The notes beneath the pieces were generated by a model that searched no databases, was not told the DNA's origin, and saw only the letters and a list, made by a program, of their open reading frames with translations. Source: Streptomyces purpureus (GTDB lineage: Bacteria > Actinomycetota > Actinomycetes > Streptomycetales > Streptomycetaceae). From it: a stretch of DNA of 64,000 nucleotides. The stretch spans positions 1 to 64,000 of the forward strand of contig NZ_BMQQ01000012.1 of NCBI RefSeq assembly GCF_014648195.1, given 5' to 3'. Positions 1 to 64,000 of the stretch are shown piece after piece (the stretch's first letter is position 1; every line of letters begins with the position of its first letter). Made by a program: the position numbers and the translations under genes.

Positions 1-540
1 TCGCGGGCGGCGCCGCGGAGGCAGCTGACCGGGGTTTGGAAGGCCGCCCGAGCGACGCCCGACGCGGGCGAACCGGGCCGGGCCGCGGACCCCGGGGCCG
101 GTGCCCGGGGTGGGCGCCGCAGGCACAACGCGGCCAGGACCGCTTGGGAGCCGCGGAGGCACCGACGCCAGGGGCGTGAGCGGCACCGGACGCGGCAGTC
201 GCCGCAGGTCAGTTCCGGCGGTAGGCGGCCGGGCGATCCAGCCCGAGTCGCACCCCCGGGACCGACGGGCTGCACGCCGCCACAGCAGGGCGGGTACGGG
301 ACTGCGCCGCAGTCAGCGCCGACGGTACGCAGCCGCGCGAGCCGGCGCCCGGAGCGGGCCCCGGCCCCGGCGGGACGCACAGACGCCCGTACCGCCTATG
401 GCGGAACGCGACCCGCAAGGCTCCAGCCTGCAGGTCCCGACCGGAGTCCGAGGCGGGCCCACCCAGCCTCGACGGGCGACCGGCCGGCAGGGCCGGACCC
501 GGTGAGGCGGACCGACGGCCCGCCTCAAGCCCCCGCGCCC
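1..540. other. Left-edge region with no supported gene
   Basis: This stretch downstream of ilvD is very GC-rich. Open frames exist on both strands, but their products are Arg/Pro/Gly-rich without any recognisable domain, which is what random high-GC DNA gives. The only structure I can support is the hairpin at 503-527 that would end ilvD transcription. A gene beginning left of the window could reach into the first bases, but nothing shows it. Confidence 0.5.
503..527 (-). terminator. Candidate ilvD terminator hairpin
   Basis: TGAGGCGG at 503-510 pairs perfectly with CCGCCTCA at 520-527 across a 9-nt loop, 14 bp beyond the ilvD stop codon. There is no U-tract, as is usual for Streptomyces terminators. 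Confidence 0.45.
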
Positions 541-2391
541 TCAGCCCAGCTTCGAGACGTCCCGCACCGCGCCTCTGTCCGCGCTCGTGGCCATCGCCGC
601 GTACGCCTTCAGCGCCGCCGAGACCTTGCGTTCGCGGTTCTTCGGGGCGTAGACGCCGCCCAGCGCCTCGCGGCGGGCCGTCAGGGTCTCGGCGTCGACC
701 AGGAGCTCGATGGAGCGGTTGGGGATGTCGATGCGGATGCGGTCGCCGTCCTCGACCAGGGCGATCGTGCCGCCCGAGGCCGCCTCCGGGGAGGCGTGGC
801 CGATCGAGAGGCCCGAGGTGCCGCCGGAGAAGCGGCCGTCGGTGACGAGGGCGCAGGTCTTGCCCAGGCCGCGGCCCTTGAGGAAGGAGGTCGGGTAGAG
901 CATCTCCTGCATGCCCGGGCCGCCGCGCGGGCCCTCGTAGCGGATGACGACGACGTCGCCCTCCTTGACCTGCTTGGTGAGGATCTTCTCGACCGCCTCG
1001 TCCTGCGACTCGCACACGACCGCCGGGCCCTCGAAGGTCCAGATCGACTCGTCGACGCCCGCCGTCTTCACGACGCAGCCGTCCTCGGCGAGGTTGCCGC
1101 GCAGGACCGCGAGGCCGCCGTCCTTGGAGTACGCGTGCTCGACGGAGCGGATGCAGCCGCCCTCCGCGTCGAGGTCCAGGGTGTCCCAGCGCTCGGACTG
1201 GGAGAAGGCCGTCGCGGAGCGCACGCAGCCGGGGGCCGCGTGCCAGAGGTCCATCGCCTCCGGCGAGGCGGTGCCGGAGCGGGCGTCCCACGTCGACAGC
1301 CAGTCCTCGAGGTTGGCGGAGTGGACCGTCGTCACGTCCTTGTTGAGCAGGCCGCCGCGGTGCAGCTCGCCGAGGATCGCGGGGATGCCGCCGGCGCGGT
1401 GCACGTCCTCCATGTAGTACGTGCCGCCGGGGGCCACGTTCGGCGCGACCTTGGCCAGGCACGGCACCCGGCGCGAGACCTCGTCGATGTCGGTGAGGTC
1501 GTAGTCGAGCCCGGCCTCCTGCGCGGCGGCCAGCAGGTGCAGGATCGTGTTGGTGGAGCCGCCCATGGCGATGTCGAGGGCCATGGCGTTCTCGAAGGCC
1601 TGGCGGGTGGCGATGTTGCGCGGCAGGACGGACTCGTCGTCGCCCTCGTAGTAACGCTTGGTGATCTCGACGACCGTGCGGCCGGCCTCCTCGTAGAGGG
1701 CGCGGCGGGCGGTGTGCGTGGCGAGGACCGAGCCGTTGCCGGGCAGGGCCAGGCCGATGGCCTCGGCGAGGCAGTTCATCGAGTTCGCGGTGAACATGCC
1801 CGAACAGGAACCGCAGGTCGGACAGGCGTTCTCCTCGATGCGGAGCACATCGGCGTCGGAGACGTTCTCGTTGGCCGCGTCGACCATCGCGTCGATCAGG
1901 TCGAGCTTGCGGACGGTGCCGTCCACGAGGGTGGCCTGGCCGGCCTCCATCGGGCCGCCGGAGACGAAGACGACCGGGATGTTGAGGCGCATGGCGGCCA
2001 TCAGCATGCCGGGGGTGATCTTGTCGCAGTTGGAGATGCAGATCAGGGCGTCGGCGCAGTGGGCCTCGACCATGTACTCCACGCTGTCCGCGATCAGGTC
2101 GCGGGAGGGCAGGGAGTAGAGCATGCCGGCGTGGCCCATGGCGATGCCGTCGTCGACCGCGATGGTGTTGAACTCGCGGGGGACGGCGCCGGCCGCGCGG
2201 ATGGCGTCGGAGACGATCCGGCCGACGGGGGCCAGGTGCGTGTGGCCGGGGACGAACTCGGTGAAGGAGTTGGCGACGGCGACGATCGGCTTGCCGATGT
2301 CCTCGCTCGCTACGCCCGACGCCCGCATTAGGGCGCGGGCGCCCGCCATGTTGCGGCCATGGGTGACAGTGCGGGACCTCAGCTCGGGCAT
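541..2391 (-). CDS. ilvD: Dihydroxy-acid dehydratase
   Basis: IlvD dehydrates 2,3-dihydroxyisovalerate and dihydroxymethylvalerate to the 2-oxo acids, the third shared step of valine, isoleucine and leucine synthesis, in the cytoplasm. The 616-residue product has the family's usual full length. The iron-sulfur/Mg site is visible: [10 protein letters not shown] and the [17 protein letters not shown] motif, followed by the [12 protein letters not shown] segment and the C-terminal [16 protein letters not shown] substrate region. The ATG at 2391 was chosen because [19 protein letters not shown] is the family N-terminus and GAGGAG lies just upstream; a longer frame to 2448 starts with nonfamily sequence. 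It is a single gene, separated from the TetR gene behind it by 93 bp holding a plausible promoter. Confidence 0.97.
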
Positions 2392-2419
2392 CGTCGCTCG
2401 CTCCTCGTGACGGGTGTTC

Positions 2420-2448
2420 CTACGAGCGAGCGTACGCCGCCTCTCCAA
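2420..2448 (-). promoter_or_regulatory. Candidate ilvD promoter
   Basis: On the minus strand TTGGAG (2443-2448) and TCGTAG (2420-2425) are spaced by 17 bp, a fair match to a vegetative sigma-70 type promoter, about 30 bp before the ilvD start. Confidence 0.35.
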
Positions 2449-2453
2449 GATCT

Positions 2454-2466
2454 GGACATCATGTCC
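2454..2466. promoter_or_regulatory. Palindrome upstream of ilvD (possible operator)
   Basis: GGACAT-C-ATGTCC is a perfect inverted repeat with a 1-nt centre, lying just upstream of the proposed -35 of ilvD and just after the stop of the adjacent TetR gene. Position and symmetry suggest a protein-binding site; the protein is unknown. Confidence 0.3.
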
Positions 2467-2484
2467 GTATGGCGGACTGGTTGT

Positions 2485-3228
2485 TCAGCTTTCGGTCAGG
2501 TACCGCTGGAGGGTCGGGGCCACCATCGCCACGATCGTCTCCGGGTCCGCCGAGGCCAGCGGCTCCATGCGCAGGACGTACCGCAGCATCGCGATGCCGA
2601 GCATGTGGGAGGCCGCCAGCTCCGCCCGGAACTTCGGGTCGGGTACGTCGAGCTCGGCCGCGATCCGTTCCAGCAGCCGCCGCAGCACGAAGCCGCGCAG
2701 CACCTTCGCCGCGGTCTCGTGGGTCACCGCGGAGCGGATGATCGCGAGGAGCGGCGCCCGGGTCTGCTCGTTCTCCCAGATGGAGAGGAAGAAGCGGGCC
2801 AGCCGCTCGCCGATGCCCTCGGCGCCCTCGCCGAGCAGCGCCGGGACGACCATGGCGGGTTCGAAGGAGACCTCGATGGCGGCGGCGAAGACCTCGTCCT
2901 TCGTACCGAAGTAGTGGTGGACGAGTGCCGGGTCCACGTCGGCGGCCTTGGCGATGCCGCGTACGGACGTCTTGTCGTAGCCGCGCTCGGCGAACAGCTC
3001 CCGGGCCGCCTCCAGAATCCGTTCGCGGGCGCCGGGCCCGGTGTCCTCGGCGGAACGGGCGGGCCGGCCGCGACGGCGGGGTGCCGGATCGGTCGCCGGA
3101 TCGGACGGCGGGCCGGTCACCGGGTCGCTCGGCGAATCGCTCACCGGGCCGGTCGGCGGACCGGACGACGAATCGGTCGGCGAATCGGTCGGTGGCTCGC
3201 TCACCGGGTCGGTCGGTGAATCGGTCAT
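2485..3228 (-). CDS. TetR-family regulator with low-complexity N-terminal tail
   Basis: A 247-residue DNA-binding repressor. The first ~50 residues are a repetitive Ser/Pro/Asp/Thr/Gly tail (units such as [11 protein letters not shown]) ending in a basic RRRGRPARS stretch; the TetR helix-turn-helix follows at about residues 65-110 ([20 protein letters not shown], then the FGTKDEVF recognition end). The rest is a helical ligand/dimer domain. The ATG at 3228 overlaps the stop of the isomerase gene by 4 bp (ATGA), so the two are translationally coupled and the tail is really in frame. The tail is encoded by near-repeated CGG/TCGG-rich DNA at ~3085-3228 and probably grew by repeat expansion. A start inside the frame near the RRRGRP segment cannot be excluded. 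The ligand and target genes are unknown; its own operon is the natural first guess. Confidence 0.85.
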
Positions 3229-4067
3229 GCGCGCGGGACCCGCGGCGAGGAGGAGGGCGCCGCCGCGGACGCCAGGTGCAGGCGGGTGAAGGCGAGCGCC
3301 TCGGCGAGGTCGGCCTCCCGTTCGGCGGCAGACATCGCGCGACGGGTGTTGACCTCGACCACCACATGGCCGTCGAAGCCGCGGCGGGCGAGCCGCTCCA
3401 GCACCTCGGCGCACGGCTGGTCGCCGCGGCCCGGGACCAGGTGCTCGTCCTTGGCGGAGCCCTTGCCGTCGGCGAGGTGGACATGGCCGAGGCGGTCGCC
3501 CATCCGGTCCAGCATGGCGAGGGTGTCCGTGCGGGAGGTGGCGGTGTGGGAGAGGTCGATCGTGTAGTGGCGGTAGTCGTCCTTGGTGACGTCCCACTCG
3601 GGGGCGTAGGCGAGCATCTCCCGGTCCCGGTAGCGCCAGGGATACATGTTCTCCACCGCGAACCGTACTTCCGTCTCGTCGGCCATCCGCCAGATGCCGG
3701 AGACGAAGTCGCGCGCGTACTGGCGCTGCCAGCGGAACGGCGGATGCACCACGACCGTGGTGGCGCCCAGCTTCTCGGCGGCGGCCTGGGCGCGCTGGAG
3801 CTTCACCCACGGGTCGGTGGACCAGACGCGCTGGGTGATCAGCAGGCAGGGCGCGTGGACGGCCAGGATCGGCACCTGGTGGTAGTCGGAGAGGCGGCGC
3901 AGCGCCTCGATGTCCTGGCTGACCGGGTCCGTCCAGACCATGATCTCGACGCCGTCGTAGCCGAGGCGCGCGGCGATCTCGAAGGCCGTCGCCGTCGACT
4001 CCGGATAGACCGAGGCCGTCGACAGGGCGACCTTCGCATCCGGGATGCGCACCACCTGTTCTGCCAC
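3225..4067 (-). CDS. Sugar phosphate isomerase/epimerase (xylose isomerase-like TIM barrel)
   Basis: A 280-residue TIM-barrel protein of the AP-endonuclease-2/xylose isomerase-like superfamily. Typical strand ends with metal ligands are visible: YDGVEIMVW near the N-terminus, [16 protein letters not shown] (Glu), YTIDLSHTA (Asp/His), GHVHLADG (His) and HVVVEVNTR (Glu). The substrate cannot be read from sequence. The GTG at 4067 is preferred: it follows TACGCT by 7 nt and has no Shine-Dalgarno, suggesting a leaderless mRNA. GTG codons at 4055 and 4052 are alternatives. Its stop overlaps the TetR start by 4 bp. Confidence 0.8.
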
Positions 4068-4160
4068 GAGGGACAGCGTACGGGCCGTCGCGGGGCGGAG
4101 GGAGGCCGGTCCAGGCCCCCCGGCCCCGGCATTCCCCGTCCGGGCGCCGGGCGCATCCTC

Positions 4161-4230
4161 CGTACGGGTCCGGTCGGCCCTCTCCCGTACCGGTCGGGTC
4201 GGTCCTTCTCGTACGGGTCCGGTCGGCCCT
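4161..4230. repeat. 21-bp direct repeat in intergenic DNA
   Basis: The same 21-bp unit (starting CGTACGGGTCCGG) occurs at 4161-4181 and 4210-4230, with further CGTACGG fragments around it. It fills much of the 290 bp between the phosphatase stop (4358) and the isomerase start (4067). No function is apparent. Confidence 0.6.
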
Positions 4231-4357
4231 TCTCCGTACGGTCCGCACCGCCCTGGGCGCGTCCGAGTCACGCCCCGGGGCGGCTCTGGGTCACGGCTCC
4301 GGCCGGCCCTCCCCCGCACTGCCATGGCACCGCCCCGTACGGCTCCGGCCCCGCCCC

Positions 4358-5323
4358 CTACACCTCCGGCAGCGGGCCCGGCGCCGGGGCCGCTGCCTCC
4401 GGGAGGTGGTCCAGGCGGCGCAGGATGACGCCCTCGCGCAGCGCCCAGGGGCAGATCTCCAGCTCCTCCACGCCGAACAGGTCCATCGCGCCCTCGGCGA
4501 CCAGCGCCCCGGCGAGCAGCTGGGCGGCGCGGCCCTCGGAGACGCCCGGGAGCGCGGCGCGCTGGCCGGAGGTCATGGCGGAGAGCTTGGGGACCCATTC
4601 CTCCAGGTCCTTGCGGCTGAGCTCGCGCTGGACGTAGAGGCCCTCGCCGGAACCTGGCGCGCCGGCGATCCGGGCGAGTTGCTTGAAGGTCTTGGACGTG
4701 GCCACGACATGGTCGGGCGGTCCGAAGCGGGTGAACTCGTGGACCGTACGGGCGATCTGGGCGCGGACGTGGCGGCGCAGGGCGCGTACGTCCGTGGCGT
4801 CGGCCGGGTCGTCGGGCAGCCAGGCGGCGGTGAGGCGGCCCGCGCCGAGCGGGAGGGAGACGGCGGCGTCGGGTTCCTCGTCGATGCCGTATGCGATCTC
4901 CAGGGAGCCGCCGCCGATGTCGAGGAGGAGCAGCTTGCCGGCGGACCAGCCGAACCAGCGGCGGGCGGCGAGGAAGGTGAGCCGGGCCTCCTCCTCGCCG
5001 GAGAGGACCTGGAGGTCGACGCCGGTCTCGTCCTTCACGCGCGCGAGGACGGCGTCGGCGTTGCTGGCCTCACGGACGGCGGAGGTGGCGAACGGCAGGA
5101 CCTCTTCGCAGCCCTTGTCCTCGGCGGCCTGGAGGGCGGCGTGCACGGTGGCGATGAGCCGGTCGACCCCGTCGGTGCCGATTGCTCCCGAGGCGTCGAG
5201 GAGTTCGGCGAGGCGCAACTCCGCCTTGTGGGAGTGGGCGGGCAGGGGGCGGGCGCCGGGGTGGGCGTCCACCACCAGCAGGTGCACTGTGTTCGAACCG
5301 ACGTCGAGGACTCCGAGTCTCAT
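4358..5323 (-). CDS. Ppx/GppA family phosphatase
   Basis: A 321-residue member of the exopolyphosphatase/guanosine pentaphosphate phosphatase family (ASKHA fold). Phosphate loop 1 is [13 protein letters not shown] at residues 4-16 and loop 2 is [14 protein letters not shown] at about 145; GEEEARLTF is the family's catalytic-Glu region. The length fits the short actinobacterial form that lacks the C-terminal HD-like domain of E. coli Ppx. It would cleave terminal phosphates from polyphosphate or pppGpp; which one cannot be told. The ATG at 5323 has no Shine-Dalgarno, but TAGCGT lies 7 nt upstream, as for a leaderless mRNA. It is divergent from the gene at 5364 with only 40 bp between. Confidence 0.88.
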
Positions 5324-5330
5324 GGACGGA

Positions 5331-5357
5331 ACGCTACTGCGCCCGCGCGCATACGCT
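5331..5357. promoter_or_regulatory. Back-to-back -10 elements for two leaderless genes
   Basis: In the 40-bp gap, TAGCGT reads leftward (5331-5336), 7 nt from the phosphatase ATG, and TACGCT reads rightward (5352-5357), 6 nt from the GTG at 5364. Neither gene has a Shine-Dalgarno. The two promoters must overlap, with each -35 region lying in or near the opposite gene. Confidence 0.45.
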
Positions 5358-5363
5358 TGTGGT

Positions 5364-6203
5364 GTGCCAAAGACGAAAAAGGCGAAGCCGGGCAAAGAAG
5401 CCGTGAAGGCCATCAAGCCCCTCAAGACGCCCAAAAAGCCGGGCAAAACTCTCGAACAAGACGAGAAGGGTCTTGATTTTGCGCGTGCCTGGGTCGAGTT
5501 CCCGGACCCGGCCGACGACGAGCAGATCTTCCGCTGCGACCTGACGTGGCTCACCTCACGCTGGACGTGCATCTTCGGCAGCGGCTGCCAGGGGATCCAG
5601 GCCGGCCGGGCCGACGACGGCTGCTGCACGCTGGGCGCCCACTTCTCCGACGAGGACGACGAGCGGCGGGTCGCCTCGCACGTGGCGCGGCTCACGCCGG
5701 ACCTGTGGCAGTTCCACGACGTCGGCACGGCGAGCGGCTGGGTGCAGAAGGACGAGGACGGCGAGCGGCAGACCCGGCGCTGGGAGGGCTCGTGCATCTT
5801 CCAGAACCGGCCGGGCTTCAAGGGCGGCGCGGGCTGCTCGCTGCACATCCTGGCCCTCAACGAGGGCCGGGAGCCGCTGGAGACCAAGCCGGACGTGTGC
5901 TGGCAGCTGCCGGTGCGCCGGACGTACGACTGGATCGACCGCCCCGACGACAGCCGGGTGCTGCAGATCTCGATCGGTGAGTACGACCGGCGCGGCTGGG
6001 GCCCGGGCGGCCATGACCTGCACTGGTGGTGCACCTCGGCGACGTCCGCGCACGGCGCGGGTGAGCCGGTGTACGTGACCTACCGCCCCGAGCTGACGGA
6101 GCTGATGGGCAAGGAGGCGTACGAGGTGCTGGTGGGCCTGTGCGAGGCGCGGCTGGCGTCCCAGCTGCCGCTGGTCGCCCCGCACCCGGCCGACCCGCAC
6201 TGA
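5364..6203 (+). CDS. Cysteine-cluster protein of unknown function
   Basis: A 279-residue soluble protein. Residues 1-30 are a Lys/Pro-rich basic tail (KTKKAKPGK repeated in spirit). The body carries conserved cysteines: C-x5-C-x11-CC followed by a DEDDE acid run (about residues 70-100), plus CIFQ and GCSLH further on, then a Trp/His-rich HDLHWWC segment. The Cys spacing recalls metal- or Fe-S-binding DUF3109/YkgJ-like proteins, but I am not certain of the family. The GTG at 5364 follows TACGCT by 6 nt. I do not know the function; possible roles include a metal-dependent enzyme or a nucleic-acid-binding protein through the basic tail. Confidence 0.75.
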
Positions 6204-6204
6204 C

Positions 6205-6276
6205 CCGCTGAGCCAAGGACTCCGCTGAGCCCGCTGACCCGCCGAGTCCGGGGCCCGCTGACCGCTGATCCGCTGA
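6205..6276. repeat. CCGCTGA short-repeat cluster
   Basis: The heptamer CCGCTGA occurs six times in 72 bp, directly after the stop codon at 6203, with decayed copies beyond. Spacing is irregular. It lies between two convergent genes and may be slippage-derived. Confidence 0.55.
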
Positions 6277-6338
6277 CCCCAGGGGCCTGCTGACCCGCAG
6301 GCCCGCTGCCCCCGAGGGCCACCGCCCCATCGGGCCGC

Positions 6339-8078
6339 TCAGCTCGGTGAGGGCGGGGCTGTCGCCGGGTCGCTCGGGGGCACGCTCTGTGACGGCGTCG
6401 GGGTCGGGGTCGGCGAGGGGGGCTGCGACGACGGCGGCTGGGACGACGGTGGCGCGGTCGGCGGCTCGGAGGAGGGCGGCTGCGGCGAAGGCGGCGTGCT
6501 GGAGGGCGGCGCCGGCGCGCCGTGGCCGCCGATCTCGACGACCGCGCCCGCCGGCTCCACGCCCACCCGCCCGCTCCAGGGGCCGTGCGGTTCGCGCGCG
6601 TGGTCCACGGCGATGTGGATCGTCACGGACTCGCCGGGCCGCAGCGTGCCGGACGTCCGGCTCACGACGAGCCAGGGCGCGTCCGTCCACAGCGTCCAGA
6701 CGACCGGCTCACCGCCGGAGGCGGTGAGGGTGAGGACCGTCGCGCCGTCGGCCGGCTGCGCGGTGACCGTGAGCCGGCCGGGGCCGTGCCCGGGGCGGCC
6801 GGGCGGGGCGGGTGTGCCGGTGCTGATCACTTCCACGCCGACGTCCGGGGTTCGCCCGCCGGTGGTGAAGCGTGAGTCGGGCTTCGTACGGGCGTTGCCC
6901 GTGTTCTCGTAGTGCTCGGGCGGGCGGACGTCCATCCCGGCGGGCTCGTCCACCTCGCTCGCGGTGACCCGGGAGCCGCCCTGGGCCTCGCCGGTGAGCG
7001 GGGCGCCGCGATAGGCGGCCCACAGGGCGAGGACGGGCGCGGCGACGACGGCCGCGACGACGGTGGTGGTGACGGCGCGGGCCCGCAGCCGGTCGCGCCG
7101 GGCAGCGTGGTCCTTGGGGTCCATCGGGAAGCCGCCGGGCCCGAAGCGCGGGGCCCCGGCACGCGCGCGTGGTACGTGCAGCATCGCGACGTACGCGGCG
7201 GCCCTCGGCGCCTCGACGACCGGCAGCCGGGCCGGGGTGACGCTCGCGCCCGGCCAGGGGCCGCTCGCTCCGGCGCGTTCGGCGACCCGGCGGCAGCGCG
7301 GGCAGTCGTCGACGTGCCGGACGAGTTCGCGGCGCAGGGCGGCCGAGAGCAGGACCTGGTGGTCACCGGTGAGGCGGGCGACGGTGGCGCAGCTGCCGGT
7401 CTCGACGACGGCGAGCGCGGCGCGGGTGCGTTCCACCTCGCAGGCGGCGGAGGCGAGGAGGTCGCGGGCGGCGAGCGGGTCCAGGCCGAGGACGGCGGCG
7501 ACCTCCTTGGGGGCGAGCTGGTGTCGTACGGCCAGCTCCAGGGCCTCGCGCTGTTCGGGGGTGGTGCCGGCCGCCTCCGGCCAGGCGAGCAGGGCCAGTT
7601 CGGCGCGGCGGCGCTCGGCGGTCTCCTCGGAGACGGGGGGCTCGGTCGGCGGGACGACGGCGGGGCGGCCCGTGTGCGCGCCCTGGCGCTTGCGGCGCTG
7701 TTCGCCGAGGCTGCGCAGACAGGCCCAGCGGGCCAGCGCGTAGAGCCAGGCCTTCCGCTCGGCCTCGTCGGCGGGACATCGGCCGTGCTGGCGCTCGGCG
7801 ATGGCGAGGACGTCGCCGAGGACCGCGGTGGCCGTGTCGTGGTCACAGAGCACCGCGAGGCAGTACGTGAACAGTCCGTCGAGGTAAGGCTCGTAGCGGG
7901 AGGGCGGGCGCCGGCGGAGCGTCCGGGAGGCGGATCCCTCGGAAGAGGTGGTGGCGCCGGCGGGGGTGTCCGAGACGGACCGGGGCGCGCGCCGGTGCGC
8001 CCGGTGTGCGCCGGTGGTGTGGGTGGGGGGTTCCAGCCTGCTGCTCGTCACCCGGCGACGGTAGGCAAGGGAGAGCAT
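6339..8078 (-). CDS. ECF-sigma-like / zinc-finger / membrane / BACON-like fusion protein
   Basis: A 579-residue multidomain protein. Residues ~60-130 resemble ECF sigma region 2 (AWLYALARWACLRSLGEQRR); ~165-235 resemble region 4 (PEQREALELAVRHQLAPKEV). At ~255 there is an H-x3-C-x2-C motif (HVDDCPRCRR) as in zinc-binding anti-sigma factors. One membrane helix follows near 345 (VVAAVVAAPVLALWAAY), then an extracellular BACON-like Ig domain (WTDAPWLVVSRTSGTLRPGE) and a Pro/Ser/Thr-rich C-terminal tail. So sigma-like, anti-sigma-like, membrane and wall-facing parts are on one chain. It may be a tethered regulator or a degenerate sigma factor used only for signalling. The start at 8078 has a weak ribosome site (GAAGGG very close); an internal GTG (VTSSRLE) is possible. 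Confidence 0.75.
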   Translation of the reverse strand: MLSLAYRRRVTSSRLEPPTHTTGAHRAHRRAPRSVSDTPAGATTSSEGSASRTLRRRPPSRYEPYLDGLFTYCLAVLCDHDTATAVLGDVLAIAERQHGRCPADEAERKAWLYALARWACLRSLGEQRRKRQGAHTGRPAVVPPTEPPVSEETAERRRAELALLAWPEAAGTTPEQREALELAVRHQLAPKEVAAVLGLDPLAARDLLASAACEVERTRAALAVVETGSCATVARLTGDHQVLLSAALRRELVRHVDDCPRCRRVAERAGASGPWPGASVTPARLPVVEAPRAAAYVAMLHVPRARAGAPRFGPGGFPMDPKDHAARRDRLRARAVTTTVVAAVVAAPVLALWAAYRGAPLTGEAQGGSRVTASEVDEPAGMDVRPPEHYENTGNARTKPDSRFTTGGRTPDVGVEVISTGTPAPPGRPGHGPGRLTVTAQPADGATVLTLTASGGEPVVWTLWTDAPWLVVSRTSGTLRPGESVTIHIAVDHAREPHGPWSGRVGVEPAGAVVEIGGHGAPAPPSSTPPSPQPPSSEPPTAPPSSQPPSSQPPSPTPTPTPSQSVPPSDPATAPPSPS

Positions 8079-8227
8079 GCCCTTCGCGCGCCTTGCGTAC
8101 TTTTAATCCTTACGGGTGAACGTATCCCTCAAAAGGGGACACGGGGCGCCCTTCGCACGCCCCTGTGCGCCCCCCTGAACGGGCCGCGGCGGCGGCGTTG
8201 TCAGTGGGCACCGCTACGGTTTGGCGC

Positions 8228-9634
8228 ATGGCTGCCCGTACGAAATCCGCCAAGGACCGGCCGTCCTATCGCTGCACCGAGTGCGGCTGGACGACCGCCA
8301 AGTGGCTCGGCCGTTGCCCGGAGTGCCAGGCCTGGGGGACGGTCGAGGAGTACGGCGCGCCCGCCGTCCGTACGACCGCCGTGGGCCGGGTCTCCACCGC
8401 CGCGGTCCCCATCGCGCAGGTCGACGGGCGTCAGGCCACGGCCCGTACGACCGGAGTGGCCGAGCTGGACCGGGTCCTGGGCGGCGGACTCGTGCCCGGG
8501 GCGGTGGTGCTGCTCGCCGGCGAGCCGGGTGTCGGCAAGTCCACGCTGCTGCTGGACGTGGCGGCGAAGGCGGCCGGCGACGAGCACCGCACGCTCTATG
8601 TGACCGGCGAGGAGTCCGCGAGCCAGGTCCGGCTGCGCGCCGACCGGATCGGCGCGCTGAGCGATCATCTCTACCTGGCCGCCGAGACCGACCTCTCCGC
8701 GGTGCTGGGGCATCTGGACGCGGTCAAGCCGTCGCTGCTGATCCTGGACTCGGTGCAGACGGTGGCCTCTCCGGAGATCGACGGGGCGCCGGGCGGCATG
8801 GCGCAGGTGCGGGAGGTCGCCGGGGCGCTGATCCGGGCCTCCAAGGAGCGGGGCATGTCCACGCTGCTGGTCGGCCATGTCACCAAGGACGGGGCCATCG
8901 CCGGGCCGCGGCTGCTGGAGCATCTCGTCGATGTCGTGCTGCACTTCGAGGGCGACCGGCACGCGCGGCTGCGGCTGGTGCGCGGCGTCAAGAACCGCTA
9001 CGGCGCGACGGACGAGGTCGGCTGCTTCGAGCTGCACGACGAGGGGATCACCGGTCTCGCCGATCCCTCGGGGCTCTTCCTCACCCGTCGTGACGAGCCC
9101 GTGCCGGGCACCTGCCTGACGGTGACCCTGGAGGGCCGCCGGCCGCTGGTGGCCGAGGTGCAGGCGCTCACGGTCGATTCGCAGATCCCCTCGCCGCGGC
9201 GGACCACCTCGGGGCTCGAGACCTCCCGGGTCTCGATGATGCTGGCGGTCCTGGAGCAGCGCGGCCGGATCACCGCGCTCGGCAAGCGGGACATCTACAG
9301 CGCGACGGTGGGCGGGGTGAAGCTCTCCGAGCCCGCCGCCGATCTCGCCATCGCGCTGGCCCTGGCGTCCGCCGCGAGTGACACCCCGCTGCCGAAGAAC
9401 CTGGTCGCGATCGGCGAGGTGGGCCTCGCGGGCGAGGTGAGACGCGTCACGGGCGTGCAGCGGCGCCTCGCGGAGGCGCACCGCCTGGGCTTCACCCACG
9501 CCCTGGTGCCGGGCGATCCGGGGAAGGTCCCGGCGGGCATGAAGGTGCTCGAGGTGGCGGACATGGGGGACGCGCTGCGGGTGCTGCCGCGCAGCCGGCG
9601 GGCCCCCGCGCGGGAGGCGGACCCGCTCGGCTGA
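8228..9634 (+). CDS. radA: DNA repair protein RadA
   Basis: RadA (Sms) is a RecA-like helicase that drives branch migration during recombinational repair. The 468 residues show, in order, a C4 zinc finger (YRCTECGWTTAKWLGRCPEC), the Walker A loop GEPGVGKST, the RadA-specific KNRYG motif, and a C-terminal Lon-protease-like domain without protease use. The ATG at 8228 gives the standard N-terminus; TACGGT ends 7 nt upstream and no Shine-Dalgarno is present, so the mRNA may be leaderless. disA follows 126 bp downstream in the same direction, a conserved pairing in Gram-positives, where RadA and DisA act together at DNA intermediates. Confidence 0.96.
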   Translation: MAARTKSAKDRPSYRCTECGWTTAKWLGRCPECQAWGTVEEYGAPAVRTTAVGRVSTAAVPIAQVDGRQATARTTGVAELDRVLGGGLVPGAVVLLAGEPGVGKSTLLLDVAAKAAGDEHRTLYVTGEESASQVRLRADRIGALSDHLYLAAETDLSAVLGHLDAVKPSLLILDSVQTVASPEIDGAPGGMAQVREVAGALIRASKERGMSTLLVGHVTKDGAIAGPRLLEHLVDVVLHFEGDRHARLRLVRGVKNRYGATDEVGCFELHDEGITGLADPSGLFLTRRDEPVPGTCLTVTLEGRRPLVAEVQALTVDSQIPSPRRTTSGLETSRVSMMLAVLEQRGRITALGKRDIYSATVGGVKLSEPAADLAIALALASAASDTPLPKNLVAIGEVGLAGEVRRVTGVQRRLAEAHRLGFTHALVPGDPGKVPAGMKVLEVADMGDALRVLPRSRRAPAREADPLG

Positions 9635-9760
9635 CGGGCCGCGGGCGGGGCGGCCCGGAGGCGGCCGGGGAGCGGCGCAGCGATTGCCCACACCGGCGCG
9701 ACAGCCGGGTCGCTAGACTTTGCCCTGGTCTCGCCCATCCGTACGAGCCGGAGGAGTGCA

Positions 9761-10885
9761 GTGGCAGCCAAGGACGGGGCAGCAAATCCCGGAAAGTCCG
9801 GCGGAGGCTCCGGCATCGAAGCGCTGATGCGGGCGTCCCTGAGCGCCGTCGCTCCCGGCACGTCCCTGCGGGACGGTCTGGAGCGCATCCTCCGTGGCAA
9901 CACCGGCGGTCTGATCGTCCTCGGCATGGACAAGACCGTCGAGTCGATGTGCACGGGCGGTTTCGTGCTGGACGTGGAGTTCACCGCGACCCGGCTGCGT
10001 GAGCTGTGCAAGCTGGACGGCGCGCTCATCCTCGACAAGGACATCACCAAGATCCTGCGGGCCGGTGTCCAGCTCGTCCCGGACGCCTCCATCCCCACGG
10101 AGGAGACGGGCACTCGCCACCGCACCGCGGACCGGGTCTCCAAGCAGTGCGGTTTCCCGGTCGTCTCGGTCTCCCAGTCGATGCGGCTCATCGCGCTCTA
10201 CGTGGACGGCGAGCGCCGGGTGCTGGAGGAGTCCGCCGCGATCCTCTCCCGCGCCAACCAGGCCCTCGCCACCCTGGAGCGGTACAAGCTGCGGCTCGAC
10301 GAGGTCGCCGGGACGCTCTCCGCGCTGGAGATCGAGGACCTGGTGACGGTCCGGGACGTGACCGCCGTCGCGCAGCGGCTGGAGATGGTGCGCCGGATCG
10401 CCACCGAGATCGCGGAGTACGTGGTCGAGCTGGGCACCGACGGCCGGCTCCTCTCGCTCCAGCTGGACGAGTTGATCGCGGGCGTGGAGCCGGAGCGCGA
10501 GCTGGTCATCCGGGACTACGTCCCCGAGCCGACCGCGAAGCGGTCCCGTACGGTCGCCGAGGCGCTCACCGAGCTCGACGCGCTGACCCATGCCGAGCTC
10601 CTCGAACTTCCCATAGTGGCCCGGGCGTTGGGGTACAGCGGCTCTCCCGAGACGCTGGACTCGGCGGTCTCCCCGCGCGGCTACCGGCTGCTGGCGAAGG
10701 TGCCGCGGCTGCCGGGCGCCATCATCGAGCGGCTGGTGGAGCACTTCGGCGGGCTGCAGAAGCTGCTCGCGGCGAGCGTCGACGACCTGCAGACGGTCGA
10801 CGGCGTGGGCGAGGCCCGGGCCCGCAGCGTCCGCGAGGGCCTCTCCCGGCTCGCGGAGTCCTCGATCCTCGAGCGGTACGTCTGA
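9761..10885 (+). CDS. disA: DNA integrity scanning protein, diadenylate cyclase
   Basis: DisA makes cyclic di-AMP from two ATP and scans DNA for branched structures. The 374 residues match the family length: the N-terminal DAC domain has the [11 protein letters not shown] (DGA) and [10 protein letters not shown] (RHR) active-site motifs, then a helical spine, then a C-terminal helix-hairpin-helix DNA-binding domain ([18 protein letters not shown]). GTG at 9761 follows GGAGGAG by about 7 nt. TAGACT at 9714-9719 could be the -10. The enzyme sets c-di-AMP levels, which in Streptomyces affect osmotic balance and development. Confidence 0.97.
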
Positions 10886-10923
10886 ACCCGCGTACGCGGT
10901 AGCTGTCGGCCGTACGTACGGCG

Positions 10924-10955
10924 GAGGCGGCGGGACCCTCGGGTCCCGCCGCCTC
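10924..10955. terminator. Bidirectional terminator between disA and the convergent gene
   Basis: A 15-bp perfect stem: GAGGCGGCGGGACCC (10924-10938) pairs with 10941-10955. It lies between two convergent genes, 39 bp after the disA stop. Confidence 0.8.
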
Positions 10956-10996
10956 GCCACAAGCCCTTGCCGTCGGATTCGCCGTCGGCCTTGAGG

Positions 10997-11788
10997 TCAG
11001 TCCTTGGCCAGCGTGAACGACGCCGGCATCACCTTCACGCCCGGCACCTGCGCCTCGACGAGATACGTTCCGGGCTCCACCGCCCGCGTCGGCGGCGTCG
11101 CGCACTGCGGGGCGCTGCGCGCCCGGTCCCACTCCACGGTGTGGGTGATCGTGCCGCCCGCCGGAACGCGCAGCAGCAGGCTGCCGGCCGTGCGCGGGCA
11201 GTCCTTCGAGGACCAGACGTCGTCGTCCTCGCTGTCGCTGATCGTCAGAACCGCCTGCCGGGGCCCGAAGTCGGCCTTGCAGGTGGTCGCCGAGGTGTTG
11301 CGGACGATCAGCTGGAACTGCGGCCGCTCACCGGGCGCGTAGGAGACCTTCATGGTGCGCAGGGTCAACTGCAGGGAGCTGGGCGGGCAGTTGGGCAGCG
11401 GGGAGTTCGCGGGGACCTGCTGGCCGGCGCCGGCGCCCGTGCCGGCGGCGGCGCCGCTGCCGACGGTGTCGCCGTTCTTGCCGCCGTCGCCGCCGGTGCC
11501 CGTACCGCTGTCGGAGGGGTCGCCGTCACTCTCGCCGGATGCGCCCGACTCGTCGCGTCCGCCGGGCTGTTCACTGATCGCCGGGCCGGAGGAGGAGGGG
11601 CCCGGGGTGATGGCGGGCGGCTTGGGCGAGGCGCCGTTGGCGCCGTCGCTGGGGGTGCCGCTCCCGTTGCCCCCCAGTGAGGCGACGGCCCAGGCGATGA
11701 GCACGGCCATCAGTGCGATCAGGCACAGCGCGACCGCCCTCCGTCGCCAGTAGATGGAGGAGGGAAGCGGCCCGACCGGATTGCGCAT
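10997..11788 (-). CDS. Membrane-anchored extracytoplasmic protein of unknown function
   Basis: A 263-residue protein with a short basic cytoplasmic start, one membrane helix at about residues 15-38 (VALCLIALMAVLIAWAVASL), a ~90-residue Gly/Ser/Pro/Asp linker, and a C-terminal beta-rich domain of ~130 residues with four Cys that could form disulfides (NCPPSSL, TTCKADF, KDCPRT, PQCATPP). The C-terminal part resembles extracellular Ig-like or DUF4232-type beta sandwiches, but I cannot assign a family firmly. The ATG at 11788 was preferred to 11839 because GTGGGA lies upstream and the membrane anchor then begins near the N-terminus. It is convergent with disA and divergent from the PAP2 gene. Confidence 0.75.
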   Translation of the reverse strand: MRNPVGPLPSSIYWRRRAVALCLIALMAVLIAWAVASLGGNGSGTPSDGANGASPKPPAITPGPSSSGPAISEQPGGRDESGASGESDGDPSDSGTGTGGDGGKNGDTVGSGAAAGTGAGAGQQVPANSPLPNCPPSSLQLTLRTMKVSYAPGERPQFQLIVRNTSATTCKADFGPRQAVLTISDSEDDDVWSSKDCPRTAGSLLLRVPAGGTITHTVEWDRARSAPQCATPPTRAVEPGTYLVEAQVPGVKVMPASFTLAKD

Positions 11789-12082
11789 AGATCCCACGGA
11801 CGAAACCTTACGAGAGAACGGGACCAACTCCCGCCCCACATGCCGCCTCAGACCTCAAGTTTTGCCGATGATCACATCCGATGACGGGACAGAACGGGCC
11901 GCCGGGTCGGACCGGCCGACAGGCGGGGCGGGCCGCCGTCCGGTCCGGGGCTGGCCGCCCTCAGGTCCGGTTCCGGACGCCGTCCGGTCCGGTTCCGGTC
12001 GCCACCCCCTACTTTCGTCGGGGGCGGATGGCGACGAAGGCCACGGGCGAGCTCCTGACCTGGCCAGGTACGGTCCTTGACC

Positions 12083-12742
12083 ATGAGCCAGGACCTCTAC
12101 CTCACCATCACCGACTTCGCCCGCAGCACCCCCTCGTGGTTCCAGTTCCTCGCCGAACTGTGGACCGAGGCCGGGCTGCTGCTCTTCGGAGTGCTCTTCG
12201 TCGTCGGCTGGTTCAGATCCCGCTCCCTGGATTCCCGCGCCATGGCGCTCGCGCTGCTCGCGCCGCTCGCGACCGCCTTCGGCTATGTGGTGAGCGAGGC
12301 GTTCAAGTCGCTCGTGGACGAGGAGCGTCCGTGCCGGGCGGTGGTGGGTGCCGGACCGTCGTTGGTGGAGTGCCCGCCGTACGGCGACTGGTCCTTCCCC
12401 AGCAACCACTCGGCGATCGCCGGGGCCGCCGCGATGGCGGTGACCCTCGCGCTGGTCGCCTCGTGGCGGTGGATCGCCTGGCCGGCGGCGGTGATGGCGG
12501 TGCTGATGGCGTTCTCCCGGGTCTTCGTCGGCGTGCACTACCCGCATGACGTGACGGTCGGTCTGGTGCTCGGCGCGCTGATCGCGTTCCTCTTCATGCG
12601 CCTGCTCACCAAGCCAGCCGTGGGGCTCGTGGAAGCCTGTCGGTCCAGCCGCAACGGCGCAGTGGTGTGGTGCGTGGGGCGCGGAGCGCGCGCGCACGCC
12701 GCCACCGTGCGCCGGGAGCAGGTACACCACCACTCGTCCTGA
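12083..12742 (+). CDS. PAP2-superfamily membrane phosphatase
   Basis: A 219-residue integral membrane phosphatase (about five helices). PAP2 motifs are visible: KSLVDEERPC (motif 1, Lys and Arg), FPSNHSAIAG (motif 2, catalytic His) and SRVFVGVHYPHDV (motif 3, His and Asp). Such enzymes dephosphorylate undecaprenyl diphosphate or phosphatidate outside the membrane, so a role in lipid-carrier recycling is plausible. The C-terminal ~45 residues are Arg/His-rich and outside the family. The ATG at 12083 follows TACGGT by 8 nt and lacks a Shine-Dalgarno. mutY follows after 22 bp, so the two may be co-transcribed. Confidence 0.88.
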   Translation: MSQDLYLTITDFARSTPSWFQFLAELWTEAGLLLFGVLFVVGWFRSRSLDSRAMALALLAPLATAFGYVVSEAFKSLVDEERPCRAVVGAGPSLVECPPYGDWSFPSNHSAIAGAAAMAVTLALVASWRWIAWPAAVMAVLMAFSRVFVGVHYPHDVTVGLVLGALIAFLFMRLLTKPAVGLVEACRSSRNGAVVWCVGRGARAHAATVRREQVHHHSS

Positions 12743-12764
12743 ACGTGTCAGGATCGGAGGTGCC

Positions 12765-13772
12765 ATGACTGCCACAGACGCCCCTTCCGAAGCCCCTGTC
12801 CCGGCGTCCTCCGAGTTCCTCGACGCCGAGGCCCCCACCCCCGATGTCCTTGACGCCCCCCAGGCCGACGAGGCGGCCCTGCTCCACGCGCCCGTGCTGG
12901 CGTGGTTCGAGCAGCACGCCCGTGACCTGCCCTGGCGCCGCCCCGAGGCCGGTGCCTGGGGCGTGATGGTCAGCGAGTTCATGCTCCAGCAGACCCCGGT
13001 CGCGCGGGTCCTGCCGGTCTACGAGCAGTGGCTGGCCCGCTGGCCCCGCCCGGCCGACCTGGCCGCCGAAGCCCCCGGCGAAGCCGTGCGCGCCTGGGGC
13101 CGGCTCGGCTATCCGCGCCGTGCGCTGCGCCTGCACGGGGCGGCCGTGGCGATAACGGAGCGGCACGGCGGCGACGTGCCCAGCGACCACGGGCAGCTGC
13201 TCGCGCTGCCCGGCATCGGGGAGTACACGGCGGCGGCCGTGGCCTCCTTCGCCTACGGGCAGCGGCACGCCGTGCTCGACACCAATGTGCGCCGGGTCTT
13301 CGCGCGGGCGGCGACCGGCATCCAGTACCCGCCCAACGCCACCACCGCCGCCGAGCGGCGCCTGGCCCGTGCGCTGCTGCCGGCCGACGAGCCGACGGCG
13401 GCGCACTGGGCCGCCGCATCGATGGAGCTGGGCGCGCTGGTGTGCACGGCCCGCAACGAAGCGTGCGAGCGGTGTCCGATCGCCTCCCGGTGCGCCTGGC
13501 GGCTCTCGGGGAAGCCGGCGCACGACGGCCCGCCGCGCCGGGGCCAGACGTACGCCGGTACCGACCGGCAGGTGCGCGGCCGGCTCCTCGCCGTGTTGCG
13601 GGAGGCCCCCTCGCCCGTACCCCAGGCGGCGCTGGACGCCGTGTGGGCCGATCCGGTGCAGCGGGCCAGGGCGCTGGACGGGCTGGTGGCCGACGGGCTG
13701 GTGGAGCCGCTGGCGCAGGGCATGTACCGGTTGCCGACGGGCCGCCCCGTGCGCCCGGCCACGCACTCCTGA
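12765..13772 (+). CDS. mutY: A/G-specific adenine glycosylase
   Basis: MutY removes adenine mispaired with 8-oxoguanine. In the 335 residues: a ~45-residue acidic N-terminal extension, the EFMLQQTPV active-site helix with catalytic Glu, the helix-hairpin-helix LPGIGEYTAAAV, catalytic Asp in VLDTNVRRV, and a C-x6-C-x2-C-x5-C [4Fe-4S] ligand set (CTARNEACERCPIASRC). The C-terminal NUDIX-like 8-oxoG recognition domain is short or absent, as often in actinobacteria. The ATG at 12765 follows GGAGG at good spacing. Confidence 0.93.
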   Translation: MTATDAPSEAPVPASSEFLDAEAPTPDVLDAPQADEAALLHAPVLAWFEQHARDLPWRRPEAGAWGVMVSEFMLQQTPVARVLPVYEQWLARWPRPADLAAEAPGEAVRAWGRLGYPRRALRLHGAAVAITERHGGDVPSDHGQLLALPGIGEYTAAAVASFAYGQRHAVLDTNVRRVFARAATGIQYPPNATTAAERRLARALLPADEPTAAHWAAASMELGALVCTARNEACERCPIASRCAWRLSGKPAHDGPPRRGQTYAGTDRQVRGRLLAVLREAPSPVPQAALDAVWADPVQRARALDGLVADGLVEPLAQGMYRLPTGRPVRPATHS

Positions 13773-14007
13773 CCCCGACCCCGAGCCTCCGGAAAACGGA
13801 GTCACCACCCCCGGTCCGCACCCCCGAAACCCCTCCGGGCCTGGGGTTTCACCGTCCGCAACCATCTGACACAAACGCTGTTACACAACCGATGGGCAGC
13901 CGTGCATCCGCCGACGGCTGCCCCGGACAACCCCGTGACAACACCTCCGTAGCTTCAGTGGCGCAAAGAGGGACCACGCAGTTTCACGGGGATCGGAGGC
14001 GGTTCGG

Positions 14008-14571
14008 ATGGCGCACGGCGAGGTGCTCGAGTTCGAAGAGTACGTACGCACGCGGCAGGAGGCCCTGCTGCGCAGCGCCCGGCGCCTCGTCCCCGACCCG
14101 GTGGACGCGCAGGACCTGCTCCAGACCGCGCTGGTTCGTACGTACGGCCGCTGGGACGGTATAGCGGACAAGTCGCTCGCGGACGCGTACCTTCGCCGGG
14201 TGATGATCAATACGCGCACCGAGTGGTGGCGCGCCCGCAAGCTGGAAGAGGTGCCCACCGAGCAGCTGCCCGACGCGAGCGTCGACGACGCCACCGAGCA
14301 GCACGCCGACCGCGCCCTGCTGATGGACGTGCTGAAGGTGCTCGCGCCGAAGCAGCGCAGCGTCGTGGTGCTGCGGCACTGGGAGCAGATGAGCACCGAG
14401 GAGACCGCCGCCGCGCTCGGAATGTCGACCGGTACGGTGAAGAGCACGCTCCACCGTGCGCTGGCGCGGCTACGCCAGGAACTGGAGAGCCGAGGCATCG
14501 ACGACGCCCGTGCTCTGGAGCGGTCCGGCGGACGACGTGACGAAGGGTGGCGGGAGCGGTGCGCGGCCTGA
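14008..14571 (+). CDS. sigE: ECF sigma factor SigE (cell-envelope stress)
   Basis: A 187-residue group IV sigma factor, nearly identical through the body to S. coelicolor SigE as I remember it (DPVDAQDLLQTALVRTYGRW in region 2; EETAAALGMSTGTVKSTLHR in region 4). It directs transcription of envelope-maintenance genes. Unlike most ECF factors it has no partner anti-sigma; control is at transcription by CseB/CseC, whose genes follow directly. The 235 bp upstream (13773-14007) have an AT-richer patch with TGTTACACAACC around 13880, where the CseB-controlled promoter would be expected, but I cannot pin the site. Confidence 0.96.
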   Translation: MAHGEVLEFEEYVRTRQEALLRSARRLVPDPVDAQDLLQTALVRTYGRWDGIADKSLADAYLRRVMINTRTEWWRARKLEEVPTEQLPDASVDDATEQHADRALLMDVLKVLAPKQRSVVVLRHWEQMSTEETAAALGMSTGTVKSTLHRALARLRQELESRGIDDARALERSGGRRDEGWRERCAA

Positions 14572-15263
14572 GGGCCAGACACGACATCGACGGCGCGCGC
14601 CACGACGCGCGCCGTTTCGGCGGCATCGGGGCGGCGAGCACCACGGCAGTGGCCGGGCTCGTCGCCGTCGGCGTGTTCGTGGTCGGCTGTTCGACCGGTG
14701 GTACGGGCTCCCGTGACGAGGGCGCGGCCTCCCGGCCCGACCAGACCTCGCCGACGGCGGCCGTCCCGTCCGCGCCCGCGTCCTCCACGGCCCACTTCAA
14801 GAAGGTCGACGCGGCCCGGCTGATCAAGTCCGACCCCAAGGTGAGCGACCAGGTCAAGGCCGACCTGAAGCCGTGCGTGAAGAACATCTACCCCGTGGAC
14901 ACCTCCTACGGGAACCTGACCGGCGGGCCCGCGCCCGACGTCATAGTGAACGTGATGACCTGCGGTGACGCGGTCGGCATCGGCACGTACGTGTACCGCG
15001 AGGAGGGCGGCGAGTACAGGAACGTGTTCGCCACCGAGGACGCGGCGGTGTACGCGACGATCGACCGGGGCGATCTGGTGGTGACCAAGCAGGTGTACGC
15101 CAAGGGGGATCCGGTGGCGTACCCCTCCGGCGAGGACGTGATCACGTACCGCTGGTCGGGGAGCAAGTTCACCCAGCACGACTGGGTGCACAACGACTAC
15201 AGCAAAGCGGTCGGCGACGGAGGCATCGACAGCCCGTCGACGGCCGCACCGAGCGAGAACTGA
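14559..15263 (+). CDS. cseA: CseA lipoprotein, negative modulator of the SigE system
   Basis: A 234-residue lipoprotein. After a basic start and hydrophobic stretch (TTAVAGLVAVGVFVVGC) the lipobox VVGC places the lipidated Cys at about residue 44, and a Ser/Thr/Pro linker leads to a soluble domain containing two Cys (KPCVKN, MTCGDA). In S. coelicolor CseA is extracytoplasmic and dampens CseC signalling. The start overlaps the sigE stop: GTG at 14559 (GGGAG just upstream) or GTG at 14547 are both possible. Overlap implies coupling with sigE. cseB follows after 9 bp. Confidence 0.9.
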   Translation: MRGLRARHDIDGARHDARRFGGIGAASTTAVAGLVAVGVFVVGCSTGGTGSRDEGAASRPDQTSPTAAVPSAPASSTAHFKKVDAARLIKSDPKVSDQVKADLKPCVKNIYPVDTSYGNLTGGPAPDVIVNVMTCGDAVGIGTYVYREEGGEYRNVFATEDAAVYATIDRGDLVVTKQVYAKGDPVAYPSGEDVITYRWSGSKFTQHDWVHNDYSKAVGDGGIDSPSTAAPSEN

Positions 15264-15272
15264 GAGCGCGCG

Positions 15273-15977
15273 ATGGCCGAGACCCATGTGCTGTTCGTCG
15301 AGGACGACGACGTCATCCGGGAAGCCACCCAGCTGGCGCTGGAGCGGGACGGCTTCGCGGTGACCGCGATGCCGGACGGGCTGTCCGGGCTGGAGGCGTT
15401 CCGCGAGCGGCAGCCCGACATCGCCCTCCTGGACGTGATGCTGCCGGGCATGGACGGGGTCAGCCTGTGCCGCCGGATCCGTGACGAGTCGACCGTGCCG
15501 GTGATCATGCTGTCGGCGCGCGCCGACTCCATCGACGTGGTCCTCGGTCTGGAGGCGGGCGCCGACGACTATGTCACCAAGCCCTTCGACGGGTCGGTGC
15601 TCGTCGCGCGGATCCGGGCAGTGCTGCGCCGCTTCGGCCACGCCGGCGGGCCGGCGGCCGGCGGCGACGGGCAGGGGGCCTCGGACGAGCGCGGGGTGCT
15701 GGTCTTCGGCGACCTGGAGGTCGACACCGAGGGCATGGAGGTCCGCAGGGGCGGCGCGCCGGTGGCGCTGACGCCGACCGAGATGCGGCTGCTGCTGGAG
15801 TTCTCGGCGTCCCCGGGCACCGTCCTGTCGCGTGACCGGCTGCTTGAGCGGGTGTGGGACTACGGCTGGGGCGGCGACACCCGGGTGGTGGACGTCCATG
15901 TCCAGCGGCTGCGGACGAAGATCGGGCAGGACCGGATCGAGACGGTCCGCGGCTTCGGATACAAGCTCAAGCCATGA
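15273..15977 (+). CDS. cseB: Response regulator CseB
   Basis: A 234-residue OmpR/PhoB-type regulator. The receiver has the acid pair in VEDDDVIRE, phospho-accepting Asp54 in LLDVMLPGMDG, and Lys in DDYVTKPFDG; the winged helix is at the C-terminus (TPTEMRLLLEF through VVDVHVQRLRTKIG). Phosphorylated by CseC, it activates the sigE promoter, so the operon is self-amplifying in response to wall damage. Confidence 0.96.
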   Translation: MAETHVLFVEDDDVIREATQLALERDGFAVTAMPDGLSGLEAFRERQPDIALLDVMLPGMDGVSLCRRIRDESTVPVIMLSARADSIDVVLGLEAGADDYVTKPFDGSVLVARIRAVLRRFGHAGGPAAGGDGQGASDERGVLVFGDLEVDTEGMEVRRGGAPVALTPTEMRLLLEFSASPGTVLSRDRLLERVWDYGWGGDTRVVDVHVQRLRTKIGQDRIETVRGFGYKLKP

Positions 15978-16029
15978 CCCCGACCCATGACCCCGCTCCC
16001 CCGGGACCCGCGGCCATAGGACTGGACGG

Positions 16030-17343
16030 ATGAGGCGGTTCGCGCTCCGGACGGGCGTCCGCTGGAAGATCTCGATCGCGATCGCCGCGGTGGGCGCGCT
16101 GATCGCGGTGGCGCTCAGCCTGGTCGTGCACAACGCGGCGCGCGTCTCGATGCTGGAGAACGCGCGCGAGGTGCAGATGGAGCGGCTGCTCTTCGCGCAG
16201 CGGATGTACGAGTCCGCCAAGCCCAAGGAGCCCCGCTTCGGGACCAAGCTCAACGACCCGATGCTGCCGCCCGAGCTCGGCGAGCTCATGCGCGACCAGC
16301 GGCGCGGCACCTTCGTGCAGGAGCACGGCGACGGCGGTCCGCCGGACGTGTGGGCGGCGGTGCCGCTGGCCAACGGCGACATCCTGTCCCTGCACATCCC
16401 CTTCGCCGACCGCAGCGCCAAGATCATGGCCGATCTGGACCGGGCCCTGATCATCGGCTCGGTGACGGTCGTCTTCGGCGGCTGCGCGCTCGGTGTGCTC
16501 ATCGGCGGTCAGCTCTCCCGCCGGCTGCGCAAGGCCGCGGCGGCGGCCGGGAAGGTCGCGCAGGGCAATACGGACGTACGGGTCCGCAACGCCATCGGCG
16601 GCGTCGTGCGGGACGAGACGGACGAGCTGGCGCGGGCGGTCGACGCCCTCACCGACGCGCTGCACGAGCGGATCGAGGCGGAGCGCCGGGTCACCGCTGA
16701 CATCGCGCACGAGCTGCGGACGCCGGTGACCGGGCTGCTCACGGCCGCCGAACTGCTGCCGCCTGGCCGGCCCACCGAGCTCGTACGGGACAGGGCGCAG
16801 GCGATGCGGACGCTCGTCGAGGACGTGCTGGAGGTCGCCCGGCTGGACGGGGCGTCCGAGCGGGCGGAGCTTCAGGAGATCGCGCTGGGCGAGTTCGTCG
16901 AGCGGCGGGTGCGGGCGCTGAACCCGGAGACGGTGGTCCATGTGGTCCACGAGTCGTGGGTGAACACCGATCCGCGCCGTCTGGAGCGGATCCTGGGCAA
17001 TCTGCTCGCCAATGCCGCCAAGCACGGTAAGCCGCCGGTGGAGGTCACCGTCGAGGGCCGGGTCGTACGGGTCCGTGATCACGGCCCGGGGTTCCCGGAG
17101 GCGCTGCTGCGGGAGGGTCCGAGCCGGTTCCGTACGGGCGCGAGCGACCGGGCCGGGCACGGGCACGGTCTTGGTCTGACGATCGCGGCGGGGCAGGCGC
17201 GGGTGCTGGGGGCGCGGCTGACGTTCCGCAACGCGGCGCCGGAGGGAGCGGAGAGGTCCGGCGGGGCGATCGCGGTCCTGTGGCTGCCGGACCACGCGCC
17301 GACGAACACGGGCAGCTTTCCGATGATCCAGTTCCCGGAGTAG
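16030..17343 (+). CDS. cseC: Sensor histidine kinase CseC
   Basis: A 437-residue membrane kinase. Two helices (about residues 12-38 and 140-160) flank a ~100-residue extracytoplasmic sensor; HAMP follows (SRRLRKAAAAAGKVAQGNTD), then HisKA with His227 in DIAHELRTPVTGLL, and an HATPase domain (NLLANAAKHG, VRDHGPGFPEA, GHGLGLTIA). It detects cell-envelope damage and phosphorylates CseB. The ATG is 52 bp after the cseB stop; a strong hairpin terminates the operon at 17362-17397. Confidence 0.95.
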   Translation: MRRFALRTGVRWKISIAIAAVGALIAVALSLVVHNAARVSMLENAREVQMERLLFAQRMYESAKPKEPRFGTKLNDPMLPPELGELMRDQRRGTFVQEHGDGGPPDVWAAVPLANGDILSLHIPFADRSAKIMADLDRALIIGSVTVVFGGCALGVLIGGQLSRRLRKAAAAAGKVAQGNTDVRVRNAIGGVVRDETDELARAVDALTDALHERIEAERRVTADIAHELRTPVTGLLTAAELLPPGRPTELVRDRAQAMRTLVEDVLEVARLDGASERAELQEIALGEFVERRVRALNPETVVHVVHESWVNTDPRRLERILGNLLANAAKHGKPPVEVTVEGRVVRVRDHGPGFPEALLREGPSRFRTGASDRAGHGHGLGLTIAAGQARVLGARLTFRNAAPEGAERSGGAIAVLWLPDHAPTNTGSFPMIQFPE

Positions 17344-17361
17344 CGCACCATCTGTACGGGT

Positions 17362-17397
17362 GAGGCCCCCGGTGCCCGTGTGGGCGCCGGGGGCCTC
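17362..17397. terminator. Terminator between cseC and the convergent exporter gene
   Basis: GAGGCCCCCGG (17362-17372) pairs with CCGGGGGCCTC (17387-17397); the inner part continues with GCCC-GTGT-GGGC. It sits between convergent stops and can serve both. Confidence 0.8.
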
Positions 17398-17433
17398 GCT
17401 GTTGTGCAACGGGGTCGGACCGGTTCGGCCGGA

Positions 17434-19023
<1,590 letters not shown>

Positions 19024-19025
19024 TT

Positions 19026-19043
19026 ACTTGCCGACCGGCTAGT
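19026..19043. promoter_or_regulatory. TetR operator 1
   Basis: ACTTGCCGACCGGCTAGT is an 18-bp near-perfect palindrome (14 of 18 positions symmetric), half of a pair sharing ACT-n-G-n-CG...CG-n-C-n-AGT. It lies nearest the exporter start. Confidence 0.7.
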
Positions 19044-19071
19044 TGACTACAATGGGGACGGTAGACGCGTA

Positions 19072-19089
19072 ACTAGCCGGGCGTCAAGT
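19072..19089. promoter_or_regulatory. TetR operator 2
   Basis: ACTAGCCGGGCGTCAAGT matches operator 1 in inverted orientation, centre to centre 46 bp. The two together form nested arms CTTACTTG/CAAGTAAG and CCGGCTAGTT/AACTAGCCGG spanning 19023-19092. A possible exporter -35 (TTGACG, minus strand) overlaps it. Confidence 0.7.
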
Positions 19090-19114
19090 AAGTTTCGTGG
19101 GAGAGCAGGCAGTC

Positions 19115-19669
19115 ATGGTCAGAGGCAACACGCGCCAGCGCATCCAGGACGTCGCCCTCGAACTCTTCGCCGAGCAGGGCTACGAGAAGACCTCGCTGCG
19201 CGAGATCGCCGAGCGGCTGGAGGTCACGAAGGCGGCGCTCTACTACCACTTCAAGACCAAGGAAGACATCCTCGTCGGGCTCTTCCACGACCTCACCCGC
19301 CCCATGGACGAGCTGATCGCCTGGGCCGAGGAGCAGCCGCGCACCCTGGAGACCAAGCAGGAGATCCTGCGCCGCTACCAGGTCGCGCTCGCCCACGCGG
19401 CCCCGCTGTACCGCTTCATGCAGGAGAACCAGGCGACGGTGCGCGACCTGAGCATCGGCCTGACGTTCAAGGAGCGCATGCTCACGCTGATCGACCTGGT
19501 GCAGGAGCCGGACTTCTCCATGAAGGACAAGGTCCGCTGCGTCAGCGCGATGTTCACCATGCACGCGGGGATGTTCTTCATGCAGAACGTCGAGGGCGAC
19601 CCCGAGGACAAGCATGAAGCCGTCCTCGAGGTCGCCCTCGATCTGGTCGCCCAGGCCCACGGGGCCTGA
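19115..19669 (+). CDS. TetR-family repressor of the adjacent exporter
   Basis: A 184-residue regulator. The helix-turn-helix is at residues ~5-50 (QRIQDVALELFAEQGYEKTS, then VTKAALYYHFKTKEDIL), followed by a helical ligand domain. The ATG at 19115 was chosen over GTG 19097 because the family N-terminus then fits. Divergent arrangement with an MFS exporter and two matching palindromes is the classic local autoregulated efflux switch. The gene ends 12 bp before the convergent M23 peptidase stop. Confidence 0.88.
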   Translation: MVRGNTRQRIQDVALELFAEQGYEKTSLREIAERLEVTKAALYYHFKTKEDILVGLFHDLTRPMDELIAWAEEQPRTLETKQEILRRYQVALAHAAPLYRFMQENQATVRDLSIGLTFKERMLTLIDLVQEPDFSMKDKVRCVSAMFTMHAGMFFMQNVEGDPEDKHEAVLEVALDLVAQAHGA

Positions 19670-19681
19670 AGGTCGGACCGG

Positions 19682-20371
19682 TCAGATGGTGACGCCGTTC
19701 GAGCGCAGGAAGGCCGCCGGGTTCAGGGCCGAGCCGTAGTTCGGGGTGGTGCGGACCTCGAAGTGCAGGTGGGGACCGGAGGAGTTGCCGGTGTTGCCGG
19801 ACAGCGCGATCGTCTGGCCGGTCTTCACCTTCTGGCCGATCTTCACGTTGATCTTCGACAGGTGGGCGTACTGCGAGTACTTGCCGTTGGCGTGCTTGAC
19901 GACGATGGCGTTGCCGTACGCGGGGCCGTCGCCGCCACCGTTCGGGCCGGCCTTCACGACGGTGCCGGCGCCGGCGGCCTTGACCGGGGTGCCGACCGGT
20001 ACGGCGAAGTCCTGGCCGGAGTGCTTGTGGGACCACATGGCGCCACCCTGGTTGAAGCTGGCGGTCAGGGTGTAGCCGATGACCGGCTTGACCCAGGCGG
20101 CCGGCTTCTTGGCGGCCTTGGCCTTCGCGGCCTTCGCCTTGGCGACGGCGGCCTTGAGCTGGGCGGCCTGGACCTTGGCGGCAGCGGCGGCAGCCTGCGC
20201 GTCGGCCTGCGCGGCGACGGCGGCGGACGTACCGGCCGCGACGGCCGGGACAGCGGCCTTGTTCTCAGCGGCGAAGGCACTTCCGGCCCCGGACACGACG
20301 GTTGCACCCAGGCCGGCGGCGATCAGGGCGGCGACGGTGGTACGGGCGGAATGCTTGGCGCGCTTCGACAT
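19682..20371 (-). CDS. Secreted M23 peptidase (peptidoglycan endopeptidase)
   Basis: A 229-residue exported zinc peptidase. The signal peptide covers residues 1-35 and ends at GSAFA-AEN; residues ~45-95 are an Ala/Lys-rich helix (QAAQLKAAVAKAKAAKAKAA), probably binding or spanning the wall; the M23/LytM domain follows with zinc ligands in HKHSGQDF (H-x3-D) and the catalytic GPHLHFEV (H-x-H). It would cut peptide cross-bridges in peptidoglycan. The ATG at 20371 follows GGAGGT by about 9 nt. I looked upstream for a c-di-AMP (ydaO) riboswitch, common before such genes, and did not recognise one. Confidence 0.92.
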   Translation of the reverse strand: MSKRAKHSARTTVAALIAAGLGATVVSGAGSAFAAENKAAVPAVAAGTSAAVAAQADAQAAAAAAKVQAAQLKAAVAKAKAAKAKAAKKPAAWVKPVIGYTLTASFNQGGAMWSHKHSGQDFAVPVGTPVKAAGAGTVVKAGPNGGGDGPAYGNAIVVKHANGKYSQYAHLSKINVKIGQKVKTGQTIALSGNTGNSSGPHLHFEVRTTPNYGSALNPAAFLRSNGVTI

Positions 20372-20852
20372 ACGGGAAAGACCTCCGGACAAGAGCGGAC
20401 CCGACGCGAGCGGCGCGCCGGGCGGTGGTGCCATCCCTTGGTAACCCACGCCCCCATCTCGACTCAAAGGCCCCATCTACGACATTGCGTCGTAGCGATC
20501 TCCCGCGCCGGCAAGGTCTTGACGCGCCGGAAACCCGGCCTCCAAATACGGACAAAACATGATGAGGAATTGGGTTTAACCCCATGTCCGGCAAGCCCGA
20601 AAGGCTCCCAGGGGCGGGGGATCCGCCCACCGAGGTCCAACCGGCCCGAAGGTCCCGCCCCAGACCTGCCGAACGTCCCGAAATGGGTGGTATCGCCACC
20701 ACTATTCCGCGTAGTACGCCCGAAAACGCCTGTGCGCCTTGTCACGGCGCGGGACGCCCCAATGCGACCTGGGTCACGCAACCAAGCCCCCTCGAAACCC
20801 GTCCGTCGTTAGGCTGACGATCGGATCGATCTTGCTTCTCGGGGGGACGGAC
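20372..20852. other. 481-bp divergent intergenic region before the NACHT island
   Basis: No gene is supported. A perfect inverted repeat CTACGAC-(5 nt)-GTCGTAG lies at 20477-20495, about 105 bp before the peptidase start, and may be an operator or hairpin. TAGGCT at 20810-20815 is a good -10 for the NACHT gene, which then has a ~30-nt leader with GGGGGGA. A relatively AT-rich patch is at 20550-20585. This is the left junction of the accessory island. Confidence 0.5.
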
Positions 20853-23800
20853 ATGGATCCAGCGATCATCGGCACCCGCCTCGCGTCCAGCGCCATCGGG
20901 CCGCTGGTCCGCAGGCTCCTCGTCCAGGACGGCCCGGGGGCGGGCCTCACCGACCGCCGCATCCGCCTCTCCCGCCTCGTCTCCTTCCGCGGCGAGAAGC
21001 GCACCCTCACCGACCGGGACGTGCGCACCCTGGCGGCCGCCCTGGTCGAGGAGTCCATGAGCGGCGGCTCCGGGGCCTCCCGGGCCGAGCGGCCGTTCCC
21101 GCCCGACGAGACCGAGGCCGTCGTCGACGCCCTGGCCCGCACCCTGCTGGCCCTCGGCGACCTCGACATGGACGACGTACAGGCGGTCCGCCTCGGCCAC
21201 CGCGACCTGGCCCGCTGGCTGCGCTCGGCCGGACCCGCCCCGGACGGGCTCTCCCAGGACGCCACGCTCTACCTGGAGTCCGTCACCGAGTGGGCGTGCC
21301 TGCACATCCTGCACTTCTTCACCCAGCGCTCCACCTTCGTCGCCCGCACCCTGGTCGAGCAGAGCCGTGACCAGGCGGAACTCATCGCCAAGGTCGACGC
21401 GCTGATCACCCGCACGCCACGCGCCGACGCGCGGGACGCGGAGTTCGAGCGCCGCTATCTCGCGTATGCCGCCAAGAGGCACGGCAGCCTGACCATCTAC
21501 GGCATCGATCTGCACCACTCACCGGACGCCTGGCCGCTGGACGTGGCGTATCTGTCGCTGGAGGCGACGGGCACCCCGGCCGAGCAAGGCTCCACGAACA
21601 AGGACGGCAAGGTATATGCGGTGCCGGGCGGCCGGCCGCCGGCCCGCCTGCGTGACATCCGTGTCCTCGCCGCCGCCCGCGCCCCCCTCTCCGCCGACCA
21701 GGCTCTCGCCCGCCACCCCCGCGTCCTGCTGCGCGGCCTCGCCGGCTCCGGCAAGACCACGCTCGTGCAGTGGCTCGCGGTCTCGGCCACCCGCGACAAG
21801 CGGGATGGCGGAGGCGGGATGGGGTACCTGCGCGACCGGATCCCGTTCGTCCTCCCGCTGCGCACCCTCACCCGGCACGGCGAGCGCCTGCCCGCCCCCG
21901 ACCGTTTCCTGTCCGCCGTCGGCTGCCCGCTGACCGCGCCGGACGGGTGGGCCGACCGGGTCCTGACCGCCGGGCGCGGGCTGATCCTCGTCGACGGCAT
22001 CGACGAGGTCCCCGAGGCCGAGCGGGACCGCGCCCGCCGCTGGCTGCGCGACCTGCTCGCCACGTACGACGGCAACCGCTGGCTGGTCACCTCCCGCCCC
22101 TCGGCCGTACGGGACGACTGGCTCACCCCCGACGGATTCGCCGAGCTCACCCTCTCGCCGATGAAGAAAGCCGAGGTCACCGCCTTCGTCCAGCGCTGGC
22201 ACCAAGCCGCGGGGCCGGACGCGCAGCCGTACGAGCAGCCCCTGCTCGACGCCCTGCGCACCTCCCCCGACCTGGCACTCCTCGCCACGAACCCGCTGAT
22301 GTGCGGGCTCATCTGCGCCCTCCACCGGGACCGCCGGGGCTATCTGCCGCGCGGCCGGAAGGCGCTGTACGACGCCGCGCTGTCCATGCTGCTCACCCGC
22401 CGCGACCGGGAGCGGGACATGGGCACGCCGTACGGGGTCGACCTCGGCGAGGCCCCACAGATCCAGCTCTTCCAGCGCCTCGCGTACTGGCTCACCCTCA
22501 ACGGCCGCACCGAGATGGACCGCTCCCACGCCGAGTCGATCGTCCGCGCGGCGATCCCGGCGATCCCGGAAGCCGCCGCCCACGCCGACCCCGACGCCCT
22601 CTTCAACCACCTCCTGCACCGCAGCGGCCTGCTGCGCCGCCCAGGCCCCGACACGGTCGACTTCGTCCACCGCACCTTCCAGGACTATCTGGCGGCGAAG
22701 GCGCTGGTCGACGAGTGGCACATCGGGGTCCTGACCGACCACGCGGCGGACGACCAGTGGGAGGACGTCATCCGCATGAGCGTGGCCCACGCCCGCCCGC
22801 GTGAGGCCGCCGACATCTTCCGGGAGCTGCTGGCCGCTGCGGACGCGGCGGAGGACCGCCGTACACAGCTGCGGATCCTGGTCGTGGCGGCCACGGCCCT
22901 GGACCACGCCACGGAGGTCGCCCCCGAGATCCGCCGGGCGATCCTGGACCGCACGGCGGAGGTCATCCCGCCGCGTACGGCGGAGGAGGCACGCGAGCTG
23001 GCATCGGCGGGGCGCGCGGTGCTCGAACTGCTGCCGGGGCCGGAAGGGCTGGAGGACGAGCAGGCGGAGATGGCGGTGGTCGCGGCCTCCCACATCAAGA
23101 TCGACGCGGCCCTGCCCTACCTGCGGCGCTTCACCGAGCACCGGTCTCTGCGGGTTCGGTCGCAGCTGGTCTGGGCATGGTCGCGGTACGAGACGAGGAC
23201 GTACGGGGAGGAGATCGTGGCCCGGCTCGATCCGGCCGAGCTCGAATACACGATCACGAATGACGAGCAGGCCGAGGAGATCCAGCGTCTAGGGCTGCGC
23301 CCGGACCGGCTGGACGTCCGCGGGGAGGTCTCCGACGGCGCCGTGACCACCCTCCTGGTCTTCTGCGACCCGGTCGGCCTGAACCTGCACAGGGCCGGCG
23401 AACGGCCGGACCTGAGCGCGCTGACCGGCCTGGGCCGGCTGGAGGACCTGATGCTCCAGTTGGACGACGACGCGGCCTGGAGCATGGAGGTCCTGCCGTC
23501 GTCGCTGACCTCGATCGCGTTCCCCGGATGGCCCGAGGAGGGTCTACTGGGACTGCGTGACCGCGAGAGTCTGGTGCATCTCGACCTCACCGACGCCGAC
23601 CTGACGGACGACCGCTGGGCGGAGATCGCCTCCCTTCCACGCCTCAGAGCCTTCACCTTGCAGCCCCGGGACTTCACGTTCTTCGCCGACGGACGGTACA
23701 TGCCGGACATCGAGTGGCTGGCCCTCGTCACCGGCGGCACGGGCTGCATCCTGGACCCCGTGGTGCACGCGTTCCCGGGGCTCAGGGTCTTCGAGATCAT

Positions 23801-23933
23801 CGGCCCGCAGGACGCGCACCCGCTCGACCTTGCCCCCCTGGCGGCCCTGCGCCGGCTGGAGCAGGTCCGTACCGCCGACATCCCGGTCACCGGCGCAGAC
23901 CAGCTCCCCGACTCTATCGAGGTCCACAACTGA
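20853..23933 (+). CDS. NACHT-domain STAND ATPase (NLR-like), helical N-terminus, LRR-like C-terminus
   Basis: A 1026-residue signal-transduction NTPase. Residues 1-~230 are helical with no enzyme motif, resembling NACHT N-terminal helical (NNH) domains. A DVAYLSLEAT linker (Y233) precedes the NACHT domain: Walker A GLAGSGKTT at 295-303, Walker B LILVDGIDEV at 377-386 with the NACHT-typical D-G-x-D-E, sensor Arg in VTSRPSA, and the FVHRTFQDYLAAK winged-helix motif around His606. From ~850 leucine-rich repeats appear (LTGLGRLEDLMLQ; LVHLDLTDADLTDD). By family knowledge such proteins sense an invader through the C-terminus and oligomerise to fire the N-terminal effector; bacterial NACHT proteins protect against phage. 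The effector action here is unknown. No TTA codon was seen, unlike the third gene of the island. Confidence 0.9.
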   Translation: MDPAIIGTRLASSAIGPLVRRLLVQDGPGAGLTDRRIRLSRLVSFRGEKRTLTDRDVRTLAAALVEESMSGGSGASRAERPFPPDETEAVVDALARTLLALGDLDMDDVQAVRLGHRDLARWLRSAGPAPDGLSQDATLYLESVTEWACLHILHFFTQRSTFVARTLVEQSRDQAELIAKVDALITRTPRADARDAEFERRYLAYAAKRHGSLTIYGIDLHHSPDAWPLDVAYLSLEATGTPAEQGSTNKDGKVYAVPGGRPPARLRDIRVLAAARAPLSADQALARHPRVLLRGLAGSGKTTLVQWLAVSATRDKRDGGGGMGYLRDRIPFVLPLRTLTRHGERLPAPDRFLSAVGCPLTAPDGWADRVLTAGRGLILVDGIDEVPEAERDRARRWLRDLLATYDGNRWLVTSRPSAVRDDWLTPDGFAELTLSPMKKAEVTAFVQRWHQAAGPDAQPYEQPLLDALRTSPDLALLATNPLMCGLICALHRDRRGYLPRGRKALYDAALSMLLTRRDRERDMGTPYGVDLGEAPQIQLFQRLAYWLTLNGRTEMDRSHAESIVRAAIPAIPEAAAHADPDALFNHLLHRSGLLRRPGPDTVDFVHRTFQDYLAAKALVDEWHIGVLTDHAADDQWEDVIRMSVAHARPREAADIFRELLAAADAAEDRRTQLRILVVAATALDHATEVAPEIRRAILDRTAEVIPPRTAEEARELASAGRAVLELLPGPEGLEDEQAEMAVVAASHIKIDAALPYLRRFTEHRSLRVRSQLVWAWSRYETRTYGEEIVARLDPAELEYTITNDEQAEEIQRLGLRPDRLDVRGEVSDGAVTTLLVFCDPVGLNLHRAGERPDLSALTGLGRLEDLMLQLDDDAAWSMEVLPSSLTSIAFPGWPEEGLLGLRDRESLVHLDLTDADLTDDRWAEIASLPRLRAFTLQPRDFTFFADGRYMPDIEWLALVTGGTGCILDPVVHAFPGLRVFEIIGPQDAHPLDLAPLAALRRLEQVRTADIPVTGADQLPDSIEVHN

Positions 23934-23978
23934 CCTTGCTCTCGGCTGAATTGTGGGCCCGGGCACCCGGCCTCCAGG

Positions 23979-23984
23979 TACGTT
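23979..23984 (+). promoter_or_regulatory. Candidate -10 for a leaderless trypco2 mRNA
   Basis: TACGTT ends 7 nt before the ATG at 23992 and there is no Shine-Dalgarno. If used, trypco2 and the trypsin-NACHT gene have a promoter separate from the first NACHT gene. No clear -35 was found. Confidence 0.35.
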
Positions 23985-23991
23985 CCGCCCC

Positions 23992-24318
23992 ATGACCAGC
24001 ATCGACCGCATCGAACTCGCCGACGCCATCGCCTCCGTACGCGACCAGCTCGTCGAAGCCGCCACCCGCTCCTCCGGCCTGCCGCTCTCCTTCGAAGTGG
24101 GCGACATCGACATGGAGTTCACGATCGAGCTCCGCAAGGAGGTGAAGGGAAGCGGCAAGGTCAAGGCGTGGGTCGTCGAGGCCGGTGCGGACGGGTCCCG
24201 TACGAGCGGGCAGACGCACCGCGTCTCCTTCACGCTCACGCCGAAGGACACCCGCACGGGCGGGTCCTGGCTCGTGGGCAACGACGAGGACGCCGACATC
24301 TCGGGCTTCGGCCGTTGA
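23992..24318 (+). CDS. Trypco2 (trypsin-co-occurring domain 2) protein
   Basis: A 108-residue protein matching the trypco2 family from memory: the start IELADAIASVRDQLVEA helix, LSFEVGDIDMEFTIELRKEV strands, KVKAWVVEAGADG, and THRVSFTLTPKD. The family occurs beside trypsin-like proteases in bacterial conflict systems and is thought to be a partner, adaptor or regulator of the protease; its exact role is not settled. The ATG lies 58 bp after the first NACHT stop. Its stop codon shares one base with the start of the trypsin-NACHT gene (TGATG), so the two are translationally coupled, as expected for subunits made in fixed ratio. Confidence 0.88.
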   Translation: MTSIDRIELADAIASVRDQLVEAATRSSGLPLSFEVGDIDMEFTIELRKEVKGSGKVKAWVVEAGADGSRTSGQTHRVSFTLTPKDTRTGGSWLVGNDEDADISGFGR

Positions 24319-27182
24319 TGGCGGTGGAGGGGCTCGCGCGGAGCGTGGTCGCCGTCCTCGGCGAGCGCCAGGGCACAGGGGTGTTCATCGGTTTCCGGCA
24401 CATCGTGACCTGTGCGCATGTGCTGGGGCAGAGCCTTACGCCCCACATCGCCCTCCCCGGCGAGAGAAGCCCTCTGCGTTGCCAGGTCGTCTGGCGGAAC
24501 GACCGGCTCGACGCGGCGCTTCTCCTGGTGAACCAGCTGAACTCGGCGCCGGCCCTGCCGGGCGCCGTCGCCACCGACCGGCCGCTGCCCGGCTGCCAGA
24601 TCCTGGGATTCCCCAAGATCCAGCGGTATGACCGCAACCGCCTGGAGCTGGACCAGTACACCGGCACGGTGTTACCCGCCGCCGGGCTCGTCCGGCGCAC
24701 GCTCGTCATGGAGCTCGACCGGCCCGCGGTGCCGGAGCAGGAGGGGCCTGAGTCGCCCCTCGCCGGCCTGTCCGGCGCGCCGCTCTTCGCCGGCGACAAA
24801 CTCATCGGCATAGCCAAGGAGGTGCCCCGCGGCCGGGGCCACCGCCGGGTGGAGTGCGTACCGCTCACCGCGATCGTGGCCCACGAGGAGTTCCGCCGGG
24901 TCGTTCCGGTCATCGCTTCGACCACGCTGAGATACGTCACCGACCTCCACCCCGGCGACTCCCGCTACGAGGAGGAGTACGCCGACGCCCTCGCCGCCGC
25001 CTACCGCCGCACCAAGATCTTCGGCCTTGACGAGCTCGGCAAACGCGCCTCCGAGTGGGATCTCGACACCGCCTACCTCTCCCTGGAGGCCACCTCCAAG
25101 GGCGATTCCGCCTCCGGCCCTTCCCGCGTCGACGACCTGCTCGCCACCCGCCCGCGCGTGCTGCTGCGCGGTGACGCGGGCGCCGGGAAGACGACCCTGG
25201 TGTGGTGGCTGGCCGCGCACGCCGCCGCCGGGACGCTCGGGCCGGAGCTCTCCGAGCTCAACGGGCTCGTGCCGTTCGTCGTACCGATGCGGACGCTGCG
25301 CGCCGAGGGAGGCGCGTTCCCCTCACCCGCCGAACTGCCCGCGGCGGCGCGGCTGATGGTGGACGCCGCGCCGGACGGCTGGGCGGGGCGCGTGCTGGCC
25401 GCCGGGCGGGGGCTGCTGCTCGTCGACGGGCTCGACGAGGTGCCGCGGGAGGACCGGGAGGCCGCGCACGCCTGGCTGGCCAGCCTCCTCGACCGTTTTC
25501 CGAAGACCCGCTGCGTGGCGACCGTACGGCCGCTCGCGGTCGAGCCGGAGTGGCTGACGGCGCAGGGCTTCGAGGAACTGACGCTGCTGCCGATGCGGGA
25601 CGCGGACATCCGGGCGTTCATCCGGGCCTGGCACGGGGCGGCCCGGCTCGACCCCGACGGGGACGAGGACCTGGAGGCGCTGGAGCACGATCTGATCCAG
25701 CAGTTCCGCCGCAATCCCAGCCTGTCCGACCTGGGCCGCACCCCGCTGCTCTGCGCGGTCATCTGCGCCCTGCACCGGCTGCGGCAGGGCTTCCTGCCAG
25801 AGACCCGCTGGGCGCTGTACGAGTCGGCGCTGCAGATGCTGCTCGGCGAGCGGGACAAGCGGCGCCGCATCACCTCCCCCGACGGCATCACGATGAGCGT
25901 GGAGGAGCATCAGCAGCTGCTCCAGCGGATCGCGGTGTGGCTGGTGCGGGGCGGGCAGACCGAGTTCACCAGGGAGCAGGCGTTGCATCAGCTGGAGCGC
26001 GGCCTGGCCGGGATGCCGCGGGTACGGGCCCAGGGCGACGCGGAGGCGATCCTGACGCATCTGCTCAACCGCAGCGGTCTGCTCCAGCCCCGGACGGAGG
26101 ACGTCTTCCAGTTCGTGCACCGGACCTTCCAGGACTTCCTGGCGGCGAAGGAGTTCATCGAGGACGACCTGATGAACGAACTGCTGCGGCACACCTATGA
26201 GCAGCAGTGGCACGACGTGCTGTTACTGGCCGCCGGGCACTGCTCGCGGCGCGATCTGCGGCAGCTGGTCGACGGGCTGATCGCGGCCGGCGCGGCGACC
26301 CGGGACCGTTCCGTACGGACCAGCCTGTACGTCCTGGCGGCGCTGTGCGCGCAGCACGCGGCCTGGCTGGACGGCGCCACCCATGACCGGGTTCGCAAGG
26401 CCGTCCGGTCCGTCGTCCCGCACCGCAACCCCAGCCAGCTGCAGGATCTGGCCCGGCTCGGCGCGTACCTGCTGCCGATCCTGCCGTCGCCCGCACGGCT
26501 GAGCGGGGACTCCCGCACCCAGGTGATCGAGCTGATCAACGAGATCGGCGGCGCCGCCGCCGTGCCGTACGCCGGGGCCTTCACCGCGCCGGACGACGCG
26601 TTCCCGCTCGCCCGCGGCTGGCACCGGTATCCGGCGCGGGCGTACGTGGACGAGGTCCTGACCCGGATCGATCTGGGTGAGGCGCCGGTGTTCGTCAACG
26701 GCCACGAGAGGCTGAGCCTGCTGGCGCTGCTGCCGGGTGCTGTGCATCTGGATGTGGCCGGGGACTTCTCCGGCGCCGATCTCGACGCGGCGCTGTCCGG
26801 GCGGCGGCTCGCCTCCCTCGTCCTGAGCGTCAACGGGCTCGTGAAGGACCTCGAATTTCTGCGCGGCTGCGGCGGGGAGCTGCGGCGGCTGGTGCTGCGC
26901 AGATGTGGGGGAATCGGGGATCTGTCGCCGCTGTCGGAGCTGACGGAGCTGGACTCACTGGATCTGCAGATCATGCGGGTCACCCGGGACGATGTGGCGG
27001 CGATCTCCGCGATCCCGAAGCTGCGCGCGCTCAGTCTCCTCGCCCCGCTGGTCCCGGCGGACCGGCTCGACCTCACGCCGCTGCGGGACCTGACGGAGCT
27101 GAGGGTGACGGTAGTGGGCCTGAGCAAGCGGCAGGTCCTCGGCCGTGAGGCGCTCGGGGACCGCCTCACCCTGCGCGCCTAG
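24318..27182 (+). CDS. Trypsin-like protease fused to NACHT STAND ATPase
   Basis: A 954-residue NLR-like protein with a protease effector. The trypsin-like domain (residues 1-~200) has an intact triad: His34 in TCAHVLG, Asp65 in RLDAALL, Ser152 in AGLSGAPLF. No signal peptide is present, so it should act in the cytoplasm. DTAYLSLEAT (Y253) leads to NACHT: Walker A GDAGAGKTT at 285-293, Walker B LLLVDGLDEV at 366-375, and FVHRTFQDFLAAKE at His601. LRR-like repeats run from ~800 to the end (LSELTELDSLDLQ). Infection sensing would trigger oligomerisation and proteolysis of a host or phage target. Two in-frame TTA codons (residues 119 and 636) predict dependence on the bldA tRNA. Paralogous to the first NACHT gene from the YLSLEAT linker on. 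Confidence 0.92.
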   Translation: MAVEGLARSVVAVLGERQGTGVFIGFRHIVTCAHVLGQSLTPHIALPGERSPLRCQVVWRNDRLDAALLLVNQLNSAPALPGAVATDRPLPGCQILGFPKIQRYDRNRLELDQYTGTVLPAAGLVRRTLVMELDRPAVPEQEGPESPLAGLSGAPLFAGDKLIGIAKEVPRGRGHRRVECVPLTAIVAHEEFRRVVPVIASTTLRYVTDLHPGDSRYEEEYADALAAAYRRTKIFGLDELGKRASEWDLDTAYLSLEATSKGDSASGPSRVDDLLATRPRVLLRGDAGAGKTTLVWWLAAHAAAGTLGPELSELNGLVPFVVPMRTLRAEGGAFPSPAELPAAARLMVDAAPDGWAGRVLAAGRGLLLVDGLDEVPREDREAAHAWLASLLDRFPKTRCVATVRPLAVEPEWLTAQGFEELTLLPMRDADIRAFIRAWHGAARLDPDGDEDLEALEHDLIQQFRRNPSLSDLGRTPLLCAVICALHRLRQGFLPETRWALYESALQMLLGERDKRRRITSPDGITMSVEEHQQLLQRIAVWLVRGGQTEFTREQALHQLERGLAGMPRVRAQGDAEAILTHLLNRSGLLQPRTEDVFQFVHRTFQDFLAAKEFIEDDLMNELLRHTYEQQWHDVLLLAAGHCSRRDLRQLVDGLIAAGAATRDRSVRTSLYVLAALCAQHAAWLDGATHDRVRKAVRSVVPHRNPSQLQDLARLGAYLLPILPSPARLSGDSRTQVIELINEIGGAAAVPYAGAFTAPDDAFPLARGWHRYPARAYVDEVLTRIDLGEAPVFVNGHERLSLLALLPGAVHLDVAGDFSGADLDAALSGRRLASLVLSVNGLVKDLEFLRGCGGELRRLVLRRCGGIGDLSPLSELTELDSLDLQIMRVTRDDVAAISAIPKLRALSLLAPLVPADRLDLTPLRDLTELRVTVVGLSKRQVLGREALGDRLTLRA

Positions 27183-27207
27183 CCGGCACGTCACACGTAC
27201 GGGAAAA

Positions 27208-27248
27208 GGGGCTGCCCCGGACCGTTGCACACGGTCCGGGGCAGCCCC
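27208..27248. terminator. Strong bidirectional terminator, island right edge
   Basis: An 18-bp perfect stem (27208-27225 with 27231-27248) and 5-nt loop TGCAC, preceded by AAAA on the left. It separates the trypsin-NACHT stop from the convergent clpC stop and would terminate both. Confidence 0.88.
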
Positions 27249-27275
27249 TGTCTTCAGTCCTCAGCCTTCAGGCGC

Positions 27276-29801
<2,526 letters not shown>

Positions 29802-30242
29802 CGTTAATCGCTCCTCAGAGCGGTCAGTCAGTTAGGGGTCGATCCCCTCCCTGTCCTTCCGCAGCTTAGTCCCGCAAGCAGGGACCGCTCATTCCAACTG
29901 CCGACACCGTCCTTGGCCTCCTGACCCCGAACGCCGACAACTGCTCCAACTCGATGGTGCGAGACGATGTTCCCGCAGGCCAAGCGGTTACCCGTGCCAT
30001 CTGTACGCCGATGGCGAACGTGAGACCTCAAGGCCTGCGTGTCGCCCCTCCCCACTAGGAATGTCTTACCCGCTCGCACTGACACTCCATGCGGCATTCC
30101 CCCGTTCCCTCCGCTACGGGCGAACATCCTTGCGCTCACGAATACACCCGTACGCCCCCATGCCGGACACTCTGCGCACACGGCGAAGGACGGAGCGTTA
30201 CCACCCGCGTAACCGGTGGTGGGCCGGCGGAGTTTTCCCGGC
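29802..30242. other. 441-bp divergent region upstream of clpC
   Basis: No gene is supported. It holds the clpC leader (GAGGAG near 29810), a long stretch of lower G+C at ~29880-30010, and the ClgR-like box. Both clpC (left) and the unknown gene at 30243 (right) must be promoted from here. Confidence 0.5.
30109..30125. promoter_or_regulatory. Candidate ClgR box
   Basis: CTCCGC-TACGG-GCGAAC resembles the ClgR-type palindrome GTTCGC-N5-GCGAAC: the right half is perfect, the left matches four of six. It lies about 310 bp before the clpC start, rather far, so the call is tentative. Confidence 0.35.
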
Positions 30243-30812
30243 ATGGCTTTCACCGTCCCGCTCCCCCGGACACCGCTCTGCCGGACACCGCTCGAACGGC
30301 CCGACCTCGCGCGCTGGTACGAGGACGAGCTCGGCTGGGCCACGGAGGGCGGGGCGGCGGGCTCCCCGGTACTGCTGCCCACCGGACGCCGTTTCGACGT
30401 CCTGGACCTGCCTGCGGTGGCCGGCTACGCCGTGCTGCGAAGGATGGGCGGCACGGGCCCGGTGGCCCTCATGGGACCCCGTATGCGGCTGCTGGTGGCC
30501 GCGGGAAGCGCCGAGGAGCTGTCGGGGCTGCTCGACTGGCTGGAGTGGGGCGGCATCGCCCTCGACCTCACGGTCCTCGGCGCGGGCGGCCGGATCACCG
30601 CTCCTGTTCCCCCAGGATGGAGCGGCTCCGGCCCGCAGGGGGCCGCCGTATGGCTGCGGCCCCCCGAGCCCGGGCGCGAGGTCGAGCCGTCACTGCCGGC
30701 TCTGCCCGCGGTGGGGGGCGCCGGCTCCGGTCTCGCACGACTCGTGGACGCGGCGGCGACGGAATGCCACCGGGCCCGGCTGCTGCGGACTCAGCCGTTG
30801 GCCTTCTCGTAG
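30243..30812 (+). CDS. Actinobacterial protein of unknown function (primase-polymerase-like N-domain family, tentative)
   Basis: A 189-residue protein. The core, FDVLDLPAVAGYAVLRRM...RMRLLVAAGSAEELSGLLDWLEWGGIALDLTVLGAGG and a WLRPPEPG tail, resembles a Streptomyces family annotated in part as bifunctional DNA primase/polymerase N-terminal-like; I see no clear catalytic residues, so activity is doubtful. The ATG at 30243 has a GGAG about 10 nt upstream; GTG 30216 is an alternative. Its last 22 bp overlap the 3' end of lsr2 on the other strand, so transcripts of the two would be complementary at their ends. Confidence 0.65.
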   Translation: MAFTVPLPRTPLCRTPLERPDLARWYEDELGWATEGGAAGSPVLLPTGRRFDVLDLPAVAGYAVLRRMGGTGPVALMGPRMRLLVAAGSAEELSGLLDWLEWGGIALDLTVLGAGGRITAPVPPGWSGSGPQGAAVWLRPPEPGREVEPSLPALPAVGGAGSGLARLVDAAATECHRARLLRTQPLAFS

Positions 30813-31132
30813 GCCTCGCGGACGGTCGCGGGGACGCGGCCGCGGTCATTGACCTCAAAACCGTTCGCCTTCGCCCAGGCGCGGATTTCCGCGGTGTCCT
30901 TGTTCCCGCCGGAGGCGGCGACACTGCGGCCCTTGCCACGGCCGGCGGCGGACCGGCCGCCGGTACGGCGACCGCTCTTGGTGTACGGCTCGAGCAGGCC
31001 GCGGAGCTTGTCCGCGTTGGCGGTGGTGAGGTCGATCTCGTAGGTCTTGCCGTCCAGAGCGAACGTCACGGTCTCGTCCGCCTCGCCGCCGTCGAGGTCG
31101 TCGACAAGAAGGACCTGAACCTTCTGTGCCAC
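30791..31132 (-). CDS. lsr2: Lsr2, nucleoid-associated xenogeneic silencer
   Basis: A 113-residue H-NS-like protein of actinobacteria. The N-terminal beta-rich dimer/oligomer domain (VQVLLVDDLDGGEADETV through YEIDLTTANADKLRGLL) is joined by a basic Gly/Arg linker to the DNA-binding domain with the AT-hook-like RGR motif (EVNDRGRVPATV). It bridges AT-rich, often foreign, DNA and silences it. GTG at 31132 follows AAGGAAA by 6 nt. An AT-rich leader (31133-31200) fits autoregulation. The accessory NACHT island lies only ~4 kb away and could be a target. Confidence 0.95.
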   Translation of the reverse strand: MAQKVQVLLVDDLDGGEADETVTFALDGKTYEIDLTTANADKLRGLLEPYTKSGRRTGGRSAAGRGKGRSVAASGGNKDTAEIRAWAKANGFEVNDRGRVPATVREAYEKANG

Positions 31133-31276
31133 CGGATTTCCTTTCATCGAAAATGCAGTACGCGGAAAGGAAACCGCTTTTCTCTGAAAAACACAAACCC
31201 CTGGGAGAGGTTCAGATCCCCGACAGCGCGGGAAACGTGCGCGATTCGGACATAGGGTTCCGGGCGATCGATACGA

Positions 31277-31825
31277 TCACAGGTGCAGAAGCATCCGGCT
31301 GTTGCCCAAGGTGTTCGGCTTCACTCGTTCGAGACCGAGGAACTCCGCGACGCCCTCGTCATAGGAACGCAGCAGCTCGCTGTAGACATCTCCGTCGACC
31401 GGAGTCTCGCCGATCTCGACGAAGCCGTGCTTCGCGAAGAAGTCGACTTCGAAGGTGAGGCAGAAAACCCGGCGGACGCCGAGCCAGCGGGCCGTGTGCA
31501 ACAACTTGTCGAGCACCTGGTGGCCGACGCCGGCGCCCTTGAAGTCGGGATCGACCGCGAGGGTACGCACTTCCGCGAGGTCTTCCCACATCACGTGGAG
31601 TGCGCCGCAGCCGACGACCACACCGTCCTCGTCCCGTTCCGCGACCCAGAACTCCTGGATGTCCTCGTAAAGCGTGACCGTCGCTTTGTCGAGCAGGATG
31701 CCCGAGGTGACGTACGGGTCGACGAGTCGGCGGACGGCCGCGACATCGCCGGTACGGGCGCGGCGTACGGTCACGGCTTTTGGCGCGGGATTCGGGGTCG
31801 GGGACGGAGGCGCGGTGGACGACAT
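31277..31825 (-). CDS. argA: Amino-acid N-acetyltransferase (ArgA-type GNAT)
   Basis: A 182-residue GNAT acetyltransferase. The body (VRRARTGDVAAVRRLVDPY, VTLYEDIQEFWVAE, VGCGALHVMWEDLAEVRTLAVDP, GVGHQVLDKLL, VFCLTFEVDFFAKHGF) closely follows the stand-alone mycobacterial ArgA (Rv2747) as I remember it, which makes N-acetylglutamate, the first step of arginine synthesis. The Q/RxxGxG/A acetyl-CoA loop reads KGAGVGH. A Pro-rich 17-residue N-terminus is not part of the fold. It starts 9 bp after the BlaI-type gene, so the two form an operon. Confidence 0.85.
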   Translation of the reverse strand: MSSTAPPSPTPNPAPKAVTVRRARTGDVAAVRRLVDPYVTSGILLDKATVTLYEDIQEFWVAERDEDGVVVGCGALHVMWEDLAEVRTLAVDPDFKGAGVGHQVLDKLLHTARWLGVRRVFCLTFEVDFFAKHGFVEIGETPVDGDVYSELLRSYDEGVAEFLGLERVKPNTLGNSRMLLHL

Positions 31826-31834
31826 GGGGGGACG

Positions 31835-32305
31835 CTATCGCCCCGGCTCCGGACCCTGGTCGGCGGCCTGTTCTCCGGCCTCTTCCGGGGCCTGTTCCGG
31901 AGTCCGCCGCGGTGTGCCTTCCTCTTCCGGGCCGGGCTGCGGCTCGTCCAGCTGGACCATGCGGACGGCGTCCTGGAGTGCGACCCGCTGCTCGGGCGAC
32001 ATCATGCCGAAGAAGGCGACAAGGGCGGCGGCGGGGTTGTCGCTCTGGGCCCAGGCCTCGTTCATGAGAGCGGCCGCGTAGGCGGCGCGTGTGGAGACCG
32101 CGGTATATCGATAGGCGCGGCCGTCGACTTCCCGGCGCACCCAGCCCTTCTGATGGAGATTGTCCATAACCGTCATGACCGTCGTGTAGGCGATGGACCG
32201 TTCCTGCTGCAGATCCTCCAGGACTTCCCGGACGGTCACCGGGCGGTTCCATTGCCAGACGCGGGACATGACGGCGTCTTCGAGCTCTCCCAATTGACGG
32301 GGCAC
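31835..32305 (-). CDS. BlaI/MecI-family transcriptional repressor
   Basis: A 156-residue regulator: winged helix at residues ~5-75 (LGELEDAVMSRVWQWNRPVTV, TTVMTVMDNLHQKGWV, YRYTAV) and a helical C-terminal dimer region, then a Glu/Pro-rich tail. BlaI proteins repress by binding palindromes and are cleaved or released by sensor proteases; no such sensor gene is adjacent. GTG at 32305 gives the family N-terminus (VPRQLGELE) and follows TATGGT by 6 nt, so the mRNA is probably leaderless; a longer frame to 32365 is not needed. Confidence 0.88.
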   Translation of the reverse strand: MPRQLGELEDAVMSRVWQWNRPVTVREVLEDLQQERSIAYTTVMTVMDNLHQKGWVRREVDGRAYRYTAVSTRAAYAAALMNEAWAQSDNPAAALVAFFGMMSPEQRVALQDAVRMVQLDEPQPGPEEEGTPRRTPEQAPEEAGEQAADQGPEPGR

Positions 32306-32431
32306 AGCGCCACCATAGTGGGCGATCTCGTAATGGACTGTTATTGAACTGGCCAGACGGAGCAAAAAGGACGTACGGCATGAAGTCGTACGTCCTTGGT
32401 GCGGGGCGGCCCGTGCGGGCGGCGGCCGGCC

Positions 32432-32611
32432 CTACGGGGTGGTGGTGCCGTCGGCCTGGCGGGCGGCCTCGGCGCGGGCGAGCGCCGCGTCCACGGCGGC
32501 GTCCTCCTTGGCCTTGTTGGGTCCGCCCTGGCTCTTGACGATCGTCACGACGAGGCCGATGAAGAACACGGCCATCACGACGGGGGGCAGGAGCGCGGAG
32601 AGGTATTCCAT
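32432..32611 (-). CDS. Small single-span membrane protein
   Basis: A 59-residue protein: MEYLSALLPPVVMAVFFIGL opens a single membrane helix (residues ~5-25), followed by a Lys-containing, Ala/Glu-rich cytoplasmic helix (AALARAEAARQA). The ATG at 32611 follows TACTCT by 7 nt with no Shine-Dalgarno, the same pattern as several neighbours, which supports it as a real, leaderless gene. It lies 14 bp after the stop of the gene at 32626. Function unknown; it could be a regulator or subunit of a membrane complex. Confidence 0.75.
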   Translation of the reverse strand: MEYLSALLPPVVMAVFFIGLVVTIVKSQGGPNKAKEDAAVDAALARAEAARQADGTTTP

Positions 32612-32625
32612 GCCGTCCAGAGTAG

Positions 32626-33219
32626 CTATCCGGCGGCGAGTTGCTCGGACGGGGGCGGTGCGGGGCGCCGGCGTGGCGGAAAGACCTCGGAGGGCTTGGG
32701 GACGGGGCGCTCGGCTGGCGCGGGCTGCTTGGGGGCGGGCTCCTTCGGCGCGGGCTTGGGCTTGTCGTCGGCGCAGCGGCCTCCGGGCAGGGCGAGCAGC
32801 CGGGTGCGGGGCGCGGGCGTCCTGGTGAGGCGGGCGCGTACGGACTGCTCGGCGAGGCCCTGGCAGCGGTCGAGGAGCAGCGCTCCAGCGGGTGTGGCGC
32901 GCAGGGTGCGCAGGGCGGCGAGATCCTCGGCGCGGGGTTCGTAGCCGGCCGCGAGGACGTCCTGGAGGAGCTCCAGGTAGCCGGCGGCGGAACCGGGCAG
33001 GGCCGCGCGGTAGCGGCCCAGATCGTCGACCAGGAACGCGCGCAGCCGCCCGGCCTCGCGTACGGCTTCGTCCACGGAGTCGGCGAGACTCAGGCAGTCC
33101 TGGACCTCCTCGACGGCGAGGGGGGTCGGGTGAAGGGCGATGGCGAGGGCGCGTCGGAGCACACGCAGCTCGTCTGCGCTGAACGCCATGCCGCCGCGGG
33201 ATCCGTATGGCGTGGGCAT
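32626..33219 (-). CDS. Helical protein of unknown function with Pro-rich tail
   Basis: A 197-residue protein. Residues 10-130 are predicted helices (FSADELRVLRRALAIALHP, CLSLADSVDEAVREAGRLR, YLELLQDVLAAG), and the last ~60 are Pro/Lys/Ala-rich (PKPAPKEPAPKQPAP). No known domain recognised. ATG at 33219 has TATCGT 6 nt upstream, suggesting a leaderless mRNA; ATG 33189 is the alternative. It may share a locus with the small membrane protein. Confidence 0.7.
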   Translation of the reverse strand: MPTPYGSRGGMAFSADELRVLRRALAIALHPTPLAVEEVQDCLSLADSVDEAVREAGRLRAFLVDDLGRYRAALPGSAAGYLELLQDVLAAGYEPRAEDLAALRTLRATPAGALLLDRCQGLAEQSVRARLTRTPAPRTRLLALPGGRCADDKPKPAPKEPAPKQPAPAERPVPKPSEVFPPRRRPAPPPSEQLAAG

Positions 33220-33272
33220 GGGCCGACGATACGCGCTAATCGGACAAAATTCGTTTAGGTGAGTGAGCCGGG

Positions 33273-33464
33273 CGCGTTGCCGGGGCTGGGGCCCCGGCGG
33301 CGGCTCGGGCCCGGCCCGAGGGCGCACTAGGCGCCTTGAGGGCGGGGAGCCGGGCGGGCTGCCCCGGAACGCGTTGCCGGGGGCTGGGGCCCCGGCGCCA
33401 GGGGCGGCCCGAGGGCGCACCGGGCGCCTTGAGGCTCGTGGAGCCGGGCGAGCTGCCCCGAGCA
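33273..33464. repeat. 97-bp imperfect tandem repeat
   Basis: The 323-bp gap 33220-33542 is filled by a repeat unit starting CGCGTTGCCGGGG: copy 1 at 33273-33369, copy 2 from 33370 to about 33464, and a decayed third partial copy (GGGCGCCTTGGGGCC) near 33510. Each copy contains the GGGGCCCC palindrome and a GGCGCCTTGAGG stretch. It lies downstream of coaX and upstream of the gene at 33219; no protein is encoded convincingly. Confidence 0.75.
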
Positions 33465-33542
33465 CGCCCGGAGCGGTCCGGCGGAGCAGTTGCCGACGGC
33501 CCCGAGGCGCCCCGGGCGCCTTGGGGCCCGCAGGGCCGGGCG

Positions 33543-34349
33543 CTACATGCGGGAGACGTTGCGTTCGTAGACCAGGCGCAGGCCGATCAGGGTCAGCCAT
33601 GGCTCGTGCTCGTCGATCTCGGTGGATTCGCCGAGGACCATCGGCGCCAGACCGCCGGTCGCGATCACCGTGACGTCGGAGGGGTCCCCGCCGGGGCCCG
33701 TCAGCTCGCGCTTCATGCGCGAGACCACACCGTCGACCTGGCCGGCGAAGCCGAAGACGATGCCCGCCTGCATCGCCTCGACCGTGTTCTTGCCGATCAC
33801 GCTGCGCGGGCGGGCCAGCTCGATCTTGCGGAGCTGGGCGCCGCGGACGCCGAGGGCGTCGACGGAGATCTCGATACCGGGGGCGATCGCGCCGCCCGCG
33901 TACTCACCGCGCGCGGTGACCGCGTCGTACGTCGTCGCCGTGCCGAAGTCCACGACGATCGCCGGGCCGCCGTAGAGCTCGACCGCCGCGGCCGCGTTGA
34001 TCACGCGGTCCGCGCCGACCTCCTTGGGGTTGTCCGTCAGGATCGGCACGCCCGTCTTGATGCCGGGCTCCACCAGCACCGCCGGCACGTCGCCGTAGTA
34101 CCGCCGGGTCACCTCGCGCAGCTCGTGCAGGACCGAGGGGACGGTCGAGCAGATCGAGATGCCCTCGATGCCGTCGCCCAGCTCCATGCCGAGCAGGGGG
34201 TGCATGCCCATCAGGCCCTGGAGCAGGACCGCCATCTCGTCGGCGGTGCGGCGCGGATCCGTGGAGATGCGCCAGTGTTCGACGATCTCCTCGCCGTCGA
34301 AGAGTCCGAGGACGGTGTGGGTGTTGCCGACATCGATGGTGAGCAGCAT
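33543..34349 (-). CDS. coaX: Type III pantothenate kinase
   Basis: CoaX phosphorylates pantothenate, the first step of coenzyme A synthesis. The 268 residues match the family: LTIDVGNTHTVLGLFDG at the N-terminus (phosphate loop), ADRVINAAAAVELYG, VDFGTATTYDAV, and the C-terminal VIATGGLAP loop. Its ATG shares one base with the nadC stop (TGATG), so it is last in a coupled operon panC-nadB-nadC-coaX. It is ASKHA-type and insensitive to CoA feedback in the known members. Confidence 0.94.
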   Translation of the reverse strand: MLLTIDVGNTHTVLGLFDGEEIVEHWRISTDPRRTADEMAVLLQGLMGMHPLLGMELGDGIEGISICSTVPSVLHELREVTRRYYGDVPAVLVEPGIKTGVPILTDNPKEVGADRVINAAAAVELYGGPAIVVDFGTATTYDAVTARGEYAGGAIAPGIEISVDALGVRGAQLRKIELARPRSVIGKNTVEAMQAGIVFGFAGQVDGVVSRMKRELTGPGGDPSDVTVIATGGLAPMVLGESTEIDEHEPWLTLIGLRLVYERNVSRM

Positions 34350-35368
34350 CAGGCGTTCGCCTCACGCAGGTCGAGGCCGATGTCCAGGACCTTGGCGGAG
34401 TGGGTGAGCGCGCCGACGGCGAGGTAGTCCACCCCGGTCGCGGCGTAGGCGGCCGCGTTCTCCAGGGTGAGGCGGCCCGAGGACTCCAGGGCGGCGCGGC
34501 CGGCCACCAGGGCGACGGCCTCCTCGGTCTCCAGGGGGGTGAAGTTGTCCAGGAGGATCAGGTCGGCGCCCGCGTCGAGGACCTCGCGGACCTGGTGCAG
34601 GGTGTCGACCTCGACCTCGATCGGCACGCCGGGGAACTGCTCCCGTACGGCCTTGAAGGCCTGCGCGACGCCGCCCGCGGCCACCACGTGGTTGTCCTTG
34701 ACCAGGGCGGCGTCGGAGAGCGACATGCGGTGGTTGACGCCGCCGCCGCAGCGCACGGCGTACTTCTCCAGGGCCCGCAGGCCCGGGGTGGTCTTGCGGG
34801 TGTCGCGGACCTTGGCGCCGGTGCCTTCGAGGGCGTCGGCCCACGCGCGCGTGGCGGTGGCGATGCCGGAGAGGCGGCCCAGGATGTTCAGGGCGCTGCG
34901 CTCGCCGGTGAGCAGGTCGCGGGTGCGGGCCGTGACGGACAGCAGCTTCTGTCCGGGCTCCACGCGCGCGCCGTCCTCGACGTGCCGCTCCACCTCGAAG
35001 CTCGACGTGCAGACGATGGACAGGACGGCCTCGGCGACCCGCAGACCGGCCACCACGCCCGCTTCGCGGGCGGTGAAGTCGGCGGTGGCTACGGCGTCCT
35101 CGGGGACGGTCGCGACGGTGGTGACGTCGACGCCGCCGTCGAGGTCCTCCTCGATGGCGAGGTGCGCGATGTCCTCGACCTGGACGGGATCGAGCCCGGC
35201 GTCGGCGAGGAGCTGGGCGAGGGCCGGGTCGAGCCCGCACTCGTACACCTCGTCGCCGCAGCCGCAGCCTTCGCCGCAGCCGCCGCTCTCCTCGCCGGAG
35301 GCGCTGGGGGCGCCGATCTGGATCAGCGGTACGTCCACGGGACGCGGACGTTCTTCGGGCGTGCTCAC
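34349..35368 (-). CDS. nadC: Quinolinate phosphoribosyltransferase with Cys-rich N-terminal insert
   Basis: NadC makes nicotinate mononucleotide from quinolinate and PRPP, completing de novo NAD synthesis. The 339 residues exceed the usual ~285; the first ~55 include a GGCGEGCGCGDEVYECG segment with five Cys that is absent from most NadC. The core is normal: RDTRKTTPGLRALEKYAV RCGGGVNHR binding site and ILLDNFTP. GTG at 35368 follows GGAG by 8 nt and is 2 bp after the nadB stop. nadA is not in the window. Confidence 0.93.
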   Translation of the reverse strand: MSTPEERPRPVDVPLIQIGAPSASGEESGGCGEGCGCGDEVYECGLDPALAQLLADAGLDPVQVEDIAHLAIEEDLDGGVDVTTVATVPEDAVATADFTAREAGVVAGLRVAEAVLSIVCTSSFEVERHVEDGARVEPGQKLLSVTARTRDLLTGERSALNILGRLSGIATATRAWADALEGTGAKVRDTRKTTPGLRALEKYAVRCGGGVNHRMSLSDAALVKDNHVVAAGGVAQAFKAVREQFPGVPIEVEVDTLHQVREVLDAGADLILLDNFTPLETEEAVALVAGRAALESSGRLTLENAAAYAATGVDYLAVGALTHSAKVLDIGLDLREANA

Positions 35369-35370
35369 GG

Positions 35371-37065
35371 TTACGGCTCCAGGGGGGCGTCGGCGACTGT
35401 CGGGGGGAAGTCTTGGGTGCCGGTGGCCCGGACGTCCAGGGCGCGGTCCGGGGTGAGGCTGACGACGAGGTGGCGGCGCCAGCCGGTGTCGTCGCGGTCG
35501 GGGTGGTCCTCGCGCCAGTGGCAGCCGCGGGTCTCCTCGCGGCGGCGCGCGGCGGCGACCAGGACCCGGGCGACGCACAGCAGGTTGGTCGTCTCCCAGG
35601 ACTCGACGCCCGGCTCGGCGGCCTTGCGGTCGTCGTCCGCGGCGGCGACGGCGTCGGCGTGCAGCCCGTCCAGGGCCTCGGCGGCGGCCGCCAGGCTCTC
35701 GGCGGAGCGCAGCACCCCGGCGCCGGCGGTCATGATCCGCTGGATACGGACCCGGGCGCCCGGGTCGGGCAGCGGCAGCGTGACGGGGGCGGGGTGCGGG
35801 ACCGCCTCGCCGGCCCGGGCGGCGGTCGCCGCGATGTCCTCGGCGATGCGCTCGGCGAAGACCAGCCCTTCGAGGAGGGAGTTGGAGGCCAGGCGGTTGG
35901 CGCCGTGCACGCCGGTGCAGGCGACCTCGCCGCAGGCGTAGAGGCCGGGGACGGTGGTCCGGCCGTGCAGGTCGGTGCGGACGCCGCCGGAGGCGTAGTG
36001 GGCGGCCGGGGCGACCGGGACGGGTTCGGTGACCGGGTCGATGCCGTGGGAGCGGCAGGCGGCCAGGATCGTCGGGAAGCGCTGCTCCCACATCTCGGCG
36101 CCGAAGTGACGGGCGTCGAGGTACATGTGCTGGGTGCCCTGCTCCAGCATCCGGCGGGTGATCGCCTTGGCGACGATGTCGCGGGGGGCGAGCTCGGCGA
36201 GCTCGTGCTGCCCGACCATGAAGCGGGTGCCGGCGGCGTCGACGAGATGGGCGCCCTCGCCCCGTACCGCCTCGGAGACCAGCGGCTGCTGGCCTTCGGA
36301 GTCCGCGCCGAGGAAGAGCACGGTCGGGTGGAACTGGACGAATTCGAGGTCGGAGACCTCGGCCCCGGCGCGCAGGGCGAGCGCCACGCCGTCTCCGGTG
36401 GAGACGGACGGGTTGGTGGTGGCGGAGAAGACCTGGCCCATGCCGCCCGTGGCGAGGACCACGGCGGGGGCGTGGACGGCGCCGACGCCGTCGTGCTGGC
36501 CCTCGCCCATCACATGCAGGGTGACACCGGCCGTACGGCCTTCGGCGTCGGTGAGGAGGTCCAGGACGAGGGCGTGCTCGATGGTGCGGACGCCGCGGTC
36601 GCGGATGGCCTCGACGAGCGCGCGGGAGATCTCGGCGCCGGTGGCGTCGCCTCCGGCGTGGGCGATCCGGCGCCGGTGGTGGCCGCCCTCGCGGGTGAGG
36701 GCGATGGCGCCGCCGGCGTCCTTGTCGAAGTCGGCGCCGGTGGCGATGAGGCGGCGTACGGCGTCGGGGCCTTCGGTGACCAGGGTGCGTACGGCCACCT
36801 CGTCGCAGAGGCCCGCGCCCGCGACGAGGGTGTCGTCCAGGTGCTGCTCGGGGGTGTCGCCCTCGCCGAGCGCGGCCGCGATGCCGCCTTGGGCCCAGCG
36901 GGTGGACCCGTCGTCGAGGCGGGCCTTGGTGACGACGACCGTACGCAGGCCGGCGGCGGTGCAGCGCAGGGCGGCGGTGAGTCCGGCGACGCCGGAGCCG
37001 ACCACGACGACGTCGGCGTCGATGGCCCAGCCCGGCGCGGGCGCGTGCAGCCGTATTCCGGTCAC
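35371..37065 (-). CDS. nadB: L-aspartate oxidase
   Basis: NadB oxidises L-aspartate to iminoaspartate, the first step of de novo NAD synthesis. The 564 residues show the FAD-binding [15 protein letters not shown], the [13 protein letters not shown] and [14 protein letters not shown] segments, the [17 protein letters not shown] active-site motif, and the C-terminal helical domain of the succinate dehydrogenase flavoprotein family. GTG at 37065 overlaps the panC stop by 4 bp (GTGA); nadC starts 2 bp after its own stop. The cofactor operon therefore couples pantothenate and NAD supply. Confidence 0.95.
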
Positions 37066-38054
37066 TGGGAGGCTCCGAAGGTCAGGGGAAGGTTGTCGAT
37101 CAGCCGCGTCGTGCCCACGCGCGCGGCGACGGCGAGGATCGCCTCGCCGGTGTGGTCGTCGGGGACCTCGGTGAAGTCGGCCGGGTCGACCAGGACGACG
37201 TAGTCGAGGGTGAGCGGCGGGGTGGCCTTGGCGGCGTCGTCGAGGACGGCGCGGGCGGCGGCCCGTACGGCGTCGGCACAGCCGGGGCCGGCCTGGGCGA
37301 CCGCGTGGGCGTCGGCGGCGGCGCGCGCCTCGCCCAGCCGGGAGAGCGCCTCGGCGCGGTCCTGCGGGGCGGGCAGGGACTCGGCACGCGCGCGCAGGGC
37401 CTGCTGGGCGGCGAGCCGGTCGTGGGCCGCGAACAGGGCCCCGGACAGGGCAAGGGCGGTGCGCCGCTCGGGCGCGGACAGGTAGCGGTTGCGGCTGGAG
37501 AGGGCGAGGCCGTCGGGCTCGCGGACGGTCGGTACGCCGACGATCTCGACCGGGAAGTTGAGGTCGCGGACCATGCGGCGGATCAGCGCGAGCTGCTGGG
37601 CGTCCTTCTGGCCGAAGAAGGCGACGTCGGGGCGGGTGAGGTGGAGGAGCTTGGCGACGACGGTGAGCATGCCGTCGAAGTGGCCGGGCCGGGAGGCACC
37701 TTCGAGGCGCTCGCCCATGGGGCCCGCCGCGATCCGGACCTGGGGCTCCCCACCGGGGTAGACCTCGTCCACGAAGGGGGCGAACACGGCGTCGGCGCCG
37801 GCCTCCTCGGCGATCTTGAGGTCGGCCTCCAGGGTGCGGGGGTAGCGGTCGAGGTCCTCGCCCGCACCGAACTGGAGCGGGTTGACGAAGACGGTGACCA
37901 CGACGAAGCCTTCGGGGCCGACGTGCGCGCGGGCGGCCCGTACGAGGGTGGCGTGGCCGTCGTGGAGGGCGCCCATGGTCATGACCACGGCGCGGGGGCC
38001 GCTGGTGGGCAGGGCGTGCAGGTCGCCCGCCGTACGGACCGGTTCGAGGCTCAT
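37062..38054 (-). CDS. panC: Pantothenate synthetase
   Basis: PanC joins pantoate and beta-alanine using ATP. The 330 residues hold the HIGH-like [48 protein letters not shown] (with F-G-Q-K-D) and the KMSKS-like [12 protein letters not shown] low-complexity Ala/Arg region at ~215-260 enlarges the protein over the usual 285 residues. It overlaps the DUF2520 gene (4 bp) and nadB (4 bp). Confidence 0.95.
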
Positions 38055-38950
38055 CCTTGGTCCCCCTCCGCGAGGACTCCCAGCAGGTCTTCGGCGAGCT
38101 CGGGCTTGAGCAGGCCATGGGCGAGGGCACGGTCCGCGGTCGTGCGGGCCATCGCGAGATAGCCGGCGACCGTGCCGGGGGCGTGTTTGCGCAGCTCGGC
38201 GATGTGCGCGGCGACCGTACCGGCGTCACCGCGCGCGACGGGGCCGGTCAGGGCGGCGTCGCCGGAGCGCAGAGCGTTGTCGAGCGCGGCGCCGAGCAGC
38301 GGGCCGAGCATCCGGTCGGGGGCGGCGACCCCGGCCGTGCGGAGCAGCTCCATGGACTGGGCGACGAGCGTGACCAGGTGGTTCGCGCCGAGGGCGAGGG
38401 CCGCGTGGTAGAGCGGGCGGGCCTCCTCCTCGATCCACTCGGGCTCGCCGCCCATCTCGATGACGAGCGCCTCGGCGGCGAGCCGCAGCTCGTCGGGGGC
38501 GGTGACGCCGAAGGAGCAGCCGGCCAGCCGCTGCACGTCCACGGCGGTGCCGGTGAAGGTCATGGCCGGGTGCAGGGCGAGCGGCAGCGCCCCGGCGCGG
38601 CGGGCCGGGTCCAGGACCTTGGTGCCGTACCGCCCGGAGGTGTGGACCAGGAGCTGCCCGGGGCGTACGGCTCCGGTCTCGGCGAGGCCTTCGACCAGCC
38701 CGGGCAGGGCGTCGTCGGGAACGGTCAGCAGCACCAGTTCGGCGCGCTCCAGCACCTGCGCGGGCGGCACGAGAGGCACATCGGGGAGCAGGGCGGCCGC
38801 CCGGCGCACGGACGCGTCGGAGACCCCGGAGACGGCGACCGGGCGGTGCCCGGCGAGCTGAAGGGACGCCGCGAGTGCGGGTCCGACCCGGCCTGCACCG
38901 ACGACGCCGACGGTGAGACGGGCGGGGCGGGGTTCTGGTGGTGCGTTCAC
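38051..38950 (-). CDS. Rossmann/DUF2520 oxidoreductase, candidate ketopantoate reductase
   Basis: A 299-residue NAD(P)-binding protein: [19 protein letters not shown] is the nucleotide loop at ~13-31; [33 protein letters not shown] and a C-terminal all-helical DUF2520 domain ([33 protein letters not shown]) follow. Members with this architecture have been shown to reduce ketopantoate (PanG of Francisella, as I recall). Being first in the operon with panC, a role making pantoate is the best hypothesis. GTG at 38950; weak ribosome site. Confidence 0.85.
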
Positions 38951-39235
38951 GCTGAGGACGGCCTTCCGTTCCAGTCCGCGGGGGGTACCGGACGATTCTT
39001 CGTCATGCTACGCCAGCGTTTGGCTCGCTTCCGTGACTGTCCACAGGCTGTGGGCCGCGGTACGACTGGCGTCGGGGTCCGGTGCCGGGGGGTGCTTTCC
39101 CCCACCCCGCCCCTTCCCGAAACCCCGCCGGGGGCCGGCCCCACCGGCCCGCGGGTACGGGGCAGCCGGGCGTCGATTGACGGGGCTCGTCAAACGGCGT
39201 GCTCTCGTGCCGCCTTCGGGCCGCACCATAGGGGC

Positions 39236-40324
39236 GTGAGCGTAACCATCGACATCACCGGACTGCCGCAGGAGCGGATCGCCTTCGGGCCCTCGCCGCT
39301 CGCCGAGCTCGGCGCCGCGTTGCACGCGCTGTCCGAGCCCGGGCATCACGCGCGGCTGCACGGCTGGACGACGACGACCGCCGCCGGGCTGAAGCCCGAG
39401 CTCGCCGACCGGCTCCATGAGGCGGACTTCATGTGGCGGTCGACCCGGTCGGACATCCTGCTGCCGGCCCAGCCCCGGGAGACGCTCGCCGAGGAGCTGG
39501 ACGATCTGGACCGGATGGACGACGAGCGGTACGTCGCGGCGGCGCTGGAGATCAATTGCGCCGGGTTCTACGACCGCAGCGGCCCCTCACCGCTCGTCGA
39601 CGCGGCGATGCGGCAGCGCGCGCTCGATCTCGCCGCCGCCCGCGGCCCGCGGCAGGCCGCGTTCGTCCGCCGGATGCTCGCCGATCCGCCCGGCACGCGC
39701 GCGTGGATCCGCCGTCTCCTGGAGGACTGCGACGAGGCGTTCTTCGCGGACACCTGGCGCCGTGTCCACGTCCAGCTCGCCACGGACGCCCGGCACAAGA
39801 CGGAGCTGATGCGCCGCAAGGGCCTGTCCGGGGCCGTCGCGGCCGTGTCGTCCGCCCTGACCCTGGAGGAGGACGCCCACGGCTCCCGGCTCGTCGTCGA
39901 CAAGCTGTCGGACGGCCGTACGACCGCACAGGGCAGTGGCGTGACGTTCCTGCCGACCGCCTTCGGCTGGCCGCATCTGATCGCGCTGTACGCCCCCGGC
40001 TGGCAGCCGGTGATCCAGTACCCGGTCAGCTCCGGCGAGCTGGCCGGCGTCCTCCCCGTGGAGACGGTCAAGCTCCGGCTGGAGGCGGTCTCCCACCCGC
40101 TGCGGATGCGGCTGTGCCGCAACCTCGCCAGGGCGTCGTACACGACGAGCGAGCTGGCCGACGCGTACGGCATCACCGCGCCCGAGGTCTCCCGGCACCT
40201 GGCGGTGCTCAAGAAGGCCGGGCTGCTCTCCACCCGCCGCCGGGGCCGCTACGTCATGCACCAGCTCGACGTCGCCGCCGTCGCCCGGATCGGCTCCGAC
40301 TTCCTGGAGGCGGTCCTCCGCTAG
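39236..40324 (+). CDS. DUF5937/ArsR-type helix-turn-helix regulator
   Basis: A 362-residue protein with a long N-terminal domain (LPQERIAFGPSPLAELGAAL, FMWRSTRSDILLPAQ) of the DUF5937 type and a C-terminal ArsR winged helix at ~275-350 (HPLRMRLCRNLARASYTTSE, ITAPEVSRHLAVLKKAGLL, YVMHQLD). Streptomyces has many such fusions; the N-terminal domain probably binds a ligand. The ligand is unknown. GTG at 39236 follows AGGGG closely. Divergent from the DUF2520 gene across 285 bp with no firm operator, so it may or may not control it. Confidence 0.85.
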   Translation: MSVTIDITGLPQERIAFGPSPLAELGAALHALSEPGHHARLHGWTTTTAAGLKPELADRLHEADFMWRSTRSDILLPAQPRETLAEELDDLDRMDDERYVAAALEINCAGFYDRSGPSPLVDAAMRQRALDLAAARGPRQAAFVRRMLADPPGTRAWIRRLLEDCDEAFFADTWRRVHVQLATDARHKTELMRRKGLSGAVAAVSSALTLEEDAHGSRLVVDKLSDGRTTAQGSGVTFLPTAFGWPHLIALYAPGWQPVIQYPVSSGELAGVLPVETVKLRLEAVSHPLRMRLCRNLARASYTTSELADAYGITAPEVSRHLAVLKKAGLLSTRRRGRYVMHQLDVAAVARIGSDFLEAVLR

Positions 40325-40350
40325 CCCCGGCGGAAGGGCCGGGGCCCGGC

Positions 40351-41493
40351 CTACTTGTCGATGTCGCCGACGACGAAGAACAGCGAGCCCAGGATCGCCA
40401 CCATGTCCGCCACCAGCGTCCCCGGCAGAAGCTCGATCAGCGCCTGGATGTTGTTGTACGACGCCGAGCGCAGCTTGAGGCGGTACGGCGTCTTCTCGCC
40501 CTTGGAGACGAGGTAGTAGCCGTTGATGCCGAGGGGGTTCTCGGTCCACGCGTACGTGTGGCCCTCGGGGGCCTTCAGCACCTTCGGCAGGCGCTGGTTG
40601 ATCGGGCCGGGCGGCAGCTCGGCCAGCCGGTCCAGGCAGGCGTCCGCCAGGTCCAGGGAGTTGTGGGTCTGCTCCAGGAGGCACTCGAAGCGGGCGAGGC
40701 AGTCGCCCTCCTGCCGGGTGACGACGCGCAGCACGTCGCCGAGCTCGCCGTAGGCGAGGTACGGCTCGTCGCGGCGCAGGTCGAAGTCGACGCCGGAGGC
40801 GCGCGCGATCGGGCCGCTCACGCCGTACGCGTGGACGGTCTCGGCCGCCAGGACGCCCACGCCCCTCGTCCGGCCGCGGAAGATCTCGTTGCCGAGGACC
40901 AGCCGGTCGTACACGTCCATCCGCCCTCGGCAGGCGGCGACGGCCTCGCGGACCCGGCCGAGCCAGCCGGCCGGCAGGTCCTCCTTGAGCCCGCCGACGC
41001 GGTTGAACATGTAGTGCATCCGGCCGCCGGAGACCTCCTCCATGACGTGCTGGAGGTCCTCCCGCTCCCGGAACGCGTGGAAGATCGGGGTGATTCCACC
41101 CAGTTCGAGGGGGTACGAGCCGAGGAACATCAGGTGGTTGAGGACCCGGTTCAGCTCGGCGAGCAGCGTCCGCGTCCACACCGCGCGCTCGGGAACCTCC
41201 ATGCCGAGCATGCGCTCGACGGCCATCACCACACCGAGCTCGTTGGAGAACGCCGACAGCCAGTCGTGGCGGTTGGCGAGCATCACGATCTGGCGGTAGT
41301 CGCGGGCCTCGAACAGCTTCTCGGCGCCGCGGTGCATGTAGCCGACGACCGGTTCGGCGTGCCGGATCACCTCGCCGTCCAGGACCAGGCGCAGGCGGAG
41401 CACGCCATGGGTGGAGGGATGCTGGGGGCCGATGTTGAGCACCATGTCGGTGCTCTCCGCCGCGCCGCCGATGCCGACCGTGGTCTCCGTCAT
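40351..41493 (-). CDS. nuoD2: NADH dehydrogenase subunit D, orphan copy (NuoD2)
   Basis: A 380-residue 49-kDa-type subunit of complex I. Typical segments: [16 protein letters not shown] (quinone-site His), [40 protein letters not shown]-like region, and GDIDK at the C-terminus. No other nuo gene is in the window, and other Streptomyces also carry a solitary second copy in addition to the full nuo operon. ATG at 41493 follows TACTGT by 5 nt (possibly leaderless). It may replace NuoD in a variant complex or serve in another hydrogenase-like complex. Confidence 0.9.
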
Positions 41494-41695
41494 GTCGGAC
41501 AGTATCCCTCGCGCCTCCGACACGGTCCTCTCCCCTCCGAGGTACGGACGGACGGGCGCCCCGCGGAAACGGCCGCACAGCCTCTCGCCTCGCCACGCGC
41601 GCGTACCCGCGGCACATCGTCGATGCCGCCGTCACCGACGCCGAGGCCGCGCCCAAGCGCGCGTGCCGCGCGAAAGCCGGCGGCTCCCCCTCCCG

Positions 41696-42772
41696 TCAGC
41701 TTCCCGCCGGCACCCGTCGCATCAGCCAGGTGAAGTCGCCGAGTCCGCCGCGCGCCAGCAGCTCCGCCGCCTCGCCCGCCGCCGACAGGGCCCGGACGTA
41801 CCCCACCGGGTCGGACGAGGCCAAGGCCAGCGGGGGCCGCTCGGCGGCGACGCCGAGGCGGGCGAGCGCCTCCCGCTGGGTCAGCAATTCGCCGCCGTCC
41901 GCCGCGCAGGCGTCCAGCGCCACATGGGAGGTGAGGTCGCAGCTGCCGTCGGGGACGGGCCGGACCTCCCGGCCCGCGCGGAAGCCGGTCAGCGTCCCGA
42001 ACGGCGGCCGGGCCTCGCGTACGTGCGCGTAGTCGACCGCGACCGCGAGGCCTTCGGTGAGCGTGGCGAGCGCCGCAGCCCAGGCCTCGTCGCGGGGCCG
42101 GCCGATCTCGGCCCGCTCCCCCGGCCCGGTCCGCGGCCACCAGCGGGCCAGCCATTGGGCGTCCGCGCCCTGGACCGGTGCGCCGAGGCGCTCGGTGCCG
42201 TCCGCACGTACCTCCACATACCGGCGCACCCCGTCCTCGTCGGTCTGCGCGATGTCGACCGGGACGTTGTCCAGCCACTCGTTGGCGAACAGCAGCCCTC
42301 GCACGCCGACGGGCGGCCGGCCGGTCCACTCGATGCGCGGGTCGAGACCGGACGGGCGGGGCGCACGCTCGACGCCGTACGCGCGGACCCGCTCCCGCAG
42401 GCCGGGTTCGAGCGCCGCCAGCACCCCGGTCAGCAGCTCCCCGCGCCCGGCGCCGATGTCAACCAGCGCGATCTCGTCGTCGCCTGTCTCGCCGCCGCCG
42501 AGTTCGTCCGCGAGCCGCGTCAGCAGCCTGGCCACGGCGGACGCGAAGAGCGGGGAGGCGTGGACGGACGTACGGAAGTGACCGGCCGGGCCCTCGGGGC
42601 GCAGATAGAAGCCACCGGGCCCGTACAGCGCCCGCTCGGTCGCCTCCCGCCAGCCGAGCCAGCCCGGTCCGGCGTCCGGTCCGGCGTCCGGCCCGCCGCC
42701 CGGTCCCCGGTCCGGTCCGCGGTCCGGTCCGCCGGGTGGGTTACACGCATCACCCGATGCTTCGTCCGTCAT
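41696..42772 (-). CDS. SAM-dependent methyltransferase, MidA/NDUFAF7-like
   Basis: A 358-residue methyltransferase of the MidA/NDUFAF7 (PF02636) family, as judged from [18 protein letters not shown], the SAM loop [32 protein letters not shown] and [14 protein letters not shown]. In mitochondria NDUFAF7 methylates an arginine of NDUFS2, the homologue of NuoD, during complex I assembly; here the gene is 202 bp upstream of nuoD2 in the same direction. Residues 10-45 are a [10 protein letters not shown]-type low-complexity repeat. ATG at 42772 follows GGAG by about 10 nt. Confidence 0.8.
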
Positions 42773-42867
42773 GATCACCAGTCTCCACCTTGCGGAGTAC
42801 GCCCCGGCCGACCGGATCGCCCCTCCGGTTGACCCATGCACCTATCCGCTTTCCCTACGCTTGTCAC

Positions 42868-44070
42868 GTGCAGCGCCTCTACGACTTTCTCCGCAGACAC
42901 CCGACGGGCGTCGACACCTTCTGGGGTGTCGTCCTCCTCGGGTTCTCCATGCTGTGGGTGGTCTCCAAAGCCTCGTCGGTCGAGCCGCTCGCCGGCCATG
43001 TCTGCGTCGCCCTGGGCCTGAGCACCGTGGTCGCCCTGCGCCGCCGCGCGCCGGAGAAGATGCTTCTGCTCGCGGCCGTCCTCGGCCTGCTCCAGCTTGC
43101 CGTGAACGTCGAGCCGAACATCGGCGACTTCGCCATGCTCGTGATCATCTACACCGTCGCGGCGCACGACGGGCCGCGCTGGGCCTCCAGACTGGCGCTG
43201 GTGGGCGGGCTGAGCGCGGCCACCCTGACGCAGCTGCGCTGGCCGACGGCGGCCGAGGCCGGGCTCGGTGCCGAGGTCTTCTTCACGGTGATCATGACGG
43301 TGCCGTTCGCCCTCGCCTGGGTCCTCGGTGACTCGGTGCGCACCCGCCGCGCCTACTTCGCCCAACTCGAGGAACGCGCCTCGCGTCTGGAGAAGGAGCG
43401 CGAGGCGCAGGCCAAGGTCGCCGTCGCCGCCGAACGCGCCCGGATCGCCCGCGAACTGCACGACGTCGTCGCCCACAACGTCTCCGTGATGGTGGTGCAG
43501 GCCGACGGCGCCGCCTACGTCCTGGACGCCGCACCCGACCAGGCCAAGCAGGCCCTGGAGACCATCTCCAGCACCGGCCGGCAGGCGCTCGCCGAGATGC
43601 GCCGGCTCCTCGGCGTACTGCGCACCGGCGAGCACCAGGAGGCCGGGGAGTACGTGCCCCAGCCGGACGTCGAACAGATCGGGGACCTCGTCGAGCAGGT
43701 GCGCAGCGCCGGTCTCGCCGTCGACTTCAAGATCGAGGGCACGCCCCGGCCGCTGCCCAGCGGCGTCGAGCTCACCGCGTACCGGATCGTGCAGGAAGCC
43801 CTCACCAACACCCGCAAGCACGGCGGTCCGGACGTCGGGGCGAGCGTACGGCTGGTCTACTTCGACGACGGGCTCGGACTGCTCGTCGAGGACGACGGCC
43901 GGGGCGCCACGCACGAGATGTACGAGGACGGTGGCGCCGACGGCCGCGGTCACGGTCTGATCGGTATGCGTGAACGGGTCGGCATGGTCGGCGGCACGCT
44001 GGACGCGGGGCCGCGGCCCGGCGGCGGCTTCCGCATCAGCGCCCTGCTTCCCCTCAAGCCCGCCCACTAG
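42868..44070 (+). CDS. Sensor histidine kinase, NarX/DesK-like (HisKA_3)
   Basis: A 400-residue kinase. Four to six short membrane helices (residues ~15-155) with no large external domain, then the HisKA_3 dimer domain with His198 in IARELHDVVAHNVSVMV, and an HATPase domain (YRIVQEALTNTRKHG; VEDDGRGATHE; GRGHGLIGMRERV). The membrane-embedded sensor suggests it feels membrane state. The GTG at 42868 has TACGCT 6 nt upstream and no Shine-Dalgarno. Partner of the regulator 52 bp downstream. Confidence 0.93.
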   Translation: MQRLYDFLRRHPTGVDTFWGVVLLGFSMLWVVSKASSVEPLAGHVCVALGLSTVVALRRRAPEKMLLLAAVLGLLQLAVNVEPNIGDFAMLVIIYTVAAHDGPRWASRLALVGGLSAATLTQLRWPTAAEAGLGAEVFFTVIMTVPFALAWVLGDSVRTRRAYFAQLEERASRLEKEREAQAKVAVAAERARIARELHDVVAHNVSVMVVQADGAAYVLDAAPDQAKQALETISSTGRQALAEMRRLLGVLRTGEHQEAGEYVPQPDVEQIGDLVEQVRSAGLAVDFKIEGTPRPLPSGVELTAYRIVQEALTNTRKHGGPDVGASVRLVYFDDGLGLLVEDDGRGATHEMYEDGGADGRGHGLIGMRERVGMVGGTLDAGPRPGGGFRISALLPLKPAH

Positions 44071-44122
44071 CGCCGCCCCGGCCCCCTGGGGCCGCCCGCC
44101 CCACAGCCCGTAAAGGACAGCC

Positions 44123-44800
44123 ATGACGATCCGTGTGATGCTCGTCGACGACCAGATGCTCCTGCGCACCGGTTTCCGTATGGTGCTGGCCGCCCAGCCG
44201 GACATGGAGGTCGTCGCGGAGGCCGGTGACGGCGTCGAGGCGATCGAGAACCTCCGCTCCACCGCCGTGGACGTCGTCCTCATGGACGTCCGGATGCCGA
44301 AGCTCGACGGGGTCGAGGCCACCCGCCGTATCTGCGCGCAGCCGGACGCCCCGAAGGTGCTGATCCTGACCACCTTCGACCTGGACGAGTACGCCTTCTC
44401 CGGGCTGAAGGCGGGTGCCAGCGGCTTCATGCTCAAGGACGTGCCGCCGAGCGAACTCCTCGGTGCCATCCGCTCGGTGCACAGCGGTGACGCGGTGGTG
44501 GCGCCGTCGACGACGAGGCGGCTGCTCGACCGGTTCTCGCCGCTGCTGCCGTCGGGGGGCAAGGAGCCGCGGCACAAGGCAGTGGAGAAGCTCACCGACC
44601 GGGAACGGGAGGTCATGATGCTGGTCGCCCAGGGGCTGTCCAACGGCGAGATCGCCGCCCGTCTCGTGCTCTCCGAAGCGACCGTGAAGACCCATGTGGG
44701 CCGCATCCTCACCAAACTGAACCTGCGCGACCGCGTGCAGGTCGTGGTGCTCGCCTACGAGACCGGACTGGTTCGGGCGGGCGGTGGCGGGGCAGTCTGA
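44123..44800 (+). CDS. NarL/FixJ-family response regulator
   Basis: A 225-residue regulator: receiver with VDDQMLLRTG, phospho-Asp55 in LMDVRMPKLDG and Lys in GFMLKDVPP; LuxR-type helix-turn-helix at ~155-215 (LTDREREVMMLVAQGLSNGE, VKTHVGRILTKLNLRDRVQ). Partner of the kinase just upstream. The TmrB-like gene begins 5 bp after its stop, suggesting one operon. Confidence 0.94.
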   Translation: MTIRVMLVDDQMLLRTGFRMVLAAQPDMEVVAEAGDGVEAIENLRSTAVDVVLMDVRMPKLDGVEATRRICAQPDAPKVLILTTFDLDEYAFSGLKAGASGFMLKDVPPSELLGAIRSVHSGDAVVAPSTTRRLLDRFSPLLPSGGKEPRHKAVEKLTDREREVMMLVAQGLSNGEIAARLVLSEATVKTHVGRILTKLNLRDRVQVVVLAYETGLVRAGGGGAV

Positions 44801-44805
44801 GCCCC

Positions 44806-45408
44806 ATGCTGCTGTGGATCAACGGCCCCTTCGGGGGCGGCAAGACGCAGACCGCCTACGAGCTGCGGCGCCGGCTGCCGGGGAGCGTGGTGTGCGACCC
44901 GGAGGAGGTCGGGTTCGGTCTGCACCGGATGACGCCCCGCGCGCTGCGCGGTGACTTCCAGGACCTGCCGGCCTGGCGCCAGGGCGTCTTCGAGGTGCTG
45001 GATCTGACTCTGCGGCGCCACAGGGGCGCGGTGATCGTCCCCATGACGCTGGTGGAGGGCCCGTACTTCGAGGAGATCGTCGGACGGCTCCGGGAGAGCG
45101 GGCACGACGTGCACCACTTCGCGCTGCTCGCGCGCCGCGAGACGGTGCTGCGCCGGTTGAGCGAGCGGGGGCTCGGGCGCGGCCTGAAGCGGGAGAGCTT
45201 CGCCGTCGCGAAGCTGGATCGCTGCCTGGAGCGGCTCCAAGGACCTGAGTTCGCGCAGCACATCCGGACGGACCGGCTGACGGTCCCTCAGGTCGCCGAC
45301 CGGATCGCGGCCTCGGCGGGGCTCACCCTTGTCCCGAACACGGACAGCCCGATGCGGCACCGGCTGCGCCGCATGCAGGTCGGCGTGCGCCACATCCGCT
45401 TCATCTGA
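44806..45408 (+). CDS. TmrB-like ATP-binding protein (tunicamycin-resistance type)
   Basis: A 200-residue P-loop protein that follows Bacillus TmrB almost end to end as I remember it: LLWINGPFGGGKTQTAYELRR (Walker A), VVCDPEEVGFGLHRM, VIVPMTLVEGPYFEEIVGRL, HHFALLARRETVLRRL, and a C-terminal VGVRHIRF tail that in TmrB is a membrane-binding amphipathic helix. TmrB confers tunicamycin resistance, probably by binding the drug, which inhibits lipid-linked cell-wall precursor synthesis. Co-transcribed with the two-component pair, so drug- or membrane-stress induction is plausible. Confidence 0.88.
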   Translation: MLLWINGPFGGGKTQTAYELRRRLPGSVVCDPEEVGFGLHRMTPRALRGDFQDLPAWRQGVFEVLDLTLRRHRGAVIVPMTLVEGPYFEEIVGRLRESGHDVHHFALLARRETVLRRLSERGLGRGLKRESFAVAKLDRCLERLQGPEFAQHIRTDRLTVPQVADRIAASAGLTLVPNTDSPMRHRLRRMQVGVRHIRFI

Positions 45409-45459
45409 CGGCTGGCGGCTGACGGCTGCGCGTGGCGGCTCCAGGGCCCCGGACATGCT

Positions 45460-45504
45460 TCTGCCCGCACCCCGGCGGCCGGACGGCCGTGAGGTGCGGG
45501 CAGA
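45460..45504. terminator. Bidirectional terminator hairpin
   Basis: TCTGCCCGCACC (45460-45471) pairs with GGTGCGGGCAGA (45493-45504), with a nested CGGCC/GGCCG stem in the loop. Placed between the convergent TmrB-like and 45554 genes. Confidence 0.85.
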
Positions 45505-45553
45505 GGCGCCACGATCAGTGCGGTCGGATTACCGCGGTAAACAGTGCCTGGCG

Positions 45554-46561
45554 TCAGGAATTCACCGCTCCGCGCAGCTCGGCCACATCGAGCTGCTCGG
45601 TCTCGTCGTGCGCGGTCAGGTCGATGACCTTGCCGACCGCGCGCTCCTCGGTTCGCCGGTGCGCGGCGAGCGCCTCGGCCCCCACCACGTCGGCGAGGTC
45701 TTCGCCGGCGACCGCCTCGATCGCGGCCGCCGCCTTCTTCTGCGTGCCGAAGAAGTCGAACCCGCCCTCGGGGCGCGGTACCGGGCGGTGCTGCGTGTAC
45801 GGGACGATCGCGGCCGCGGCCGGGACGGCCCGTACGGCGGGGACCGCGGAGACCGCGGGCAGGGCGCGCTGAGGGCGGGTGTGGTGCTCGGTCTCCTGCT
45901 GCGCACCGCCCGCCGCGTGCTTCCCCCGCGGCTCCTCCGTCTCCCGGGCCCGCTCGGCCAGGTCGCGCTTGCGGGCCGCCTCGGCGGTACGGCGGGCCTC
46001 CTGGGTGGCAGCGTTGCGCGAGAGGTTCTCCAGCGCCCTGGCCGCCGCGAGGTAGGAGGCCGGGGTGGGCGTCGAACCTGCCACGGGCAGCGCCTTGGCC
46101 GGGGAGGACGCCTCTATGGCGAGCTGCCGGCGGCCTTCCAGGGCGCTGGCGCGCTCGGTCTCCGCCGTGGCGTACCGGCGCAGCAGGGCCGCGTGCTCCC
46201 CGCGCAGCCCCGCCAGCTCCACACGCTTGGCGCGCAGTTTGGCGTCGAGGCGGGCCCGCAGCTCGCGGGACTCCTCGATGTCGGACTCCAGCTCGGCTAT
46301 GCGCTCCTCGGTCTTCCACTGGTCACCGAGGCGGGCCCGGGTGAGCTCGGCGACCTTGCGGCCCGCGCTCCGGTCCCAACTGCGCATGAGGACCGAGCCG
46401 GTGACGGCCGCGGCAGCGGCCGCGGCGACCAGGGTGCGCAGGACCACCGGGTCGGCGAAGAGCCAGGCGCCGGCGGCACAGAGGACCGAAGCTCCGGCGA
46501 CCGCGGAGGGCGGCAGAAGCCTGTGCAGGGGTGGGGAATGGCGGTGGCGTCCACGTGGCAT
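45554..46561 (-). CDS. Membrane protein with coiled coil, unknown function
   Basis: A 335-residue protein: two adjacent membrane helices near the N-terminus (VAGASVLCAAGAWLFA; VVLRTLVAAAAAAAVTGSVL), a charged coiled coil (residues ~90-150; ERIAELESDIEESRELRARL), an Ala/Arg/Glu-rich helical segment, a Pro/Ala linker, and a C-terminal GGFDFFGTQKKAAAAIEAV tail. Such a layout suggests a scaffold or cell-division/septum-type protein but no family is certain. ATG at 46561 gives a basic start MPRGRHRHS. Convergent with the TmrB-like gene. Confidence 0.78.
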   Translation of the reverse strand: MPRGRHRHSPPLHRLLPPSAVAGASVLCAAGAWLFADPVVLRTLVAAAAAAAVTGSVLMRSWDRSAGRKVAELTRARLGDQWKTEERIAELESDIEESRELRARLDAKLRAKRVELAGLRGEHAALLRRYATAETERASALEGRRQLAIEASSPAKALPVAGSTPTPASYLAAARALENLSRNAATQEARRTAEAARKRDLAERARETEEPRGKHAAGGAQQETEHHTRPQRALPAVSAVPAVRAVPAAAAIVPYTQHRPVPRPEGGFDFFGTQKKAAAAIEAVAGEDLADVVGAEALAAHRRTEERAVGKVIDLTAHDETEQLDVAELRGAVNS

Positions 46562-46658
46562 GGCCTGAAATTTACCGTGCGTAGGCGCTGTATGGGGGGT
46601 CGGCCCGGCATTCTCTTGCTTACTTCTCTGCAACAGGCCGACTCCCCTTACCCACCTC

Positions 46659-47642
46659 TTACTTCTTGATCAGTCCCTTCGACCGGAGGTACTCCTCCGC
46701 GACGTCCCTCGGCTTCGCCCGCTCCGCGTCCACCTTGCGGTTCAACTCCGCGAGATCGGCCGTCGTCAGGGCCTTGGTGAGCTTGTCCAGCGCGGCGGCT
46801 ATCTCCGGTGCCCCGGCGTCCTTCGCATTGACGACGGGCAGCACATTGTCGGCGTTCTGCAGCTTCTTGTCGTCCTCCAGGAACACCAGCCCGAAGGAGT
46901 CGATCGTCGCGTCCGTCGTGGTGGTCAGCACGAGCTGGTCCACCCCGTCCTTGACGGCCTGCTTGGCCTGCGGGGTGCCGACGCCCTTGGGGTCCACCCC
47001 GGCCACGTCGATGCCGTAGGTCTTCTTCAGACCGGGGGCGCAGAAGGGCCGTACGGAGCATTCGTCGCCGGCCGCGATCTTCACCTTGATCTTGGCGGCG
47101 CCGAGATCGGAAAGCGTCTTGAGCTTGTTCTTCTCGGCGAATTCCCTCGTGACCGCGAAGGCGTTCTGATCGACGGCCTCTCCGGCGGGGAGCACCTTCA
47201 GCCCGAGCGGCTCGGCGAGCTTCTTCAGCGCCGCAACGGTGGCGGCCGGGTCGCTGCTGGCGACCGGCTTCTCTTCGGGCGCCTTCGGGCCGTTCACCTT
47301 CGCGTTGAGGAATTCCGCGATCGTCGCCGCGTATTCGGGGACGACGTCGATCTCACCCTTCTCCAGCGACGGTTCGTACAGTTCGCGGTTTTTCACCGTG
47401 GTCACGGAGGTGCGGTACCCGGCGTCGCCGAGGACCTGGGCGTACAGCTCGGCCAGCACCTTCGACTCGGTGAAGGCCGCCGCTCCGACGACGAGCGAGC
47501 CCTTCTTGCCGTCGCCCGCGCCGCCGGCACCCGCCGAACCGCCGCCCTGCTTCTCCAGGCTGTCGCCGCCGCACGCGGCGAGTCCGGCCGTCAGCGCCAG
47601 CGCGCCCACCACGGCACCCGCGATACGCGAGATCCTGCTCAC
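46659..47642 (-). CDS. Osmoprotectant ABC transporter substrate-binding lipoprotein (OpuCC/ProX-like)
   Basis: A 327-residue lipoprotein: signal peptide with lipobox LAAC (Cys 24), Gly/Ser linker, then an OpuAC-like domain (VVGAAAFTESKVLAELYAQVL, KGEIDVVPEYAATIAEFL, VGTPQAKQAVKDGVDQLVLT). Such proteins bind glycine betaine, choline or related compounds. It starts 25 bp after the second permease gene and belongs to the same minus-strand operon. Confidence 0.92.
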   Translation of the reverse strand: MSRISRIAGAVVGALALTAGLAACGGDSLEKQGGGSAGAGGAGDGKKGSLVVGAAAFTESKVLAELYAQVLGDAGYRTSVTTVKNRELYEPSLEKGEIDVVPEYAATIAEFLNAKVNGPKAPEEKPVASSDPAATVAALKKLAEPLGLKVLPAGEAVDQNAFAVTREFAEKNKLKTLSDLGAAKIKVKIAAGDECSVRPFCAPGLKKTYGIDVAGVDPKGVGTPQAKQAVKDGVDQLVLTTTTDATIDSFGLVFLEDDKKLQNADNVLPVVNAKDAGAPEIAAALDKLTKALTTADLAELNRKVDAERAKPRDVAEEYLRSKGLIKK

Positions 47643-47667
47643 GAGTCACTCTCCCAGTCTTGAGTCT

Positions 47668-48372
47668 TCACACGGTCTTGCGGAGCGGGCCGCGGTCCTC
47701 GCGTACGGGCGCCGGGCGCCCCGGGCCGAGCAGCCTGCCCACCCCCACCAGCACGGCCTCCACCAGGAGGGCGAGCACGGCCACGAGCAGGGCGCCCGCC
47801 ACCACCTGCGGGGTGTTGTACGTGTTGAAGCCGGCGGTGATGATCCGGCCGAGGCCGCCCTGCCCGACCATCGCCGCGATGGTCGCGGTGGCGACCACCT
47901 GCACGGCGGCGGACCGCAGCCCGGTCATGACCAGCGGTTGCGCGAGCGGGAGTTCGACCTTGCGGAAGAGCTGCCCGCCCGACATCCCCATGCCGCGCGC
48001 GGCCTCCACCACGGCCCGGTCCACCTCCCGCATGCCCACGTACGCGTTGGTGAGCAGCGGCGGGACGGCGAACAGGACCAGCGCGACGATCGTCGGCAGA
48101 TATCCGGCGTTGCGCAGCGGCGACACCATGAAGAGGGCGAGGACCGCGAAGACGGGGACCGCCCGCCCCACGTTGGACACGTTGATGGCGAGGGCCCCGC
48201 CCCGGCCGCGGTGGCCGAGGAAGAGCCCCAGCGGCAGCGCGACCGCGCAGGCCACCGCGAGGGCGACCCCGCTGACGTACAGGTGCTCGCCGAGGCGGTG
48301 CCAGACGCCGCCGTCCCCCGACCAGTTGGCGCCGGTGGCCAGCCACCCCCACGCCTCCGAGACCACGCCCAT
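47668..48372 (-). CDS. Osmoprotectant ABC transporter permease (second)
   Basis: A 234-residue inner-membrane permease with ~5-6 helices and the ABC-permease EAA loop region (EAARGMGMSGGQLFRKVELP). ATG at 48372 shares one base with the stop of the other permease (TGATG). The pair forms a heterodimer as in OpuCB/OpuCD. Confidence 0.92.
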   Translation of the reverse strand: MGVVSEAWGWLATGANWSGDGGVWHRLGEHLYVSGVALAVACAVALPLGLFLGHRGRGGALAINVSNVGRAVPVFAVLALFMVSPLRNAGYLPTIVALVLFAVPPLLTNAYVGMREVDRAVVEAARGMGMSGGQLFRKVELPLAQPLVMTGLRSAAVQVVATATIAAMVGQGGLGRIITAGFNTYNTPQVVAGALLVAVLALLVEAVLVGVGRLLGPGRPAPVREDRGPLRKTV

Positions 48373-49049
48373 CAGCCGGCCCCTCCCGCGACACGTATTC
48401 GGGTCCAGGGCGTGAGCAGGCGCTGGAGCCCCAGGAGCAGCAGATCGGCGACGACGGCGAGCAACACGCAGAGGACGGAGGCGGTGAGCACCTGCGCCTT
48501 GAAGAAGCTGGGCAGGGCGTCCTCGATGAGGTTGCCCAGACCGCCGCGGCCGACGATCGACCCGACCGTCGTGAGCGCGATCGTGGAGACCGTCGCCATC
48601 CGTATCCCGGCCATCAGCGCCGGCAGCGCCAACGGCAGTTCGACCTCCCACAGCAGCCGCGCGGGTCCGTACCCCATCCCGCGCGCGGCCTCCCGCGCCT
48701 CGGCGGGCACGGCCTGGAGGCCGGCCAGGGTGTTCCGTACGAGAATCGTCAGCGAATACATCACCAGACCGGTCACCACCAGCGCCGCCGACAGCCCGAA
48801 CAGCGGCAGCAGCAGCGAGAACATCGCCAGCGACGGCACCGTGTACAGCACGGTCGTCAGCCCGAGCACCGGCCCGGCGAACCGCGGTCTCGCGCGGGCG
48901 ATCAGCGCCAGCGGCACGGCGACGACCAGGCCGATCAGCACCGAGACCACCGTGATCCCGACGTGCTGGAGCGTCGCGTCGGTCAACTCCTGGCTGCGGG
49001 TGCGCAGATATTCCCCGCAGATCCAGTCGTTGGTCGCCAGACAGCTCAT
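48372..49049 (-). CDS. Osmoprotectant ABC transporter permease (first)
   Basis: A 225-residue permease of the same family as its neighbour (EAARGMGYGPARLLWEVELP as EAA loop). The N-terminus is periplasmic-side short (MSCLATNDWICGEYLR), typical of OpuCB-type subunits. First gene of the minus-strand operon; divergent from the ATPase gene 144 bp away. Confidence 0.92.
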   Translation of the reverse strand: MSCLATNDWICGEYLRTRSQELTDATLQHVGITVVSVLIGLVVAVPLALIARARPRFAGPVLGLTTVLYTVPSLAMFSLLLPLFGLSAALVVTGLVMYSLTILVRNTLAGLQAVPAEAREAARGMGYGPARLLWEVELPLALPALMAGIRMATVSTIALTTVGSIVGRGGLGNLIEDALPSFFKAQVLTASVLCVLLAVVADLLLLGLQRLLTPWTRIRVAGGAG

Positions 49050-49193
49050 GCCCCACCCCCTGTCCCGGTCAGCCGATCCAGTGTTCGACCGAAAACGACC
49101 CTATCCCCGACCACTGACAATCGCCGAGGACCACCACATTCCGGCAACACGCCCTTCACACACCTGCCCGGGCGAGCGACCACAATGGGAGCC

Positions 49194-50342
49194 ATGATCC
49201 GATTCGAGAACGTGACGAAGCGGTACGCCGACGGCACGACCGCCGTGGACGACCTGTCCTTCGAGGTCGCCGAGGGTGAACTGGTCACGCTCGTCGGGCC
49301 GTCTGGATGCGGCAAGACCACCACGATGAAGATGGTCAACCGGCTGATCGAGCCGACCGAGGGCCGGATATACCTCGACGGCCAGGACATAGCCGAGACC
49401 GATCCGGTCCAGCTGCGCCGCCGTATCGGCTACGTCATCCAGCAGGTCGGCCTCTTCCCGCACAAGACGGTCCTCGACAACACCGCGACCGTGCCGCACC
49501 TGCTCGGCGTCCCCCGCGCCCAGGCCCGCGCGCGGGCCGCCGAACTCCTCGACCTGGTCGGCCTCGACCCCGCCACCTACGGCGACCGCTATCCGGACCA
49601 GCTCTCCGGCGGGCAGCGCCAGCGCGTCGGGGTGGCGCGGGCGCTGGCCGCCGATCCGCCGGTGCTGCTGATGGACGAGCCGTTCGGCGCGGTCGACCCG
49701 GTCGTCCGCGAGCGCCTGCAGAACGAATTCCTGCGGCTCCAGTCCCAGGTGCGCAAGACCATCCTCTTCGTCACCCACGACATCGAGGAGGCCGTGCGGC
49801 TCGGCGACCGTATCGCCGTCTACGGCAACGGCAGGATCGAGCAGTTCGACGCCCCGGCCGCCGTGCTGGGCGCCCCCGCCACCCCGTACGTCGCCGATTT
49901 CGTCGGCGCGGACCGCGGTCTGAAGCGGCTCTCGGTCACCCGGATCGAGTCCGGCGACCTCGAACAGCCCCCGGTGGTCCATCTCGACGACCCGCTGCCC
50001 CGCCCGCTCGACTCCCGGTGGGCGGTCGTCCTCGACCAGGAGGAGAACCTGCACGGCTGGATCTCCTCCGAACAGGCCGCCCACGGCAAGGGCCGCGTAC
50101 GGGACCACGCCCGCCGTATGGAGGCATGGCTGCCCGTCGGAGCCTCGCTCAAGCAGGCCTTCGCGACCATGCTCCAGCACGACGCGGGCTGGATCGCGGT
50201 CATCGACGCGGCGGAGACCGGCCGCTTCCTGGGCGTCCTCACCCCGGCCACGCTGCACGAGGCGCTGCGCCGCTCCACCGCCGCCGACGCCCAGGACATC
50301 GCCCGTACCGACGTGGAGCTGGAGACGGTCAGCTCGCGCTGA
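49194..50342 (+). CDS. Osmoprotectant ABC transporter ATPase
   Basis: A 382-residue ATPase: Walker A VGPSGCGKTTT at ~36-45, signature LSGGQRQRVG, Walker B LLMDEPFGAVD, H-loop FVTHDIEEAV, and a C-terminal pair of CBS-like regions (about 270-375) like OpuCA, which sense ionic strength/c-di-AMP in relatives. ATG at 49194 follows GGGAG. Divergent from the permease and binding-protein genes, so expression must be co-ordinated across the shared 144-bp region. Ends 14 bp into the convergent esterase gene. Confidence 0.93.
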   Translation: MIRFENVTKRYADGTTAVDDLSFEVAEGELVTLVGPSGCGKTTTMKMVNRLIEPTEGRIYLDGQDIAETDPVQLRRRIGYVIQQVGLFPHKTVLDNTATVPHLLGVPRAQARARAAELLDLVGLDPATYGDRYPDQLSGGQRQRVGVARALAADPPVLLMDEPFGAVDPVVRERLQNEFLRLQSQVRKTILFVTHDIEEAVRLGDRIAVYGNGRIEQFDAPAAVLGAPATPYVADFVGADRGLKRLSVTRIESGDLEQPPVVHLDDPLPRPLDSRWAVVLDQEENLHGWISSEQAAHGKGRVRDHARRMEAWLPVGASLKQAFATMLQHDAGWIAVIDAAETGRFLGVLTPATLHEALRRSTAADAQDIARTDVELETVSSR

Positions 50343-51441
50343 GCCGGCTGCTCATCCACGCCAGCATCGGCGGGATCTCGCGGTTCCAGGTGTTGAAGTT
50401 GTGCCCGCCGCTGTCCAGCGTGATGGAGGAGACGCGCGCGGGCGCCTTCACCTTGGAGATGAAGGCCAGGGTGCCCTTGAGATTGCCCTCGCCCTGCTTG
50501 GACGTGGTCACGAGGAACGAGCTCTTGGACGGCGGCAGCTTGTCCAGGCTCCGCAGCAGGTTGGCGCGGTCACGCTCCTTCTGGTTGCCGTGGAAGAGGT
50601 CGCCGGTGGTCACGTCCTCGGCCGCCTTGTAGTACGCGGACAGGCCCGCGCCCGCCGAGAACTGCTCGGGGTGGTGCATGGCTATCTTCAGGGCGCAGTA
50701 GCCGCCGGTGGAGTTGCCGATGAAGCCCCAGTTCTGCGGCTTCTTGCCGACGCGGTACGTCTCCGACACCGCCTTGGGCAGGTCCTTGGCGAAGAACGTC
50801 TCGGTCTGCGGGCCGCCGGGGATGTCCACGCACTCGGTGTCCCGGGGCGGCGCGACGGTCGGCCGCATCATCACCAGGATCATCGGCCGCATCTTCCCCG
50901 CCTGTACCTGCTGGTGGGCGGTCTTGGGGTACTTGAGGCCCTTGAGCAGGTTCTCGGCGGTGCCCGGGTAGCCGGTCAGGACGATCGAGGCCGGAAAGGT
51001 GCTCTTGGCGTACCGCGGCTGGAAGTACTCCGGCGGCAGGTAGACGTACGCCGGGCTGTCGATCTTCGACTTCTCGCCGGCGATCACCACCTTCTGGATC
51101 TGGCCGCCGACCGACGGGCGGCCCGCGCCCGGCACGTCCGGCTTCTGCGTGGCGACCACCTTGATGTCCTTGGCGCCCGCCGAATGGTCGACGACCACGC
51201 CCAGTTCCTGTTCCTGGCCGAAGAGGTCGGCCCAGGAGCCGTAGAAGAGGAAGGACTTGTTGGCCGCGAGTCCGACCGACGCGAACAGCGCGAGCTGGGT
51301 GGCGAGGAGCAGCCCCACCCGGCCGAGGACGGCGCGCCAGCTGCGGCGGGAGAGCCGTGGCCAGAGCCACACCGTGGCTACGAAGAACACCACGGCGAGC
51401 ACGATGGCCAGCGCCAAGACCTTGTTGCTGGTGAGACCCAT
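50329..51441 (-). CDS. Membrane-anchored alpha/beta-hydrolase (esterase D/antigen 85-like)
   Basis: A 370-residue protein: two N-terminal membrane helices (ALAIVLAVVFFVATVWLW; LLLATQLALFASVGLA), then an alpha/beta-hydrolase domain of the esterase D/Ag85 type with nucleophile Ser in GFIGNSTGGYCALK and the C-terminal His in SGGHNFNTW. It would act outside the membrane. Substrate unknown; in mycobacteria related enzymes modify wall lipids. It is divergent from the mprF-like gene, 152 bp away, and its 3' end overlaps the ABC ATPase gene by 14 bp. Confidence 0.85.
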   Translation of the reverse strand: MGLTSNKVLALAIVLAVVFFVATVWLWPRLSRRSWRAVLGRVGLLLATQLALFASVGLAANKSFLFYGSWADLFGQEQELGVVVDHSAGAKDIKVVATQKPDVPGAGRPSVGGQIQKVVIAGEKSKIDSPAYVYLPPEYFQPRYAKSTFPASIVLTGYPGTAENLLKGLKYPKTAHQQVQAGKMRPMILVMMRPTVAPPRDTECVDIPGGPQTETFFAKDLPKAVSETYRVGKKPQNWGFIGNSTGGYCALKIAMHHPEQFSAGAGLSAYYKAAEDVTTGDLFHGNQKERDRANLLRSLDKLPPSKSSFLVTTSKQGEGNLKGTLAFISKVKAPARVSSITLDSGGHNFNTWNREIPPMLAWMSSRLSAS

Positions 51442-51485
51442 GAGTCGTTCGAGCTTTCTTCCTTGAGAATTTTCCTGAGAGCGAG

Positions 51486-51514
51486 TGAACCCGCTCCCCC
51501 GACGTGTCGTCCTA
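51486..51514 (+). promoter_or_regulatory. Candidate sigma-E promoter for the mprF-like gene
   Basis: TGAAC (AAC at 51488-51490) is followed after 17 nt by CGTC (51508-51511) and CTA, a good fit to the AAC-N16/17-CGTC consensus I know for SigE. It lies ~80 bp before the ATG. The sigE locus is in the same window. Confidence 0.5.
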
Positions 51515-51593
51515 GAGGGCGCACATCATCCGGTCCGGCGCCCATTGACCACGGCGGCCGGACACCAAATCTTTCGCAGAGCCACGGGAAGCG

Positions 51594-53426
51594 ATGTCTG
51601 TCACGGTAGATGGGGACAAAACAGGATTGGTTCCGGATCGGGTACGCCGGATACTCCGCGGGCCGCGCCCCGAAGCGGTCCCCTCCCTCGTCGGTACGGC
51701 CTGCACGTTCATCGGCCTGATCGACATCGCGGCCGGGGTGTTCCCCCGCTTCCGCGCCAGCCGTATGCACGCCCTCGCCGAAGTGCTGCCAGGCACGCTC
51801 GGCCCGCTCTCCGCCGCGCTGTCCCTGAGCGTGGGCGTCCTGCTCCTGCTGCTCGCCCACGGCCTCAAGCGCCACAAGCGCCGCGCCTGGCGCGCCGCCG
51901 TCATCCTGCTGCCGCTCGGCGCGGTGGCCCAGTTCGTCTGGCGCCACTCCGTCGTCGGCGTCCTGCTCTCCGTCGTGCTGCTCGCCCTGCTGCTGCGCCA
52001 CCGCGGCGAGTTCGCCGCCCTGCCCGACCCGCGCAGCCGCTGGAAGGCGCTCGCCAACTTCGTCCTCATGGGCGCCGGGTCGATCGGGCTCGGACTGGTC
52101 ATCGTCAGCGCCCACCCGGGCCGCGTCATCGGCAGCCCCAGCCTCGCCGACCGGCTCGAGCACGTCCTGTGGGGCCTCTTCGGCTACGAAGGCCCCGTCC
52201 GCTACTCAAGCAACGTCGACTGGACCGTCGGCTACTCGCTCGGCGCGCTCGGCCTGCTCACCGCCGTCACCACCATCTACCTGGCCTTCCGCCCCGAGCA
52301 CCCGGCCGCCCGGCTCACCGAGGACGACGAGTCCCGGCTGCGCGAACTGCTCGCCAAGCACGGCGGCCGCGACTCCCTCGGCCACTTCGCGCTCCGCCGC
52401 GACAAGGGCGTCGTCTTCTCCCCCAGCGGCAAGGCCGCCGTCTGCTACCGCGTCGTCTCCGGAGTGATGCTCGCCAGCGGCGACCCCATCGGCGACGTCG
52501 AGGCCTGGCCCGGCGCCATCGAGCGGTTCATGGACGAGGCCAAGGCCCACTCCTGGACCCCCGCCGTCATGGGCTGCTCCGAGACCGGCGGCGAGGTCTG
52601 GACCCGCGAGACCGGACTCGACGCGCTGGAGCTCGGCGACGAGGCGGTGGTGGACGTCGCGGATTTCTCGCTCACCGGGCGCGCCATGCGCAACGTGCGC
52701 CAGATGGTGAAGCGCATCGAGCGCAACGGTTACACCACGAAGGTCCGGCGCGTCCGTGACCTCTCCGAAGGAGAGCTGGAGCGCGTCCGGCGCGCCGCCG
52801 CCGACTGGCGCGGCACCGACACCGAGCGCGGCTTCTCCATGGCCCTCGGCCGGATCGGCGACCCCGGGGACGGTGACGCCGTCATCGCCACCGCGCACAA
52901 GGACGACCCCGACTCCCCCTACGGCGACCTGAAGGCGATCATCCACTTCGTGCCCTGGGGCAAGGACGGCATGTCCCTGGAGCTGATGCGCCGCGACCGC
53001 AGCGCCGACCCCGGCATGAACGAACTGCTGATCGTCGCCGCGCTCCAGGACTCCCCCCGGCTCGGCATCGAGCGCGTCTCGCTGAACTTCGCCATGTTCC
53101 GCGCCGCCCTCGCGCGCGGCGAGAAGATCGGCGCCGGCCCCGTCCTGCGGCTCTGGCGCGGACTGCTCGTCTTCCTCTCGCGCTGGTTCCAGATCGAGTC
53201 GCTGTACAAGTTCAACGCCAAGTTCCGGCCTCGCTGGGAACCCCGCTTCGTGGTCTACCGCAAGAGCCGCGACCTGCCCCGCATCGGCTTCGCGGCGATG
53301 CAGGCGGAAGGTTTCGTCAGCTTCTCCCTGCCCCGCCCCTTCGCCCGCCGCAGGCCGGCCGCCCAGCCCCGGCCCTGCGCGCACATCGTCCCGCAGCACA
53401 CCGACCGCGAAGTACGCGCCGCCTGA
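51594..53426 (+). CDS. mprF: MprF-like phosphatidylglycerol lysyltransferase
   Basis: A 610-residue protein: about six membrane helices in residues 25-235, then the cytoplasmic DUF2156 (MprF C-terminal) synthase domain at ~250-590, with GVVFSPSGKAAVCYRVVSGV, LASGDPIGD, and LSLELMRRDRSADPGMNEL. It transfers an amino acid, usually lysine, from tRNA to phosphatidylglycerol, giving cationic lipids and resistance to cationic peptides. The N-terminal flippase domain is shorter than in Firmicutes MprF. ATG at 51594 with GGGAA upstream. Confidence 0.88.
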   Translation: MSVTVDGDKTGLVPDRVRRILRGPRPEAVPSLVGTACTFIGLIDIAAGVFPRFRASRMHALAEVLPGTLGPLSAALSLSVGVLLLLLAHGLKRHKRRAWRAAVILLPLGAVAQFVWRHSVVGVLLSVVLLALLLRHRGEFAALPDPRSRWKALANFVLMGAGSIGLGLVIVSAHPGRVIGSPSLADRLEHVLWGLFGYEGPVRYSSNVDWTVGYSLGALGLLTAVTTIYLAFRPEHPAARLTEDDESRLRELLAKHGGRDSLGHFALRRDKGVVFSPSGKAAVCYRVVSGVMLASGDPIGDVEAWPGAIERFMDEAKAHSWTPAVMGCSETGGEVWTRETGLDALELGDEAVVDVADFSLTGRAMRNVRQMVKRIERNGYTTKVRRVRDLSEGELERVRRAAADWRGTDTERGFSMALGRIGDPGDGDAVIATAHKDDPDSPYGDLKAIIHFVPWGKDGMSLELMRRDRSADPGMNELLIVAALQDSPRLGIERVSLNFAMFRAALARGEKIGAGPVLRLWRGLLVFLSRWFQIESLYKFNAKFRPRWEPRFVVYRKSRDLPRIGFAAMQAEGFVSFSLPRPFARRRPAAQPRPCAHIVPQHTDREVRAA

Positions 53427-53451
53427 ACCGGGCCCCGCACCCGCTGGGCCC

Positions 53452-53457
53452 TAGGCT
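53452..53457 (+). promoter_or_regulatory. -10 element of a leaderless folP mRNA
   Basis: TAGGCT followed by 6 nt and the folP ATG; no Shine-Dalgarno. It would start the folate gene cluster at the first base of the coding region. Confidence 0.5.
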
Positions 53458-53463
53458 GGAGAC

Positions 53464-54321
53464 ATGAGTACGTTGCGCGGACGGGGCACGGCCTGGGGCC
53501 TGCCGGAGTGGGATCGCTGTGCGGTCATGGGAGTCGTCAATGTGACGCCGGACTCCTTCTCCGACGGCGGCCGCTGGTTCGACACCACGGCCGCCGTCAA
53601 GCACGGACTCGACCTGGTCGCCCAAGGCGCGGACATGGTCGACGTGGGCGGCGAGTCGACCCGCCCCGGCGCCAGCCGGGTCGACGAGGACGAAGAGCTG
53701 CGGCGGGTCATACCGGTCGTACGAGGCCTCGCCGCCGAAGGCGTCACCGTCTCCGTCGACACCATGCGCGCCTCGGTCGCCGCCCAGGCCGTCGCGGCCG
53801 GCGCCACCCTCGTCAACGACGTCAGCGGCGGCCTCGCCGACCCGGACATGGTCCCGGCCGTCGCCGCCGCCGAAGTCCCCTTCGTCGTCATGCACTGGCG
53901 CGGCTTCAGCAGCACCATGAACAGCCTCGCCGTCTACGACGACGTGGTCGCCGAGGTCCTCACCGAACTGCGCGCCCGCATGGAAGCCGTCGTCGAGGGC
54001 GGTATCGCCCCCGAGCGGCTGGTCGTCGACCCCGGCCTCGGCTTCGCCAAGCAGGCCCCGCACGACCTGGCCCTCGTCGCCCACCTCGGCGACCTGCGCG
54101 AACTGGGCCGCCCACTTCTGGTCGCCGCCTCCCGTAAACGCTTCCTCGGCCACGTCCTGGCCGGCGACGGCGGCCCGCCGCCGGCCCGCGAACGGGACGC
54201 CGCCACCGCCGCCGTCTCCGCCATCGCCGCCCACCAGGGCGCCTGGGCGGTCCGCGTCCACGAGGTGCGCGCCACCGCCGACGCCGTGCGGGTCGCCCGA
54301 GCCGTCGAGGGAGCCGCGTGA
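53464..54321 (+). CDS. folP: Dihydropteroate synthase
   Basis: FolP condenses p-aminobenzoate with dihydropterin pyrophosphate in folate synthesis; it is the sulfonamide target. The 285 residues show VMGVVNVTPDSFSDGGRW, VDVGGESTRPGA, DVSGGLADPDM and VVDPGLGFAKQ. TAGGCT at 53452-53457 is only 6 nt before the ATG, so the transcript may be leaderless. The next gene overlaps by 4 bp. Confidence 0.96.
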   Translation: MSTLRGRGTAWGLPEWDRCAVMGVVNVTPDSFSDGGRWFDTTAAVKHGLDLVAQGADMVDVGGESTRPGASRVDEDEELRRVIPVVRGLAAEGVTVSVDTMRASVAAQAVAAGATLVNDVSGGLADPDMVPAVAAAEVPFVVMHWRGFSSTMNSLAVYDDVVAEVLTELRARMEAVVEGGIAPERLVVDPGLGFAKQAPHDLALVAHLGDLRELGRPLLVAASRKRFLGHVLAGDGGPPPARERDAATAAVSAIAAHQGAWAVRVHEVRATADAVRVARAVEGAA

Positions 54322-54776
54322 CGCGCGCCACCGACATCGAGGCCGTGGAGGCGGTCAACACCGCCTTCTACGAGGCGATGGAGCGCGGCGACTTCGAGGA
54401 GATCTCCGACCTCTGGCTCGACGACCGGCGCTCCACGATCACCTGCGTCCACCCCGGCTGGCCGGTCCTCACCGGCCGCGGCGAGGTTCTGCGCTCGTAC
54501 GCCCTGATCATGGCGAACACCGAATACATCCAGTTCTTCCTCACCGACGTCCAGGTCTCCCTGGCCGGCGACACCGCGCTGGTCACCTGCACGGAGAACA
54601 TCCTCAGCGGCGGGCCCGCCGAGGACGGCGCCGAACTCGGCCCCCTGGTCGGCCAGCTCGTGGTCGCCACGAATGTGTTCCGGCGCACAACCGGGGGGTG
54701 GCGGATCTGGTCCCACCACGGTTCGCCGGTCCTCACCGAAACCGGTGACGAGGAAGGCGACGACACCGCCGCCTGA
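54318..54776 (+). CDS. SnoaL-like / NTF2-fold protein in the folate operon
   Basis: A 152-residue alpha+beta cone protein (nuclear transport factor 2 superfamily): VNTAFYEAMERGDFEEISDLWL, CVHPGWPVLTGRGEVLRSY, TNVFRRTTGGWRIWSHHGSP. The 4-bp overlap with folP couples the two. Its role in folate synthesis is not established; it might be an accessory or a substrate-channel protein. Confidence 0.85.
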   Translation: MTRATDIEAVEAVNTAFYEAMERGDFEEISDLWLDDRRSTITCVHPGWPVLTGRGEVLRSYALIMANTEYIQFFLTDVQVSLAGDTALVTCTENILSGGPAEDGAELGPLVGQLVVATNVFRRTTGGWRIWSHHGSPVLTETGDEEGDDTAA

Positions 54777-54909
54777 GTGGGTAAGCGGGGGGCAGACACA
54801 CCCCATGGGCGGGCACTGTCGGTACCCGCAGGTAGATTCGAGAGGTGGCACAACGCCGTCCGCACCCGGCAGCATGCCGCAAGACCTACGAACAGCAGGA
54901 GTGATTCGC

Positions 54910-55269
54910 GTGGATCGTGTCGCGCTGCGCGGCCTCAAGGCCCGCGGGCACCATGGCGTCTTCCCCCGGGAGCGCGAGGAGGGCCAGACCTTCATCGTGG
55001 ACCTGGTGCTCGGCCTCGACACCCGCCCGGCGGCGGCCGACGACGACCTGGCGAAGACCGTGCACTACGGCGTGGTCGCCGAAGAGGTCGTGGACGTGGT
55101 CCAGGGAGAGCCGGTCGATCTGATCGAGACGCTCGCCGAGCGGATCGCCCAGCAGTGCCTGAAGCACGAGGGCGTCCAGGAGGTCGAGGTGGTGGTGCAC
55201 AAGCCGGACGCGCCGATCACGGTCCCCTTCGACGACGTGACCATCACCATCACCCGGAGGCGAGCATGA
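54910..55269 (+). CDS. folB: Dihydroneopterin aldolase
   Basis: FolB makes 6-hydroxymethyl-dihydropterin. The 119 residues contain RGLKARGHHGVFPREREEGQ and the C-terminal VEVVVHKPDAPI. GTG at 54910 is fixed by AGGAG at 54897-54901 with 8-nt spacing. Stop overlaps folK by 4 bp (ATGA). Confidence 0.95.
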   Translation: MDRVALRGLKARGHHGVFPREREEGQTFIVDLVLGLDTRPAAADDDLAKTVHYGVVAEEVVDVVQGEPVDLIETLAERIAQQCLKHEGVQEVEVVVHKPDAPITVPFDDVTITITRRRA

Positions 55270-55853
55270 GCGACCCCACGGTGCAGCCCGTCCCCACCTC
55301 CGTGGTGGAGACGGTCGACGCCGCCGACGTCACGCTCTCCAACCCCAAACGGGCCGTGATCGCCCTCGGCTCCAACCTGGGCAACCGGCTGGAGACCCTC
55401 CAGGGCGCCATCGACGCCCTGGAGGACACCCCGGGTCTGCGGGTCAAGGCGGTCTCCCCGGTGTACGAGACGGAGCCCTGGGGCGTCGAGCCCGGCTCCC
55501 AGCCGTCGTACTTCAACGCCGTCGTGGTCGTGAAGACGACCCTGCCGCCGTCCTCGCTACTGGAGCGCGCCCACGCCATCGAGGAGGCCTACGACCGGGT
55601 CCGTGAGGAGCGCTGGGGGCCACGCACGATCGACGTGGACATCGTCACGTACGCCGACGTGGTCTCCGACGACCCGGTGCTGACGCTGCCCCACCCCCGC
55701 GCCCACCAGCGCGGCTTCGTCCTCGCCCCCTGGCACGACGTGGACCCCGAGGCCCAGCTGCCCGGCCACGGCCAGGTCACCGACCTGCTGGCCGGCGTCG
55801 GCCTCGACGGTGTGACCGCCCGCGCCGACCTGGAACTCCGCCTGCCCGAATAG
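55266..55853 (+). CDS. folK: Hydroxymethyldihydropterin pyrophosphokinase
   Basis: FolK transfers pyrophosphate from ATP to the pterin. The 195 residues include VIALGSNLGNRLETLQ, YETEPWGVEPGSQPSYFNAV and WGPRTIDVDIVTY. The first ~25 residues are an extra polar segment before the conserved core. Confidence 0.95.
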   Translation: MSDPTVQPVPTSVVETVDAADVTLSNPKRAVIALGSNLGNRLETLQGAIDALEDTPGLRVKAVSPVYETEPWGVEPGSQPSYFNAVVVVKTTLPPSSLLERAHAIEEAYDRVREERWGPRTIDVDIVTYADVVSDDPVLTLPHPRAHQRGFVLAPWHDVDPEAQLPGHGQVTDLLAGVGLDGVTARADLELRLPE

Positions 55854-55896
55854 CCGCCCCGACCCTCCTCGACGACCACGCAGCGAAAGGCACCTG

Positions 55897-56376
55897 GTGA
55901 AGCAACTGCGGCTGAAGGTTCTGGCCGGACTGTTCGTCGTCGCCGGCATCCTGTCCTGGGGCGGCGCCCGGCTCTGGGAGGCCTTCGGCACCCTGCCCAG
56001 CGTGCCCCTCGCCGCGCCCATCGTGCTCGCCGCGATCGCCGTGGTCCTCATGGCCACGGCCCTGTCGATCCGCGCCCGCCTGAGGGCCCAGCGCGAGCGC
56101 CGCCCCGGCGCGAAGGGCGTGGAACCCCTGATGGCGGCCCGCGCCGTGGTCTTCGGCCAGGCGAGCGCCCTGGTGGCGGCCCTGGTCTCCGGCATGTACG
56201 GCGGTACGGGCGTCTACCTGCTCGGCTCCCTGGACATCCCGGCCCGCCGTGACCAGGCGATCTACGCGGCCTTCTCGGTCCTCGCGGGCATCGCCGTGAT
56301 CGCGGCGGCCCTCTTCCTGGAGCGCGTCTGCAAACTCCCCGAGGACGACCAGCCCCCGGGCACCACGACGGTCTGA
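55897..56376 (+). CDS. DUF3180 membrane protein
   Basis: A 159-residue integral membrane protein with four helices (AGLFVVAGILSWGGARLW; APIVLAAIAVVLMATALSI; ALVAALVSGMYGGTGVYLLG; VLAGIAVIAAALFLE), of the actinobacterial DUF3180 family, which commonly follows folK. Function unknown. GTG at 55897 with AAAGG upstream. Confidence 0.88.
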   Translation: MKQLRLKVLAGLFVVAGILSWGGARLWEAFGTLPSVPLAAPIVLAAIAVVLMATALSIRARLRAQRERRPGAKGVEPLMAARAVVFGQASALVAALVSGMYGGTGVYLLGSLDIPARRDQAIYAAFSVLAGIAVIAAALFLERVCKLPEDDQPPGTTTV

Positions 56377-56435
56377 ACCGCTCCGGCGCCCGGCGGAACA
56401 CGCCGTCGGGCGCCGAGGGCGTCTGTCCCGGGCGC

Positions 56436-57041
56436 TCAGCGAGCCATGATCAGGCTCATCGCCTCGTTGCGGGTCGCGGGGTCGCGCAGCTGACCACGAA
56501 CGGCCGAGGTGATCGTCTTGGCTCCCGGCTTACGGATGCCCCTCATCGACATGCACATGTGCTCGCACTCGACGACCACGATCACTCCGCGCGGCTCCAG
56601 GATCTCCATCAGGGAGTCGGCGACCTGCGTGGTCAGACGCTCCTGGACCTGGGGGCGGCGGGCGTAGACATCTACCAGCCGGGCCAGCTTGGACAGGCCC
56701 GTGATCTTGCCCGTGGTGGAGGGGATGTAGCCGACGTGAGCAATGCCCCTGAAGGGGACGAGGTGGTGCTCACAGGTGCTGTACACCTCGATGTCCTTCA
56801 CGAGGACCATCTCGTCGTGTCCGAGATCGAACGTCGTCGTCAGGACGTCCTCGGGCTCCTGCCAGAGGCCGGCGAATATCTCCTTGTACGCCCTCGCCAC
56901 CCGCCCCGGCGTCTCGCGCAGTCCCTCGCGGTCCGGGTCCTCGCCGACCGCGATGAGGAGCTCCCGCACGGCGTTCTCGGCGCGCTTCTCGTCGAACTCG
57001 CCGATCGTGCCCTCGCCGTCCAGCGTCACCGGGTCGGTCAT
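56436..57041 (-). CDS. folE: GTP cyclohydrolase I
   Basis: FolE converts GTP to 7,8-dihydroneopterin triphosphate, the entry to folate and pterins. The 201 residues hold the zinc and active-site motifs [20 protein letters not shown] and [18 protein letters not shown], and [16 protein letters not shown]. It is convergent with the folate genes to its left and downstream of ftsH on the minus strand. ATG at 57041 with GAGG upstream. Confidence 0.96.
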
Positions 57042-57074
57042 TTGTGCCTCGTTCCGTCTACCTGAGTACGCGAA

Positions 57075-57149
57075 ATGCCGCGCCCCCACAGGCTAAAACC
57101 TGGGGGGCGCGGCATCCATTCCGGGTCTGCCGGGGCGACCGGCAGACCC
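57075..57149 (-). terminator. Tandem hairpins after ftsH
   Basis: Hairpin 1: ATGCCGCGCCCCC (57075-57087) with 57103-57115, continued by CAGG/CCTG around a CTAAAA loop. Hairpin 2: GGGTCTGCCGG (57123-57133) with CCGGCAGACCC (57139-57149). They lie between the ftsH stop and the folE leader and should limit ftsH readthrough into folE. Confidence 0.8.
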
Positions 57150-57161
57150 GTCAAGGCGAGA

Positions 57162-59186
57162 TCAGGCCTCCGGGCGCTCCTCGGGGACCACCTCGGTCGC
57201 CTTGGTGGTGTCCACCGTGGTGGTGTCCACCGTGGCGTTGCTCGCGCCGTTGGTGAGCGCCAGCTCCTTCGGGGAGAGCACCGGCGGACGCGTCGAGGGC
57301 GTACGCCGCGAGGAGCCGGTCCACGCCGGGCGGGCCGGGCGCTTGACGATCGGGGCGAAGATCTCGGCGATCTCCTCCTTGCCGAGCGTCTCCTTCTCCA
57401 GCAGCTGGAGGACCAGGTTGTCGAGGACGTCGCGGTTCTCGACGAGGATCTCCCAGGCCTCGTTGTGCGCGGTCTCGATGAGCTTCTTGACCTCTTCGTC
57501 GACCAGCGCCGCGACCTCTTCCGAGTAGTCGCGCTGGTGCGCCATCTCACGGCCGAGGAACGGCTCGGTGTTGTCGCCGCCGAACTTGATCGCGCCGAGC
57601 CGCTCGGTCATGCCGTACTGCGTGACCATCGCGCGGGCGGTGGCCGTGGCCTTCTCGATGTCGTTGGCCGCGCCCGTGGTCGGGTCGTGGAAGACCAGCT
57701 CCTCGGCCGCGCGCCCGCCCAGCATGTATGCCAGCTGGTCGAGCATCTCGTTGCGCGTGGTCGAGTACTTGTCCTCGTCCGGGAGGACCATGGTGTAGCC
57801 CAGGGCCCGGCCGCGGGACAGGATCGTGATCTTGTGGACCGGGTCGGAGTTCGGCGAGGCCGCCGCGACCAGGGCGTGTCCGCCCTCGTGGTACGCGGTG
57901 ATCTTCTTCTCCTTGTCCGACATGATCCGGGTCCGCTTCTGCGGGCCCGCGACCACACGGTCGATCGCCTCGTCCAGCGAGTGGTTGTCGATCAGCTTCT
58001 TGTCGCTGCGGGCGGTCAGGAGCGCCGCCTCGTTCAGGACGTTGGACAGATCGGCACCGGTGAAGCCGGGCGTACGGCGGGCGACGGCGCCGAGGTCGAC
58101 GTCCGGGGCGACCGGCTTGCCCTTCTGGTGGACCTTGAGGATCTCCAGACGGCCCTGCATGTCCGGGCGGTCGACGGCGATCTGCCGGTCGAAGCGGCCC
58201 GGGCGCAGCAGCGCCGGGTCGAGGATGTCGGGCCGGTTCGTGGCGGCGATCAGGATGACGCCGCCCTTTACGTCGAAGCCGTCCATCTCGACGAGGAGCT
58301 GGTTGAGGGTCTGCTCGCGCTCGTCGTGGCCGCCGCCGAGGCCCGCGCCGCGGTGCCGGCCGACGGCGTCGATCTCGTCGACGAAGACGATCGCCGGGGC
58401 GTTCGCCTTGGCCTGCTCGAAGAGGTCGCGGACCCGGGAGGCACCGACACCGACGAACATCTCGACGAAGTCGGAGCCGGAGATCGAGTAGAACGGCACG
58501 CCGGCCTCGCCCGCGACGGCGCGCGCGAGGAGCGTCTTGCCCGTACCGGGCGGGCCGTACAGCAGCACACCCTTCGGGATCTTGGCACCGACGGCCTGGA
58601 ACTTCGCCGGCTCCTGGAGGAACTCCTTGATCTCGTGGAGCTCCTCGACGGCCTCGTCGGACCCGGCCACGTCGGCGAAGGTGGTCTTGGGGGTGTCCTT
58701 GGTGATCAGCTTGGCCTTGGACTTCCCGAACTGCATGACTCGGGAGCCGCCGCCCTGCATCTGATTCATCAGGAACAGGAACACCACGACGATGAGGACG
58801 AAGGGCAGCAGCGAGAGCAGCACCGAGATGAACGGGGACTGCTTGGACGGCGAGACCGTGTAGCCCTTGTCGATCTCACCTGCCTCGAACTTCTTCTGCA
58901 GCGTCGCGGCCAGGTCGGAACCCTGGGTCCCGATGTAGCTGGCCTGGATCTTGTCGCTGCCCTTGACCTTCTGGCCGTCCTTGAGGTCGACCTTGATGAT
59001 CTGCTCGTCGCCGGTGGTCAGCTTGACCTGATCGACCTGGTTCCTGTCGATCGCCTGGACGACCTCACCGGTGTCCACCGTCTTGTAGCCGCCGGACGAG
59101 CCGACGACCTGCATCAACACGACCACGGCGAGGACGGCCAGCACGATCCACATGACCGGCCCACGGAAGTATCGCTTCACGTCCAT
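57162..59186 (-). CDS. ftsH: ATP-dependent zinc metalloprotease FtsH
   Basis: A 674-residue membrane AAA+ protease. Helix 1 at ~10-27 ([18 protein letters not shown]), extracytoplasmic region, helix 2 near ~115-135 ([16 protein letters not shown]), AAA domain with Walker A GPPGTGKT at ~211-218, then the zinc protease domain with HEGGH near 430. The C-terminal ~60 residues are a disordered, Thr-rich tail ([15 protein letters not shown]) common to Streptomyces FtsH. It degrades membrane and unassembled proteins. Confidence 0.96.
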
Positions 59187-59338
59187 CCATACGGAGCGAA
59201 ATCGCTCCGTCCCTCCTGCCCGTAGGTAAATGCTGCTGTGAGAAAGAAAAGCTGTTCTTCGGACGGTACCCCAGCATTGTCACCCGCGACCGCCTTCCCT
59301 TGCTCCAACGGCGGGAGGGCGGTGCGGGTTCCCGTGCC

Positions 59339-59878
59339 TCAGCCTCCGTACACGTGCGGCGCGAGCGTGCCGACGAAGGGGAGGTTGCGGTACTTCTCCG
59401 CGTAATCCAGGCCGTATCCCACGACAAACTCATTGGGAATGTCGAAGCCGATCCACTTGACGTCGATCGCGACCTTGGCGGCGTCCGGCTTGCGCAGCAG
59501 GGTGCACACCTCCAGGGAGGCCGGCTCCCGCGAACCGAGGTTGGACAGCAGCCAGGACAGCGTCAGCCCGGAGTCGATGATGTCCTCGACGATCAGGACG
59601 TGCTTGCCCTTGATGTCGGTGTCGAGGTCCTTGAGGATCCGCACCACACCGGAGGACTGGGTGCCCGCGCCGTACGACGAGACGGCCATCCAGTCCATGG
59701 TGACGGGGGTGGACAGGGCGCGCGCCAGGTCCGCCATCACCATCACGGCGCCCTTGAGGACACCGACGAGGAGCAGGTCCTTGCCCGCGTACTCCGCGTC
59801 GATCTTCGCGGCCAGCTCGGCCAGCTTCGCGTCGATCTCTTCCTTGGTGATGAGCACCGACTGAAGGTCGGTGCTCAT
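59339..59878 (-). CDS. hpt: Hypoxanthine phosphoribosyltransferase
   Basis: Hpt salvages hypoxanthine and guanine with PRPP. The 179-residue core has [41 protein letters not shown], the PRPP motif [17 protein letters not shown] and [19 protein letters not shown] at 59893 or further upstream (59902) would add 5-8 residues, as in some relatives; the ATG has GAGAAGG close before it. It lies 41 bp after the tilS stop; the two are probably co-transcribed. Confidence 0.93.
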
Positions 59879-59919
59879 GTCCTTCTCGTTCACCCGGGTC
59901 ACTTTCGTTGCAGCTTGCG

Positions 59920-60945
59920 TCAGCCTTGCCGGATGACCAGTCTGCCACCCTGCCGTCGTGCCTCGACTCGGCCGGGCAGATTGATGGCTCCCTGGCCGCG
60001 CCAGCTCGTGATCAGCCGGTCGACTTCTTCGATGTGACGGGCGAAGAGTGATCCCGCGGGGGCGCCTTCGGCGATGACCGCGCGGCGCAGGACGCGGCGG
60101 CGGACGGCGGGGGGCAGTCCGTAGAGCTTGGCGCACTCCAGCTGGCCGGCTTCGTCGCGTACGGAGGAGTCCGCGGCGGCGGCCCAGGAGTCGAGGGCGT
60201 CGGCGTCGTCGCGGGAGAGCTGCGCGGTGCGGGCCAGTGCTTCGACGACTCCCTTGCCAAGCGCCTTCTCCAGGGCGGGCAGGCCTTCGTGGCGGAGCCG
60301 GGAGCGGGTGTAGGCGGGGTCGGTGTTGTGGGGGTCGTCCCAGACCGGGATCGACTGGACCAGGCAGGCCTTGCGGGCGGTCTGCCGGTCGAGCGCGAGG
60401 AAGGGGCGGCGGTAGCGGCCTGCGGCGCCGGAGACGGCGGCCATGCCGGACAGGGAGCGGATGCCGGAGCCGCGGGCGAGGCCGAGCAAAACGGTTTCCG
60501 CCTGGTCGTCGCGGGTGTGGCCGAGCAGGACGGCGGCGGCGCCGAGGCGGTCGGCGGCTTCGTCGAGGGCGGCGTAGCGGGCGTCGCGGGCGGCGGCCTC
60601 GGGCCCGCCTTCGCGGCCGACGCGGACGGCGACGGACTCGACGGGGTCGAGGTTCATCTCTCGGAGGCGTGCGACGACCTCGGCGGCGCGGAGGTCGGAG
60701 CCGTCCTGGAGGCCGTGGTCGACGGTGATGCCGCCGGCGCGCACGGAAAGTTTGCGGGCTTCGAAGGCGAGGGCGGAGGCGAGCGCCATGGAGTCGGCGC
60801 CGCCTGAGCAGGCGACGAGGACCAGGGGCGCGGGCGGAGTGCCGTGCGCGTCGGTTCGGTTCTCGTTGGTGGTCTCGGTCAGTACGTCGTGGAGTACGCG
60901 GCGGACCGCCAGGCGTATCGCCGCGACCGCAGGATGGGGACCCAT
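59920..60945 (-). CDS. tilS: tRNA(Ile)-lysidine synthase
   Basis: TilS modifies the CAU anticodon of minor tRNA-Ile to lysidine so that it reads AUA. The 341 residues contain the PP-loop [49 protein letters not shown] and [18 protein letters not shown]. The C-terminal region is short, as in the actinobacterial form. Upstream ribosome site AAGGGC. Confidence 0.94.
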
Positions 60946-61139
60946 GTCCGGTGCCCTTCGTGGAGTAGGGGTGCCTCGGTCGGAGTGTTAACGGTCGTAA
61001 CAGGGGGTTCGGTCACTCAGAGTGCGTCGATGGTGACAGAACCTGGCCGTTCCCCGAGCATTGCACGCCTACCCATGGCTCACGGTCCCTCGGATGGGTG
61101 ATTAGGGGGGCGTCCTTCTGCCGTTCCGCCTCATCGGAC

Positions 61140-62270
61140 TCACGAATCTGTTTTACGGTGCACCCTCGCCACCCAGTCCGCCGGTTTGGCGATCTCCGCC
61201 TTGGTCGGCAGCGTGTTCGGGGACGTCCAGACGCGGTTGAAGCCGTCCATGCCCACCTCCTCCACCACGGCCCGTACGAACCGCTCTCCGTCGCGGTACT
61301 GACGGAGCTTGGCATCGAGGCCGAGGAGTTTGCGCAGTGCCTGGTCGAGGCGCGACGCGCCACGTGCGCGGCGCTGCTGGAACTTCTCGCGGATCTCCGC
61401 TACGGACGGCACGACCTGGGGTCCGACGCCGTCCATGACGTAGTCGGCGTGGCCCTCCAGGAGGGACATCACGGCGGTGAGTCGGCCGAGGATCTCGCGC
61501 TGTTCGGGCGTCTGCACCAGCTCGACGAGGGAGCGTCCGCCGTCGTCCTCCTCGGCCTCGGGGCGGCCGCCTGCGAAGCTCTGAGCGGCTTCTCTCAGCC
61601 GTTCCAGGACGGTGGAGGGGTCGACGTCGGTCGCGGCGAGGAATGACTGAATTTCGCCCTGGAGGTGGTCGCGCAGCCACGGGACGGCGGTGAACTGGGT
61701 GCGGTGGGTCTCCTCGTGGAGGCAGACCCAGAGACGGAAGTCGTGCGGGTCGACCTCGAGCTCGCGCTCCACGTGGACGATGTTGGGGGCGACGAGCAGG
61801 AGGCGGCCGCCGCCGTCCGCGCTGCCGGGCAGGTCGCGGGTGACGGGGGCGAAGGTCTCGTACTGCCCGAGGACGCGGGAGGCGAGGAAGGACAGCAGCA
61901 TGCCGAGCTCGACGCCGGTGACCTTGCCGCCGACCGCGCCGAGCATGGCGGCGCCGGGGGTTCCGGAGCGGCGTTCCTGCATCTTGGCCAGGAGCGGGGC
62001 GAGCAGCTCGCGGAATCCGGCGACGTTGGCCCTGACCCAGCCGGCCCGGTCGACGACCAGGACGGGGGTGTCGTCGGGCGTGTGGCCCTCGGGGATCATC
62101 CGGGTGTAGGCCCGTACGTGTTCCTCGGAGGACTTGGCGTGGCGCCGAAGTTCGGCGACGACCGCGCGGGCCTCGTCGCGGCTCACCTCCGGCCCCGGGC
62201 GCACCAGTCGGATCGCGGTCGCCACCGCGAGGTTCCAGTCGACCATCTCGGCACCACCGATGCTCGTCAT
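61140..62270 (-). CDS. DUF2342-family zinc metalloprotease
   Basis: A 376-residue protein with the zincin motif HEETH in WVCLHEETHRTQF, APNIVHVERELEVDPHDFRLW before it, and a SLLEGHADYVMDGVG motif (probable third zinc ligand Glu/His) later. The family (zinc-dependent metalloprotease/coenzyme F420 biosynthesis-associated) is actinobacterial; the substrate is unknown. ATG at 62270 follows TACGGT by 6 nt, suggesting a leaderless mRNA. Operon with dacB is possible (57 bp). Confidence 0.88.
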   Translation of the reverse strand: MTSIGGAEMVDWNLAVATAIRLVRPGPEVSRDEARAVVAELRRHAKSSEEHVRAYTRMIPEGHTPDDTPVLVVDRAGWVRANVAGFRELLAPLLAKMQERRSGTPGAAMLGAVGGKVTGVELGMLLSFLASRVLGQYETFAPVTRDLPGSADGGGRLLLVAPNIVHVERELEVDPHDFRLWVCLHEETHRTQFTAVPWLRDHLQGEIQSFLAATDVDPSTVLERLREAAQSFAGGRPEAEEDDGGRSLVELVQTPEQREILGRLTAVMSLLEGHADYVMDGVGPQVVPSVAEIREKFQQRRARGASRLDQALRKLLGLDAKLRQYRDGERFVRAVVEEVGMDGFNRVWTSPNTLPTKAEIAKPADWVARVHRKTDS

Positions 62271-62327
62271 GCGTCAACCGTACGTGCTGCCGGGCGTGGG
62301 GGTGAGGGTCCTGCGGCGGACGGGGCG

Positions 62328-63728
62328 TCAGCGGGGTGGGGCGAGGGCCGCGGACAGCCGGTCCAGGGCGGGCTGGGCGGTGTCGGCGGACGGGGTGCGT
62401 CCGGCGAGGAAGGCGAAGGCGAGGAGTCGGCCGTCCGCGGTCACGACGGTTCCGGCGAGGGCGTTCACGCCGGTGAGGGTGCCGGTCTTGGCGCGGACGA
62501 GTCCGGCGCCCGGTGAACCGTCCTCGAAGCGGCTGCGGAGGGTGCCGCTGAAGCCGCCGACGGGCAGGCCGGTGAGGACGGGGCGCAGGGCGGGTCTGGC
62601 CGGGTCGGCGGCGCGGGTCAGCAGTGCGGTGAGGAGGGCGGCGGAGACCTGGTCGCGCCGGTCGAGTCCGCTGCCGTCGGCGAAGCGGGCGCCGGTGAGG
62701 GGGACGTCCAGCCGGGCGAGGGTGGTGCGGACGGCCTTGGCGGCGCCGTCGAAGCTGGCGGGCCGGCCGGTCTTGAGCGCGGTCTGGCGGGCGAGGGCTT
62801 CGGCGAGGTCGTTGTCGCTGTGGGTCAGGGTGCGCTCCACGAGGGCCGACAGGGGGGCCGAGAGCGTCTTGGCGACGGTGACGGCCTCGGGGCCCTTGGG
62901 AGCTCGGCCGGGGGCGGGGGCGGCCTCGACGGCCACGCCCGCCTTGCCGAGGAGCTGTCCGAAGGCGGTTGCCGTGTCGAAGGCCGGGTCCGCGCTGCGG
63001 CGGGCGGTGCCGTACGTGGAGTTGTCGAGCCGCCCGGCGTGGAGCATGAGGGGGACGACGGGGGCGAGGTTGTCGTTGGGGCCGATGCGGTGCGTGACCG
63101 GGCCCTGGTAGAGCGAGGTGTCGTAGGCGAGGCGGACGGTGGTGACGCCCCGGTCGCGCAGGGCGCGGGCGGTGCCGGCGGCCAGGGCGCGCAGCCGGGC
63201 CCGGTCGAGGGTGGCGTCGCCGCCGCCGACCAGGGTGATGCGGCGGGCGTCCTTGCCGGCGACGACGGTGGTGGCGATGCGGTGGTCGGGGCCGAGGGCG
63301 GTGAGCGCCGCCACCGCCGTGGCGATCTTGATCGTGGAGGCGGGGGTCATCGGGGTGGTGTCCCCGGCTCCGTACAGCCGCTTGCCGGTGGTGGCGTCGA
63401 CGACCGACGCGGAGCGCAGCGGGCCGAGGCCGGGGTCGTTCAGGAGGGGTACGAGCCTGGGGACGAGGTCGCCCGGGGCGGCGCCGCGCGGGGAGGCGAG
63501 CGCGGTGAGCACCCCTGCGGCGCTGGGGGCGGGCGTCGGGCGCTGGGGGCCGGGCGCGCCCGGTTCGTGATGTGCGCCACCTGTGCCCTCCTGGGCGGCC
63601 GCCCAGGACCGCTCGGCCTTACGCTGACCGGAGTCCCAGGGGCCTGCCGTGGTCACCGCCCCGGCCGCAAGGGCGAGGCCGAGCACGGCTGAGCCCGCCG
63701 TGAGCTGCCACAATCTCGGCTCCGGCAT
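62328..63728 (-). CDS. dacB: D-alanyl-D-alanine carboxypeptidase / PBP4-type (DacB)
   Basis: A 466-residue class C penicillin-binding protein (S13). After a signal/anchor helix (residues ~10-25) and a Pro/Ala linker come the three motifs: SxxK as ASTIKIATA, SxN as HSDNDLAE, and KTG as RAKTGTL. It trims or cuts peptidoglycan cross-links. ATG at 63728 with AAAGGGG upstream gives the MPEPRLWQL start; an upstream ATG at 63773 is less likely. Confidence 0.92.
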   Translation of the reverse strand: MPEPRLWQLTAGSAVLGLALAAGAVTTAGPWDSGQRKAERSWAAAQEGTGGAHHEPGAPGPQRPTPAPSAAGVLTALASPRGAAPGDLVPRLVPLLNDPGLGPLRSASVVDATTGKRLYGAGDTTPMTPASTIKIATAVAALTALGPDHRIATTVVAGKDARRITLVGGGDATLDRARLRALAAGTARALRDRGVTTVRLAYDTSLYQGPVTHRIGPNDNLAPVVPLMLHAGRLDNSTYGTARRSADPAFDTATAFGQLLGKAGVAVEAAPAPGRAPKGPEAVTVAKTLSAPLSALVERTLTHSDNDLAEALARQTALKTGRPASFDGAAKAVRTTLARLDVPLTGARFADGSGLDRRDQVSAALLTALLTRAADPARPALRPVLTGLPVGGFSGTLRSRFEDGSPGAGLVRAKTGTLTGVNALAGTVVTADGRLLAFAFLAGRTPSADTAQPALDRLSAALAPPR

Positions 63729-63829
63729 CGCTGACCAGCCCCTTTCGCGATCACACACGTGCGTGAGGGACACTTAACCACTGCGCCATGTCGCAAGCAG
63801 ACATATGTGTTGATCAGGAGGAGCCACCC

Positions 63830-64000
63830 GTGGAGTTCGACGTCACCATCGAGATCCCGAAGGGATCGCGGAACAAGTACGAGGTCGACCACGAGACCGG
63901 TCGGATCCGCCTTGACCGTCGCCTCTTCACCTCGACCAGCTACCCGGCCGACTACGGCTTCGTGGAGAACACCCTGGGCGAGGACGGCGACCCGCTGGAC
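63830..64000 (+). CDS. ppa: Inorganic pyrophosphatase (5' part only)
   Basis: Cut off by the window edge after 57 codons. GTG at 63830 follows AGGAGG at good spacing. The visible N-terminus ([20 protein letters not shown], then [29 protein letters not shown]) is the family I pyrophosphatase with the Lys/Glu and first Asp of the active site. It hydrolyses PPi in the cytoplasm. Divergent from dacB. Confidence 0.96.

Follow-up and report, generated by a model that had tools for sequence, protein, structure and literature searches.

The window analysed here is a stretch of 64,000 nucleotides from Streptomyces purpureus (contig NZ_BMQQ01000012.1). On its reverse strand lies an open reading frame (ORF) of 579 residues (6339-8078) that is open throughout, and is the sole match of its own protein in its own genome. 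Related stretches encode a relative in 523 cases, and the best 80 of these 523 (79 titled Streptomyces and one titled Microtetraspora) were aligned with the window protein (n = 81). A pseudogene was rejected, as the ORF is both open and conserved, and it is confirmed as a genuine gene. The preliminary description had taken the whole ORF, and its start needs revision. Because a Val or Met at residue 10 is a conserved GTG or ATG start across the 81 aligned sequences, and the reading upstream of it has no common start codon, the true start is probably the GTG at 8051, nine codons inside the ORF start at 8078. This gives a coding region at 6342..8051 (reverse strand, 570 aa), with the stop codon at 6339-6341.

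The gene is divergent from radA (8228..9634, forward strand), which is its neighbour in 80/80 loci scanned; in other Streptomycetaceae genera the same holds for 20/20 loci. The intergenic region common to both genes holds a strongly conserved non-coding block, TGTCCCCTTTTGAGGGATACGTTCACCCGTAAGGATTAAA (8102..8141, reverse strand), 51-90 nt before the start. Among seven loci inspected by eye, six have a GGAA(T/C)-N5-(A/G)TTCC palindrome upstream of this block, which was not seen in the window. On the other side, a Cys-rich ORF (5478-6203, forward strand) is convergent with the fusion gene and has no Pfam match at E 0.001. Some 6 kb away, at 14008-17343 on the forward strand, an ECF sigma factor, an ORF without a Pfam match, a response regulator and a HAMP histidine kinase are consecutive; by its gene order this cluster is probably the sigE-cseABC envelope stress operon.

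The encoded chain has a sigma2-like domain (residues 62-132; 7683..7895), a variable linker (133-159), a sigma4-like domain (160-228; 7395..7601), a zinc anti-sigma (ZAS) domain (229-268; 7275..7394), a conserved juxtamembrane segment (275-336; 7071..7256), a transmembrane (TM) helix (about 335-355; 7014..7076), a variable stretch, a BACON_2/Ig-like extracytoplasmic domain (about 433-520; 6519..6782) and a Pro/Ser/Thr-rich C-terminal tail (521-579; 6342..6518), all on the reverse strand. Hydropathy peaks above 1.6 at the TM helix and nowhere else in the chain, and the AlphaFold (AF2) helix over this segment spans residues 321-356. The juxtamembrane segment reads WPG...RFxxxGFPMDPKDxAARRDRLRAR and is invariant at 16 of 62 positions, compared with 31 of 69 across 81 sequences in the sigma4-like domain. 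As the basic residues RRDRLRAR precede the membrane helix, the sequence suggests that the N-terminus is inside the cell. In the tail, 47 of 59 residues are Pro, Ser or Thr. The one-chain layout of a sigma-like part, a ZAS, one TM helix and an outside domain, as first described, is thus supported by the sequence, by Pfam and NCBIfam matches and by AlphaFold.

In the outside domain, the Pfam model BACON_2 (PF19190) matches residues 433-499 (E 1.5e-7, 31.7 bits, cut-off 25), in agreement with the BACON-like domain originally reported; at E<=0.1 the model is found in all 52 homologs. The preliminary description called this outside part wall-binding, which the analysis does not support. The predicted structure shows an Ig fold of the BACON/HYDIN/MSP-like kind here, and among solved structures its closest relatives come from GH115 enzymes, as domains of these proteins (Z 10.9 to 4zmh and 10.1 to 6nps). 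The fold is what they have in common; the window protein carries no enzyme part.

We regard the sigma ancestry of the N-terminal part as secure, although the window protein itself lies below every curated sigma cut-off. It has no match to Pfam Sigma70_r2, and its match to Sigma70_r4_2 is weak (E 0.095, 12.8 bits against a cut-off of 25.7). NCBIfam sigma-factor models span its sigma2 to sigma4 region with E values down to 8.4e-5, all under their cut-offs. Among 52 homologs, PRK12513 matches 49 at E <= 0.01, PRK08241 gives the best E of any sigma model (9.6e-9), and at E<=0.1 Sigma70_r2 matches 4 (best 0.015) and Sigma70_r4_2 matches 36 (best 0.00064). The preliminary description had staked its sigma claim on such a match, and the "no match" outcome did not arise. 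No sigma model reached the Pfam cut-off in the four Streptomycetaceae orthologs scanned (the window protein, L165, L171 and L176).

The gap to recognised sigma factors is closed by sequence intermediates, one-chain fusions from other Actinobacteria that bridge the window protein to sigma factors of Pfam level. Beyond the genus, 69 genomes gave some match, often to a single domain, and regions from 20 of these genomes yielded 23 such distant fusions; radA was seen in 2 of the 20 regions. Two distant fusions beside radA and disA in two other families, L142 and L159, score above the Pfam threshold of Sigma70_r2 (42.4 and 54.5 bits, cut-off 24) as well as that of Sigma70_r4_2 (29.8 and 26.1 bits, cut-off 25.7).

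The predicted fold agrees. AlphaFold models were made for residues 58-522 (pLDDT 73.7) and 58-277 (pLDDT 80.3, pTM 0.75) from shallow input alignments, with 64-79% identity to the window protein in one (A1) and 72-86% in the other (A3). The structures matched include the ECF sigma factors of RpoE:NepR (Z 11.5-11.8), CnrH:CnrY (11.0-11.1) and SigW:RsiW (10.6-10.8), with PhyR entries reaching 9.9. These sigma-fold Z scores of 8-12 are under the 13 advised for helical bundles, and the assignment leans also on the sequence matches and the intermediates. Foldseek at E<=0.001 returned no match for the sigma-ZAS model and four for the long model, all of them GH115. Homology to the sigma2 to sigma4 region of ECF sigma factors is therefore found in both sequence and fold, without the curated Sigma70 r2 and r4 cut-offs being reached.

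The gene is nearly universal in its family. In a profile search 148 of 150 Streptomycetaceae genomes had a match, covering all 17 genera (family being judged from named loci); this count includes any profile match, and the position at radA was checked at 20 loci of the other genera. The two genomes without a match are G426 and G456, and a third (G407) matches weakly (E 2.9e-21). No match was found among 72,556 plasmid records at E 1e-5. A paralog sits between the gene and radA in 3 of the 20 loci of other genera; in L165 (1202-3208, forward), L166 (3-3179, forward) and L167 (reverse strand), it is a second, diverged sigma-ZAS-TM-BACON fusion. A contig titled Microtetraspora glauca (L038) encodes a 68% identical protein beside radA in a Streptomyces-like locus, and its title may be wrong. 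As SCO3351 is RadA in S. coelicolor (PMC3897704, in excerpt), the ortholog in that species is presumably SCO3350.

In a tree of 60 sigma-ZAS rows, rooted at its midpoint, the Streptomycetaceae proteins of the radA locus group into a single clade of 32 rows (support 100/100). The sister group, with 14 rows, comprises 11 distant fusions and the 3 paralogs, whereas L142 and the other fusions with an intact sigma part branch outside both groups (fork 99/96). Two fusions from the own genome are long branches and their placement is unsure.

Which residues of the sigma part have been kept? We compared contact positions in 30 sigma70-family domains of the own genome, the 23 distant fusions and the 81 Streptomyces-type sequences; other Streptomycetaceae genera supplied a further 20 orthologs, together with 3 neighbouring paralogs. 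The controls were the best 30 of 45 own-genome sigma70-family domains above the cut-off, with non-ECF members included; one row (L109) was empty and another (L099) was cut. The Asp and Gln of region 2.2 are contact positions for core RNA polymerase (RNAP), as established for sigma70. The Asp (position 85) is present in 28/28 controls, 13/23 distant fusions, 1/20 of the other Streptomycetaceae and 0/81 Streptomyces sequences, and the Gln (position 88) in 26/28, 9/23, 0/20 and 0/81, respectively.

The positions expected to read the promoter are changed as well. In sigmaH, N88 reads the -10 element and R186 the -35 element, and core contacts are said in general terms to be conserved among sigma factors (PMC6411747, in excerpt). 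The counterpart of N88, position 118, is Trp in 81/81 Streptomyces sequences and Tyr, His or Trp in 18/20 of the other Streptomycetaceae. At position 210 (R186 of sigmaH), Lys or Arg is found in 25/29 controls, 15/23 distant fusions, 3/20 other Streptomycetaceae and 0/81 Streptomyces sequences. Position 207 (R183 of sigmaH) is Leu in 80/81 Streptomyces sequences, but Leu or Met also occupies it in 17/23 distant fusions. Altogether D85, Q88, N118, R210 and R212 are lost together in 81/81 Streptomyces sequences; D85, Q88 and K/R210 are jointly absent in all 81, and no usable control row lacks all three. The pairing of region 2.2 Asp and Gln with a -35-contact Arg, usual for an ECF sigma factor, is found in 0/81. 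The recognition helix has a median net charge of +2 both in the controls and in the distant fusions. For the three paralogs this value is +4, for the 20 orthologs -0.5 and for the Streptomyces sequences 0. In contrast, W111 (W81 of sigmaH) and Y113 (Y83) are kept, each in 81/81. Thus the inside part is sigma-like by homology to ECF factors, as the preliminary description held, while its working as a promoter factor is doubtful, because the positions that contact RNAP and the -10 and -35 DNA are changed in 81/81 Streptomyces sequences.

These losses appear to be of different ages. D85 is absent in 13 and Q88 in all 14 rows of the sister group, several of which keep Lys or Arg at 210 and 212. 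As the sister group also lacks D85 and Q88, the sequence comparison indicates that their loss predates the Streptomycetaceae. It is within this family that the aromatic character of position 118 and the losses at 210 and 212 are most pronounced.

The ZAS domain has, by comparison, kept all its zinc ligands. The preliminary description had noticed its H-x3-C-x2-C motif; H255, C259 and C262 are indeed kept in 81/81, and a fourth zinc ligand that had been missed, C230, completes the pattern C-x24-H-x3-C-x2-C. This agrees with the ZAS definition of H-x3-C-x2-C plus a fourth Cys or His ligand (PMC4598750, in excerpt). All four ligands are conserved in 81/81 Streptomyces sequences, 20/20 other Streptomycetaceae, 23/23 distant fusions and 3/3 paralogs (127/127 in total). 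The C-x24-H spacing holds in 74/81 Streptomyces sequences and varies from 21 to 33 residues in other genera. At E<=0.1 the zf-HC2 model picks out 29 of the 52 homologs, with a best E of 0.01, and the window protein scores 14.0 bits against a cut-off of 22.2. Within Streptomyces, mean pairwise identity is 0.84 for sigma4, 0.83 for the ZAS and 0.59 for the BACON part. Since sigma4 and the ZAS are the best-conserved soluble parts, the putative pseudo-sigma does not appear, from its sequence conservation, to be drifting.

The model is closed. It superposes on NepR-, CnrY- and RsiW-bound sigma factors and on those PhyR entries that rank in the nine best rows with rmsd values of 3.6-5.0 Å over 118-145 residues, compared with about 26-27 Å for RNAP-bound sigmaH. 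This anti-sigma-bound-like shape suggests an in-cis clamp of the ZAS on the pseudo-sigma; the ZAS region itself lies outside the coverage of the fold matches. Three further complexes (sigmaE:RseA, AlgU:MucA and BldN:RsbN) align to the model over sigma2 only.

One-chain sensors of this general kind are already known. ECF48, ECF52 and ECF53 are sigma-ZAS-TM fusions of Actinobacteria for which proteolytic activation is expected, and IutY is the tested case (PMC8999054, in excerpt). The idea of a one-piece envelope sensor, which the preliminary description drew from the layout, therefore fits the layout but is in print for ECF48/52/53 in that source. The likeness to ECF48 and ECF53 is drawn only from its description of their sigma-ZAS-TM fusion layout. 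IutY (ECF243, Pseudomonas putida) likewise joins a sigma factor to a membrane-bound anti-sigma factor and is released by proteolysis (PMC8999054, in excerpt), but unlike the window protein it is a working iron-starvation sigma factor in a cell-surface signalling system.

ECF52, described as exclusive to Actinobacteria (PMC5826349 and PMC8999054, both in excerpt), has a similar plan. Its S. coelicolor member, SCO4117, affects gene expression and transcription (PMC5826349, in excerpt) and, like the window protein, joins an N-terminal sigma part, a ZAS/zf-HC2, one TM helix, a Pro-rich stretch and an outside domain in one chain. ECF52 ends, however, in a carbohydrate-binding domain after the Pro-rich part and adjoins atrA (PMC5826349, in excerpt), whereas the window protein has BACON_2 followed by a Pro-rich C-terminal tail and lies at the radA locus. 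The own genome has a separate ECF52-like gene (L184, reverse strand) that keeps D85 and R210/R212, which the window protein has lost, and has G at 88 and R at 118. Identity with ECF52 was therefore rejected, since the two differ in outside domain, in order of domains and in locus, and L184 is present besides. L184 is a sigma-ZAS-TM-Pro-rich protein whose end looks NPCBM-type by eye, and its region 2.2 reads DDLTGEVF. L110 (own genome, reverse strand) is a further sigma-ZAS-TM fusion in one chain; it has a Pro-rich stretch and, judged by eye, a CAP/SCP-like outside domain, and it keeps the usual sigma residues.

PhyR, a sigma mimic that serves as anti-anti-sigma factor in the general stress response of alphaproteobacteria, offers a comparison of another kind. 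Its sigma2-sigma4 fold binds an anti-sigma factor and not promoters (PMC4598750, in excerpt), and most PhyR entries align to the window model with Z 7.3-9.9. NepR is the protein that PhyR binds, and PhyR carries a receiver domain, whereas the window protein is membrane-anchored and has a ZAS. Membership was rejected because no receiver domain was matched in Pfam; a PhyR-like way of working is conceivable, not an identity.

We propose that the window protein is a membrane-anchored sigma mimic that is clamped by its own ZAS and relays an envelope signal by protein-protein switching, a reading to which we give a probability of about one half. It would have arisen from a fused ECF sigma/anti-sigma sensor of the ECF48/52/53-type layout, whose sigma part became a pseudo-sigma. 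The ZAS would hold the pseudo-sigma in cis, and the outside domain would feel a signal upon which proteolysis or a conformational change opens or frees the pseudo-sigma-ZAS pair. The exposed pseudo-sigma may then titrate another anti-sigma factor, or the freed ZAS may inhibit another sigma factor; the pseudo-sigma part itself would not start transcription. Protein-protein switching is the simplest output because the core and promoter residues are changed. The joint residue loss, Trp at 118, the Pfam-level sigma matches of L142 and L159 set against none in the four Streptomycetaceae orthologs scanned, the position in the tree, the conservation of sigma4 and ZAS, the presence in 148/150 genomes and the closed model all point this way. 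A receptor-type mimic, in which a ZAS-masked pseudo-sigma is exposed by the envelope signal and titrates an anti-sigma factor in trans, or the freed ZAS inhibits, for example, the neighbouring SigE-like sigma factor, is a tentative and rather doubtful proposal. If true, it would be a PhyR-like partner switch in one transmembrane chain and a core regulator of nearly all Streptomycetaceae.

Several observations count against a mimic. L184 has G88 and R118, and in S. coelicolor its counterpart has an effect on transcription (PMC5826349, in excerpt), so neither the Q88 nor the N118 change alone is disabling; L142 likewise has His at 88 yet passes Pfam. The sister group has also lost D85 and Q88, and positions 85 and 88 may simply matter less in this lineage. 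Lys or Arg at 210 persists in 3/20 of the other Streptomycetaceae. The closed shape also fits SigG1 (3.7 Å) and SigJ (3.0 Å), whose structure titles name no anti-sigma factor, while SigK with its anti-sigma factor fits worse (8.6 Å). Nor is loss of the recognition-helix Arg a signature of mimicry, as PhyR rows show both its loss (2lfw) and its retention (R-x-R in 9by5).

The protein could instead be a divergent but working ECF sigma factor, fused to its anti-sigma factor, held at the membrane and freed by regulated intramembrane proteolysis, a route put forward for ECF52/SCO4117 and demonstrated in IutY; we regard this as a serious, if somewhat less than likely, reading. It accounts for a domain order (sigma-ZAS-TM-outside) that is the same as in ECF48/52/53 (PMC8999054, in excerpt), for the matching of sigma models along sigma2 to sigma4, for the invariance of W111 and Y113, as in a working -10 pocket, and for the same-locus orthologs in two other families with Pfam-level sigma2 and sigma4. 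L184 also lacks the region 2.2 Gln, though it keeps the Asp and both Arg. It is harder to reconcile with the joint loss of five contact residues in every Streptomyces sequence, with a recognition helix of median charge 0 against +2 in controls, and with a sigma2 part that Pfam does not recognise in the window protein.

That the inside part is a structural or localisation module only, which might for instance tether a complex to the membrane and take no part in sigma signalling, seems improbable. Loss of the sigma contact residues would suit such a module, and a near-universal gene beside radA-disA could serve housekeeping, but the zinc ligands are kept in every fusion compared and sigma4 and the ZAS are the most conserved soluble parts, as for a maintained interface of the sigma/anti-sigma type. 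A chance resemblance, in which the N-terminus is an ordinary helical domain of no sigma ancestry, is very unlikely: the window protein does fall under every curated sigma cut-off, but homology is clear through the intermediate fusions that pass them and the structure comparison gives the ECF fold.

Set against the known sensors (ECF48, ECF52, ECF53 and SCO4117), what appears from the sequences to be new is the near-universal presence in the family, the radA-divergent locus in 100/100 loci checked, the BACON version and the putative pseudo-sigma state. A literature search, which covered few subscription papers, found no paper on SCO3350, nor a description of the pseudo-sigma state, of a BACON-bearing form or of the radA locus. 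Should the sigma part prove a mimic, it would represent a new coupling of envelope to sigma factors, in which a fused sigma/anti-sigma sensor evolved into a switch made of protein contacts only; should it prove a working sigma factor, the range of what counts as one widens. The gene's place in the radA-disA region, 6 kb from the SigE/Cse-like operon, makes a purely positional link to c-di-AMP and envelope stress. Finally, three cysteines (C73, C120 and C213) are each invariant in 81/81, and redox sensing through them may be a further role.
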